Below, one piece after another: positions 1-64,000 of a stretch of 64,000 nt of DNA. Under the pieces are notes generated by a model that was not told where the DNA came from, searched no databases, and saw only the letters and a program-made list of their open reading frames with translations. The DNA is taken from assembly GCA_951213105.1 (NCBI GenBank), contig OX578133.1, forward strand, positions 138,799,203-138,863,202, written 5' to 3'. The DNA is from Amaurobius ferox (lineage: Eukaryota; Arthropoda; Arachnida; Araneae; Amaurobiidae). The position numbers and the translations under genes were made by a program. Numbering within the stretch: position 1 is the stretch's first letter; each line of letters opens with the position of its first letter.

Positions 1-200
1 GTGTTTGGACACAATTGGTCTAATTCTAGAAGCTGATAAACAATCGGTCAGAGAACTCGAGCCTTTTAGGTTATGCCCAAACGTGATGGCCATTACGTTA
101 GTCTGGTTCTGTAAGAAATTACCAATTATCGTATAAGGGATTCTCCTGTTATTACTACTTCAGTGTTCCTTTGGTATAATAAGCAAATTCAGTTGGGTCG

Positions 201-262
201 TCGGCCGTCCAATTTGCTGCTCTATGCCCTCGGATGAGTCGGACGGTCTGGGCTTTCGACAC
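201..262 (+). mobile_element. 60 bp SINE-like unit, old copy
   Basis: This stretch matches the short unit seen at 5,911-5,970 and 7,148-7,204. It keeps the CCGTCC near the start, the core GATGAGTCGGACGGTCTGGG and the tail ending in CGACAC. No target duplication is clear here, which suggests an older insertion. The rest of 1-1,108 is AT-rich and I see no gene in it. Confidence 0.55.
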
Positions 263-1108
263 GATATTTTGTAATAAATCCCTATTTTCCATGCACACTT
301 AAAACACAAAATGCATATATTTCAATATAAATTTTAATTTTATCATGTATAAAATACAGCCCAAATATATTGTAAATTTTTAACTGGAAAATGCAGTCAC
401 TCTCGGCTTAAGGAATTAAACTGATGGCCTCGTCTATTTAACTAAATCAAAGGTATAAATGCATATATTATGGTAATTTATGATCAAACTACAAATAAAT
501 TTCGAATCGAATTTTTAAATTTTAATCAATAAAAATTAGTTGAAATACATAAAATTAATGAAATATTTAAAAACTGGGAAGCATTATACTCGAACCAACT
601 CCGTTGCCCATGTGTGATTTAGAGAATTTAAAACATTAATGAATAAAAACGTCGGCTAGAGCTTTCAATCTAGGTTTTTTCACAATTACTTTTCTACCGA
701 AATATTGGAAATATCTCTCCAGAATAACACGCATTAACATCCATTGGTTTAAGGGATCTGTCTTGTCACGTTAAAACTCTTAACCAAATGAGTCACAAAC
801 AGCTGATTCAATAGGAGACAGATGTGAGGCAGCAGATCCTTTGCAAACATGTAACAGTAGCATTAGTGGATATTTTACAGTTTTGAAACGGTCAAACGTA
901 TGTGGATTAAATTAAATCATTTGAAACTGTTTTTAAATATGAGGATTCACAATAATTTGAATTTTTGGAAACTGTAAAAGTTTAGTTGTCTTAATGAAGA
1001 TTTAGTTGTTTTGTATTTTCATTAGTATATGTCGTCAATCACATCCATTTAAAATAGAAAGTCTGTCTGTTTATCTGTTACTTATACAAACCCACAGTTT
1101 TTCTTTTT

Positions 1109-2287
1109 ACTTTCCTCACGTTGAACTAGAGGAAAGTATGGTGACAGTGAATATGATATGTACCAATTTTCTTATTAGATATGCTTTTAGCAGTAGATTA
1201 AGAAAACTTTTTACTTTTACCGATGTAGCCTGTGAAAAGTATGGCGATTATGATGTGATCACAAATCGACTTTTCACCGTAAATACATCGACCCAGAAAT
1301 GACTTTTGTTGGTCTGTGGGTGAGTGGGTCGGTGAGTAAATGTGTATGTGTTGTCAAAGACCCTGTGTAATCTCGAAAACTACTTAAGCGATTTGGACCA
1401 AATTTGAGTGGCAAATTTCATATATTGTTACGAAGTATCCTTTTAAATTTTGGATTTACTTCCAGGATACAAATATGAGTTTGAATTTCTGGAAAACTAG
1501 CGATTTTACTTAAAAGTACCAATAAGCGTAAACAGGAACAATTTACAGCTAAGAACACCAGTTATCTTACAAGATTACAAAAAACCGTGAGGTCGAATAA
1601 GACAGCAATTAATTTCTCGACTAACTTACGAAACAGCAGAATCTGTTCTCAAAACACACACACTGTCGTATCTCTCAATTCAATTTAACTTGTATTACAT
1701 CAATGCTGTGCAACTGAACAATGATTTCAGTTGCACACTCTCTATAAAAGTACTCTCAGATTCTCTTTATAAAAATCCTTAGAAAGAGGGCATGTCTTCA
1801 AAACTAATAGAGAAATTGAGACGTTCCAATGTCTTCCGAAACAAGCCAAAAGTCGGCAAGTTATAGCATAAATTTCATGAAAAAAGTCACCAAGATCAGG
1901 CTACCTGTTCCTTCACGTAATAGCAATGGTTGTTGTTGAGACCCAGACCGTCCGACCTATCAGAAAGGATAATAGCAATGGTTGTAATTTCTCCTTGTTA
2001 AGAGATGGCATGCCAAGGGAGCACTTTATGCATTCGTAACAATAATAATTCGTAAATGTGAATGTAGAATTTTTTTTCGAAAAATGTATATAATTTAGCT
2101 CTAACGGGAATTGCCAAAATCGTTGACCCTTCGTAATTTCTAAAACCACAGAAGCGATTTGGTAGGACCAAATTTGGGTGGTATATTGAGTATATTATTT
2201 AGATGTGAAAATTAAAATTCGAAGAATGTATATAGTTTAGGAAAAGAAGTAAATTCATTGCATTATGTAGGAAAAGTCATGTGCTGC
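1109..2287 (-). mobile_element. Family D non-autonomous element, inverted, with internal insertions
   Basis: On the minus strand the element ends in a hairpin of the form ACTTTCCTC...GAGGAAAGT (1,109-1,138) and begins near 2,287 with the block shared by families B and C (gatgcgagcagcacatgac read on the minus strand). Internal sentences such as 'ccaaatttgggtggtatattgagtatattat' in shorter pieces recur at 13,200-13,580. Around 1,880-2,030 it includes sequence resembling the reverse complement of the gypsy LTR start at 59,220-59,340 (the shared words tctccttgtt and ggcatgccaag), so it may be interrupted by an LTR fragment. No coding capacity is visible. Confidence 0.5.
1934..1969 (-). mobile_element. 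5'-truncated copy of the 60 bp SINE-like unit
   Basis: Thirty-six bases, read on the minus strand, contain ggtcggacggtctgggtct, the 3' half of the short unit. The insert is flanked by a perfect 16 bp direct repeat, TAATAGCAATGGTTGT, at 1,918-1,933 and 1,970-1,985. Loss of the 5' half together with a target duplication is what LINE-type target-primed reverse transcription produces. Confidence 0.65.
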
Positions 2288-2325
2288 TCGCATCATATTT
2301 TTTATAATTCAGCGATTGCTTTTTA

Positions 2326-2620
2326 CTTTCCCTACAATACATGGTAATGTATAGGTAAAGTATTGGAATCGTGTCGCAAATCGTAACTCGAGTTGAGTTT
2401 TCGAAGGATCTACACATTTCATCGAGCACCCTAGAGCATGAAAAAAAAACCAATTTTAGCATAATGTGTGTGTGGTGGTGGGGGGGGGGGGGGAGGGGGG
2501 AATGCGCAATGTATGTATCCACTCCAACTAATTAACCAAATGTCATATAATTTTGTAGGTGAGTCAGTTGTGGGTTATCCTGGTGCTAATTAGATTTTAG
2601 TATGATTCGGGATGAAAAGA
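2326..2620 (-). mobile_element. Family B element, 3' part, inverted
   Basis: The minus strand carries the family B 3' end: the GT/CA-rich tract, the block around gtaactcgag, and the terminal hairpin built from ACTTTCCCTA and TAGGGAAAGT-like arms near 2,326-2,370. It contains a G homopolymer at about 2,478-2,493. The 5' part is missing. Confidence 0.6.
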
Positions 2621-2622
2621 AA

Positions 2623-3367
2623 TCTGATGTGGGCAGCACAAAACTTTCCCTACAGACTCATATCCACGTTCTCTTTATTTTAATTAAATTTAATTCACTT
2701 TTAATTCAATTTTCGTTCTTATTTGGTAACTGGACTTATTTTCATAGGTGGCATAGAGAAAATACTAAAAACACTAAAATATCTCGAGAACGGCTAGTCT
2801 TACTGTAATTGGGTTGATCTTATTCTTTTCTTCGTTAAAAATTACGTATAAATAAAGCATTTAATGGATATATTTAAGCATACGTAGTTTTTATTTTAGA
2901 TTTTGACGATTTTTGCAGGCCATTTCGCTAAAAAAAGGCAGGTTATTTTTTTCCGAATCGTACCAAAATCTAATCAACACCAGAGTGACCCACAAGCGAC
3001 TTATCTACCGAATTTTGTGAAATTCGGACCATTAGTTTCTCAGCTAGAGTGCATACAGGCAATTTTTGCGGGCCATTTCGCAAAAAGGCAGGTTCTGTTA
3101 TCCCGAATCATACCCAAAACTAATCAGCACCAGATTCGTCCACAAGTGACTTACCTACAAAATTTGATGTAATTCGGTCAATTAGTTTCTTAGTTAGAGT
3201 GGATACAACATCTGCACAGACAGACACACACACAGACGTCACGCTAAAATGGTTTTTTCGTATTCTAGAGGTCCAGAAACGTGCAGATCCGTCGAAAACT
3301 CGAGTTGCGATTTTCGGCATGATTCCAATACTTTCCCTATACATTACCATGTATTGCAGGGAAAGTA
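2623..3367 (+). mobile_element. Family B element, copy B1
   Basis: It starts TCTGATGTGGGCAGCAC and ends in the hairpin TATACATTACCATGTATTGC followed by AGGGAAAGTA. Internal landmarks are gccatttcgc, a CA-rich tract, ACGTCACGCTAAAA and gaaaactcgagttgcgattt. It is joined head-to-tail to the next copy through a short A run. It has no real coding frame. Confidence 0.75.
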
Positions 3368-3372
3368 AAAAA

Positions 3373-4268
3373 TCTAATGTGAGCAGCACTTGACTTTCCC
3401 TGCAGACTCAAATGCATTTCTCTTTACTTCATTAATAATCCTTTAAATTTAGTTTAATTGCACTAAATAACACGCATAAATAATGAACTCAAAATCGGAA
3501 TAGCAAAAATGCGAAAGAACTAAAATATCTCACAACGGTTTAAATGCACAAAACAACGCCCACAAATATTTAAAATGACACTGAATTGGCATTTTTAAAT
3601 CAATTTTCGTTCTCACTTGGTAACTGGACGTTTTTTCAACGGTGGCGCAGCGTAAATGCGAATAACTAAAATATCTCGTGAACGACTAGTCCTAGTGTAA
3701 TGGGGTTGATCTTATTCAATTCATTGTTAAAAATTATCTATAGAACAAGCATTTAATTGATGTATTTCAGTATACGTAGTATTTTATTTCAGATTTTGAC
3801 GATTTTTGCGGGACATTTCGCAAAAAAAGACAGAATACTTTTACCAAAATCGTACAAAAATCTAATCAGCACCAGGGTAACCCACAAGGGACTCATCTAC
3901 CAAATTTTGTGAAATTTGATCTATTAATTCTTCACTTAGAGTGGATATAGGCAATTTTTGTGGGTCATTTCGAAAAAAAAGCGGGTTGTTTGTTACCTAA
4001 TTGTACCAAAAACTAATCAGCATCAAGGTCACACACAAGTGACCTACCTACCTACCAAATTTTATGAAATTCGGTCCATTAGTTTTTGAATTAGAGTGGA
4101 TACATACATTGCACAGACAGACAGACACACACACAGACGTCACGCTAAAAATAGTGTTTTCGTGTTCTAGAAGTCCCGAAACGTGTAAATCCGTCGAAAA
4201 CTCGAGTTGCGATTTTCGGCATGATTCTAATATTTTCCCTATACATTACCATGTATTGCAGGGAAAGT
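3373..4268 (+). mobile_element. Family B element, copy B2
   Basis: A second full unit directly follows B1 in the same orientation, starting TCTAATGTGAGCAGCACTTG and ending with the same hairpin and GGGAAAGTA. Head-to-tail joining of two units differing in length (about 745 and 896 bp) implies insertion of one at the end of another, or unequal exchange. Confidence 0.75.
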
Positions 4269-4269
4269 A

Positions 4270-4838
4270 AAAACCTGCCTCTTTTTGCGAAATGGCCCGC
4301 AAAAATCGTATGTATCCACTTTAGCTAAAAAATTAATTGACCGCATTTCGCAACATTTTGGTAGATAAGTGAGTTATCCTGGTGCTGATTATATTTTGGT
4401 ACGATTCGAGAAAAAAGAACCTGTTTCTTTTTTTCTTTTTTTTTCTTTTTTCTTTTTGCGAAATGGCCCGCAAAAATCATCAAAATCTAACGTAAAAGAC
4501 TACGTATGCTCAAATATATCAATTAAATGCTTATTTTATACTTAATATTTTACGATGAAAATAATAACACCAACCCCATTACTTCAGGACTAGCCGTTCT
4601 CGAGATAATTTAGTGTTTTCGCCTTTTTGCTACGTCGCCTTTGAAAATATGTCCCGTTACCAAATGAAAACAAAATCTGAATAAAAAGTGCGAATTCGGT
4701 GTAATTTCAAATAATTATGCGTGTTATTTTGTGCAATAACACGCTCTACAGTTATAAACTCTATTTAATAGCTTAATAAAGAAATAAAGAGAAAATAAAT
4801 TTGATTCTGTAGAGAAAGTTACATGCTGCCCACATCAA
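4270..4838 (-). mobile_element. Family B element, copy B3, inverted and 3'-truncated
   Basis: Reading the minus strand from 4,838 gives the family B start (tgatgtgggcagcatg). The copy runs to the gccatttcgc block and stops against the 3' end of B2. The CA tract and terminal hairpin are missing. B2 and B3 therefore meet tail to tail. Confidence 0.65.
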
Positions 4839-5177
4839 TTTTTTTAAATTCGTAAATTTCCGAATATGTTTAATAGTTGCTGTAACAGGATAAAAATATT
4901 ACGGGATGAACTTTTGCTGCCATTTTAGCATTTTTATTTTGGCGTATATTAACCAAACTCCATGTTTTTGTAAATTGATCAACAAACAGGACCAGGATGT
5001 CTTTAGATTTGTCTACGCTGGCAATTTTGTATAATGAGAACAAAGATTTCGATATTTTTTCATTTTTTATAGAAGAATTAAAGTATATATTTCAATGAAT
5101 TTTTTTTAAAGTTATAAGATTGCTTTTAAAATATGCACATATTTTAAATCACGAGCAATAACGGGTATATCTGCTAG
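4839..5177 (+). mobile_element. Helitron-like 3' end, copy 1
   Basis: The stretch ends in ACGGGTATATCTGCTAG followed by T, the CTRR|T ending expected of Helitrons. Upstream words (gtaaattg, accaggat, tttagattt) are shared with 18,346-18,725, which ends the same way. The 5' boundary is not resolved and no Rep/helicase coding is present. Confidence 0.45.
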
Positions 5178-5736
5178 TGAAATAATATTTACCATGTATA
5201 TATGGCATTCAAGTTTTTCTTGAATTTTCATTAATATTTGTAAATTGCAAGATATATGCAATTAAATTCCCAAAAGAAGATTATTACAAAATAAGTGAAT
5301 TAACCTTGCAAATTAAAGCAACTTGTACAAAAAATATTTGCACCAATAGTCCAGAGTACCTATCAATAGGATGTTATAAATTTGACATTGCGTATATTTT
5401 TGTATTTTAAGATGTGAAGTAAATTGTAGAAATAAAAGACGAACACTATGATTTCGAGAAGAATTTGATAGGTAAACAAGCTCAAAAAGCTTTCGTTAAA
5501 TTCCGTTTAAATTCAAACAAAAAAAAGAATGTTAAAGATCTGTATTGATGATAAAAATGAACTCTGTGCTGTTACAATACAATCAACTGTAATAAGGATG
5601 AAGAAATACAGCTGCAAGTAGGAAACACAATGTTTTCTTGTCAAATAAAGAACTTAATAATTAAACTTCCTTCAATCAATGTTTGCTGCTCTCAAATTGG
5701 ACTGGATTGTTCGTGCTGTTTTCTTCCGTTCTTTTA
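5178..5736. other. AT-rich interval, no gene seen
   Basis: I see only short interrupted frames and no repeat that I can match elsewhere in the window. Confidence 0.6.
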
Positions 5737-7097
5737 ACACTTTACAACAAAGTTGAAAAGTGTTTATGACTTTGTTCATTCTGTCTATCTGTCCGTTAGC
5801 ACGATAACTGCCGTAAAAATGACTTAATCAAAATGAAATTTTAGTATGTTGTTCAGACGGTCTGTAGGACCTATGGGAATATAAATGAATAGTATCACCC
5901 AATTAGTTTTCCCGGCCTTCCAAATAGATGCTCAAGTCCTCAGGACGAGTCGGACGGTCTGGGTCTTCAACACCCAATTAGTTTTGGATTGAACCCGGGT
6001 TGAAAAAATGAAATACACTGAGTCCTATGGGACCTAATTTTTCAAACATTTTTTAAGCGAATTTAAAATTCACAAATTGCTTCAAAAATTTTAGGTAATA
6101 TTCAAATTGTTCCATAAAATATATAAAAAAAAATTCATCGAAATATATTCAGTAGTTTTTTAAATAAAAATTAAAATAATAATAACACCTCTTATATGAA
6201 GCGATCACGTGACCATGATATGAAAAGATCACTTGACCCACTTCAAAATGATATATGGCATCCATCTTGTCTCAAAATCGTGATTTTTAAAGTTCTTTTA
6301 AATTCATATTTAGTGTTGTATCCGTCCTAAAACCACTTTATTTCTGCTTAAATTCTGTGCATTTACATACTGAAACAACGGAATTACAATATTAAATGCT
6401 CATCCAAATTTGATTATTTCTACAACGAAGCCTATTTTTCACCTATGTAAAATGTAAACAGCAAAATATGTAGAATGAGTTGTATTAGAATTGCTGTATT
6501 TCTTTAACACAAAATCATTTAGTTCATGGAGTCTGCATAGCTGATATGAATGAAGTATTCAATGATTTTACAAAGAGAAGGACAATTTGTTTCGATGAAG
6601 TTTTAAGCATAGAGTTTAATTACTTGTAGCTCCATGGTCTTAATTTTTAAATAAAATAAATTATTATAGTATTGTGATGAATGACATGAATGGGAAATTA
6701 TTTATGAATGAAATGCTGCTTTTATAGAGAGAGCCAGCCGTATTATATTTTCTTTGACGTCATTTGAATGAATTTCAGTTGTTTTCGATGAAGTTTTCAA
6801 ATATAATAAATTATCGTAGTATTATGATAATTCTAAAATTATTACCGAGGAATGTATCGCATTTTAGAGATGTTTAAACCATGCAATTTATATTTCAATG
6901 CCGTCATTTGAATGAAGTTCATTTTTTTCGATGAAGGTTTAAGTTTTCAAATGTAATAAATTAATATAGTATTGTGATAAGTATTAAAATATTATCGAGG
7001 AATGCATTGCATTTTAGACTTGTTTAAATAAAATTGCATTGAAGTTGGAAAGTGTTTCATAATCAATGCTTTAAGCATGATTGATCTTTCTTGTTCT
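5737..7097 (+). mobile_element. Family A non-autonomous element, copy A1
   Basis: It begins TTAACACTTTACAACAAAG and ends around the imperfect hairpin tcaatgctttaagcatgatt and gatctttcttgtt. The whole interval matches the reverse complement of 55,527-56,843. The 3' half has internal tandem copies of a roughly 140-160 bp unit containing taataaattat, gaatgtatcgcat and tcatttgaatgaa. Copy A1 carries a 75 bp insertion (60 bp unit plus 15 bp duplication) that A2 lacks. There is no coding frame. The class is uncertain: the hairpin-ended, minisatellite-bearing layout is Helitron-like, but I see no CTRR end. Confidence 0.7.
5911..5970 (+). mobile_element. 60 bp SINE-like unit with 15 bp target duplication
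   Basis: The 60 bp insert lies between two perfect copies of CACCCAATTAGTTTT (5,896-5,910 and 5,971-5,985). The second family A copy, near 56,640-56,660 on the minus strand, has a single copy of that 15 bp sequence and no insert, so it represents the empty site. The unit contains CCTTCC, GGACGAGTCGGACGGTCTGG and a TCTTCAA tail. It has no poly(A). Confidence 0.85.
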
Positions 7098-7147
7098 TTT
7101 TGCCTTTTTCAATTATTTTTTTAACTTTTACACATCAACGGGCTTCC

Positions 7148-7204
7148 CCGGTCGTCCAAATAGTTGCTCAAGTCCTCTGGATGAGTCGGACGGCCTGAGG
7201 TTTC
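7148..7204 (+). mobile_element. 60 bp SINE-like unit with target duplication
   Basis: This is a near full-length unit (GTCGTCCAAATAGTTGCTCA near its start and GGATGAGTCGGACGGCCTGA in the core). It is flanked by CACATCAACGGGCTTCC at 7,131-7,147 and CACACCAACGGGCTTCC at 7,205-7,221, a 17 bp direct repeat with one difference. The unit inserted just beyond the end of family A copy A1. Confidence 0.8.
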
Positions 7205-7221
7205 CACACCAACGGGCTTCC

Positions 7222-7659
7222 GACACTCCGACACTAACATATTTCAGTATCATAAGCAAATGCTTTAAATCTGAAGTGATTCTCTCTATATATTTCAAAT
7301 AACCCGTTATCTTTTTGATTAATTTTTTTTGTTTATTTTCTTTTGCCAGTAATCAGGTGGAGAGAGAAACCGTTGCGATAAAGCGCGTCGGGAAGGAGCT
7401 TTTTCTGCAAACATTTATTTTGGCTGAAGTGCTGGCTACCTGAAATGTTGAGTGGAGGTGCAGCGGGCTGCGAGTGAGTTATCGGCCCGCGTATGTTCAG
7501 ATAGTCTATTTCTCTAAAAAAATTGCTAGAAACGCTTCCTAAGTCCTTAACGGCTATACATTTACTAGTTTCATTATATTTAAAAAGAAACACCCGAATA
7601 TTAAAAGATCATTCACGAGTACTAACATATACTTCAAATGGATTTTCTGAAAAACTTAC
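7222..7659. other. Interval downstream of the PET exon
   Basis: Most is unremarkable, but 7,350-7,510 is distinctly GC-richer than its surroundings. On the minus strand it contains a possible 74 bp exon (7,440-7,513) bounded by a T-rich tract plus AG and by AG|GTAGCC. It reads open in the phase left by the upstream PET exon, but the peptide has no LIM or PET match I recognise. Confidence 0.3.
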
Positions 7660-7893
7660 ATTTTGGCGATCAAGATACTCTCGAATGTATGCAATATCTA
7701 GAGCAATTTCGTTTCGAATGTTCACAAAGTCTTCAAATGACTTGCTGTGCGTTCGGTCTAGATGCTGACAGTACGCCAAAGCCAAATCCTGTTTAGGGAG
7801 TTGAAGTACAAGTTGCTTCTCTCTATAATTCTCTCCCGCCGTTTTCCATCTAGGGACTTTGTGGTTAGGCAGCTGAGCAAAGTATTCATCTAT
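7660..7893 (-). CDS. Lmpt: PET-domain exon of a Limpet-like LIM protein
   Basis: This internal exon encodes 78 residues on the minus strand. It starts after a pyrimidine tract ending TTTCAG and stops at AAT|GTAAGT, both canonical, and is in phase 0 at both ends. The peptide carries PET-domain hallmarks: YFAQLP and KVP at residues 4-14, GENYREKQL with LQLPKQD at 20-36, YCQHL at 41-45, then EDFVNIRNEIALDI near 54-67. Prickle and Testin share the first part. The EDFV-RNEIALDI ending fits Limpet best, from memory of that family. PET domains precede LIM domains in proteins of muscle and of planar polarity. The LIM exons should lie at lower coordinates, and I see none before position 1. Assignment to a PET protein is firm; the choice of Limpet over a paralogue is an inference. 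Confidence 0.75.
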
Positions 7894-10068
7894 CTGAAAG
7901 AAATAAGAAATTAAACGAAAAGCATTTTTAATTTAGTTAATAGTTTCTATGAGATACATTAGTTGGTAAAATAATTTGTTTCGTTTCCCGTTAAAATTCA
8001 GGCTCGGGATGATTCTGGTAGTTGTGATATTGCTGAATCCAAACACGAAGAAACCAAATTGTTCTAGCATCCACTGATGTGAAAGATGTATTGAATTAAA
8101 AAACAACTATTAAGTAATTCAGACAATTCCTTGCATGCATGGGATAGTGTAGATGATAGCTTGTTAGAGAGTAATACAGGAGGTTTTTGTTTGATACCCA
8201 GTTTCGGACGTTTATCATTTTGAGCTCAAATCAGGCCAAACTCTACACATGGCGCCTGAGCTAAAATATAGTGTGTAGGCGACTGAAGAGGGTTGGGTTG
8301 TCTTCATCCCTTGTTCAGAGTAGGAGGAAGATAAAATAATTCAAGTAATTCCTTACATGAATTACTTGAATAATCAATACTATCATTCCAAGGATGTCAG
8401 CACTTTAACGCCAGGCACAGTCATTTTGCATTGAACACTTTGCTACAAACCTATCTGAATTGGGCGCTTAAAGATTTTCCTAGTAACCTTGTATATTTCG
8501 CTTTTAACAGGGTATCAAACAACATAATTTCAAGTGAATAATTTACGCATGTTATTATCGTTTATTGAATGGCAACAAGCGTATGCGCATGTTCGACTAT
8601 TTGGGTTTGTTTACGTTATTCGCTTTTAACAAAGTAAGAAATTACGTTATTTTAAAACACTTTTTAGCAATAATAACACTTTATACACAGTATTTTTGTC
8701 TTATTTTATAACGTCAGGTGATTAATTAAATCTTAAATCAGAGTTAAAGCGCCATATGTTCACCGAAGATTCTCTGTATGTGTACAGTTAAGCCTAACTG
8801 ACACTCAGCGCTTCCGCCATTATTCCCCGGTCGCTTGAGGAAGCTAATATTAAAACCAATTTAATGAGATAATTTTGAGTCGTTTTACTAAGATAAATAA
8901 TACTATATAAAATTTACACTAAAAATATTCTTTTTGAAGATATCTTTGACATAAATGAAACAAGATCTTTTACATTTATTAATTTTTAGTAAATAAAAAT
9001 CTTTCAATGATTTTTCACGACTACTTACTGGTTTTAAATAAAAAGCAAACAAGAAAGATATTGTTACTTGTTTGTAATACATAAGATTTTAGCATAATCA
9101 AGCTAAAAAAGAAATGTATTAAAGCTCGAAAAGTTGGGCATGTCACTTTATAGCTCCATGACTACAAAATGCTCTTAAAACTTAAAAAAATCTGATGTGG
9201 ACATCACATGACTTTCCCTGCAGACTCAAATTCATATTTTCTTTATTTTTTCAATAATTCATTAGATTGAGTTTAATAGCACAAAATAACACTAAATTTG
9301 CATTTTTAATTCAATTTTTGTTTTTATTTGGCATTTGGACATTTTCCCGAAAGCGGCGTAACAAAAATGCAAGAAATCTTAAATATCTTGAGAACGATTA
9401 GTCCTAAAGTATAATGGAGTGTGTTATGCTCTTTTTCTTGTCAAAAATTGCGTATAAAATAGTAATTTAATTGATACATTTGAGCATACGTAGTTTTTTT
9501 TTTTTTTTTTAGATTTTGGCGATTTTTGCAGGCCATTTCGTAAAAAGAGGCAGGTTGTTCTTTTCCGAATCGTACCAAAATCTAATCAGCACCAGAGTAT
9601 CCTACAAGTAACTTATCTACCATTATTTGTGAAATTTAATCAATTAGTATTTTAGCTAGAGTGGATACATGACATTTTTACGGGCCATTTCGCAAAAACA
9701 TGCAGGTTCTGTTTTTACGAATCCTACCAAAAACTAATCAGCACCAGGGTCACATCTAAGGGACTTACCTACCAAATTTCATGAAATTCGGTCAATTAGT
9801 ATTTGAGTTAGAGTGGATACATACATTGCACAGACAGACACACAGACACAGACAGACAGACACACACACACACACACACACAGACGTCACGCCAAAAATA
9901 GTTTTTTCGTATTCTAGAGGTCTCGAAACGTGTAGATCCGTCAAAAACTCGAGTTGCGATTTTCGGCATGATTCCAATACATTACCATGTATTGCAGGGA
10001 AAGTAACAATAAATAATTCGCACGAGTTCTGTGGAAAATTTTAGTTTACATTTTAAGACTTTGCTTAC
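7894..10068 (-). other. Intron between the two PET exons
   Basis: The 2,175 bp intron begins (minus strand) with GTAAGC at 10,063-10,068 and ends with TTTCAG at 7,894-7,899. It contains a family B element (9,191-10,005) on the opposite strand and a small perfect hairpin at 8,339-8,371 (arms ATTCAAGTAATT and its complement). I see no other feature in it. Confidence 0.7.
9191..10005 (+). mobile_element. Family B element inside the Limpet-like intron
   Basis: It starts TCTGATGTGGACATCACATG and ends ATTACCATGTATTGCAGGGA plus AAGTA. It has a (CA)n tract at about 9,866-9,884 and the ACGTCACGCCAAAA block. The terminal hairpin lacks the ACTTTCCCTAT arm (attccaatac runs directly into attaccatg), a small deletion relative to other copies. 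Confidence 0.75.
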
Positions 10069-10243
10069 TTTGTCAGCTGGTAATCCAGGTGGAGTCCAAG
10101 CGTATATTTTGTGCGGTTCTTTTTGATTTTCTCGACAGGAACACGTCAGCTCTGGGAAGACTAGTCTGTTTTGGATATTTATAAAATTGTCTCCAATTAT
10201 ATTATTGTTGATGAATTGACCTTTACAGGATTTGCAAAACTTT
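10069..10243 (-). CDS. Lmpt: Exon upstream of the PET exon, Limpet-like protein
   Basis: The exon encodes 58 complete codons on the minus strand, plus one leading base that completes a split codon. It follows ttattttttag and ends at GACAAA|GTAAGC. The peptide begins KFCKSCKG (a CxxC pair), has a CSC pair near residue 34-36 and ends YAWTPPGLPADK, the typical first strand of a PET domain (W-x-PPG). Joined in phase 0 to the next exon it reads ...PADK-IDEYF, as expected for the family. A Cys-rich stretch before the PET domain is also usual. The upstream exons were not found in the window. This exon alone would be weak evidence; its in-frame junction with 7,660-7,893 makes it strong. Confidence 0.75.
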
Positions 10244-10452
10244 CTAAAAAATAACAAATATTTTCATTTAGAATTTCAAAGTTATATAGATGAAACTTGT
10301 ATGAATAGAAATTGAAAGAATTTAAAAATAAATCTTTACAAAATGCTGCATTATATTGCACTTGTATTATATAGAAATGCTTTGAATTTTCATTGTTTAA
10401 TGACTTTGAATTGCATGGATTATATTAATGTCTCAGTGTATTATGTAACTTA

Positions 10453-11362
10453 TATACAGGGTGTCCCAAAAACATTAATCTCGGCTTTTATTCCTTAAAT
10501 ATCGTTATTAGACATATATAATAAACTATAAAGTTGCGTAAAAAAGGTACAGAATTTTATGAAATCGATTAAAATTTTCAAGGGAATTAAATTTTAAGAA
10601 ATACGAAATTTAAATTTTTATGCGGCCCCCCGTACAAAAACATTTCCAACGAGTAAACTGTGCCCCATACGCTAATAAGGTGATGTACAAAATTTCAGCA
10701 TTTTATCATAAAACGTCCCAGAGATATGAAAAGACAAAAATGCTGACTTAAACCACTTTTCGATGCATCGACATGGGTTCTCAGAGGGGAAATATCATGT
10801 TAGCACACAGATCACGTTTCAGGGGTCATACACAAATTACGAGAGAAAACAATGATTGCATAAATAAATAACAATTTTGCTATTTATTGGTACAATAGTA
10901 TTTAAACTGTGTAGAAATAATACCTTTACACAAAGATTACAAAGCTTGTCTCCATTAAATATCCATTAAAGATAAAAGGCAGATATTATTTGCCTATGAT
11001 GCATTTCTGCGTTGCGTCATATTCACTCTTGCTGTAAACATTTACATTTTTATTTGTGATTAATCCCTCACCAACTTTGTTTAAACATACCTCTGGGACT
11101 TTTTATAATAAAATGTTGAAATTTTGTACATCACCTTATTAGTGTATGGGGCACATTTTACTCTTTGGAAATGTTTTTGTATGGGACCGTATAAAAATTT
11201 AAATTTTGTATTTCTTCAAATTTAATCCCTTGAAAATTTTAATCGATTTCATAAAATTCTGTACCTTTTTTTACGGAACTTTGTAATTTAATATATATGC
11301 CTAAGATCAATATTTAAGGAATAAAAGCCGAGATCAAAGTTTTTTGGGATACCCTGTATATA
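10453..11362. mobile_element. Fold-back MITE with about 290 bp inverted arms
   Basis: The element starts TATACAGGGTGTCCCAAAA and ends with the complement TTTTGGGATACCCTGTATA. The arms (about 10,453-10,745 and 11,075-11,362) share inverted blocks such as ggtgatgtacaaaatttcag, cgattaaaattttcaaggg and aggaataaaagccgagat. The arms have diverged by point changes and small indels. A TA dinucleotide flanks both ends, as for Tc1/mariner-type insertion. The central 330 bp is unrelated and non-coding. Confidence 0.8.
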
Positions 11363-11489
11363 TAAAAACAATAGAATCGGGGCAATCCTGAGGCTGTCCT
11401 ACGTAGCAAGTGGACATTCGACCTCTGAATCCCACAGACGACACCTATGCAAGATAAGGAATGAATAAAGGTGTTATTACACTACGCGG

Positions 11490-12955
11490 TAGTGAAAATA
11501 AAACACCAAGAAGGAGAGAACAGAACGTGTTGAAAATCGGAAAACAGAGAGAGACAGCAACGAACAATAAGTGATGTTTATTGCAACATGATACACCTAT
11601 ATACTGAGCGATAACACCATCTGATCAGTAGGTTGTAGGACCACCGCGGGCGGCGATACAGGCAGCAACATATCTAGGTACAGAGTCAATGAGCGTGCGG
11701 ATGTTGTCCTGAGGGATGACTGCCCATTCCCTATCAACCATTTGCCAGAGTTCGTCTTCTAAACGCGGCGGTGGTAGCGCACGTAAGTGACGTCCAATAA
11801 CGTCCAAGACGTGTTCAATTGGTGAGAGATCAGGGGAGATGGCCTCGGGCCAGGGAAGATGGCCTGGGAGATCAGGGGAGATTGGTGAGAGATCAGGGGA
11901 TGGCCTGGGTTGTATCCAGGGAAGCACCTGGGTACCTTGCAGGGTATGTTGGCTGATGCGTACCGTGTGTGGTCGGGCGTAATCCTGCTGGTAAAAGGCA
12001 TTTTGAACCCCCTGAAGAAAGGGCAGTGTCACCGGCCGCAGCACGTCATCTACGTATCGTTGAGCCATCATAGTGCCCTCAATAAGGACCAGAAATGACC
12101 TGCTATCGTAGGCGATGGCGACCCAAACCATGATGCCGCGTTGTCGGGCGGTGTGGCGTTCCACAGATGCGGCCGGATTGGACCTGTCACCGCTTCGGCG
12201 CCAGACTCGTGCATGGCGACTGTCATTGCTAAAACAAAAGCGTGACTCGTCTGAGAAAACGACCCTGTGCCATTTCGCCGTCCACGTGGCTCTATCCTGA
12301 CATCATTGCAAAACGAAGGCATCTGTGCTGTTGGGTCAATAGCAGTCTTCTGAACGGGCGCCATGAGTGCAGGTCGCCAGCGACCAATCAGCGGATAATG
12401 GTCCTGGTCGATATGGGAACAGCAAAGTGTGTTCTGCACATGCTGTAAAATGGCTACGGAAGTGGCCTGCGAGGCCGTCAACGATTGCCTGCGGATGCGT
12501 CGGCCCACGCGTGCTGACGTCGCTTTGGCCATACCTGCACCCCTCAAACGTATCACATTCCCTTGTTCCAACCATCTTCGCCACAGCCGGTACACCGTGG
12601 ACGCGTGTGGATGTCCGCTGATATTTGACGTATGGATCAACCTGCCCTTTTGAATCCGATCACCATAGCGCTCATGAAACCGTCTGTCTGCTGGAACTGC
12701 CTCGGTTGGCGGTGGCCTGGCATTTTCTGCTGCTACACGTTTTTTCTGACACACAAAAAAAAATGCAAAATGATTTCCCTGACAGACAGAACGACGCGAC
12801 TATTGCCGATTCTGAAGGTTCTTTCCCTTATATCTCACTCAACGTGCGCGGGATAGCTGCACATATCGCATCATTTACATAACTCGGTGAGCTGCGTCTA
12901 CCCTGCAATTTGCATATTTTTCTGCCCACTCCTTCTTGTTGTCTCATTTTCACTG
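11490..12955 (-). mobile_element. Decayed Tc1-like transposon
   Basis: The borders are set by imperfect terminal inverted repeats. The left end (from 11,490) reads tagtgaaaataaaacacc then aagaaggag. The right end, read on the minus strand from 12,955, gives agtgaaaatgagacaac then aagaaggag. The GC content is far above that of the flanks, and the interval contains the broken transposase described separately. The length of about 1.47 kb fits the superfamily. No clear TA duplication survives. Confidence 0.8.
11625..12754 (-). pseudogene. Broken Tc1-like transposase
   Basis: The minus strand encodes a Tc1-type transposase spread over frames. The N-terminal part (from about 12,754) shows helix-turn-helix-like text (HASTVYRLWRRWLEQG). 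After frame changes, an open stretch from about 12,290 down to 11,625 contains VFSDESRF (first catalytic Asp), MVWVAIAYDSRS, QQDYARPHT (second Asp), DLSPIEHV (catalytic Glu) and the C-terminal IAARGGPTTY typical of this arthropod lineage. A local duplication of about 20 codons rich in SPDLSPI lies between the second Asp and the Glu, stretching the usual 34-residue spacing to roughly 55. Frameshifts plus this expansion make activity very unlikely. Confidence 0.85.
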
Positions 12956-13019
12956 TCATATATAAACTTCGACCGTTGCTCGACATGCATTAGCGAATAG
13001 TTTTAGTCTAGTGGTTTCA

Positions 13020-13800
13020 GCGTAATATCTCATGAACAATTTGTCGCATTATAATAAAATGGATGTCATTCGATTAAAAAAACGAGGACTACAACAAACA
13101 TAGCAAACAGCAACAAATTAGCAAAGTATCAGCTATGTTTTTATTGTTTATACATATACTAGAATCTCGTTTTTTAGCCAAACTATGTACATTTAAAAAA
13201 AATTATTTTCTGCGTTCACATCTATACAATATACTCAGTATACCACCTTGATTTCTTCCAAATAGCTTCAACGGTTTTTGAGATTACAGATAACCAGTGA
13301 TGTGACACACATATCCACTAACTCTGACAACATCCCTTTTTATAGTTAACCTATATACATTTTTAAAATTTTCTTTCTGCACTTACATCTAGACAATATT
13401 CACAGTATACCACCCAAATTTGATACAAATTGCTTTAGAGGTTTTCGATATTACGAAGGGTCAACGATTCTGGCAAATTACCGTTTTATAGTTAAACTAT
13501 ATACATTTTTTTTCTTCGTTCACATCTACATAATATATAAAACTTGCCATCCAAATCGCTTTTATGGTTTCTGAGATTACAAGAAGGGATAACGATTTGG
13601 CACACACTCAGCCACATACCCACAGACTGACAAAAGTTATTTCTAGTACCTAGGGACTTGTGATTAAATTACAATCATCATATTTAGGCTACATCGGTTA
13701 AAATGAAAATATTACTTTACTTAAATCTTATGTATCAAGAAAAGTGGTACAAGTCACAACTCACTATCACCATACTTTCCTCTATCTCAGTGCGAGGAAC
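13020..13800 (+). mobile_element. Family D element, copy 2
   Basis: It ends in CACCATACTTTCCTCTATCT then cagtgcgaggaac, a decayed version of the family D terminal hairpin, in the opposite orientation to 1,109-2,287. It contains three or four diverged tandem copies of a unit of about 170 bp with ttcacatctacataatata, accacccaaatttgat and gagattacaag. The 5' end is uncertain. Confidence 0.45.
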
Positions 13801-14137
13801 TTAAACAGGGAGTAATAAATCTAATTATGACGTAGAAAACTTTATATAAAATATGTTGTAACAAAATAAGGTTGTCAATAGGTTTCAGATGCCATTTTCT
13901 TCAAGACAAATCGACAGTGCCACCACATTCACCAAAGCATATTTATTATCTTCTTTACTATTTCATTTTATTCTATCAATTTTTAAATGTAATATTTGGT
14001 TTATAATAAATTTAGCGTATTTAAAAGTTATATTTTTTTAAATACATTAAAATATGTATTTCCTAGGTTATATGACACTTATTTAGCCGCAATCAAAAAA
14101 AGATTAGCACAATTCAACAGGTGGGCAAAACATGTAT

Positions 14138-14232
14138 ATTCTTCGTATTCTACGTTATTCTACTTTCTTCGTATTCTACGTTATTCTACTTTCTTCGTAT
14201 TCTACGTTATTCTACTTTCTTCGTATTCTACC
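14138..14232 (+). repeat. 26 bp minisatellite, about 3.6 copies
   Basis: The unit TCTTCGTATTCTACGTTATT plus CTACTT is repeated with almost no change. The flanking 13,801-14,137 interval shows nothing else. Confidence 0.9.
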
Positions 14233-14539
14233 CTTTTTTTTAATTAATGTATTTTTTATTTTCTGTGAATTCTCAAGCAAAAGCTTAAAAAATGAGATTT
14301 TAGATTCCCTGGGGGTAAAGATTTCATGCTTCACTTTACTTTGGTTGCTATACAGTGAGCGTTACAACCGACGTCACAACCTGTTCGTTGCTATGATAAT
14401 TTTCAAACAATGATTTATCTATCGAATGGATAATGAATTATGATGTTTTTCGAAATCAGTTTTAAATTAAATTTCGGTTCGAACAATTTTCAGTGTTGTA
14501 TCAGTAACGTTAGCTGATAAGTAAATGCTAATATTTTTA

Positions 14540-14826
14540 TGTAAATGTTCCTTAAGTTTTCGATATATAATTTCGAAATTAATTGTACTGATAGTAATAT
14601 AAATATGCTAAGTTTACTGCTAATTCAGAAACAAAAGCCGTGCACCCGGATTTCGTGTACCCCGCACGCGTATATAAGACGCAGCAAGTTATTTATTTTC
14701 TGTTGTAAGCGGGCGTATCGTAAAAGTGTTGTTGAGTTTCCGGAAATTCGCTATATGTTCTTGCTGGTGTATTTTAATCAGAGGTATGCATCTTAAATAC
14801 CGGGAAAAGCCGGGTACATGTTCTAG
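14540..14826 (+). mobile_element. Helitron-like 3' end, copy 2
   Basis: The stretch ends with a short GC hairpin (taCCGGgaaaagCCGGgta, 14,798-14,816), then catgttCTAG followed by T. Hairpin plus CTAG|T is the canonical Helitron 3' terminus. The preceding 180 bp is GC-richer than the neighbourhood. The 5' end could not be placed; 14,540 is a guess. Confidence 0.45.
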
Positions 14827-16715
14827 TATTATATAAAAGGCTGCCAAAAATTTGTCACTTTAGAGATCAGTTCTCTAGTTACGCCATTGTACACAAAGTC
14901 GCATACGCACAATACACAACGCACATTCATAAGGCATTTGTCCAAAAGTGGACAGGCAATTGTTCTAAATGTGAAATCCTGGAATTCTACTTAAGTCTCG
15001 AATTGGACACTTTTACACAAAATAACACTTCCTCTAGTACAAGAAAGTAAAATGACCTATGACAAAACTGTAAACACTTCAAGAATGTCCTGCGGGAATG
15101 GGGGGGGGGGGGGGAATAAAGTTTGATGGACTTATATTCTAATGATTTAAATATGAATGAATCCATAAGGAAAATCATATAAGAAACATATGACTTGAAA
15201 ATCCTTGGAGGAGGGTAGTCATAGTCATCCCCCATCTCCCATTCCCCACCCCAAATGGTGTTCCTGATCCGTCTCTTTGATTAACATATAAACAGATGAC
15301 AAGTTTAGTTCCAGGTTCAATGTAGAATGTATGAAACTAAAAACAAACGTTTAAAGGATATAATTAAAAAAAATATTTTACGACTGTAAATATCTTTGAA
15401 TTGAATAACATATGTTCAGCTACTCCTCAACTGTAACGCTTATTATTTTGTCAAGATTGCCTTACTTTGACATTCTGTGTCAGTAACCGAACGTGTGGAT
15501 ATACATATATGAATAATTGTGCCCTCTTTAAAAAATGATGTGAATTTAAAGTTTTTAAACGCTACAGATTCTTTCATGGCTATTACGCCATTAAACTAAA
15601 AGATGGCAGCACCTTCTGTGAATCCCGAACAATTTAATAAGATATTCTAATAACCTTGAATAAGAGTACTGTAAGGAATTGATAGTGTTTTCAAGGGTAA
15701 AAATTATTGAATGATTTTATTAAGAGGCAGTTCCACAAATATGAAAGTTATTTTTGTGAGTTTTTATTATTAACAAACAACATTTTTTCCATGACTTTTC
15801 ACTGTTACGTTCAATATATGAAATATTGTTTAATTTAATATTCACAGCTTAAAAACTTTTTTTTTTGTGTGTGTGTGTCTTTCAGTGACAACTTATAAAA
15901 ATAAGTAATTGAATTTTGTGTTACGAATTTATATTTTGAGAACACTTAACCTTCTATAGCTACATTCAATATTGTATAAAATCAATATTTATAATATTGC
16001 ATTTTATAATTTTGTTTATGGCATATTTCTGTACCTATATGAAAAAGTTATGTTCTGTCTCACTGATAATATTTACTACAAGTACTATTACATTTATTTT
16101 ATTTGCCTTATATGTTTACGTAATAATATTTTAATGCCATAGTTTTCAATTATCTGATGTTTCTATTTTTAGAAATTTTGTTTTCAAACTCGTGTTAACT
16201 ATGGACATGAGACAAAGAGTGCTCTTTTACATCTCAGATATAACATATATCTGTATTAACCAAAATGTTTAGTCAAATTAGTGATTAAAATTGATTACGA
16301 TTGTACGCTCAAGACATACTTGCCCTTGATAGACTAGATTTTAACTCTTCTCAAATGGATCACATGTAGGTTCAATTAATAGAGTAATTCAATTTTAAAT
16401 CATGATTGACGATTATCAGATTAATACATCATCAACTATTCAGTCATTAAACATTTGCTCATATGTCTCTTTGTTTGTTTATGTATTTTTGTCAATTATA
16501 CGTGTGAGAATGCACAATGCCTCACTACAAAAACTACGTACATTAATGCAGTTTCCTACATTCATATTACTAATAAAACTTTTACGGTATATTATTCTTA
16601 TAATTAAATTTTATTTGCTCGAAAATCAGTCACCTGTAAGACGATTGATGAAATAATTCAATTATAAGTATGATTGACGATTAACTATGTAATTGTCACT
16701 AACGATTGACGATTA
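14827..16715. other. AT-rich interval, no gene seen
   Basis: It contains a G homopolymer at 15,101-15,114 and a (GT)n patch near 15,867-15,880. The only other visible texture is short direct repeats of attgacgatta near 16,400 and 16,670-16,712. Confidence 0.6.
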
Positions 16716-17271
16716 CAGTAATACCCCGAAGTTACGCCATGGGTGGCTCTGGCATTGATGGCGTAAGTTGAAAAAGTATAAGTCATAGATTTACATTTCC
16801 ATATAAATCTATGCATTACATACTCACCTGAGATAATCGGTTTTGTGATAGCAAATCTACAAATAAAGCGCTAATTTATTGGTAATTTAAGCTATTTTAT
16901 TTTATAACATACGTATAAAAAATGAGTTAATATTATTCTTATAGTCTACTCTTATGTTCTTTCCAAAATATTATTAAACTTTCATGAATTAGTCATCATT
17001 TCATTGATATGTGAGTTACTATTTTATAAGTTACTATTTTGAAGTAGATGGCTTCATGAAGTCTAGCAAAGTCGTCTATCGAGATTAAGACTTTTCGTGC
17101 TGCGCAAAATGTCTTCATAACATGAAATTAGCCTTTTTACGCCTTGCCTTGTAGTTGAAACACGTGACCCTGGCGGCAGAGGCAAGACTTGGAAGCGGAA
17201 GGGAACAGTCAATCAGTTAACAGCGTAACTGCGAATTCGCGTAAGTCGGGAGAACGTAAGTGGGATTATTA
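16716..17271. mobile_element. Possible pogo/Tigger-type MITE
   Basis: The left end reads CAGTAATACCCCGAAGTTAC after a TA, and the right end, complemented, reads TAATAATCCCACTTACG. Short CAGT...CCC...TTACG inverted ends and a length of about 550 bp fit pogo-type MITEs. The inner blocks gttacgcc and gcgtaact are also inverted. The ends match imperfectly. Confidence 0.45.
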
Positions 17272-18345
17272 GTTCACATCAGATTTTAAGTTACCCCTCA
17301 ATCGTGATTAATAATATTAAATAAATTATATAATAATCAGTCATGATTGACTATTAAGCACTCTTCATTTAACTGGAATTTTAAATCGTGACTGGCGGTT
17401 AAATAAATCAATTTCGTTGTAATTCATTGATATAAGCTACTTAAGCTTGAATAACGATTTGTGATTAATTTGGTAAGAATAATAATTCACGGTTTATGGG
17501 AAAATTTTACGACGACATTGAATTATTTAAGTATCAATCTTGAGGAATGATTAAGAAACAATTGATGATTAATACGTTTGCATCTGTCTCTCCGGTGAAT
17601 CGTAATAGGAGAGACCGGGCCTAGTGGGGTAGGGATTAAAATAATCATACAAAATTTCATTTGAGTCGCTCAATTATGTTTGAAAAAAAATCGAGCCTAT
17701 AGACAAATCCTAAATACATTAAATAATATTTATTTCTGTATAATAATTATTTTCTGTATAATAACAGAAAATTATTATTAATTTCTGTAAGTGAATTTAT
17801 GCATGCATGCACCTATGTTTATATGCATGTATATTCTGGGTTAAACTAAGCAAATAGGAAGTTTAACTCATTGTTAAAGTTGAAAACTAGTAGAATAGCA
17901 CGTACTGCTAAAAATTCATAAAAGCTTAAATGACTTTTAAAAAAACTCTGAAAGAGGCAGAAACTGCAAAATAACATGAAAGTGACTATCGTATTTGGCG
18001 ATTTTTACTCAAAGCATTTCGTTTGCAGTGCTCCACGTTCTACGTGAATATTTATTTAGCTTATTCTCTGCAGGTGGGACAAATTTCGGCTGCACTTGAT
18101 CATGCATCTTTTCTTAGGTCTTACTATTGTTATTTCCCCGTTATGGGGTAAGTTATGAGAGAGTGTCGTTTCAAGGTCAGTAAAATAGAAAGTGTTAACG
18201 CAACGCAGTGTTTTCAACAAAATCTGCAATCGTATTATAGTTTTCATAGAATTTATTTCAAATTTTCACTATCTAGATAATAACTAAAATATTAGAAAAA
18301 TAATTAAATAAACGAATAATATTATATTTTTACTTATATATTATG
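17272..18345. other. AT-rich interval, no gene seen
   Basis: I see no coding frame or recognisable repeat beyond short palindromic AT words such as the 17,742-17,780 stretch. Confidence 0.6.
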
Positions 18346-18725
18346 TGTTGATGCAATGGGATAAAATAGTGCCTTTTCTGCTTTATTTTTGGCAAACATT
18401 TTTTAAACTTAGTATATTTTCAATTGTGTTTGATTGTTGCAACGAGATGATGTTATACAAATATGTTCTGCAATTCAATTTTGCCAAATTCTATTTGGCA
18501 TAGGTTGTCCAAACTTTCGATTTTTCGTAAATTGCTTCGCAAAGGATACCAGGATATTTTCTTTAGATTTATAAATAAAAACAGAAATCATCTATTTATT
18601 TTTTAAATTTCCTTTTTCATTTGCTTTATGGGTCAAGTAAAATTTTAAAATTGCAATACGATGTCAAATGCTTTTAGAATTTACACATGTTTTTAATCGT
18701 GTGAAACGCTGGGTACATGTGCTAG
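18346..18725 (+). mobile_element. Helitron-like 3' end, copy 3
   Basis: It ends in aacgctgggtacatgtgCTAG then T. It shares accaggat, tttagatttat and the overall order with 4,839-5,177. Its ending gggtacatgtgctagt matches the 14,826 copy closely. The 5' boundary is uncertain. Confidence 0.45.
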
Positions 18726-20374
18726 TTTATGATGAATGTTAAATAAAATAATTTTGTTGTTTGTATTCTTTCAATTTATATCGAGTACCGTGTTCATTTT
18801 CATATCACCAAACTAACCTAACCATAGAAAATAGATGCATATTTTTATACACCTTATTTATTACACGGACTCCCCTATTATAAGACTCCCTTTTATGTAT
18901 AAAGAAATATAAAAACTATTTGACGTATATTTCTGCGGAGAGAAAGAACACCAGGGTGTCTTATAAGAAGTCTTACCTGCCCCAGCCGCAGCAGAATTTT
19001 ATCTCCACCTTTTACTACAGTGTCTAGAATCAATAGAGCTTCTAGACACTGCACTCAGAGCCCCCACAAAGAGGGGGGGGGGGGGGTCAGTTGGTATCAT
19101 GGTACTGGGGACCGGCAACTATTGGGGGCCCGTGAACATTGCTGAGGATAAACTATTTATTATAGAACATCTGTGTATGAATGTATACTTTTGTTTTTTT
19201 CCTAAATTACTTGAAGATTGTTTGATTTCCGAAATAGTAAAAAGCTCAAAGAAGGTATCCTTAGTTCAATACAAGTCGTCTGGGTAGAGATAGTTTCATA
19301 GTTTCATAGTATTTAACTTCAGAATCTGTCCATTATTTTTGTTATTAAGAAAAGCAATGTCAGCAAAGCAATAAAAAGGACCGATCACTACAGGGAAAGC
19401 AGGGAGCAATTTTCCAGAATTGCACTCATAAAATATACACTTTTATTCTCCTAGTAGGTAAGTTTGCTCTCCTTCATTCATTTAAGTTTACAGCTCATAT
19501 CAATCAGATCCATCTGTCTACTGAGGCGATCCTTGTCTACAGATTTCTTTTGTGAAATTCTAAGTTTGGGAAAGGGCGATCTTATCTTCCCTTCTCGTAA
19601 ACCAATTAACGCAACGGGGTGTCCTGGAGTCCAACTGTATGCAGAGCTGTAGAAAGGAAAATTCTAGTTTCTTTCTACAACCTCGGTATGAACCAAAGAG
19701 CTACTCTCAGATTGAATTGCTGCTCGAAGGTATGAATTTGAAACCCACATTGATTTCAGTGATGTAATAACCGAAATTTCTTTAAAGAAAGTGCGAAAAT
19801 CAAATTTATTTTAATTTCTCATACAATAATATAATAATATTATATGTATTATCAGTGCTAGTGCATCTCCCAACATGCGACTAAATCTCACAAAAAGTTA
19901 TTCGCTGAAACAATAGATTAAAGAGGAAATATTGATTCCAATGCTACCATCTAAGATTTAAGGTATGTTCAAAATAATTTTCTTATATTTTTCAAATATT
20001 ATTTTTAAATATCTTAATCTTGAAACAAAGTAAATCTTAGAATAAATTAAATGTATTTTATCGCATTTCTATACTGCTTTGTAAATTTATTTCTTTAAAA
20101 CAAGTATAGTTAAATATTACAAAATTTCAGGCAAAATATTGAATTATTAAAAGAATATGAAGGCTTTAGTACTTATAATCCTTTTTTAAACTTTATATTG
20201 TATGATTTTATGTTGAACTTGGTAATTAGTAGAAAGTGTACTCATTGAAAAAGAAAATTCATACATTTTCTATTATATATTACATTTTGACAAGGCGTAT
20301 CTAGGACAGGACCGGGGAGATTTGGGGGTCCGCTCCGCTCCCTCTCTCGAAATCCTAATTTAAAAAAAAAAAAA
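18726..20374. other. Mixed interval, no gene seen
   Basis: It contains a G homopolymer at 19,073-19,086 and a short inverted pair around tctagacact/agtgtctaga (19,019-19,054). No coding region is supported. Confidence 0.55.
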
Positions 20375-21239
20375 TCTGATGTGGGCAACACATGACTTTC
20401 CTTATATAATGCAAAGAATTTACTACATTTACAGTTTAAAAAAAATGTTATTCTTATAGTAGATACTTACATTCTTTCCAAGATATTGAAATTTCTTCAA
20501 TTAGTCGCCATTTCCATTGATTTAGCGTCATTAGCCAAAATCTCGCCAAGCGTTATGCACAAAGAAATAAGTTATTCTTACAGCAGATAAATGACTACTG
20601 GCGTTCAAATATAAAAGTATTGCTCAAAGTATCTTTTTTCATGAATGGAACGAGCTAGTTCCACGAGAATGATGTCACCCAATTTATCGCATGGTATTAC
20701 ATATGAAAAGTGAACATGTTTCTCAATAGAAAATATTTTTTTTTAATTTTATATGACTTTTTGATAATTGTTTTGAAAAATGCGCAATATCTCGAGAACG
20801 GTTCATGTTAGCGTTTTAAAAGTTACGTCAATCGTTTTCTAATGAAAAATTACATAAGAAATGTCTATTTGCGTAACTTTATTAGTGGTTTTTAATTTTT
20901 TGACGATTTTTTCAAAATTTCACTCGAAAATTTAGGGGGGTTCTGAACATTCCATTGCAAATAAAAACAATAGGCTTCCAGTGTTTACGAATTGTGATTT
21001 TTGTACCAAATTTCGTTCGAATCGGTCCATTCGTTCGTCAGTTATCGTCTCCACAGACTCACTGACACACACACACACACATACTTTCACACTCACACAC
21101 ACACACACAGACATCACTTCAAAAATGCTTGATTCGTGATCAAGGATGTTTGAAACGTGCTCTCCCGTCGAAAACTCGAATTCGAATTTTCGACCGTGTC
21201 ACAATACTTTCCTCATACATTATATATATAAGGAAAGTA
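20375..21239 (+). mobile_element. Family C element, copy C1
   Basis: It starts TCTGATGTGGGCAACACATG ACTTTCCTTATATA and ends with the hairpin ACTTTCCTCATACATTATAT then atataaggaaagta. Landmarks are caatatctcgagaacggttc, cgaatcggtccattcgttcg, two CA tracts (21,064-21,112) and acatcacttcaaaaatg. The start is the same as in family B, but the body is unrelated and the terminal hairpin differs. Confidence 0.75.
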
Positions 21240-21242
21240 ATA

Positions 21243-22119
21243 GGTTTTTCTTATAGTAAATACTTATATTCTTTCCAAGATATTGAATTTTTGACAATTA
21301 GTCATCATTTTCATTGATTTAGCCTCATTTTTATCCATTTGGCGAGATTTTCGTTAATTTGGCAACATTTCAAAAAGTCGCCAAGTTGGCGACATTCCGC
21401 CAAATTTGTCGCCAAAATCTCGCCAAGCGTTATGGACGAAGAAATAAGTTGTCCTTACAGCAGATAAATGACTATTGGCGTTCAAATGCAAAAGTATTAC
21501 TCAAAGTATATATTTTCATGAATGGAACGAGCTAGATCCACGAGAATGATGTCACCCAATTTATCGCATGGTATTACATATGAAAAGTGAACATGTTTCT
21601 CAATAGGAAATTTTTTTTTTTCATTTTATATGACTTTTTAATAATTTTTTTAAAAAATGTGCAATATCTCGAGAACGGTTCATGTTAGCGTTCTAATATT
21701 TATGTCAATCGTTTTCTAATGAAAAATTACATAAGAAATGTCTATTTGTGTAACTTTATTAGTGGTTTTGATTTTTTGAAGATTTTTTCAAAATTTTATT
21801 CGAAAATTTAGGAGGGTTCTGAACATTCGATTACGTATAAAAACAATAGGCTTCCAGTGTTTACGGATTGTAATTTTTGTACCAAATTTGGTTCGAATCG
21901 GTCCATTCGTTCGTCAGTTATCGTCTCCACAGACTCACTGACACACACACATACTTTCACACACACACACACACACATACACACACACAGACATCACTTC
22001 AAAAATGTTTGATTCGTGATCAGAGATGCTTGAAACGTGCTCTCCCGTCGAAAACTCGATTTCGAATTTTCGACCCCGTCACAATACTTTCCTTATACAT
22101 TATGTATATAAGGAAAGTA
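21243..22119 (+). mobile_element. Family C element, copy C2, 5'-truncated
   Basis: The body and 3' end closely match C1 and the copy lies directly downstream in the same orientation. Its first bases are missing, so the two form a head-to-tail pair. It has a CA tract at about 21,958-21,990 and ends CTTTCCTTATACATTATGTA then tataaggaaagta. Confidence 0.75.
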
Positions 22120-23149
22120 ATAATTATTAGATGGGATCTTTTGTACATACAAATGGTGTTGTGTGGCCTTAACAGTTTGTCTGACTCCACTCCTTCGAAA
22201 AATAATTCTGTATACGTGTTTGACATTTTATCTCATAAACATCAGAATTCATACATTTTGGAAGAAATATTTTATGAGCATAATGAATGAGTTTTGAATT
22301 ATGCTAGCATTCTCATAATGTAATTATAAAAGTAAATTAGAATAAAAGAATTAGCTATGAAACAAAAACGTCTTTGATGAACTTTATTTTAGCAACGTTA
22401 TATTGGTGAATCGTTGTTATTGGTGTTATTGGAAATTATATTAACTGTAGTTCAAAAGATATTCACAAAATTTCTTGAAATTTGGTAGCGTTATTGGTTA
22501 GGCATTATTCTTTCGAACTGATTTGATTTTTGGTGAAAATTTAACAATAATAGTGGCACTTAAAAAAATCAAAATAAAAATGATACGGTTCTATTAAATT
22601 ATACTGTATACTGTAAAGTAAGCACTTGTAATGCTATAAAAAATTAAAATGTTACTACTCCCGCTATGCTGGTATAAACTGCTCTCAACACCACCATATT
22701 TTCGACTGTGTGTGGCTCGATACTTGGCAAATTGGCATTTAAACAGAACTAACTTATCATATAAAAGATGAAATTTAATGAAAAACGGCAAAATCAATGT
22801 AATTTAGGAAATATAATTTTGTAATAGACTAATACAATGTATTAAATCAAAAATGATTTCAATCGGTTTTTCAAAAATATGTATATTAAAACCTCTAAGG
22901 ATAACTTTAGTAGGACATTTGAAGGATACAAATTTTTAATGTTAACTGTTAAAAAATGGATTTTATTCAAAAACAGAGAACTTTGCGTCTTGGCATTTTT
23001 CAGTGAGGCAAAACAATTGATGCACAAAAACGACATGTATCAGTGCGTGTATATATTGCAGCTGAACACTTATTGGGGGGTAGTTCAGTTATAACACTAA
23101 TAACTGTTTCTTCTGGATCGTTGTGGTGGGCAAAAATGTTGCAATACCA
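22120..23149. other. AT-rich interval, no gene seen
   Basis: Several short open frames here lack any family resemblance, splice context or composition change. Confidence 0.55.
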
Positions 23150-24170
23150 TTGTTTTTACCAAAAAAATTTTTGAATCATCAATGTCTCAGGATCGTATCT
23201 ATTGTAGATAAAGCTTGGATAAAGATCTAGCATCCAATTCTGGTGGAGGTAGAGAAGTTCACTAAAGATTTCCATATCCGGTTCTTTTTACATTTCTAGT
23301 TCAAATTTTTCCCTTTCCCTTTTGAAACATCCATTTTCTAAGATTGGCTATAAATAGACCTTTGGTGATGGAAAGTAGAGGAATGCCAGAAGAATTTTTA
23401 ATTCTGTTTCAAAAAATTTCCTTTGCGGCATTTATTTCTTGGGATTGGCTACGGATAGAGCTTAGACTATGAATCAAATTTCGAAGGGGTTGCAGGAAAT
23501 CGACAAAAATTTCAACTTCTGATTATAAAGATGTAGCTTGCATTTAAAAAAATTACATTTTCCTTATAACATCTATTTTGTCATGAGCTTAGATGATGAC
23601 TGATATGGATTCAGTATCAAATTCCAGAGTATGGAACCCTTTCTGAAATTTAGTATTCTAAGGATTTCTGCTTACGGTTTTTTATCTTATGGTTCAAAAC
23701 ATTTCCTTTAAACATATATTTCAATTGATTATGAATAAATGTTAAGGAATAACTGATGTGAATTTAGCATCGAATTTCACGGAGGGTGGCGGATGGGGAT
23801 TCACAAAGGAATCCTACATAGAGTTCTTTTCCCAATTCTGGACAAAAGTTTTCACTTTCCTTCAAACATTTATTTCTTAAAATCGGCTATGGATAGAGCT
23901 TAGATGATAACTGATATGGATTCAGTATCAAATTTTTTAGGGGTTAGGAAAATTCATTAAAGGTTTCCACTTCTGGTTATATAGATGTCACTTCCAATTT
24001 AAAAAATTACAATTACTTTTACAATATCTATTTTTCAGGATTGACAATAGGAATAGCTTATATAATGACTGATATGGATTCAGTATAGAATTTTGGAGAG
24101 AGTAGGGGTGACTAATGATGTACATTTCTGGTTCGGGAGATGTCACTTCCGATTGTTCCAAACATTTGTA
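23150..24170 (+). repeat. Degenerate satellite, about 6 units of roughly 165-180 bp
   Basis: The phrase order 'ggattggctatggatagagc', 'gatgatgactgatatggatt', 'cagtatcaaatt', a G-rich patch, 'ttcactaaagatttcc', 'acttctggtt' recurs through the interval with much divergence. Related sequence is at 46,990-47,260. The array is old. Confidence 0.7.
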
Positions 24171-24594
24171 TGACTACGCGAACTACACCTTCAAAAGAGC
24201 ATAAAATATTTCTTCTAAAATGTACACACCACTTGCCATTATATGAAACATCGTTCATAAATTTCTTCTGTGTTATATTGTGTTAAACCTTGCACTTGAT
24301 ATATTTCCTGAAATTCAGCTCTACCCCTAAATAAAACAGAAAAGGAAAAAAAAAGGAGGTACCCCCCCCCCCCCTTTATTTTTGTCTAGGGCCCGCGGCT
24401 CCACTTGGTACCGCGGCCCAAAATTGGATATGGGGGCCTGACTGCGCTTTTACTTTACTAACTTTGGTGCCTTTCATCCTTTCCAGAGTACCGCCGAGAT
24501 AAAAAAAATCGAAGCTGCTTGTCGTGAATTCGTGTCTCCCATTCTTTTTATCCGCATGTGCTGCATTGTTAGAACGTATTTAATTTAAATCATA

Positions 24595-24652
24595 TCACTA
24601 GCAGTTGCTGAATATCTAACAGTTACTAGTGATAGTTAGCAACTGCTAGTGA
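24595..24652. repeat. Perfect 15 bp inverted repeat
   Basis: TCACTAGCAGTTGCT (24,595-24,609) and its complement (24,638-24,652) flank a 28 base loop. The loop contains a third related word, acagttactagtgat, so two alternative stems are possible. Confidence 0.85.
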
Positions 24653-25320
24653 AGCGTCTTAATACATCCCAAGCAGTTGCGTTCACAAGGAGAGGAAGAA
24701 AGGGTTTTGGTACTTGGGATCCAGATCTAGAATTTTTAAAATGTAAACTATGATTAATTATAATCTAGAATAATTTAAGTCATATACAAGAGCTAAGCCA
24801 CTTTCTAGGCTAATGTGTCTCCACAAGATCTCCCCCTGCATATGCCCCCGAACTAGCATCTTTATTAGTATATTTTCGTTGTCGCTAAGCAAGCACATTC
24901 GAAATAAAACTTCTGAAACAAGCGTAGTTTCAAGAGAATTTGGATAAAATATTTTGCCTCAAGGACACAGAATTTCAACGAAATTGGATTTACAAGCTTG
25001 CGTCTTGATCACAAAGGATTATTGATCGCGATGCTGTATATTTTGATGGATAAAACCTGATAGTAAATAAATAAAATACTGATGTTTTTATCATCGCACG
25101 AACGTTTTTGGTTACCTGATATATATTCCTTCTGCCCTTATCAATAAGCCCCTAAATCTGTTGTCATCCAACTACTTTTATCTCCAGCTCTCTTCCTTCC
25201 TAAACATTGGTATTAAACGAAAAGTGAATCAGGTTATTGTCACGCAATTCTGAGACCAAGTATGATCAGTCACGACATGCGTCTTAACACTGACAGACTT
25301 TTCTTCGTCATGGCTTATTT

Positions 25321-25418
25321 GCTGTCGTGATATTCAGGGATGGTGAAGGAAGAACCTTGGCATTCATTTGCTGTCGTGATATTCAGGGATGGTGAAGGAA
25401 GAACCTTGGCATTCATTT
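25321..25418 (+). repeat. Exact tandem duplication of 49 bp
   Basis: The unit beginning GCTGTCGTGATATTCAGGGA is present twice with no visible difference, indicating a recent duplication. Confidence 0.95.
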
Positions 25419-26489
25419 AGCGCAAATCAGTCTGGCGGGAAGTGAACGACAAACTTGAGGAAAAGATAAGACTGAGGTTAAATAAGCTAGTTACCGGAAA
25501 AATAACATTGCATTTTATGCATGTTACTCGGAATAAAAACATCGTTTTCTATCTATGAAATAAGTTGAAATGGCAAGGCTTTTAAGGGGACCGGTGCTTG
25601 CTTAAGTACGCAATGTTAAAATTTCAGGGATCTTTCTTAACAATTATTAGTTGTAAAGTTTAAATTTTTGGTGGTTTATTCACAGATATATTCGTTTACT
25701 TTACTGTGGAATTTTTAACAAATCTTCGAAAATATGTAAAAATTATGTAAAAATGTTTACTAAAAGTAAAAATAAAATTCGAAACGCATGATTCATCTAG
25801 AAGAAAGAAATAATTAAATTAAGGAAAATATAACAATAAGAAAATTGTTAAGAAAAGTATTAAGTTTAGAGTAGTTTAGTTTAAAATCAATTTTTTTATT
25901 TATATTTTGCTATTATTCTCATTATAATGTAATTTTGAAAAACATGATTTAGGACTTTTTTAAATGATTAAATTTTAACAAATGTGATTGATGGTTTTCA
26001 AGAAAAGGGTCCAGTTGTCAGTAATTTTACCGACATAATGTGTTATATACTCATTATACCGACAATTCTACCCCTTTTTAGTTTTCAATGGATTTAGGTA
26101 GCCGCAGGCTTCTCAAATACGAGAAACGCTTTCATTATACTCTGCATTTGTCAATTCCGCGAAATTAAATTTTGTCTATCCACCAGGGTTGAAAAAAAAA
26201 GAGTTGAAAAACAAATACTTAAAAAAAAGAGTTGAAAAACAAACGAATGGAAAACCATTGTTTAAACAAAAATATGATTTAAATAAGAAAACCATGGTTT
26301 AAAGAACAAGGTTTAAACCAATGGATTTAAACTAGGCAGCCCTATCAGCCCTACATCTTTCAATTTTTTTTTCTGTTTTAATGTTCTTGTTTGATTAATA
26401 ATGCAAAATTTGTAAGATGAGCTGATTGAATCGTTGATATTGAAAAGAGTGAAGTCAAAAAATAAATATTTTGAGTAATTAGTAAAAAG

Positions 26490-26780
26490 CATTTTTACTC
26501 GACCGTGTGATGCATTATTAAAAACCCGAGTTATATAATATGCTAATCCTTACCAGGTTGATCGATTGTACTCATTTTAAATTAGATTTCTATATTGAGG
26601 GAGTCAAGTTTGATGAAACGTTTATTACTTACGCCCTTTTCAAAATCAAACATTTTTGCTCGACCATTTAGTAAATTATTAAAAATCCGAGATATATAAA
26701 ATGCCAATCTTTATCAGTTGATCAATTATGCTCCTAAATTTTAAATTAGTTTTTATATTGGTGGAGTTAGACTTAATGTT
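26490..26780 (+). repeat. Diverged tandem duplication, period about 161 bp
   Basis: The words catttttactcgacc, attattaaaa, ccgagttatataat and gttgatc recur 161 bases apart with many differences. Confidence 0.65.
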
Positions 26781-28140
26781 CATGACATGGAGATAAAGAG
26801 AAGGAGTTAAAATTTCATACTGAGAAAACACCAATATCGTTTGAGACAATAATTCAGATGGTGCTGGGGTAAGATAAGTAATCCTGCAGCGCATGTATTT
26901 CTATGGCGAAAAGCCTAAAATATTTATTTAAATTGTCAATTTTGTAGAAAAAAGTTATCATCGTTGTGTAATTTAGAACTGAAACTTTAAAGAACATTAA
27001 TACATAGTCAAAATTATTTTACCTTTCAATTTATTTTTATTTCCATATATTCTGTACCCTATCCTACAACTATGAAAAAAATTCTGATTAATTATACTCA
27101 TAATTAGGGAATCTTAATTTAAAAATGATACAAAATACATAATTACAACGCCTTTCTATTGAGTTAAATGAAATCAAAGGGCGCTTTACTTCCACTATCG
27201 ATGCCTAAATATAAGTCTCAAAGCATTACGGCATTTTCACACATTTCATTCATAGAAGGTTTGCCTTTTTCTTTTTAAACTCCATAGTTCATGACTTACG
27301 CCTTTTTCAAAATCAAATATGTTAATATTGTTTATTATATGCTAATATTGTTTCTTATATGCTAATATTATATTATAAAGAACAGTAATAAAAAGTCTAC
27401 TGGAGATTTCAAATAAATAAAAATATAATAAAAATGTAGTATATTTTATGTTTACATTCTACAACAAAACGTATACTTTGATGGGATGGATACTCTGGTT
27501 AGGTTTGAGTTTTCTCATCGGCACACTCGTCATATTGTCAACAGGGGAATGAAGATGAAATAAACATTACTAGATTATTGATATTATCGCACGTTGGCGA
27601 TAAAGAAACCACCATTTAATTTGCGATCTCTATGCTATGCATTTCGTGGGCTCCCAAATGTTCACACACTAATAAAAAAACTACGAAAAGTTGTATACTT
27701 TATATTAATTATACTAGAAGTCTGCATCGTTTTGGTGCCACTAAGCCATCATATAATTCCTCCAGGGAATGCTAGATAAAAGACTAGGATGATTGCTAAA
27801 TAGAAGTAAAGGAATGAACGACCACACTCCAGTAATTACCCAAATGCAGTTTGTACCGTAGATGAGTCGCTCAAAGGTGCCAGGTGAGATGTGTTTTGAA
27901 AAAGTTCTTCAATTTTTTTTCTGTGAAGGGGTTGACAGGAGTTATTTGGTTTTAAGCCAACACAAAAGTATTTACCTACCGGCTCATTTTTTTCAATGTA
28001 GACACATATGTTGAACGTCAGATCGTATATTTTGAGATTTAACTCACAACAGAATATCATTATGTGAATCTTATTAATTTTGAGAATTTTTGGCAATCAC
28101 AAACCGGAAAATTTCACGACACAATATATATATATATATA

Positions 28141-28628
28141 TATATAAACTCAAAAGACAATAACCCTGAAAACCTTACGATCGAGATGAAAACAAGAACG
28201 AAAAGAAAACATACGGGCTAGGTGCAATAAAAGGGCCAATGAGGGATAGTGACCTCATTTAAGTCCCGGTTACCAGCCGGCTGCTCGGTCGCGACACCAC
28301 TTCCGGAAGCCTTCACGCATCCGTAGTTAACCTCATAGTGACCACGAAAAACGAACATGAAAGATCCAAAAGATTTGGTTGGGATCTTTCAATGTTCTTT
28401 TGGATCTTTCATGTTCGTTTTTCGTGGTCACTATGAGGTTAACTACGGATGTGTGCAGACTTCCGGGAGTGGTGTCGCGACCGCGCAGCCGGCTGGTAAC
28501 CGCGACTTAAATGAGGTCACTATCCCTCATTGGCCCTTTTATTGCACCTAGCCCGTATGTTTTCCTTTCGTTCTTGTTTTCATCTCGATCGTTAGGTTTT
28601 CAGAATTATTGTCTTTTGAGTTTATATA
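28141..28628. mobile_element. Near-perfect fold-back element, 233 bp arms
   Basis: The arms 28,141-28,373 and 28,396-28,628 are inverted copies with a constant coordinate sum of 56,769, so there are no net indels. The few visible differences include ccgg/cgcg-type changes near 28,264 and 28,500. The loop is 22 bp. The element is GC-richer than its surroundings and sits in a (TA)n tract on its left. It has no coding capacity; the 64-codon frame over the loop is a by-product. Confidence 0.9.
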
Positions 28629-28804
28629 ATTTTGTGGCGAGTGTTTGCAGCAATAAGCGCATATTCATTACGATAAGATATATAGTACTTATAATGAATA
28701 TAGTACTATTAATGATTAGATATATATAGATATATTCAATATTAGATATATAGTACTATTAATGAATTTCGATAGATCTTTTCAGGTTGTTTGTAATTTT
28801 TAAA

Positions 28805-28839
28805 TTATATATATATATATATTATACCATTGGATTTAC

Positions 28840-28887
<48 letters not shown>

Positions 28888-28931
28888 GAAGAATTTTAAT
28901 TTACTTGTATTATGTATATCAGAGATGGATC

Positions 28932-29016
<85 letters not shown>
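28805..29016. repeat. TA microsatellite cluster
   Basis: Three long AT dinucleotide tracts at about 28,805-28,822, 28,842-28,885 and 28,934-29,014 are separated by short unique pieces. The last unit is followed by sequence with no gene (29,017-29,288). Confidence 0.95.
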
Positions 29017-29018
<2 letters not shown>

Positions 29019-29288
29019 GGGCTCTTATAATATTCCTTAAGCAAAAGCATCCCAATAACTATGTAAGGAACGATCCATTAGTGTACTCGTTAAAATCTAA
29101 CCATAGTAGAGGGACCATCCCCAATAAAATAAAATCGACACCAGGAATGAAAGAGACGCATTTACAGAAGGCAATAAATACCTGTCAAAAATGTGTATCA
29201 TCAGGCCCTCTAACACGACGATACCTGCAAAGTACACTGTCATATTCTTTCTAGAATTCAAATGCCCATTGCTTTTCATGGAGGGTAC

Positions 29289-30693
29289 CCTACAATGCAT
29301 GATAATTTTTTATTTTTTCACCAGACATTTTTTTCTCTTAATGATTTTGGCTTATGTATATGTGGAAAAATATTGAAAAAAAAAAACATTTAGCTTTTTC
29401 TACTGGTTAATTTTTGAATTTTTAGGTTTGGTTCATATATGAATCAGTATGCATTTAGCTACAACTTTCAATTGATGTTGAAGAGATAAAAAAAGATTTA
29501 CCACCATATCAATAATTAATTTGGTATAAAAATGCTAAACAATACTTTTTTTTATAAAGAGAAAATATATTTTAATTAAATTTAAATTTTTAATTAAATT
29601 TAAATTTCAGATATTTTAATGTATTTTATTACTATTGTATTTATGTAGAATGGAAAACATCAAATTTTTTACAGCCAATAAAAGTTTGTGTATTGCACAT
29701 TGACACATTTACATCTAGTGCGGTTTTCATTGCAAATCGGCTTCGATTTCATAGCAAATTGTTCGATATTATCCTGTCTAAGATATGTGGGGGAATGTAT
29801 GCTGCAGGGCCTTTCCTTCTTTTTACATCATAATACTGCTTGGTCTCCCTAATTTAAGACAACACACTTGCCAATTTCTGTTATATTTGAATAAATAATT
29901 TCAATGCCATTGAATTGCGTTGTACCTTGTTATATGCTACCTTACAAATTTATTAGTATTGCTAATTATAATATTTTAAGAATTAAACATTCATTTATAA
30001 TCTAAATATTCAATAAAATTATATTTGTAGGTTAAATCTTTAGTAATTGCATTACAGTTGCTCGCAGAATATAAATATCCAAAAAATGAAAAATAAGAAA
30101 TCATGGCCTTCTGATAAGAAATATGAAATATATGAATAATTTATATCTCTGACAATATCCTAAGTAGTTATTGAATAAGCATTGCAGCGTATATGAATCA
30201 GTACAAGATACAGGTTGTTACTTGGTATTATAACACTAATTTTTGTTTAAAAACACGAAATTGATTTATATGCACCACTGTGTATTGCGAGTCTAAACCT
30301 ACCCGTTAATGCATTGCATATATGAATCAATCACAAAAATCGAAATTTTTAATATTAAAATTTATCTTACGTTAAATCAATTTACAGAAATGAAAACTGC
30401 ATGCCTTGAACATCGTAGAATAAATTTTTTGAAGCTCTTGGAAAAATATTACTGCCAAAACACACAATATGTAAACATGGGAATAAGAAAGAAATTCTTA
30501 AGAAAGAATGACTTACTACAACTATACGTAACGTGCATCGGTGGTGCAATTTACAGAGGCCAGCAGTAATAAATTACTGAGAGGGTATTCTGGTTATGAA
30601 ATAAGTACAGAAAGCAGACTATTTCTTGATTTTTTAACGCGAAATCAGCTAAAAATTAAATTGATTCATATATGAATCAGTATGCATTGTAGG
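29289..30693. mobile_element. Possible DNA transposon remnant with 12 bp inverted ends
   Basis: CCTACAATGCAT at 29,290-29,301 is matched by ATGCATTGTAGG at 30,681-30,692. Inside, the word atatgaatca recurs near both ends and in the interior (about 29,440, 30,190, 30,318 and 30,672), twice within the palindrome TTCATATATGAA. No transposase is recognised. An 86-codon frame at 30,309-30,569 has no family resemblance. Confidence 0.35.
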
Positions 30694-31352
30694 CGTAACC
30701 TTTTAAATTCACTGCTAGGGCACTGCGATCACTTTATTCGATGGGGCATGGTCACTTTATCTTAGATAAACCTAATGTGCACACTCATGGACCTTTCTTT
30801 ACAACCGTATTGGGGTGTTTAAGAACTTTCCTATGAGCCTTGTGTATAATGTTAGGCTGTATTTAATTGGGAAGATAGCCAAGAAGTAGGTAATTTTTAT
30901 CAAGTGCTGTCATCAATTATTAGTTCTCTCATTTGAGAATATCTTACTTTCACCTGCTTCTTTAAAGATAGAGTATAATATGTTCTTTGATATCCAGATT
31001 TAGAATGTTCCACTAACATTTGGAGAGCGAGGGAAACGTAACATCGTTACGTAAAATAAACGAATGTTTTCAATAAGATTCGTTTATAAGATTAATGTGT
31101 TTTTATAAGATTGATGTGACAGATAACTGGGATCGCACAACATTGTTTTATCACAGTACAACTCACAGAACTCAGAGTTTAAAAGTGTTGGAAGAACTCA
31201 CAGTAGTTGCTGTAAGGAATGCTTCTTTGTAAATTTAAATAACACTACTTTTAAACAACACGTATAGCCCCGCAACTGACTTTCTAATTAAAATAATTAC
31301 TAGCGCCTTTAAATTGGATCAAATATTTTCGCTCAAATATAGTTTTAAAAAG
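30694..31352. other. AT-rich interval, no gene seen
   Basis: Nothing beyond unremarkable AT-rich sequence was recognised. Confidence 0.55.
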
Positions 31353-32034
31353 TCTGATGTGGGCAGCATATGACTTTCTCTGTAGATTCAAATTCATTTT
31401 CTCATTATTTCTTTAATAATTCATTAAATAGAGTTTAATCACAAAAAATAGCAAGTATAATTATTTGAAATGCTACTGAATTCGTACTTTTAAATCACGA
31501 TTCATTTTCATTTGGTAACTGAACGTACTTTCAAAGGCGGAGTAACAAAAATGCGAAAAAAACTAAAATATCTCTAGAACGACTTGATCTAGAATAATGG
31601 GATTGGTCTTATTCTTTCCAGTGTTAAAACTTAAGTATAAAACAAGTATTTAAGTAATACATTTGAGCATACCTAATTTTTTAATTCATATTTTAATGAT
31701 TTTGGCAGGCCATTTTGAAAAAAAAAAACGCAGGTTTCGTTTTCCGAATCGTACCAAAATCTAACCAGCATCAGGGTAACCTACTAGTGATCCACAAAAT
31801 TTTGTGAAATTTGGTTAGTTTTATAGCTAGAGTGGATACATGCGATTTTTGCGGATCATTTCGCAAAAAAAGGCAGGTTATTTTATCCCGAATCTTACCC
31901 AAATCTAATCAGCACCAGGGTCACCCACAAGTAACTTAACCAAATTTTATAAAATTTCGTCAATTAGTTTTTCAGTTAGAGTGGATGCATACATTGTACA
32001 CACACACATGCAGAAAGAGATACACACGCGCACA

Positions 32035-32067
<33 letters not shown>

Positions 32068-32073
32068 GAAGAG

Positions 32074-32104
<31 letters not shown>

Positions 32105-32261
32105 TAGAGAGAGAGAGAGAGAGACAGGCGTCACGCTAAAAATAGATTTTTCGTGTGCTATAGGTCTCGAAACGATGTAGATCCGCCGAAAACTCGAGTT
32201 GAAAATTTCGGCATGATTCCAATACTTTCCTTATACATTACCATGTATTCCTGGGAAAGTA
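31353..32261 (+). mobile_element. Family B element, copy B5
   Basis: It begins TCTGATGTGGGCAGCATATG and ends TACATTACCATGTATTCCTG then GGAAAGTA. The usual CA tract has expanded into a compound CA, GA, TA and CA block at about 31,998-32,125. Confidence 0.75.
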
Positions 32262-33081
32262 AAAATGCTTCCTTCTGTGTTGACTTTCCTGAATAATTTG
32301 AAGCTAAGCAGTTTATAACTTAAAAGTGAGGACTACACCTGTTCTAAAAAGATTGGGCGTGCTGATTTTTAATATTTCTCAATTTAATGAAAAAAAAATT
32401 AACGCTCTGTGGTCGATTTTTATACGAACGAGGGTTAATTTGACAGGGGCCTACAGTTAATAAGTGGAAAAATTATGAACCAGGGTCTGCAGTTTAAAGT
32501 GGACACATATTGAAACTTCGCTGTCCTGTAATTGGGATTCTAACTGAGTATTTTTGGAACTTTTTTACTTTTAGAAAAAATTGCATCAAATGAAACATAA
32601 ATTAGCCGTTAGTAAAACAAAGTAAAATTTTTAGCATTAGAAAAAAGTTCATTTTCAAACTACTTTTTCCTTTTTGCATAATTATAAAAAATAAATTCGA
32701 ACGCTTACATTAATTACAATTATGATGTCACTTTCCTGAATTTTACATTAGTGACAAGTGATTTTTTATCATTTAAATTAACGTGAAGCATTAATTAATA
32801 ATTTTTATTTTCATGACAACCAGCTTTCAAATATGAAACGACAATAAACATAGTTTTAAACAATACGCATTAGAAACAGGCGTTAAATTTAGGAAATTAG
32901 GTTTATTCAAAATGAAATTAACTGAACTAAGTAATTAAGCTAAATAAAAGTTGAATATATTTAAAATATGTAAAATTAAAACACTCATTAAACACTCATG
33001 GTCATGCTTATTCACTACAGATGGATAAAAGTGATAATTACTGCAATTTGATTATACAAAATGTTGTAATAAAGTAAAAAA
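32262..33081. other. AT-rich interval, no gene seen
   Basis: No coding region or matched repeat was found between two family B copies. Confidence 0.55.
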
Positions 33082-33880
33082 TCTGATGTGGGCAGCACAT
33101 GACTTTCTCTTCAGACTCAAATTCATTTTTTCTATATTTCTTTAATAATTCATTAGATTGAGTTTAATTGCACAAAATAACACTAAATTTACATTTTTAA
33201 TTCAATTTTTGTATTTATTTGGTAATTGGACATTTTTTCGAAAGTGGCATGACAAAAATGCAAGAAATCTCAATTATCTTGAGAACGGTTAGTCCTAAAG
33301 TAATGGAGTTGGTTATATTATTTCCCGCGTCAAAAATTACGTATAAAACAAGAGTTTAATTGTTACATTTGAGCATGCGTAGTCTTTTTTTTTTTTTAGA
33401 TTTTTGCGGACCATTTTGTAAAAAAAGGCAATTTGTTCTTTTCCGAATCGTACCAAAATCTAATCATCACCAGAATATCCCACAAGTAACTTATCTACTA
33501 AATTTTGTGAAATTTAGTCGATTAGTATTTTAGCTAGAGTGAATACATGAAATTTTTGCGGGCCATTTCGAAAAAAAAGGCGGGTTCTATTTTTTCGAAT
33601 CGTACCAAAAACTAATCAGCACCAGGGTCACACCCAAGTGACCTACACCAAATTTTATGAAATGCGGTCTATACGTTTTTGAATTAGAATGGGTACATAT
33701 ATATATTGTACAGACAGACACATAGAAAGACACACACACACACACACACGTCACGCTAAAAATAGTTTTTTTGTATTCTAGAGGTTTCAAAATGGGTAGA
33801 TCCGTCGCAAACTCAAGTTACGATTTTCGGTATGATTCCAATACTTTCCCTATACATTACCATGTATTGAAGGGAAAGTA
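33082..33880 (+). mobile_element. Family B element, copy B6
   Basis: It begins TCTGATGTGGGCAGCACATG and ends CATGTATTGAAGGGAAAGTA. It has a CA tract at about 33,731-33,749. It is joined by four A residues to the next copy. Confidence 0.8.
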
Positions 33881-33884
33881 AAAA

Positions 33885-34638
33885 TCTGATGTGGGTAGCA
33901 CATGACTTTCCCTGTAGACTTGTATCCATGTTCTCTTTATTTTAATTAAATTTAATTAACTTTTAATTCAATTTTCGTTTTCATTTGGTAACTGGACTTA
34001 TTTTGAAAGGTGGAGTAGAAAAAATACGAAAAAACTAAAATATCTTGAGAACGGCTAGCCCTAGTGTAATGGGGTTGATCTTATTCTTTTCTTCGTTAAA
34101 AATTACGTATAAAACTAGCATTCAATGAATATATTTGAGCATACGTAGTTTCTTATTTTAGATTTTGACGATTTTTTCGGGCCATTTTGCAAAAAAAGGC
34201 AGGTTATTTTTTTTCGAATCTTACCAAAATCTAATCAGCACCAAAGTAACCCACAAGCGACTTATCGCCCGAAGTTTGTGAAATTCGGTCCATTAGTTTT
34301 TCAGCTAGAGTGGATTAAACAATTTTTGCGGGCCATTTCGCAAAAAAAGGCGGATTCTTTTATTTCGAATCGTACTAAAAACTAATCAGCACCAGGATCA
34401 CACCCAAGTGACTAACCTAGCAAATTTTATGAAATTCGGTCCATTAGTTTTTGAGTTAGAGTGGGTACATACATTGCACAGACACACAGACAGACACACA
34501 CACAGACGTCACGCTAAAAATAGATTTTTCGTATTCTAGAGGTCTCGAAACGTGTAGATCCGTCGAAAACTCGAGTTGCGATTTTCGGCATGATTCCAAT
34601 ACTTTCCCTATACATTGCCATGTATTGCAAGGAAAGTA
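33885..34638 (+). mobile_element. Family B element, copy B7
   Basis: This second unit of a head-to-tail dimer begins TCTGATGTGGGTAGCACATG and ends CATTGCCATGTATTGCAAGG then AAAGTA. It is closest in body to copy B1 (shared ttctctttattttaattaaa). Confidence 0.8.
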
Positions 34639-34879
34639 AAAATGAAGTTTACGGTAGGAAAAAGATTTTGCACTCTACTTCTTTACTCCGTTAGCATCAG
34701 ACGAAATTTCATTTTTAGATCAGTTTTTTTTTCAGAGCTTTAGAAAATAAAGTTGTTATTAAAATTTCCGACTAGTTTAGGGCATTTTCCTGGTAGCATA
34801 CGTTAAAAAAAGTTTTACGTTTCGTTTGTACACTTGTTATAAAACAGTACACTAATACAGAAAACATCAACATATAAAA

Positions 34880-36158
34880 TTTGTTTTTATATCAATTTAG
34901 ACGACGATATTCCACGAACGAATGGAGCGATTCGAATGAAATTTGGTATAAAAATTGCAATTAGAAAATACTGGAAGCCTGTTCAAATGTTCAACCCCCC
35001 AGACTTTCGAATGAAATTTTGAAAAGAAAATCATTAAAACATCAGAATCTGCAATAGAGTTACGTAAATAGTCATTACTTGCTTAATTTTTCATTAGAAA
35101 ACGATTGACATAACTTTAGAACGAACTATTCCCGAGATATTGCACATTTTTCATATAAATTTATCAAAAATTTACATAAAATTGAAAAAAGTATTAACTA
35201 TTGTGAAATTTGTTCACTTTTTATATGTAGTATTATGCGATAATAACATCATTCTCGTGGATCTAGTTCGTTCCATTCACCAAAGAAGATACTTTGGATA
35301 ATAGTTTGTGTTTTGAAGTCTAACAATTCGTCAATAGTCATTTATCTACTATAAGAATAACTTATTTCTCCATCCGTTACGCTTGGCGAAATTATGGCAA
35401 GAAATTTGGCGGAATATCACTAAATTGGCGACTTCTTCTTAAATGTTGCTAAATTCATAAAATTATCGCCATGTTCATAAAAATGACGCTAAATCAATGA
35501 AAATGCGGACTGATGAAAATTCTTGGAAAGAATATAAGAATCTATTATAAGAATAACCTATTCTTCGTCCGTAGTGCTTTGCAAAATTTTGGCAACGAAT
35601 TTGGCACAATATCGCGACTTTTTTAAATGTTGCCAAATTGACAGAAATGTCACCAAATTGATAAAAATGCCGTCAAATTGATAAAAATGACGCTAAATAG
35701 GAGCTAATGTTTTGCAAATTTTGAATTCCGTCATATGACGGGCATACATACCTTCTAGTATATAAAAAAATGCTCTGCTCTCTGTTTGTCTATAACGCTT
35801 TGCGATACATTTCGCGATATTCGCAAATAATCTAGCGAAATATCGCCAAAATTGCAAAAATAACGCCAAGTTAACAAAAATGACACGGAATAGATGAATT
35901 AATTATTTAAATATTTGAATATATGGATTCTATTGCTTATTGAGGATGCTATCAATATTGATCGTTGCTAATTTATAGAGTTGAGTAAAGTCATTAGTAT
36001 ACTTCGAAACAGTTTTACATGTTATCATGCTGAACAGTGTCTAATCACAATTCAACGGTAAAAACCCAATGCCGTGGATTTTGTACATCTTTTTTTTTAC
36101 TATGAAAGAAGTAAATTCATTGCATTATATAAGAAAAGTCATGTACTGCCCACATAAG
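34880..36158 (-). mobile_element. Family C element, copy C3, inverted
   Basis: Read on the minus strand it starts near 36,158 (cttatgtgggcagtacatga) and runs to the block with ttcgaatcgctccattcgtt at about 34,920. It lacks the CA tract and terminal hairpin. Its 5' half holds tandem units of about 190 bp full of ttggcga/aatttggc words. A palindrome CCGTCATATGACGG lies at 35,728-35,741. Confidence 0.65.
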
Positions 36159-36986
36159 ATTTCTTATTAAATGATTGTTTGCGTTTATTTTAAATTTGCC
36201 GAAGATACATAATTATACTTAAACAAACATATTACCTTTCTCAAGTAATATGTCAACATGTAAATGTTTTATTACTTGTCCTTTTCATAAAACTACGCTT
36301 ACATGATCTATGACCGATGTCTGTAGACATGGTTAACTGCTGTTTGAGTAGCAAAATAACCTTGGTCTCCACAAGTACCTTACGACATAAGATGTAATTT
36401 GATGCTGAACTTTGTGAGTATTAAAGAACTCTCTTTTGGTTTCGCGTCCTTGTTCAAGTATTTATAAATAAGATATGAAGGGCGAAGCAAAACTTATTAA
36501 TTACGTTTTTATGAGGCAGAACCTGACTATAAATATTTTGGGGATAAATATTAAATGAGTTATGGGGGAGTTAGATAATTTTGTTTGGAGAATATGAATA
36601 AGTAAATGTTTTATGCCCTGTCTTCGAAAAACATTTTTTCTCGTGATGGATATGAATATGATTGTTATTTTTTTTCTTTGTGATAATGAATTTTAGAGTA
36701 ACAAAGCAATATAAATATCCATTAAAAATGAAGCTGTGAATTTCATTATTATGGGTATGAGGAAACAAACATTTTTGTTTGTCATTAAACATTTTTCATT
36801 TTTCTGAATAGTCTATATAATGATTATGTAACTTCTTTCTGCCTTTGAAGACCCTCCAGAAACTTCCGATGACCTTGAAGACTGAATCTTTATACACTTA
36901 TAGTATTGACCACGGTACAGAACTTAACGAATCCAAATTTTCGATTCTTTTCCTCAAGGGAAGGGTGAGGAAATGGGGTTTCAAAA
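36159..36986. other. Interval left of the Polinton
   Basis: 36,159-36,830 is AT-rich without a gene. From about 36,840 to 36,986 it resembles the satellite on the other side of the Polinton: cacttatagtattgacc, cggtacagaactta and aaattttcgattctttt match words at 46,322-46,380. The transposon therefore landed in a repeat. Confidence 0.6.
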
Positions 36987-36992
36987 CATATT
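36987..36992 (+). repeat. Left target-site duplication CATATT
   Basis: CATATT immediately precedes the left terminal repeat and is repeated at 46,173-46,178 immediately after the right one. Six base pairs is the duplication length typical of Polinton/Maverick insertion. Confidence 0.85.
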
Positions 36993-37020
36993 AGTAGGGG
37001 ATTAGGGAGAGTTCAGCGGC
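36993..37020 (+). repeat. Left terminal inverted repeat, 28 bp
   Basis: It begins AGTAGGGGATTAGGGAGAGT and ends CAGCGGC, and is perfectly complementary to 46,145-46,172. The match stops at once inside the element, so the repeat is much shorter than the hundreds of bases usual for Polintons. Confidence 0.9.
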
Positions 37021-38551
37021 CTCGATACACAGTAGCTTGTTTCAGGCATTTTCCATCAGGCCCTATAATAACATAAGCATATCCACAAGGTTCATGAATC
37101 GCTAGTCTATGCGTGTAAGATCTAATATTCGAGGGTTTAGTAGTGTCTTCTTTAACGATCAGGGCTTCAAAGTCAGCATAAATGATGAAAGGGATAGAAT
37201 GCTGATACTGTTTGTTCGTGAATTGGAGATATTTCTGATCTTCCGAGGGCATTTTAATGCGCTGAGGTGCATGTTCTTTGCAATATTGAGCATGATCTTG
37301 CAAAAGATCGTCTCTGCTGTAACGATGTAAACATCTATAACATATATATTGGGCTCCATTGTGCTTAGTTATATCTCCCAGAAAGCGTGACATATTCCTT
37401 ATGAGAGTATAGTGTTGCTTATCTTCATCACTAATCAGCAGGAGATTCACACAGTCTTCATCTTCACGTTTGGATATATGCAAAGGAAAAATATCTTCAT
37501 CTTCGTATCCATATACATTTATTCGTATATTATTCAATTTTTCAATCTGAGGAATCTTCACAACTGAGATAGGGTATTGAATATCTCCAAGTTTAATGTC
37601 ATTTTCAAAACTTTTATAATGTGACACTCTTTCAGGCTTATATTCACGGGATATATAGTATTTGTGGGCTAATAGGCACCACACCAGGCATTTCTCGTCT
37701 TCATTTCGAATATTGAGTAAAGCTTTCTTGGCTGCAAGTTTTGTTGGCAAGGCTATATAGCTAGAAGCTGCAAGAGGCTTATACTTTGCACAGAAAACAT
37801 CTATCTTTCGCATCTTTTGTAAAGTCCATCCAGAGCCTCGGCTGACAAATTCTTCGAATAACTTCAAGATTTGTGAAAAAGCTTCTTCAGCATTGTTGGG
37901 AGGGGTATCATCACGAAGTTCTGTCACAACATCTGTTCTAAAATATGAGCTGGATACCTGTTGGCCATTTGCAACGTCACGAATAAATTGCACATCCGCA
38001 ATAAGATACCACTTAATAGATCTGTATGCATCAAGTTCGTCTTTTAATATCTTCAATAGCTGAGGGCGAATTTCATCAAAACATAGCATAAGATCCCTCT
38101 CTACACTTTCAGTAGGTTCCAGAGTGTGTACAGAGAATACATCTAAACCCTTCTTCTTCTTCGCTGCAATCTTGGGGCGTTTATTAGAAGTTGAGGCTAA
38201 AGCAGGAGCTTTCCTCTTTTTAGAACCGTGTTCAATACGCTGGTGGCGCAGGGCATCACTTTTCTTGCTGAATATAAGTTCACAATGCTTGCATTTCACA
38301 CCATCCTTCAGATGAAGTATCATATGGCGCTTCAGGTTATCTCGTCTAGTAAACTGTATGGAGCATTGAGTGCATTCAAACACTTTAACGGGAGAATGCG
38401 TATTCGCATGTCTAGCCAAGTCTTCCTTACGAACAAATGCACGTTCGCATACTTTACATCGATAAGTCAAGACATCATCGTCAGAATGAACCCTCATATG
38501 CCGCACTAAGCTTCGTTTTGCCATGAAGCTCTTCGCGCAAGTAGGACACAC
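37013..38551 (-). pseudogene. Truncated second copy of the polymerase gene, exon 2
   Basis: The minus strand repeats codons 1-510 of polymerase exon 2 without a change, then runs into the left terminal repeat, where the frame stops at TGA (37,013-37,015). It keeps the four C2H2 zinc fingers, the basic stretch and exonuclease motif I (D460, E462), but lacks the HNH insert, exonuclease motifs II and III and all polymerase motifs. With its own exon 1 (38,846-38,932) and intron (38,552-38,845) it could encode about 540 residues: a DNA-binding fragment without polymerase activity. Whether it is expressed, for instance as a regulator of element replication, is unknown. Confidence 0.8.
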
Positions 38552-39696
38552 CTGTAATAGATAAAAAAATACAAGACTTTAGTATAAACACGCTATTCTC
38601 GGGAACAATGCAATACATGCCTCAAGATGTATATAAAGTAATTGCTAACCCATTATACTATCCCCATTAGAAATAATAAAATTCCTGAATTAAAGAATAT
38701 ATTCAGATACAAGACATTTCATGTAAGACCCCCAAGACATTTCATTAAATTCATAAAAACACTCATTAAAAAAGTTGTTACGCATCATAAAAATACAAAG
38801 TTTAATAAAATAATAGAATAAAATCACATTAAAACAAGTACTTACATGCCCAATCCTGTTCAAAGAGGGTGCATTACGCACGTCAGTAACGGTAGGGATA
38901 GTACCTCCGATATTACTTTCTAAAACCGACATATTCGCAGAGCAACTTCAAACACGACTTAACAGCACGAAACTCACAACAGAAATGATAAAATCGCTGC
39001 TTAAAGACCACCTACATCCATTCATAAAAAATAGTTCCTGGTGTATCCTTCCGCCAAGGTCACCCCAAGGTTATTCCTAAAGAGTTTTTCGTGTATCCCT
39101 CCGCCAAGGTCACGTGATAGTTATATCACGGTTACCGTTAAACTTGCAACACACGAATGTAATTATGCACACATCCGATAAAAAATAAACAATTCATTCA
39201 ACATCGCAATCGATCCTTTTTAATAATCGTAATCGATACATTAAATAAATTCACATCTTTAAAAAATAATAGATTTTAATAAAATAATGAAAGAAAATCC
39301 CTTTGCGAGACCCCTTAAAACCTCCAATCCTTAAACAATACAGCAACGCGCAAGCATAAAAACCCCCCGAATAACATATACTCCTCTCTCCCCCTCCCTC
39401 CCCGAGACACCAACACTCACTTCACCACATGTTAAACGTAACCCATAGCAACCGGAATCCATAATAAAACATTCACCTTCACCCCCAACGTACATCCAAA
39501 TACACAGTCATTCAACGTGAAACCCGTAATTTTACAGCAAAAATCACTTTACAGGGATTCATAGAACAAAAAATCCTAAAAAATCAACAAATTCACCCAG
39601 AAACTAGCTAAAACCCTCAAATTACTTATAATTATCATCTACATATGCTATATAACCATTTACAACCTTAAAAAGGTGAGTATGCTAGTAGTAAAG
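37020..39696 (-). repeat. Left palindrome arm, 2,677 bp
   Basis: Every position p in this arm pairs with 79,576 minus p in the right arm (39,880-42,556) with no indel. All the stretches I compared by eye, coding and non-coding, are identical, and the translated frames of both arms agree in several reading frames. The arm ends exactly at the left terminal repeat, sharing one base with it. Confidence 0.95.
38846..38932 (-). CDS. Exon 1 of the truncated polymerase copy
   Basis: This is the mirror image of 40,644-40,730: ATG at 38,930-38,932, 29 codons ending at CAT|GTAAGT. Both splice sites of the following intron (38,552-38,845) are conserved because the arm is an identical copy. Confidence 0.7.
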
Positions 39697-39879
39697 GAAG
39701 GTGGGTTCGCCAGAATGCGGTTAGAGCAATGCCGCCAAATTTTTTCTCCAAAATTTTTACCCCCACCTTTTTTCATTCTCCCCCCCCCCCTTTTACACCC
39801 CCGTCCAGGATTACGAAAATCCAAGATGGCGGCCCTACCGCATACCGCACATACCGCCTTTGCAGCAGAACACCCCTTT
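39697..39879. promoter_or_regulatory. 183 bp spacer between divergent polymerase copies
   Basis: The spacer is the only non-duplicated DNA between the two gene copies. It is GC-richer than most of the window, with a C-run (39,781-39,790) and the word CCAAGATGGCGGCC (39,821-39,834), which contains the AAGATGGCGGC core of YY1-type sites. The first ATG codons lie about 765 bp away on each side, so promoter elements could also be in the arms. Its position suggests a shared or bidirectional control region, or the scar of fold-back synthesis. Function is inferred only. Confidence 0.35.
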
Positions 39880-40464
39880 CTTTACTACTAGCATACTCAC
39901 CTTTTTAAGGTTGTAAATGGTTATATAGCATATGTAGATGATAATTATAAGTAATTTGAGGGTTTTAGCTAGTTTCTGGGTGAATTTGTTGATTTTTTAG
40001 GATTTTTTGTTCTATGAATCCCTGTAAAGTGATTTTTGCTGTAAAATTACGGGTTTCACGTTGAATGACTGTGTATTTGGATGTACGTTGGGGGTGAAGG
40101 TGAATGTTTTATTATGGATTCCGGTTGCTATGGGTTACGTTTAACATGTGGTGAAGTGAGTGTTGGTGTCTCGGGGAGGGAGGGGGAGAGAGGAGTATAT
40201 GTTATTCGGGGGGTTTTTATGCTTGCGCGTTGCTGTATTGTTTAAGGATTGGAGGTTTTAAGGGGTCTCGCAAAGGGATTTTCTTTCATTATTTTATTAA
40301 AATCTATTATTTTTTAAAGATGTGAATTTATTTAATGTATCGATTACGATTATTAAAAAGGATCGATTGCGATGTTGAATGAATTGTTTATTTTTTATCG
40401 GATGTGTGCATAATTACATTCGTGTGTTGCAAGTTTAACGGTAACCGTGATATAACTATCACGT

Positions 40465-40535
40465 GACCTTGGCGGAGGGATACACGAAAAACTCTTTAGG
40501 AATAACCTTGGGGTGACCTTGGCGGAAGGATACAC
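40465..40535 (+). promoter_or_regulatory. Direct repeats upstream of the polymerase start
   Basis: GACCTTGGCGGAGGGATACA C at 40,465-40,485 and the same with one change at 40,515-40,535 lie 50 bp apart, 110-180 bp before the ATG. The mirror set is at 39,041-39,061 and 39,091-39,111. The spacing suggests a protein-binding site pair; this is inference. Confidence 0.35.
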
Positions 40536-40643
40536 CAGGAACTATTTTTTATGAATGGATGTAGGTGGTCTTTAAGCAGCGATTTTATCATTTCTGTTGT
40601 GAGTTTCGTGCTGTTAAGTCGTGTTTGAAGTTGCTCTGCGAAT

Positions 40644-40730
40644 ATGTCGGTTTTAGAAAGTAATATCGGAGGTACTATCCCTACCGTTACTGACGTGCGT
40701 AATGCACCCTCTTTGAACAGGATTGGGCAT
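40644..40730 (+). CDS. Polymerase exon 1
   Basis: Twenty-nine codons from the ATG at 40,644 (MSVLESNIGGTIPT...) end at CAT followed by GTAAGTACTT, a consensus donor. The intron 40,731-41,024 (294 bp) ends TATTACAG. Splicing is in phase 0 and joins His to the Val-Cys-Pro that opens zinc finger 1. The 80-codon frame that reads through the donor is intron read-through. No other ATG precedes the zinc fingers in frame, so this exon supplies the start. Confidence 0.7.
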
Positions 40731-41024
40731 GTAAGTACTTGTTTTAATGTGATTTTATTCTATTATTTTATTAAACTTTGTATTTTTATGATGCGTAACA
40801 ACTTTTTTAATGAGTGTTTTTATGAATTTAATGAAATGTCTTGGGGGTCTTACATGAAATGTCTTGTATCTGAATATATTCTTTAATTCAGGAATTTTAT
40901 TATTTCTAATGGGGATAGTATAATGGGTTAGCAATTACTTTATATACATCTTGAGGCATGTATTGCATTGTTCCCGAGAATAGCGTGTTTATACTAAAGT
41001 CTTGTATTTTTTTATCTATTACAG

Positions 41025-44000
41025 GTGTGTCCTACTTGCGCGAAGAGCTTCATGGCAAAACGAAGCTTAGTGCGGCATATGAGGGTTCATTCTGACGATG
41101 ATGTCTTGACTTATCGATGTAAAGTATGCGAACGTGCATTTGTTCGTAAGGAAGACTTGGCTAGACATGCGAATACGCATTCTCCCGTTAAAGTGTTTGA
41201 ATGCACTCAATGCTCCATACAGTTTACTAGACGAGATAACCTGAAGCGCCATATGATACTTCATCTGAAGGATGGTGTGAAATGCAAGCATTGTGAACTT
41301 ATATTCAGCAAGAAAAGTGATGCCCTGCGCCACCAGCGTATTGAACACGGTTCTAAAAAGAGGAAAGCTCCTGCTTTAGCCTCAACTTCTAATAAACGCC
41401 CCAAGATTGCAGCGAAGAAGAAGAAGGGTTTAGATGTATTCTCTGTACACACTCTGGAACCTACTGAAAGTGTAGAGAGGGATCTTATGCTATGTTTTGA
41501 TGAAATTCGCCCTCAGCTATTGAAGATATTAAAAGACGAACTTGATGCATACAGATCTATTAAGTGGTATCTTATTGCGGATGTGCAATTTATTCGTGAC
41601 GTTGCAAATGGCCAACAGGTATCCAGCTCATATTTTAGAACAGATGTTGTGACAGAACTTCGTGATGATACCCCTCCCAACAATGCTGAAGAAGCTTTTT
41701 CACAAATCTTGAAGTTATTCGAAGAATTTGTCAGCCGAGGCTCTGGATGGACTTTACAAAAGATGCGAAAGATAGATGTTTTCTGTGCAAAGTATAAGCC
41801 TCTTGCAGCTTCTAGCTATATAGCCTTGCCAACAAAACTTGCAGCCAAGAAAGCTTTACTCAATATTCGAAATGAAGACGAGAAATGCCTGGTGTGGTGC
41901 CTATTAGCCCACAAATACTATATATCCCGTGAATATAAGCCTGAAAGAGTGTCACATTATAAAAGTTTTGAAAATGACATTAAACTTGGAGATATTCAAT
42001 ACCCTATCTCAGTTGTGAAGATTCCTCAGATTGAAAAATTGAATAATATACGAATAAATGTATATGGATACGAAGATGAAGATATTTTTCCTTTGCATAT
42101 ATCCAAACGTGAAGATGAAGACTGTGTGAATCTCCTGCTGATTAGTGATGAAGATAAGCAACACTATACTCTCATAAGGAATATGTCACGCTTTCTGGGA
42201 GATATAACTAAGCACAATGGAGCCCAATATATATGTTATAGATGTTTACATCGTTACAGCAGAGACGATCTTTTGCAAGATCATGCTCAATATTGCAAAG
42301 AACATGCACCTCAGCGCATTAAAATGCCCTCGGAAGATCAGAAATATCTCCAATTCACGAACAAACAGTATCAGCATTCTATCCCTTTCATCATTTATGC
42401 TGACTTTGAAGCCCTGATCGTTAAAGAAGACACTACTAAACCCTCGAATATTAGATCTTACACGCATAGACTAGCGATTCATGAACCTTGTGGATATGCT
42501 TATGTTATTATAGGGCCTGATGGAAAATGCCTGAAACAAGCTACTGTGTATCGAGGTATCGACCCTGTGGATCATTTTCTTAACAACTTGATAATGGAGA
42601 AACAGTATCTTGGAGAAAAATTACGTTATGTTAAACCACTACGAATGACTAAAGAGAATGAAGTTGACATTGAAAGAGCTACCCATTGTAACGTGTGCCA
42701 TCGTGAACTGAAAACAGATCGTGTGCGTGATCACAATCACGTGACTGGAGCCTATAGAGGTGCCCTGCATAATGCCTGTAATCTTAACTATAGACAAAGT
42801 ATTAATATTCCTGTAGTGTTTCATAATTTAAAAAATTATGACTCTCATCATATTATGCTGAGTTTTGGGAAATTGCAAGACCATAAAATTGATGTGATTG
42901 CCATTAATATTGAAAAATACATATCTTTTAAGATTTCAAAGAAAGAGGGGCCCCGTGTCTGTTTACAATTTATTGATAGCCTACAGTTTCTGAATGCTTC
43001 CCTGGAAAAGCTAGTTTCCAATTTAGACTTGAGTGAATTTTATATTCTCAGAGAACATTTCCCCGATATAGTACAACAGAATGCTCTTATTAGGAAAGGA
43101 GTATATCCCTATAGCTATATGACATCCTTTCAAAAATTTGATGAAAATGTACTCCCTCCCCCTTCTGCATTTCATAATGATATTAAAGGAGAAGATATTA
43201 AGAGTGAAGATTATCGGCATGCCCAAACTGTATGGGATACCTTCAACATAAAGAACTTGGGAGAATATCACGACCTGTATGTGAAAACAGATGTGCTACT
43301 ATTAGCCGATGTATTTGAGAATTTTCGAAAAATTTGCAAGAAGAACTATGATTTAGACGCCGCTCATATGATGACCGCCCCTGGACTGGCTTGGCAGGCC
43401 TCTTTGAAAATGACTGAGCAAACCCTGGAACTACTCACAGATGAAAATATGTTACTGTTTATAGAACGTGGAATCCGCGGTGGCATATGTATGATAAGTC
43501 AGCGTAGATCCGAGGCTAATAATCGTTATTTGGAAAATTACGATTCTTCTAAGCCTGATAAGCACATTATCTATCTTGATGCTAATAACCTATATGGTTG
43601 GGCCATGTCTCAACCACTGCCCTATGGTGGCTTTGAATGGATATCTACAGAAAATTTGAATGAATTCTGGATAATGAGTCTAAAGGATAATACCCAAGAG
43701 GGATATATATTTGAAGTGGATCTGGAGTATCCTGAATCCTTACATGATTATCATAATGAATACCCTCTAGCCCCTGAAAGGGTGAAGATTGAACGAGAAA
43801 TGCTCTCCCCCTATGCTGAACGACTAGTTCAACAGTTACATCATGGACATTTTGTTAGTACTACGAAATTGGTACCCAATCTGCATGACAAGAAACATTA
43901 TATTGTTCACTATCGGAACCTTCAGCTATACCTATCATTAGGTTTAAGACTCAAGAAAATTCACAAGACCTTAAAATTTAATCAGAAGCCCTGGTTGGAG

Positions 44001-44840
44001 AAATACATCCAATTTAACACAGAAGAAAGAAAGAAGGCAAAGACTAATTTTGAGAAAGACTTTTTTAAATTGCTTAATAACGCTGTGTTTGGAAAAACGA
44101 TGGAGAATCTTCGAAATCGAGTGAATATTGAACTAGTGAATTCTTCAAAGCGGGCCCTGAAGGTGGTGGCATCTCCAGCTTTTAGAGCTATCAGGATTTT
44201 TAGCGAAGATCTGGTGGGTGTTGAGCGTGTAAGGAATTGCATTTTAATGAACCGGCCTATATACGTTGGCTTTGCTATCTTGGAGTTATCTAAACTCCTG
44301 ATGTATGAGTTTCATTATAAACATATTAAAAGCCAATATGGTGAAAAAGCTTCGCTTCTCTTCACCGATACTGATTCATTGGCTTATGAAATCCAAACTG
44401 CTGATATTTAGGAAGATATGAACCAGCATAAACACTTGTATGATTTTTCTGACTATCCCAAGGATCATCCCCTCTTCAGTGAAGACAATAAAAAGCGTAT
44501 TGGATATTTTAAAGATGAACTGAATTCAACCCCCATTCAAGAGTTTATAGGACTTAGACCTAAAATGTACTCTATTCTATCAGCTGCTGGAGAAAAGAAA
44601 AGAGCTAAAGGTGTTTCTACACATGTGGTTGCACGGAAAATTACACATAATGACTATAGACAATGCCTGTTGAGTGTTAGACCTACCATGGAAGAACAGA
44701 TTAGAATTGATAGTAGTCATCATAAACTATTCACTGTATGCCAGAACAAGGTGGCTTTGTCACCCATTGATGACAAAAGATATTTACTCGAGGACGGCAT
44801 TACAAGTTATGCCTACGGACATTTTAAAATAAAAAAATAA
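41025..44840 (+). pseudogene. polB: Family B (protein-primed type) DNA polymerase, exon 2, with one in-frame TAG
   Basis: Exon 2 opens after TTACAG at 41,025. Residues counted from there: four C2H2 zinc fingers (about 2-22, 30-52, 59-80, 84-108); a Lys/Arg-rich nuclear-signal-like stretch (112-135); exonuclease motif I D460/E462; an HNH/endonuclease VII-like insert with C555-x2-C558, D569-H-N-H572, H582 and C585; exonuclease II N604/D606; exonuclease III Y752-x3-D756; polymerase motif A D852-x3-LY857; motif B K1015...FG1023; motif C DTDS 1115-1118. A single TAG (44,409-44,411) follows motif C; the same frame then stays open through 44,840 with a typical family C-terminus (DDKRYLLEDG). The enzyme would copy linear element DNA from a protein primer. 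It is either recently inactivated, read through, or a sequencing error. Confidence 0.9.
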
Positions 44841-45147
44841 AAAAAGGAAAAAAGAGAAAGAAGGAAAAAAAAAAAAAAGAAGGAAAAAATAGGAAAAAAG
44901 AAAAAAAAAGAAATTGTGGCGGTGTATCCTATACACCGGGTGGAGGTGGGACCACAATTAAAAAAAATATATATTTTTCTAACAGCATCTAATTTCTTAA
45001 AAAGACCTTACCCCATTTGGATAGTTGAAAACAAGTATCTGCTATTATTTAAAATATTTATGTTTACAAATATTAAAATTTTGAAATCCAAGCCCAGAAT
45101 GGTTGAGGAAAGACATCCCTTAAACCCCCGAGATTCCCGAGATTCTC
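44841..45147. other. A-rich 3' flank of the polymerase gene
   Basis: It follows the TAA with a purine-rich A/G run (44,841-44,912), then a perfect 7 bp palindrome GGTGTATcctATACACC (44,921-44,937). There is no gene, and a polyadenylation region is plausible here. Confidence 0.45.
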
Positions 45148-45418
45148 GAAATTCTGCTACTTTAAAACACCAATTCACGCGATTCTGCTACTTTAAAACA
45201 CCAATTCACGCGATTCTGCTACTTTAAAACACCAATTCACGCGATTCTGCTACTTTAAAACACCAATTCACGCGATTCTGCTACTTTAAAACACCAATTC
45301 ACGCGATTCTACTACTTTAAAACACCAATTCACGCGATTCTGCTACTTTAAAACACCAATTCACGCGATTCTACTACTTTAAAACACCGATTCACGCGAT
45401 TCTGCTACTTTTAAAACG
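45148..45418 (+). repeat. 31 bp minisatellite, about 8.7 copies
   Basis: The unit GATTCTGCTACTTTAAAACA CCAATTCACGC repeats with a strict 31 base step (starts at 45,181, 45,212, 45,243, 45,274 and onward). The few variants are single changes, such as ctgcta to ctacta. Confidence 0.95.
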
Positions 45419-45448
45419 TGTTTTTCTTAGTTTTTACAAGTAAAAAGT

Positions 45449-45860
45449 ATGTTTTTGAAAAAAAATCGCAAAATGTCACATTTTTCAAAAAACGCATTTT
45501 TGGTAACACTTTTGCAAAAACGCACATTTTTTAAAAAAAAATGTAAAAGTGCGAAAACCTATGTTAATTCCCATAGAGAAAACGGCATTTTGAAAAAAAA
45601 TCGCAAAATGTCACATTTTTCAAAAAACGCTTTTTTGGTAACACTTTTGCAAAAACGCACATTTTTTTTACAAAAAATGCACAAAAGTGCGAAAACCCAT
45701 GTTATTTCCCATAGAGAATTCAAACAATCTAAAAACCACAATTTATTTTAAAAACGTACATTTTTGTTGTTTTTTAACGTTTTTGAAACTTTTTGTGAAA
45801 AAACGCTAAAAGTGACACTTTCTTAAAAATTCATGTTATTTCCCATAGAGAAATCCAACA
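45449..45860 (+). repeat. Tandem repeat of about 137 bp, three diverging units
   Basis: The first two units (about 45,449 and 45,586) are nearly identical: aaatcgcaaaatgtcacatt, caaaaaacgc, ggtaacacttttgcaaaaac, then cccatagagaa. A third, more divergent unit ends near 45,852 with the same catagagaa. The 100-codon frame across them only mirrors the repeat. The unit ends at gaa-rich DNA without features up to 45,944. Confidence 0.85.
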
Positions 45861-45979
45861 ACCCTCAAAATCCAACTTGTTGAAAAAAAACTTACATTTT
45901 AGAAAAATTATAAGAAAAAAACTTACATTTACGAAATTTTGTTACTAAAAAGGAAAAACAATATACGTCATAAACTCCA

Positions 45980-46144
45980 CTCTCTTCTGTGACGTCACCT
46001 TATGGAGCTGTGCTGCCTCACACCGACTTCTGAGAACCCCTATGTTAAAGCATGGGACTTTACCACCGCCTCTGTTGATGCACTCATTTTCTGGCCTCGG
46101 AGGGTTCCCCATGTTAAAGTATAGGGATTCACCGCCTCTGAAGT
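45980..46144. repeat. Subterminal repeats of the Polinton
   Basis: Two related phrases lie just inside the right terminal repeat: catgttaaag...ggga(c/t)t...caccgcctctg at about 46,041-46,074 and 46,109-46,140. Such subterminal direct repeats often bind transposition proteins; that role is inferred. They have no counterpart at the left end, where the palindrome arm abuts the terminal repeat. Confidence 0.55.
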
Positions 46145-46172
46145 GCCGCTGAACTCTCCCTAATCCCCTACT
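46145..46172 (-). repeat. Right terminal inverted repeat, 28 bp
   Basis: It is the perfect complement of 36,993-37,020 and ends CCCTAATCCCCTACT. It is followed directly by the target duplication CATATT (46,173-46,178). Confidence 0.9.
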
Positions 46173-46178
46173 CATATT

Positions 46179-46530
46179 TTTGTCCCTCTAGAAGGTCCTC
46201 GTTGACCAAGAGCCGAATTTTTAATTCCATTCTTCAAGGTTGATAAAAGGGGATGTTTTCTCAAAGTCTTTTCACCTCCCAAAGCTCCCGTTGAACTGAA
46301 CTAGACTGCTAAATGCTTGCACACTTATAGTATCGATCACGGGACAGAACCTAATGGAGCCGAATTTTCGATCCCTTTCCCCGGGGTGAAAAGAGGGTAT
46401 TTACGACAAACCTTCCAGGCCCTTCCAACCTTCCAGGTCCTTCCAACCCCCCCCCCCCTCCTCCGCATTGAGTAGATAGCTAAATATTTGTGCACTCAAG
46501 AATCGATTACGGGGCAGAACTTAACTCGAC
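46179..46530 (+). repeat. Satellite-like repeat hosting the Polinton
   Basis: Units of about 170 bp contain cacttatagtatcgatcac, gggacagaac, agccgaattttcga and a G/A-rich tail. One unit is at 46,322, the next at 46,492 and a partial unit near 46,200. A related unit precedes the Polinton at about 36,890. From 46,531 to 46,985 I see nothing notable. Confidence 0.6.
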
Positions 46531-46989
46531 CAATTTTAGATGAAGATGACTATAAGCTATATGCCATACATTATAAAATAACACGCATCAAAGAAAGTTG
46601 CAACTCATTTCTTTAAGAATGTTAGTTTCCCTGTCTTTGGCAGGCCTGAATACTAGTAATCATAAAGATTTAATATGTACGACAGAAATCAAAAAGTTCC
46701 AGTCTCTAATATAATTAAAACTAACTAAGCAAATTAAACAATGGGATTGAATATTTACTCGTTCAAATAATCTTGGCGATTAACATTTTGTAAAAGAATG
46801 ATATATTACAATCAATTTTACAACGCCCATTCTAAATCGTTTTCTAAATTAAAAAATCGAGTTTGGAAAAGTTTTACTTCAGCATGTCTTATTTGTCACC
46901 AATCTACACATTTTACAGTGAAAATTATTTTAATAGGTAAAATTTAATAATATATAGATGAAAGTCTCTTCCGACAAATTTACATTAGA

Positions 46990-47260
46990 GGATCCCAATT
47001 TTTATTGCAAATTCTGGAGAAGGTGCGATGTTCACTAAGGATTTCCTCTTCCAGTTTGTTTTCCACTTCCGGTTCAAAAAGAAATCCTTGAAACATCAAT
47101 TTTTAAGGATTGGATATAAATGAACCTTAGATGGTGACTGATATGAATTCATTATCAAATTCTAGAAGGGATAGGGGTTTACTAAGAATTTCCACTTCTG
47201 GTTCTAGACATCCCACTTCCAGTTCTTCTGAAAATCCATATAATTGTACGAAATAAGGCT
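46990..47260 (+). repeat. Fragment of the 23 kb satellite family
   Basis: The order tttctggagaagg, ttcactaaggatttcc, acttccggttc, gatggtgactgatatgaatt, cattatcaaattct, acttctggttctag matches the array at 23,150-24,170 over about one and a half units. Confidence 0.65.
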
Positions 47261-47413
47261 TCGTTAAAAATTTCTTGTTACATATTTGTTTCGCGTTCAC
47301 TAAGTTTTGTTTGATTTATGTTGGATGGATGAATTGGCAATATGCATTGATTATTTTATGTTAAATTCGTAGCTGCCAGGGCAGGTTAAGACCAGCCCCT
47401 GTGGCGACCTTTA

Positions 47414-47794
47414 ATGGTATACGCCACTACAAAGATGGCGGTAAAGAGATATATATCTGCCATCCAGCGAGACAAAAAATCAGGAAAGCAGGGGTCGGTG
47501 GAACGATTCACTGGGCAGGGCGAAGGCAACCTACCGAGACTCGACTCCAGTTACCGACGGGTCTGTAAACAGGTCATAAGGGGCCTGCTCCTCTCCGCCA
47601 CGACCCATCCACAGATTGATATACCCCCACAGGAAAGAAAAGTTCAGGGCTATGAGGAAGTCAAGTTTCGTACACCGCCATTTTATGACGGGCCCCCTGT
47701 GGGGGAAGTAGCTTCTAGGGCAGTAGAATTTTTCTTTAAAAAATTCAATAAACAGTTAATTTGCATATATGTGTTACTGGAAAGTTTAGGTTAA
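47414..47794 (+). CDS. Unassigned 126-codon ORF in a GC-rich island
   Basis: The frame lies in a block (about 47,365-47,720) whose GC content is well above the AT-rich flanks. An AAGATGGCGG word surrounds the second Met (codon 8). The product is basic and Pro-rich, with no signal peptide, membrane segment or domain that I recognise. The last 25 codons fall in AT-rich DNA and look like run-on. It could be an exon, a fragment of a mobile element, or chance. Downstream 47,795-48,351 shows no gene. Confidence 0.25.
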   Translation: MVYATTKMAVKRYISAIQRDKKSGKQGSVERFTGQGEGNLPRLDSSYRRVCKQVIRGLLLSATTHPQIDIPPQERKVQGYEEVKFRTPPFYDGPPVGEVASRAVEFFFKKFNKQLICIYVLLESLG

Positions 47795-48351
47795 GTTTCA
47801 TTTTTCGGCACAATTGAATTACGCTCTGTTTTTGTTCGGGTTACAAGTATAGGTTCAGTCTGCTGCTCAGCTGCCTTCGGCCTTGTTCTGGAAGAAGAAG
47901 TAGGGGAGGGGTGGGCAAAATGTCCACGGTGGATAAAGTGGCGATGTGCTATTTCATCTTCAATGTGCTTTCACATATCGAAAATAAAGTAAGTCATTTT
48001 ATCTGAGGTTAAGTATTTTAAGCTGATTCCGAAACACGTGATACGATTAAAAAAGTTTATATTTAAGAAGTGGTTTTCACGAACTGTTATGTAAGCTAAT
48101 CGTTATTTTTTATGTTTATTATTCATATAATATTAAACTTTATTAGTTTTTAATCAGTAATTAAAGAAAGTTCATGTTTTGTGCTATGGAAATTCGTTTA
48201 TAGAATAATGACAATGTTTATAAATTTAGCGTCAGTGGCTTGTTGTCTCATTGACCTTCAAATGGGAAGGATGACGAGTAATATGCATGTCAGTGGATTT
48301 CATTTTAGATCCATTACCCATTGTGACAACGGAACAAGTACCAGATTGTTT

Positions 48352-50053
48352 ATTACTTCCCTTATATATAGTATAATGTATATGGAAAATATTATGACGG
48401 GGTCTAAAATTCGAATTCAAGTTTTCGACGGGAGAGTACCTTTCAAACATCTCTGAATACGAATAAAACGTTTTTGAGATGATGTCTGTGTGTGTGTGTC
48501 AGTGAGTCTGTGGAGACGATATCTGACGAAAGAATGGAGCGATTCAAATAATTTGGTACAAAAATTACAATTCATGAATACTGGAAGCCTATTGCTTTTA
48601 AACGCAATCGAGTGTTCAGTACCCCACTAAATTTTCGAGTGAAATTTTGAAAATATCATCAAAAATCAAAACCTTTTATAAAGTTAAGCAAATAGTCATT
48701 TCGTATGTAATTTTTTATTAGAAAATGTTTGACACAAACTTTAGAACGCTAGCATGAACTGTTCTTGAGATATTGCACCTTTTTTAAATAAATTTATCAA
48801 AATATCACGTGAAATAAAAAAAGATTAACTATTGTGAAATATGTTCATTTTTCATATGTAACATCCTGCGATAAATTTGGCGATATCATTCTCGTGGATC
48901 TAGCCCGTTCCATTCATGGGAAAAGATACTTTGGGTAATACTTTTGTAGTTGGACGCCAGTAGTCATTTATCTGTTATAAGAATAACTTATTTCTCCGTC
49001 CATAACGCTTATCGAGATTTTGGTGGCGAATTTGGCGGAATGTCGCCAACTTAGAAATTTTTTTAAATATTGCCAAATTAACGAAAATGTCTTCAAATTG
49101 ATAAAGCTGACACTAATTCAATGGAAATGACTACTAATTGACGGAAATTCAATATCTTGGAAAAAATATAAGAATCTACGAGTACTATAAGAATAACCTA
49201 TTTTTCCGTCCGTACGTTTGGATAAAATTTTGGTGACGAATTTTTCGGAATATCTCTAACTTGGTAACTTTTAAATGTTGCCAAATTAACGAAAATGTCA
49301 CCCAATTAATAAAAATTCGCTAAATTGATTAAACTGAAGCTGAATCAATGAAATGACGACTAATTGATGAAAGTTCAATATCTTGGAAAGAACATAAGAA
49401 TAGACTATAAGAATAACCCATTTCTCCGTCCGTCCATAACGCTTGGCGAGAAATTTAGCGGGACGTCACCAACTTGGCGACTTTTTTAAATGTTACCAAT
49501 TTGACAAAAATATCGCGAAATTGATAAAAATGACACCAAATGAGAAGTAATGTTTCGAAAATTCAGATTTCCGTTATATGACGAGCTATATTCTAGTAGT
49601 TATATTCTAGTTATATTCTAGTAGATAAGAAATGCTCTTCTCTCCGTTCGACTGTAACACTTGGTGATGTATTTGGCAACTTGGTGAATAATTTATCAAC
49701 GTATCGCTAACTTGGTGATATTTAGCCCCAGATTGACGAAAATTTCGTCAAAATTTCAAAAATGATACTAAATTAATGAAATAGTTGATGAATTAATTAT
49801 TAAAATAGTGTATGAACTATATCGCTTATTTGGGATGCTATCAATATTGATAATTGTTAATGTAGATTTGTGTGAAATATAAGTTAATTGGATATTTAGA
49901 AATAGTATTACATGTTGTCATCCGGAAAATCGCCAAATGTACAATTCAACGTTTAAAACACAGTACCGTGGATTTTATACATTATTTTTTGACTGTAAAA
50001 GGAGTAAATTTATCGCATTATATAAGAAAAGTCATGTGTTACCCACATCAGAT
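48352..50053 (-). mobile_element. Family C element, copy C4, inverted and long
   Basis: Read on the minus strand it starts TCTGATGTGGGTAACACATG (from 50,053). It carries three or four tandem units of about 200 bp rich in ttggcga and aatttggc (about 48,970-49,600), then the conserved half with a GT/CA tract (48,487-48,500) and a decayed terminal hairpin near 48,354-48,390. Its greater length than C1 comes from the additional tandem units. Confidence 0.7.
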
Positions 50054-51986
50054 TTTTGCTATTGTATTTATGCATAAATTTATGTTTTCTTTATTTAGTC
50101 ATATTACACAAAGCATTCTGCTATTTTGCAATTGAATGCCATTTTCATATTTAAAAATGGAAAGAGTGTACCGTTTATATACTTATAATGGACAGCATAT
50201 ATGCCTCTTATTTACTATATTATTTTAAAATTTTTGTTAAATAATTTTCTTAAGCTTTTCAATGTGTTAACTTTTTTATTTTATATAGTAGCCACTTTAC
50301 CCCACTCTGTTAGGTAAAGTGGTCATTTGATATGACTGTATTTATTTAAATATTATAAGACACATAATCAACAAAGAACTAAATTCATGCAAAAGCATAA
50401 ATTTACATAAATCATATTATTGGTTAAAAGTATTATTTTAATTTTAAAAACTGATTAGTATTTTTTAAAATTAATTTTCTTAGAGTGGACACTGTACACA
50501 CTATTTCCTTACTTAAGGTAAATATAGTAATTATTTACATGTTCAGAGTGGTATGTGGTGGATAGCAATCTTAGTTAGCAATCCATCTGAGCAATCCAGG
50601 AGACCCAGAAAAGTTCTTTGGCTTTGGCCGATTGTTTTTCAGGACCATAAATGAGGTGTAATACTCTACTACACAATACCTCATTTTTAATTTAAGACTT
50701 TAATCTCAAAGAAATTCAGAAATACCATCTCTCAAAAGCATTTCAAGCAAAGTCTGAATCTAAGCAATTTCTTTGAAAACATTACATTTTCTTTGAATGG
50801 TAAAATTATGATTGGCAAAATGTGTGATAAAATTGTGTTTTCTCAGCTGATAGAGAAAAAGAATAAATTTCAAAAAACAAATGAAGGTATAAATTAATGA
50901 GTAAATCGAAAGGAAATTCCAAAGTAAGATTACACTTATAAATTGCATTACATACTCCACACACGAGAATTGTTTTAGAAGGGGAATATTTATTGGAGAA
51001 TTGTTTAGAAACTTGCACGCTATTTTTGACACTGATTAAATTTCTTTTCAACTTTGCTTTTACAAGAATGACATTCTAAATGGAATTTCGGCAACTTTAT
51101 ACATAAGAACAAAAGTTATTAAAATAAACAAGTTTAACATTTAAGAGAAATTCGATTACAGAAATGTTTGAACTAATATAGGAGGAAAAGTAAGAAATGT
51201 TTTATCTTTGTCTGTGATAAAAGGAATTTTAAAAACTAACTAGAAGTAGGGTTGCTAACCGGTAGTGTATGTTTTGGTAATTGCGGGTTGAATTCAAGAG
51301 AACAGGAGAGAAGATAAGAAGATCTATGGCATACATAGATTGAGAAGAATATATATGGCTCACATAGATTAACTTTAAAAATAATATTGTAAAATTAAAA
51401 AAGTGAAAATATTATCTTTTAAGTTATATTATTTTTTATAGAGATCTAATATCGTGAACAGGTTAAGAGCGTATGAACTCACGCAGTCGTAAATCTCTGC
51501 AGCAATGAAGAAATAATCAAGTGGATATCAAATAGAGCGAAATGTATTGTGGACATCGAATTATTTAATTTGTAGCTGCACATATTTGTTTACATGAGAA
51601 AATATAGGAAACGGTTACTTGTACTAGCATATGCTGTGGCTTACACGGTTCGCTATGAAATCAGATACACAACTCGGCACAGAACTGTATAAACTTTAAA
51701 TAAAGCCCTTAGGTATCTCAAACCAAAGAACATTTACTTGGATCCATAATATAGCTGCAGTCCGGGCTAACTGCGACAGGGTTTTCAAGAGCATCTAGAA
51801 TAAATTAATATACATCATCAGTTAGGAAAAGTTCGAAGACATCACTGCTCATCTCTACATTAAGACCTCCTATAGACAACATCTGGAAATTTTAACTGTG
51901 TGTTGACGAGCATTATTGCACTGGGAAAGGCATTGATAGATAATTTAAAAAAAAGTAACGGTACTTGATGCATTGCAGGAATGTCG
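50054..51986. other. AT-rich interval, no gene seen
   Basis: Short frames on the minus strand at 50,760-51,051 overlap each other in two frames and have no family resemblance. No repeat is matched. Confidence 0.55.
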
Positions 51987-52905
51987 AAATTAAAGCTCTT
52001 GACCTGTTATAATGAATGAAAACCCATACGATAATAACTCGTCGAATAATAGTGTACTGTGTAGTCAGATTTGGTCTTTAACCAAGCATATTGGTGCTAC
52101 CTTTGGAACAATGACAGTTTATTAAATGGCTGACAAGTGCTTAGGCCTACCCCTACCAATGTCTAGCATGCCGTTTGAGTTACGATGGGAATGCAAATGA
52201 TAATAGCTTCAGCCTGCTAATTGATCGTAATAAATTTCTGTCACACCACATGTTTCAAGAGCGGCTAATACTTCTAAATACGCGTACTGACGTTAGTCTA
52301 AATGCGCTAGTCCTATTGAGGCTGGTGCATTCTTTCGTTCAACTATTATTGAATATTTATTTCAATCATTGCTCCCAAAAACATGTAAAGGACAGAGTCT
52401 TATCTCAGCCGGGAATCGGATATCGAAGTTAACGCTCTTAACCTGTTGTAATGGATGAAGACCCATACGATAACTCGTCGAATAATAGTGTGCTGTGTAG
52501 CGAGATTTTGTATTTAACCAAGCATATTGGTGCTACCTTTGGAACAATGACAGTTGATTAAATGGCTGACAAGAGCTTAGGCCTACCCCTATCAATGTCT
52601 AGCATACCGTTCGAGTTTTGATGGAAATGCCAATGATAATAGCTACAGCCTGCATCGTTATAAATTTCTGTCAAACCACATGTTTCAAGAGCGACTAATA
52701 CATCTAAATACGCGTACTGACGTTAGTCTAAATGCGCCAGTTCTAGTGAGGCTGGTGCATTCTTTCGTTCAACAATTATTAAATAGTTCTTTCAACCATT
52801 CCTCCCAAGAACATGTAAAGGACAGAGCCTTATCTCAACCGGGAATTGACCCACGGATCTTTGTACTGATCAGCCGACGCTCTACGTTAAGCTACTAGGA
52901 CGAAA
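51987..52905 (-). mobile_element. Tandem pair of a tRNA-derived SINE
   Basis: Two units of about 438 bp (51,987-52,424 and 52,425-52,905) are similar throughout, for example tcaagagcg(a/g)ctaatac, aatacgcgtactgacgttag and aggctggtgcattctttcgt. On the minus strand the 52,905 end has a tRNA-like head: an A-box-like region with tagagcgtcggctgatcag, then a B-box-like gggtcaattcccggttg. The first unit lacks most of the head. It is not a tRNA gene: the acceptor stem and a normal T-loop are missing. Confidence 0.7.
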
Positions 52906-52987
52906 TTGCAAGTTCTTATTGTCGACTTCAACTCTGCAATCTCCACCCTCTAATGTCAAATTGGTGTGAAACTGACAATCTGATTGA

Positions 52988-53060
52988 CCACCTCCTGCTA
53001 TTTTTACCTCAGGTTAGCCTCCTGCTGCTATTTTTATCCTTCATGTTAGCTTCCTGCGTA
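52988..53060 (+). repeat. Short tandem repeat, about 33 bp unit, 2.2 copies
   Basis: The phrase cctcctgctatttttacctc aggttag recurs as cctcctgctgctatttttat ccttcatgttag, and then a partial third copy follows. Confidence 0.75.
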
Positions 53061-53204
53061 GTCTTTTACCTCTCCATTTGAAATCGGTGCTCAATATACC
53101 AGAGTTTACTGAATCCATGCTAATAGTACTAGGATTACTTTCAGAACTCCGACATTTTTGCACTAACCTACATGGTTTGTTTATTCGTGCGCTATTGTTA
53201 AGAA

Positions 53205-53290
53205 ACTTTCTGCCCCAACCGGGAATCGATCCACAGGTCTCTTACTGGCCAGTCGACACTCTACTATTGAGATACTGGAACGAAATTGCA
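53205..53290 (-). mobile_element. tRNA-derived SINE head, second copy
   Basis: On the minus strand, tagtagagtgtcgactgg resembles a D-arm/A-box and gtggatcgattcccggttgg a T-arm/B-box. The order and spacing match the head at 52,836-52,905. The body toward lower coordinates is more divergent. Confidence 0.65.
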
Positions 53291-54341
53291 AGCTCCGTTT
53301 GTCGAAATGAACTTTGCAAACATTTCACTCTTATGCCATCATGATCGATATAGGAGGCAATAAATCTCACAGATCATCTGAAGCAAGGAAAAGGCAATTA
53401 CTTCGGCTACACTGGCCTGTAATCTCAAACGCACAACACGTAATTATTTTTGGACTCGAATGACTTACATAATAAAAGTATGAATACACATATGCTAATT
53501 TGCACACACACATGTTGTTAAAGTCATCTGTGTAAGGATAAATGTGAGAAATTTAACTCTGTTGTGCGTTTCATACTAAATATCTGAAGTTATATAGCAC
53601 ATACAACTGCTCATTACTGGTAAGTTAAAAGCTTGATCTTATAACCTAGTTAGCCTCGAAAATACTTTTGTTAACTGTCCCAATCAGTAGCTACACTATA
53701 ACAGGTACCAAAAGTAAATAAAAATATTTTGACAAAACTGGAATGTTTTATTAGAAAGGTTGAAATATTTTCATTCAGATTTTGTTTCTATTCCTTTTAA
53801 TTCCATTTAATTATTTCCACATTTATTCATTTATCCCTTCCAATTAATCTTCTCAAGCTAAATAGATTGCGCACTAACCACCCTCATTTAGTGGCCCAAG
53901 TCTGATTTAAGCCCTATATCTAAATCTTCAGCCCCAAAGCTGCATCGTCTACACAACAATAACTGCTTGCATTCACAAGATATACAGAGTGTTGATGTAT
54001 AAGTGATGAAAACCATATGGCAGGTGTGTTTAGTTTAAGTCGAAAATGGCCCGTTTTCTTAGAGTTATTGTATCTCTTTGAGAAAACAAATACACAAAGG
54101 TTTCTTTATGTCTTGACGGCTATTGAAGGATCAGCCTCACCTGGAGGAAAATATTTTACGCATTTTGACACCATGATTTCAAGCTACTGTGAAGAGGTCT
54201 CCGAAAACAAGTCTACTTTGTTGAGATTATAGAAATGTTATAAGTTTTCAATGAAAATCTTTTTCCCCTCTAAGATACTCAGACGTCAAAATCTCAACAA
54301 GTGTGACTCTTTAGCTAAAAAGAAAAAATAGACACACACAT

Positions 54342-54392
<51 letters not shown>

Positions 54393-54500
54393 CTTTACGT
54401 CATAGGTCGTATAAACAACATCAAATGCCGAATGCTTCTAGTCAAGGATGCGAATGTGACCATCATTAAAAGTGACATAACTCACCGACTTCTTTAAATG
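53291..54500. other. Interval before the gypsy remnant
   Basis: It contains a compound (CA)n(TA)n tract at 54,331-54,392 and otherwise no recognisable feature. The gag region expected upstream of pol is not recognisable. Confidence 0.5.
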
Positions 54501-54539
54501 GCATCATCCATCTCTCTGCGCACAGTTTCTGGATGAATG

Positions 54540-57500
54540 TGCTTGGAAAAATGGAAATTACTATTTCTGTCGGGGCGAGAGAATAACATCATGTTGCTTA
54601 TGCAGCGGATATTTATGACCCATGTGTTCTCGAACTGGACTTCATAAAAAAATAATATGAATTTGATCAGAACTTCAAAAACAATGAATTACGGACAGTC
54701 ACCTAAAATATTCCTTTTCTTGAAACAGAAATGGGACACATCCTAGAATGTAACATAGTTAGTACAGGATGTGTTTCATTGTCTGCCTGTAGCAAGTATT
54801 TAATGAAAGTAGTCCGAAAAGGCCCAAGAACCTGTGAAATGGCTGTAACAGGGTTTCCAGCTCCTGAGTATAAAGGTAAAACAATAGAAATCTTGTGGCT
54901 ACGGTTCTCTGGATATTTCAAGAAGAGGCTACGTCCCTGTCCGAGTTGTACACATTATCGACCAACCTAAAATAATCCATAAAGGGGAGCAGTTAGTTTC
55001 ATGCTCTGTGGTGGCCAGCGTGATGCGTGGTTGTAAAGAAGGAAGCAGCAGCAGTTCTGAACATTTAAATATCACCTTAAGTAATCTCGTCCGACGAAAG
55101 CGTGCAGATGAGGAGGCGTTTAAAAGGCCTATTTCTGTTTTCTCGACTGCTTCAAAAGGCTTGGGACGCACAAGACTAACTCGACATAGAATCGATACAT
55201 GTAACCAATTTCCGATTAAACAAGCTCCTTGAAGACTTCCGCTCGCTAAGAAAGAAGAAATAGACAAGTTTTTCAAAGACATGCAGGAAAGCTACCTAAT
55301 CGAGCCACCTTGAAATCCTTTTGCCTCACCAATCCTTTTAGTGAGAAAATAGGATTCTACAAGATTATGCGTCTACTCTAGAAGATTCAACTTCGTGACA
55401 AAGAAAAACAGCTATCCACTGCAAAGAATTGAGAACACTTCAAATACTCCCTCCGGGAGTAAGTGGTTTTCGAATCTAGATCTCAAGGGTGGTTACTGGC
55501 AAGCAGAAATTCATGCCGATGATTGAAAACAAGAAAGATCAATCATGCTTAAAGCATTGATTGTGAAACACTTTCCAACTTCAATGCAATTTTATTTTAA
55601 AAAGTCGAAAATGCAATACATTCCTCGGTAATATTTTAAAACTTATCACAATACTACATTGATTTATTATATTTGAAAACTTAAACTTTCATTGAAAAAA
55701 ATGAACTTCATTCAAATGACGGCATTGAAGTATAAATTGCCTTGTTTAAATATCTCTAAAATGCGATACATTCCACGGTAATATTTTTAAAACTATCATA
55801 ATACTACGATAATTTATTATATTTGAAAACTTCATCGAAAACAACTGAAATAAATTCAAATGACGTCATAGAAAAAATAACACGCCTGGATCTCTCTATA
55901 AAAGCAGGATTTCATTCATAACTTTCTCCATTTCATTAATCACAATACTATAATAATTTATTTTATTTAAAAATTAAGACCATGGAGCTACAATTCATAA
56001 CCTTTATGCTTAAAACTTCATCGAAAAAAATCGTCCTTCTGTTTATAAAATCAATTAATATTTCATTCATATCAGCCATGCAGACTCCATGGACTGAATT
56101 ATTTTGTGTTAAAGAAATACAGTAATTCTAATACAACTCATTCTACATATTTTGCTGTTTACATTTTACATAGGTGAAAAATAGGCTTAGTTGTAGAAAT
56201 AATCAAATTTAAATGAGAATTTAAACTCAAATATATATTGTCATTGTGTTGTTTTAGTATGTAGATGCACAGAATTTAAGCAAAAATAAAGTAGTTTTAG
56301 GACGGATACAACACTCAATATGAATTAAAAAGAACTTTAAAAAATCACGACTTTGAAACAAGATGGATGCCATATATCATTTTGAAGTGGGTCATGTGAT
56401 CGTTTCATATCATGGTCACGTGATCGTTTCATATAAGATGTGTAATTATTATTTTAATTTTTATTTAAAAAACTACTGAATATATTTCGCTGAATTTTTT
56501 TTTATATATTTTATGGAACAATTTGACTATTACCTAAAATTTTCGAAGCAATTTGTGAATTTTAAATCAGCTTAAAAAATGTTTGAAAAATTAGGTCCCA
56601 TAGGGCTCAATGTATTTCATTTTTTTAACCCGGGTTCAATCCAAAACTAATTGGGTGATATTATTCATTTATATTCCCATAGGTCCTACAGACCGTCTGA
56701 ACAACATACTACTAAAATTTCATTTTGATTAAGTCATTTTTACGGCAGTTATCGTGCTAACGGACAGACAGACAGACAGACAGACAGACAGCATGAACAA
56801 AGTCATAAACACTTTTCAACTTTGTTGTAAAGTGTTAAAAAGGCGTCTTCACCTGACAAGAGCTCTGAAAGTTTACAATGATGCATTTTGGACTTTGTAA
56901 TGCCTCCGCAACTTTTGAATATCTAATGGGAACTATGCTGAAAAGGCACTCCTGTGAATCCTGCCATGCCTACTTGGACAATATAATACTGTTGGGAGAT
57001 CATTTGACGAAAATTTATAACATCTTAGGCAGGTATTTGAAAAATTAAAGATTGCTAATTAAAAATTAAATAATTTAATTTAAAATTAAATATGAAATTT
57101 CTACAATGCAAATAGTTCCAAAAGGAAATCGCTTATTTGGGACATATCATTTTTGAGGAGGGTATAAGGATCAATCCTGACAAAACCAATGCTGACAAAG
57201 AATGGTGCAGACCGCAGGATATTCATCAACTAAGTTTCTTCAGCCTGTGTACCTATTACCGTTGGTTTATGAGGAACTTCTCTAACACTGCCAGGCCATT
57301 AGATAGGTTAGCAGAAGGTGACAAGAAGTATGAATGGACGGCGAAGTATAAAAACGCCTTCAATTGACGTAAGGAAATGCTAATTCCAGCTTCCATTCTG
57401 GCATACCCCCAACCAACGGAGAGCTTTATACTCGACATCGATGCTAGTGAAGAAGGAATAGGAGCAGTTCACTCCCAGAAAATAGGAGGCCCGGAACGTA

Positions 57501-59208
57501 TCATTGAAAATTTAGCAAGTGCTTGCCGACGCTCGAAAGAAATTATTGCGTAACTGGGAAAGAACTGTTGGCAATTGTTAAATCTGTAGATCATTTTCAT
57601 CATTATTTCTACAGAAGAAAATTCCTAATGTTGACAACTCTGTTTTGAACTAAATCCACAGTTTTAAGAACCCTGAAGGGTAGTTCGCAAGATGGATTTA
57701 GCGACTTCAAGAATATGACATGGAAATTTGACACAAAAAGGGATAGTCTCAAGGAAACGTTGGTATACGCTCAAGAAGACCTTGTCCTTTGAATTCTGCA
57801 CATTGCTCTTGTACAGAAATAAAGTCTGGAAGCCATATTTCAGCGATTATAAATAAAGTTATCACCGATCAGAGTTCAAATTTGCCACCTGATCTTTGGA
57901 GTGGCGAAGAAACTTTTTAAGCACAAAGAGAAGTCAGAGATGTCCAACCAATACTGATCCACAAAGAACAAGCGAATGGAGGTTAACTGGGCGAGATTTT
58001 TTTTTGTTTCTAACATGTAACAGAACGGTACTGGGCACTATAGGGTTCTTTGCACTTGAGGAACGGAGTAGCATACCGTAAATGAGAGAGTGACGGTGGA
58101 AAGAGCTTCAGTTGCCACTTCCTTGTTCCAGAGTGTCCAACGTTCTAAAAAGATACATGACAGCCCTACTGGAGGACATTTTGGCATTAGCTAGACGTTT
58201 AACAAAGTTCGTCAACACCTCTGGTGCAATATAAGGTTCGACGGAGTACTGGTGCAAAGAATGCACTAAGTTCGGAGCTCGGCAGGAAAGGAAAAAGGAA
58301 CACAGACCTCTTCAGTGTTACAATGCCAAATTCCTTTCGAAAAAATTAGCATTTTGGGAGTACTACCACGGACTTTAGACAGTAACAAGTACACCCTAGT
58401 AGTAATGGACTATTTCAAAAAGTTCTCAGAAGCTGATACAATCCCCAATCAAGAGTCTGCAACTATCAGTGAAGTTCTAACCCGGAACTAGATATGTTAT
58501 TACGGGGATCTCTCAATCATCCATTCTGAATAAGGGACGAGCTTTAACTCTAGCATATTCACAAAACTACGCAAACTACATATAATGAATAAAACTCGAA
58601 CTGCTCCTCCTTATCCCCAATCGAACAGTATGGCAGAGAGATTCAACAAAACGATACTTAATCATCTCTCTATTTTCGTAACCAAAGGCTAGCAAGATGG
58701 GGACAGTAAGCCTACCTATCTTCCTGCTGGCTTACAGAAGTGCTGTTCTTGAATCGACCGGACACTTTACATGAAAAATGCTGTTAGGCCGAGATCTATG
58801 ATTGTCGTGTGATCTGATGTTTAGACGACCATGCGATCTCTTTCATTGCCTTATTAATATGTTCAAGATCTAAAGGCACGGTTGGAGGAAGTTCAACGTT
58901 TTGCTCGTAAAATGATCAACATTGCTACCAATAGAATGAACACCCGGTACAATGTCTACTGTACGAAGCTAATAAAAGACGATTCCATTAAAACGATAAA
59001 GTGTAGATGTTCAACACCTGGCGACGAGGAGGATTTTTATCGAAACTACACAACTGGGAAAAACCCCGTCATAATGGAGAGGTTAAACAGTGTCATTTAT
59101 CGAATACAGAAATCATCTTCAAGCATGACAAAAGTCGTCCATATCGACAGATTAGCCCTATATTATGGACCACGGTATATTGATACTGCTCGGGAAGTGC
59201 AATTTTAA
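54540..59208 (+). pseudogene. Decayed Ty3/gypsy retrotransposon pol, split by an insertion
   Basis: Pieces of a gypsy-type polyprotein appear in order, in changing frames with stops. The protease-RT linker (AADIYDPCVLELDF) is near 54,600. At about 55,145-55,330 comes RIDTCNQFPIKQAP then LPLAKKEEIDKF. RT text SNLDLKGGYWQAEIHADD ends near 55,525. After an insertion, RT resumes with MMHFGLCNASATFEYLM (about 56,878) and YLDNI. RT thumb/RNase H start is at 57,137-57,367 (YYRWFMRNFS). Integrase core fragments VVMDYFKKFSEAD and PQSNSMAERFNKT are near 58,400 and 58,615. The integrase C-terminal GPY-like part (ERLNSVIYRIQKS...VVHIDRLALYYGP) is at 58,882-59,208. The gene cannot be functional. Confidence 0.85.
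55527..56843 (-). mobile_element. Family A element, copy A2, inserted in the gypsy RT
   Basis: The interval is the reverse complement of copy A1 (5,737-7,097). It interrupts the RT domain between the ADD motif and the FGLCNA motif, so the gypsy element was there first. A (GACA)n tract lies at 56,764-56,791 near the 5' end of the element. Internal tandem units at 55,600-55,860 match those of A1. It lacks the 75 bp insertion found in A1. Confidence 0.8.
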
Positions 59209-59219
59209 GGAAGAGGCAG

Positions 59220-59357
59220 TGTTACGAATTCGAAAAATACTTCTTGGCATGCCCTCTCTCAACAAGGAGAAAACTCATTTACAGGTATGGTCAGGCAACC
59301 CGTACTTCCACATAATAGCAACTATTGCTATTATGTAAAAGTGCGGGTTGCCTGACC
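59220..59357 (+). repeat. Start of the gypsy 3' LTR with a large hairpin
   Basis: A purine tract AAGGAAGAGG (59,206-59,216) is followed by TGTTACGAATTCG, a typical LTR start in this superfamily. At 59,289-59,357 two 33 bp inverted arms, starting GGTCAGGCAACCC, enclose a 3 base loop with about three mismatches. The far end of the LTR is not identified. Confidence 0.55.
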
Positions 59358-60480
59358 ACCTTGTCTTTATTATTACTTTTAATTTTTTCCTGAATTGACT
59401 AGTTAATAAACTGTAAAAGAAAATATTTACTTTCAATAAATATCATTGAAGATTTTGCTTTTAATATTTGTAACAAATATATTATTTCTGTACATTTAAC
59501 CAAAAATATCTAGAATAAGAAGCTATATCTATGTTAACGAAAACGAATAATTTCTTAAGTAATTATTATCATGAATCCGTTTCATACATACATTTGTTTT
59601 ACAAAATATAGCAATGAAAATAAAGAATGCAATAGTTAAGGTTATGAAACTTTTTAACCAATTTAAATCAATAACTGCAAATTAAACTGTGCTATGTTTA
59701 TCCAGGATAAATGGTAAGATTTTAAACAGAGAAAAAACGAACAAGCGAATCATAAGAGGAAATATTTACAGTGACTTTTCTTAAGCTTTTAAGTGAATTT
59801 TGAAAGTATTTTCACTGGGAATCAGAGTTTGATGTGTGCAGATAGAGTAACACAACAGACATTGCTCCATTAACATTAATCAAAGTTCAAAATTGCAAAT
59901 TTCAAACACACAACATTTACTGGAAGTTTAAACTTTCTATATATTAAGGATTATGATTATTATAATTCTTAAATTCATCGCTCATGATATCACAACAACG
60001 CTTAAAGAAAGAAGTTACTCATTAAAATAAAACCATTACAATTATTCTTTATGTTATTCGAATTAAATCCTCCTAATCTGGGTTGAAAGATCTTAAACTC
60101 TGCATTTCAACGTAAAATAGACAATAAAATATCTTACCACGCACATGAACTGGACTGTTTCAACTACATAAATGCCTCATTTTATAACACGTGAGAGATC
60201 TAAAATAGCAATATATCTCATTATGCATGGTCACGTACATGAATTCCTGTTATCCTGTACCATGCATAGTTTTAGTTTCACGAGACGAAATGGAGGGAAT
60301 AATTTCAAATGCTAGATTTCAATTGTAGAGCAGTAGCAGGAACAATTTCTAGAAAAATTCGCAAATTGACATTTGTGACGTGTTTTGGTTAATACGATAT
60401 TTTACAAAAGTCTACTCTCCTCGCATAAAGCAATAGGGATGGATATACAGGATATCAAGGACAGTAGAGTTGCCAGACAA
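59358..60480. other. AT-rich interval, no gene seen
   Basis: It may contain the rest of the LTR. No coding region is supported. Confidence 0.5.
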
Positions 60481-61300
60481 AAATGGAGGTGGGGGCAAAA
60501 TATCTTGCCCCCTATTTCTCCCAATACCATTTCTACGAACTTCAATGGGTTTTGATGGGAGCCTGGGCGGGAAGGGATATCACCCACCCCTTAATCCTCC
60601 CTTTTGGGGACTCTACTGATCAAGGAAAGTCATGGACCAGGCCAATAACTCGAGAAGTGTTAAGGTTATCCCATATTTTTTATGCTGGTGTATTGCAAAT
60701 CCCTAAGACGCTATACGAAAAGACAACTTCAGTGGGGTGACCCCTTTTTAGGGGTTATCTTGCTACCCGTTAAATATAAGGGTGAAAATCAAGTACAAAG
60801 TTAAAGAGCGTTGCAAAATGAGCACTAAGCATTTCTGTCTACCAACAAAAGCCGTAAAATAACTCTAAATTACGATTTCAAAAGAGACAATTTTATTAAT
60901 CTGCATGTAACAATGTAAACGTAGAGACATTGGAAAACGAGAGACATCTTATTACAGGTGGGCAAGCATGCATCGCTGCTAAAGGTGAATATTTTGCATT
61001 TTGTGTATAATAAAGTCAATTTTATTCTGTCGCATTGTCTAAATATTCGATTGTTTCTGTAAGCGGGGGGATTGAATTGTATGCACTGGCTTTCAGGGTT
61101 CCTTTCCACCTTTTGCGAGGGTATGAGGGGGGGGGGCTAAATGCTTAGTATTAATTTTTCAACGTTCTACAACTTTATACTCCCTGTCTCTAATAAGAAT
61201 TGAGATAGCCCCTGTAGCCCCTTTGAAAAGGGGCCAGCCCCTTAAAATTGTCTCCTCAGCCTATTAGGTCTTAGTGCATATTATATATCCCATACCCCTG
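60481..61300. other. GC-richer block with an inverted repeat
   Basis: 60,481-60,760 and 61,060-61,260 are richer in G and C runs. Between them, gttgcaaaatgagcactaag catttct (60,811-60,837) is imperfectly complemented by aaatgcttagtattaatttt (61,139 onward), with about 45 bp arms. This is possibly an old fold-back element. No protein family is recognised. Confidence 0.35.
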
Positions 61301-64000
61301 CATTTTACATAATAAAGGAAGGTGTCGGTCTCCCTCTCTCTCTCTCTCTCTCTCTGTCTGTGTGTGTCTGTAGTGGAAAATCTAAGCGTCGTACGGCCAT
61401 GAAATTTTCAGGACACGAAAAGTTGCACTTCGGAGTTATTTTTGAAAATTCGAATTAGTTTTATTATATTTTACGTTTTAGCACGATTTAGCAGGGTTAC
61501 GATCGATATTCACATATATCCGCTCCTTAACGATCGAAAATATTATCATAGAATTTCCATCTTGACACCATCGGAAAGATTAAAAATTAGCTTTCAGCCA
61601 AATTTTGAACTGAATCTATATGATTAATAAGCGAATTTTCGTGAATCTATAAAAATATATACCTTTCGTATGTTTAAAACGGCCCCGATATTTATATTGT
61701 GATACAAAAAATTTAGTAGCAAACTGATGTTTATAATTTAACAGCAACTTCTTTAAATATTGCAAGTGCTCCAAAACAAAAAAATATTTCCTGAACCTAT
61801 CCGTTCACTAATTATACATTTTTTAAGCTAGCAAAATGTTAACATTTTTCTCCCTTGCGGTAGATTCCCGTATAGATGTTTCTATCTTCTGTGGTCCTTT
61901 AAACACGGCTGTGCAAGCGCTTAAAGTCCGCCCGCTCGTTTTGAATCTTTCTTTCTTCATTTATTTTATTTTATTTATTTATTTATTTTTGCTTTTGCTT
62001 AGTCGCACGGTATCGGAATCATAATTTGAGGATTTATTTTTCTTTCTACGTTTTCGGAGAGCGTATGTGGAATTCGCATTCTGATTTCGCATTTCGGGGG
62101 CGCGTTTGTGGGGCGGTGCTTTTTGAATTTAAACTAAGGATTTGGCATTTTGTGATGATTTGGATTGGAAATGATTTGACGATTGGAAAACTGAGTGGTA
62201 ACAAGTAGCCGCTTATTTAGGACTAAGGCAACGGCGGGAAATTTGTTCTAGCAAAAAAATTTTTGGCGATCAGTGCGCCAAAACAGGTGCGTTCCACTGA
62301 GGTCACAAAGGAGAATGACTCTGGTTCAAGGCAAGTGAAAGTATGTTTGGGACTAGTTCTCACTCCTTCTCGCCAAAGCGTTTCTCACAGTGATATAAAA
62401 CATGGCGGCCTAGTGCCGACCAAATATCTCCGGTTTCAGGGAAAAAACGTGACGGTCTGACGTGACGGACTTCTGTAACGATCTGGTTTCCAATCGTGAC
62501 CATAGAAGTTTCACTTCAAAAATATACCATAACTTTAATTACTTTTCGAGTTATTGGTGTGGTCCCTGATTTCCTTGACACCTTATACATTTACAAACTT
62601 TAACTTTGTATCACGAGTAACCACCTGTTTATATTAGTCCATGTTAATGTTTGGCCTTTTCTTTTAATTTCATAACTTAATGACTTTAAGCAGGGCCAGT
62701 TCCCCATTTTTTTTCCCTTTTTGTGGAGAGAAGCCTCAAGGTAGGAAGGTAAGAAATTTAATTATGGAGAGGGAAGAGGGGCAAATGTTTACAGGGATCC
62801 ACTATTTGTATAGGCGGCCTTGCTTTAATGCAGTAGTCTTCTCTTGCCATCACTCGATATAGGTTTTCTGCATCTATAGACATGACAACACTTTCAATCA
62901 AGAGCCCAAGTGTGATAGCCATTAGCTAGAAAACCACCATATTTAAACTAACCGTTTTATGTCAAAACTGTTTTCTATAATTAATGGAAAATAAACGAAA
63001 TTCGTATAATTGCATTTTTCATAAAAACATAATTTTCAACATGAAATACTTATATTTTATTTTGTTATATATAAATTTAAAATTTGATACAGTTGACTTA
63101 ATTATACAACTAAACTGTTTAAAATATTTTCGTTAATCATCACAAAATTTTGCGTAACGTAAATTTTGAAATTACACAATAGATATGAATGTAAACATTA
63201 ACAGTTCCTTTCAAGCCTTAGGTAGTAAAGCATGCAAAAATAGTTATATAATTTTTAATTACGTACTAATTATTGATTAATAATAGAAACAATCTTCGTT
63301 GAAAGTTAACTCACTTTACAATGGGAAACAAATGCTATCTTGACAGCAACTTCCGCTTCCGGCGCTGACCTTGAAGACTATGTATCACGGTAACGTAACG
63401 TGTGACGTCATAGAATGCTGCCCGCAGAGGTCTTTAAACCAATCTATCTACTGGATCTAAATTTAGTTTGGATCCCAAAGAGAATTTCGTGACAGAAGTT
63501 AACTGTTTTCTTATCGTTACGGGAAGATGCGTAACCTGGAAGGTAGTCAAAGAATGCAAGCGTGAACTTTAAGGGGTGGGGGGGGGGGGGGGGATAAAAG
63601 AGTCATTTCATTTTTTTCTCTTTCGTCACATTCTTTAATGTACAAATATCTGTTATTGACTTGAGTATTACTGAATGATAAATATACGATATTTAAAAAT
63701 GAACAGTTTTTTTTTTAATTTACCACACAACTATGTATTTCAGAGGTAACTTATACAAATAAATATTTTAATTGTCGGTTACCATTGTGCACTGCAGAAT
63801 GTTTCACATATGACTCTGATATTTAGGGGATATATTTATCAGGAAAAGACATATGTCACCATGCTGACGCGTTTCATAGAGAATATTTTTTTAATATAAA
63901 TGTTGCCTTCTAAATTTTGTGAGAATAGTGAGAGCATGCTGTTCTGCTCCCACGGCCATTTTTTCTTGGATTTTTGTGCAAGATTGCTAGCTGATAATAA
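61301..64000. other. Right end of the window, no gene seen
   Basis: It contains a (TC)n tract (61,332-61,356), a moderately CpG-rich stretch around 62,240-62,480 that includes aaaacatggcggcc, and a G homopolymer at 63,577-63,593. Open frames here are short and unsupported. Confidence 0.5.

Follow-up and report, generated by a model that had tools for sequence, protein, structure and literature searches.

The element occupies positions 36,993–46,172 of the window, the whole stretch of 64,000 nucleotides that was analysed, and is flanked by a 6-bp target site duplication (TSD), CATATT, at 36,987–36,992 and 46,173–46,178. The left (36,993–37,020, forward strand) and right (46,145–46,172, reverse strand) terminal repeats match at 28 of 28 positions; the intact termini and 6-bp duplication claimed in the preliminary description were thus confirmed. 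The end sequence of the family is AGTAGGGGATTAGGG, and a 20-bp terminal motif was present only at the two element ends within the window (0 expected by shuffling). The left arm (37,020–39,696, reverse strand) and the matching portion of the right arm (39,880–42,556, forward strand) are exact reverse complements over 2,677 bp with no mismatches, as expected from the perfect 2.68 kb palindrome already noticed. They are separated by a non-coding centre of 183 bp (39,697–39,879), which is shorter than those of most copies read. The exact match breaks off at both ends, and 12 further inner bases match at nine positions. The remaining portion of the right arm (42,557–46,144, forward strand; 3,588 bp) has no counterpart in the left arm and includes subterminal tandem repeats of 31 bp (45,142–45,420, forward strand). 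Outside the insertion, a host repeat unit lies on the left (36,853–36,953, forward strand), matching at 74.5% that on the right (46,275–46,380, forward strand). The Rfam scan of the window gave no matches at gathering cut-offs.

Both arms carry a polB gene. The right copy has a predicted first exon (40,644–40,730, forward strand; in-frame splice prediction) and a second exon (41,025–44,840, forward strand) encoding zinc fingers, an endonuclease VII-like segment and family B motifs; a private stop codon at 44,409–44,411 (1 of 21 arms) breaks this exon. The left copy mirrors the predicted first exon (38,846–38,932, reverse strand) and retains a truncated second exon (37,013–38,551, reverse strand), whose frame stops inside the terminal repeat, with 541 codons overall. 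The perfectly matching part of the right arm ends inside polB, which agrees with the earlier placement of this boundary within a polymerase gene. The usual copy of the family bears two polB genes, each reading outward to its own terminus.

The polB motifs align with the family B polymerase motifs of its relatives. One of these, P0003, which is 52% identical, matched the DNA_pol_B_2 model at 2.3e-20; the window polB protein itself gave no match to this model. NCBIfam and PHROGs yielded weak zinc-finger and endonuclease VII matches, and in the PDB sequence searches the best 60 of 173 and the best 60 of 309 matches were all zinc-finger proteins. A single distant relative (L001, 38%) was found in viral contigs and none in prokaryote contigs. 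By its motifs and the match of P0003, the window polB is classified with the family B polymerases of organellar and viral, protein-primed type; it is of Polinton type, and the identity first proposed for the element holds. The pN/pS ratio of polB between copies was 0.138 (55 pairs, which are non-independent), and the pattern of substitutions shows purifying selection in the moving lineage. Several named polB relatives were in spiders, and the best-scoring named Tc1 relatives were in Cordylochernes; the genera of the named polB and Tc1 relatives, including Cordylochernes, are arachnids, which makes an arachnid host likely.

The terminal repeat was found in the host genome (3.56 Gb searched) 213 times in forward and 210 times in reverse orientation, with 0 for the control, and its exact sequence was absent from viral contigs. 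Among the 100 terminal-repeat places listed, 84 formed 42 facing pairs with a median size of 12,645 bp, 35 of these 42 pairs measuring 12.1–13.6 kb, and 16 were unpaired ends. All 16 other copies read had inverted polB arms, mostly longer than those of the window copy, and related centres. A typical copy is about 12.6 kb long: a pair of inverted arms, each roughly 6 kb, encloses a short non-coding centre, and 6-bp TSDs flank the whole. The TSD was perfect and direct in 30 of the 35 copies with both ends read; the exceptions were one with one mismatch, three with an inverted host flank and one without duplication. Since TSDs flank the copies, the family inserts as a palindrome and as a unit, as had been suggested for this element. 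In these three copies the inverted host flank was 100% identical, over 1,109 bp in one, 83 bp in another and at least 30 bp in the third. Arm-to-arm copying therefore also occurs on the chromosome, and chromosomal fold-back events may explain these three copies.

Once 42,557–46,144 is left out, the right half of the window element is the reverse complement of the left half. Because longer palindromes are common in the family and the joint at 37,020 occurs only once in the 3.56 Gb, the palindrome belongs to the family as a whole and the joint is a subsequent loss in one arm. Judging from this comparison, 37,020 is the joint of a 3,588-bp deletion in the left arm and not a natural edge of duplication, and the 28-bp terminal repeat is only a remnant, since elsewhere in the family the inverted repeat spans the full arm, some 6 kb. 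The preliminary description had the left arm stopping at the terminal repeat with one base shared; base 37,020 is indeed common to both, but the boundary marks the deletion. It had also proposed looking for other insertions with this junction, of which none appeared, and took the lack of another copy, together with a chimeric-read signature at the centre, as the mark of an artefact; the absence of further insertions with this junction does not mean an artefact here. The imperfect repeat that borders the centre (9 of 12 bases; P = 0.00014 by spacer shuffling; 19 among 38,166 other sites of the window) was considered as a priming site marking a recent fold-back event and was discarded, as the arms of other copies reach these bases and the boundary varies. 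A nested insertion as the cause of the palindrome was rejected because the terminal motif is absent from the centre.

The arms were compared within and between copies. The ten copies for these tests were chosen among places that match a 281-bp stretch at 100%, a choice biased towards young copies. Divergence was 0–0.18% within a copy versus 0.54–2.22% between copies, each of the 22 arms lay closest to its own partner, and the 11 arm pairs tested were all sisters in the tree. Aligned end to end, the arms of 11 of 12 copies showed 0.05–0.36% substitutions; the 3.9% of the remaining copy (C9:6.9 Mb) is due to a right piece that continues into a different copy. Differences between the arms of a copy comprised 4 silent and 17 replacement changes. 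Copy-private variants present on both arms were 57 silent and 35 replacement, against 4 and 16 for single-arm variants (P = 9.4e-4), the neutral expectation being about 79% replacement. Moreover, 58 of 58 multi-copy variants were present on both arms. Most of the both-arm private variants would predate insertion, because they are poor in replacements, unlike the single-arm ones. From the clustering of arms by copy and the silent-rich both-arm variants, a single functional half appears to be the template for both arms, no later than at insertion, with the arms drifting afterwards.

As regards classification, a survey of vertebrate Polintons/Mavericks (PMC8097293) gives ends that include (AGT)2 and (AG)3, intact elements of 12.7–24.6 kb, terminal repeats of 46–1,447 bp and seven or eight genes. 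The family described here shares with them a polB of the protein-primed type, the 6-bp TSD and ends that start with AGTAG; its AGTAGG termini are of the AG/AGT type, although its terminal inverted repeat, which is the whole arm, is far longer than that range, and it has polB alone, twice. No rve integrase gene was found among the window ORFs scanned, and other copies have interiors that align to these polB arms. The window ORFs scanned likewise included no ATPase, protease or capsid gene, and comparison of two lists placed none of the listed genome ATPase places inside the 42 listed facing pairs. Since none was found inside the element, the integrase presumably acts in trans, from other Polintons. 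No description of a palindromic Polinton was recognised in the literature searched (titles and abstract openings; few subscription journals), and we place the family among the Polintons as a new variant that is palindromic and has polB alone.

Partial likenesses exist in other systems. Self-complementary half genomes, symmetric or asymmetric and with one end at both termini, are known as AAV snapback genomes (PMC8235507), but these are by-products of a hairpin-primed parvovirus, neither protein-primed nor a TSD-bearing family. Galileo and Foldback-like copies can be almost wholly inverted repeats, variable by recombination; Galileo, however, is of the P superfamily, with 7-bp duplications and repeats to about 1.26 kb, and its long-repeat copies are without coding gene (PMC3573991). 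Chromosomal fold-back inverted duplications also place inverted copies around a spacer, but are single rearrangements (PMC3907307, PMC10622511).

We consider it probable that the window element is one copy, shortened by deletion, of a numerous family of Polinton relatives that are palindromic and have polB alone, in which one half templates both and the integrase comes from a helper. That one half is the template for both, before or at insertion, has strong support. Most likely, protein-primed strand displacement would free a self-complementary strand, which would snap back or pair as a panhandle and use its second half as the template for copying or repair. The 12.6-kb palindrome then inserts as a unit, with integrase presumably supplied by other Polintons. 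After insertion the arms drift and suffer deletions, the left arm in the window being 3,588 bp shorter and the right polB having gained its private stop.

Arm identity kept by conversion between arms has a comparison case in Y-chromosome palindromes. It could be that the palindrome is inherited intact here too and that its arms stay identical chiefly through events that follow insertion, either gene conversion or break-induced copying from arm to arm on the chromosome. The inverted host flanks, which show arm and flank copied in place, and the similar shapes yielded by known fold-back repair (PMC3907307, PMC10622511) favour this, but flank copying affects only 3 of 35 copies and the both-arm private variants (57:35) depart from the neutral expectation in a way that single-arm ones (4:16) do not; we regard it as unlikely. 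A role of the family chiefly as a silencing locus making polB hairpin RNA is very improbable: Mu killer of maize, internally deleted and inverted with both terminal repeats from one end, has a like layout (PMC3440606), but it is one lone silencing locus, belonging to a cut-and-paste transposon, and no transposing family, whereas here there are hundreds of ends, the polB copies point apart and polB is selected for its protein sequence.

The one-off event originally envisaged, fold-back synthesis in this element with the product then joined to the terminus, accords with the unique joint and its one shared base. Nevertheless, the inverted, mostly longer arms and related centres of 16 of 16 other copies leave it scarcely credible; fold-back style copying itself is likely, but as a family trait and not as a single rebuilding. 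Least credible of all is an assembly artefact, at this locus or family-wide: the window arms are perfectly identical, but TSDs are perfect at 30 of 35 copies, arm differences are specific to each copy and the inverted flanks end abruptly at varied lengths.

Within the reading in which one half templates both, a more tentative extension, less likely than not, is that the real genome is a half-length hairpin (arm plus loop, about 6.5 kb) with a protein-primed end, the 12.6-kb palindrome being the integrated duplex dimer. Both halves of a copy do behave as products of one template, as seen in the 11 of 11 arm pairs grouping by copy and in the substitution contrast. If true, a protein-primed replicator would have turned to hairpin-style copying, keeping its own polymerase and borrowing an integrase; both arms would be reset from one template every cycle, and the three copies whose host flank is inverted would represent single-ended hairpin joins.

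Long perfect palindromes are usually unstable, and yet an element that is one palindrome of about 12.6 kb has spread to about 200 copies, judged by its ends. The renewal of its arms resembles that of retrotransposon LTRs, so that each copy records its own making and single-arm changes date it; the family is a record, readable from sequence, of the way in which a protein-primed element is copied. It also points to a replicator that has polB alone, is under selection and depends on helper Polintons, a dependence that can be tested within the same genome.

Self-comparison of the window confirmed the palindrome claimed in the preliminary description: the segments 37,020-39,696 and 39,880-42,556, each of 2,677 bp, were perfectly reverse-complementary and, with no difference along this length, the divergence between arms is at most 0.11% (95% upper bound). 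The terminal ends, at 36,993-37,020 and 46,145-46,172, were identical at 28 of 28 positions, and CATATT bounds the element on both sides. Reverse-complementing the right half and omitting 42,557-46,144 yields the left half (36,993-39,696), with one base shared at the joint. Judging from its sequence, the window element could therefore be a complete head-to-head palindrome after a 3,588-bp loss in one arm. It had been proposed instead that a fold-back product was joined to the terminus at one base, and other insertions with the 37,020 junction were looked for genome-wide. None was found, the joint occurring a single time in the genome with up to two mismatches allowed. As a consequence, the joint is a deletion private to this copy, which belongs with the deletion derivatives of the family.

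Host repeat units with 74.5% similarity (36,853-36,953 and 46,275-46,380) lie either side of the insertion; without it, by subtraction, their starts would be about 240 bp apart. Other repeats were also present in the window. An unrelated inverted repeat at 28141-28628 has 233-nt arms, 96% complementary, with a 22-nt gap; the stretches 5731-7095 and 55528-57100 are related in opposite orientation (main block of 1,137 bp at 91.6%); and in 51984-52846 a 430-bp unit occurs twice in tandem, with 89% matches. At 11625-12799 there is a Tc1-type transposase broken over two frames, whose best named relatives are in Cordylochernes.

The host genome (3.56 Gb, 276 contigs) was searched with 36,900-37,300, and 40 of 1,178 candidates were scored. 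One was the locus itself and 39 started exactly at 37,020 and ran inward at 100% identity, including the window's own right arm. Among the matches listed, the 38 places outside the window comprised 15 inverted pairs, spanning 4.2-6.3 kb, and eight singles. The 28-bp terminal end was found 213 times forward and 210 times reverse (up to two mismatches; control, 0), and from these 423 ends we estimate a family of about 200 copies. Among 100 end places listed, 84 formed 42 facing pairs (window included) and 16 had no partner; 35 of these 42 pairs measured 12.1-13.6 kb, the median of all 42 being 12,645 bp.

Sixteen other copies were read, 10 of the 15 inverted pairs and six of unusual size, and all 16 had inverted arms. 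The first ten carried the polB region in both arms, and their longest aligned arm-arm blocks were of 4.5-6.4 kb with 99.37-99.97% identity; nine had both terminal repeats, the right side of the tenth entering another copy. Those of unusual size included deletion derivatives of 8.1 kb (one arm mostly lost) and 10.3 kb (inner parts missing), another lacking about 394 bp of one arm, and a copy of 21.85 kb that contains a large unrelated segment. The centres of 12 other copies were 80-1,277 bp long and their boundary with the arms differed in position among copies. Eleven of the 12 had stretches related to other centres (best pieces 82-100% identical), the rearranged 1,277-bp centre at C7:59.5 Mb sharing none in the same comparison, and the 183-bp window centre is a shortened relative of them. 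Since the centres are related, the palindrome probably arose once.

A perfect direct 6-bp target-site duplication (TSD) was present in 30 of the 35 copies that were read at both ends (the window, nine of the first ten, five of unusual size and 20 more), which supports the earlier suggestion that the palindrome inserted as a unit; one had a TSD with one mismatch, one had none and three had an inverted flank. In the latter the palindrome extends into host DNA by 1,109 bp at C10:5.74-5.75 Mb (places L036, L037, L041, L042) and 83 bp at C9:3.94-3.96 Mb (L030, L032, L043, L044), both exact with an abrupt end, and by at least the 30 bp that were read at C2:88.42-88.43 Mb (L051, L052), as if arm and flank had been copied across to the other side. 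Two copies about 74 kb apart, at C5:114.85 and C5:114.93 Mb (L069-L072), have mutually reverse-complementary TSDs (CATGTG, CACATG), due either to duplication of this region in inverted orientation or to chance.

Over about 3.9 kb, arms differed by 0-0.18% within ten copies (window, 0/1,443) and by 0.54-2.22% between copies (median 1.49%, 55 pairs). The closest arm was the own partner for 22/22 arms, and in the maximum-likelihood tree own arms were sisters in 11/11 pairs, ten with starred support (≥97/94) and one identical. End-to-end alignment, repeat-rich subterminal part included, gave 0.05-0.36% in 11/12 copies. Between copies pN/pS was 0.138, summed over 55 non-independent pairs, and arm-arm differences within copies were near neutral (17 replacement, 4 silent). 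Variants were classified in gap-free coding columns, with the window represented by its right arm only. If the arms had been homogenised mainly after insertion, variants on both arms would look neutral (about 79% replacement expected). However, private variants on both arms of one copy were 35 replacement and 57 silent, against 16 and 4 for single-arm variants (Fisher P = 9.4e-4), so most both-arm variants originated in a functional lineage, already on both arms before insertion. Multi-copy variants were carried by both arms in 58/58 cases. Nine of 21 arms had neither early stop nor net frame change by simple indel count. Private coding variants of the window were too few to decide, either on both arms (2 replacement) or where the partner is deleted (3 replacement, 1 stop, 1 silent).

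On the right side of the window element there is one polB, with a predicted first exon at 40,644-40,730 spliced in frame to 41,025. Besides family B motifs, its protein (gene at 40644-44408) has a segment resembling endonuclease VII and, at the N terminus, C2H2 zinc fingers; several spider relatives carry the fingers and the segment too. The frame is cut by a stop at 44,409-44,411, seen in 1/21 arms, beyond which 142 same-frame codons follow. Among the 120 of 331 relatives listed, the best full-length ones share about 51-54% identity, several of them being named spider proteins. One full-length relative, P0003, matches DNA_pol_B_2 at 2.3e-20; the window protein gave no match to this profile. 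A distant relative (38% identical) lies on the viral contig L001 with rve integrase and Pox_A32 ATPase genes, its endonuclease VII match being weak and under the cut-off. No integrase, ATPase or capsid match was found in the six window ORFs scanned.

Pox_A32 ATPase places (150 of 2,008 candidates scored) and integrase-like places found with L001 (129 of 8,398) were also located in the host genome. At seven loci, by eye among the matches listed, the two lie on the same strand with their starts separated by 1.5-1.8 kb. Polintons carrying such genes are therefore present and abundant in this genome. Comparison of the two lists placed none of the ATPase matches listed inside the 42 facing pairs. 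A same-ended Polinton is a hypothetical helper for the palindromic family.

These elements form a palindromic family which inserts with a 6-bp TSD, whose arms change jointly and whose polB is under selection. Protein-primed strand displacement would free a self-complementary strand, which may snap back or pair as a panhandle, as in adenovirus, one half then serving as template for the other by copying or repair. The inverted flanks show that chromosomal copying between arms has some part as well. In intact vertebrate Mavericks the repeats measure 46-1,447 bp and the ends are (AGT)2 or (AG)3 (PMC8097293); the ends of the palindromic family agree with these, whereas its repeat spans half the element. 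Being without integrase and capsid genes, the family is classified as a Polinton-derived variant and not as a canonical Polinton.
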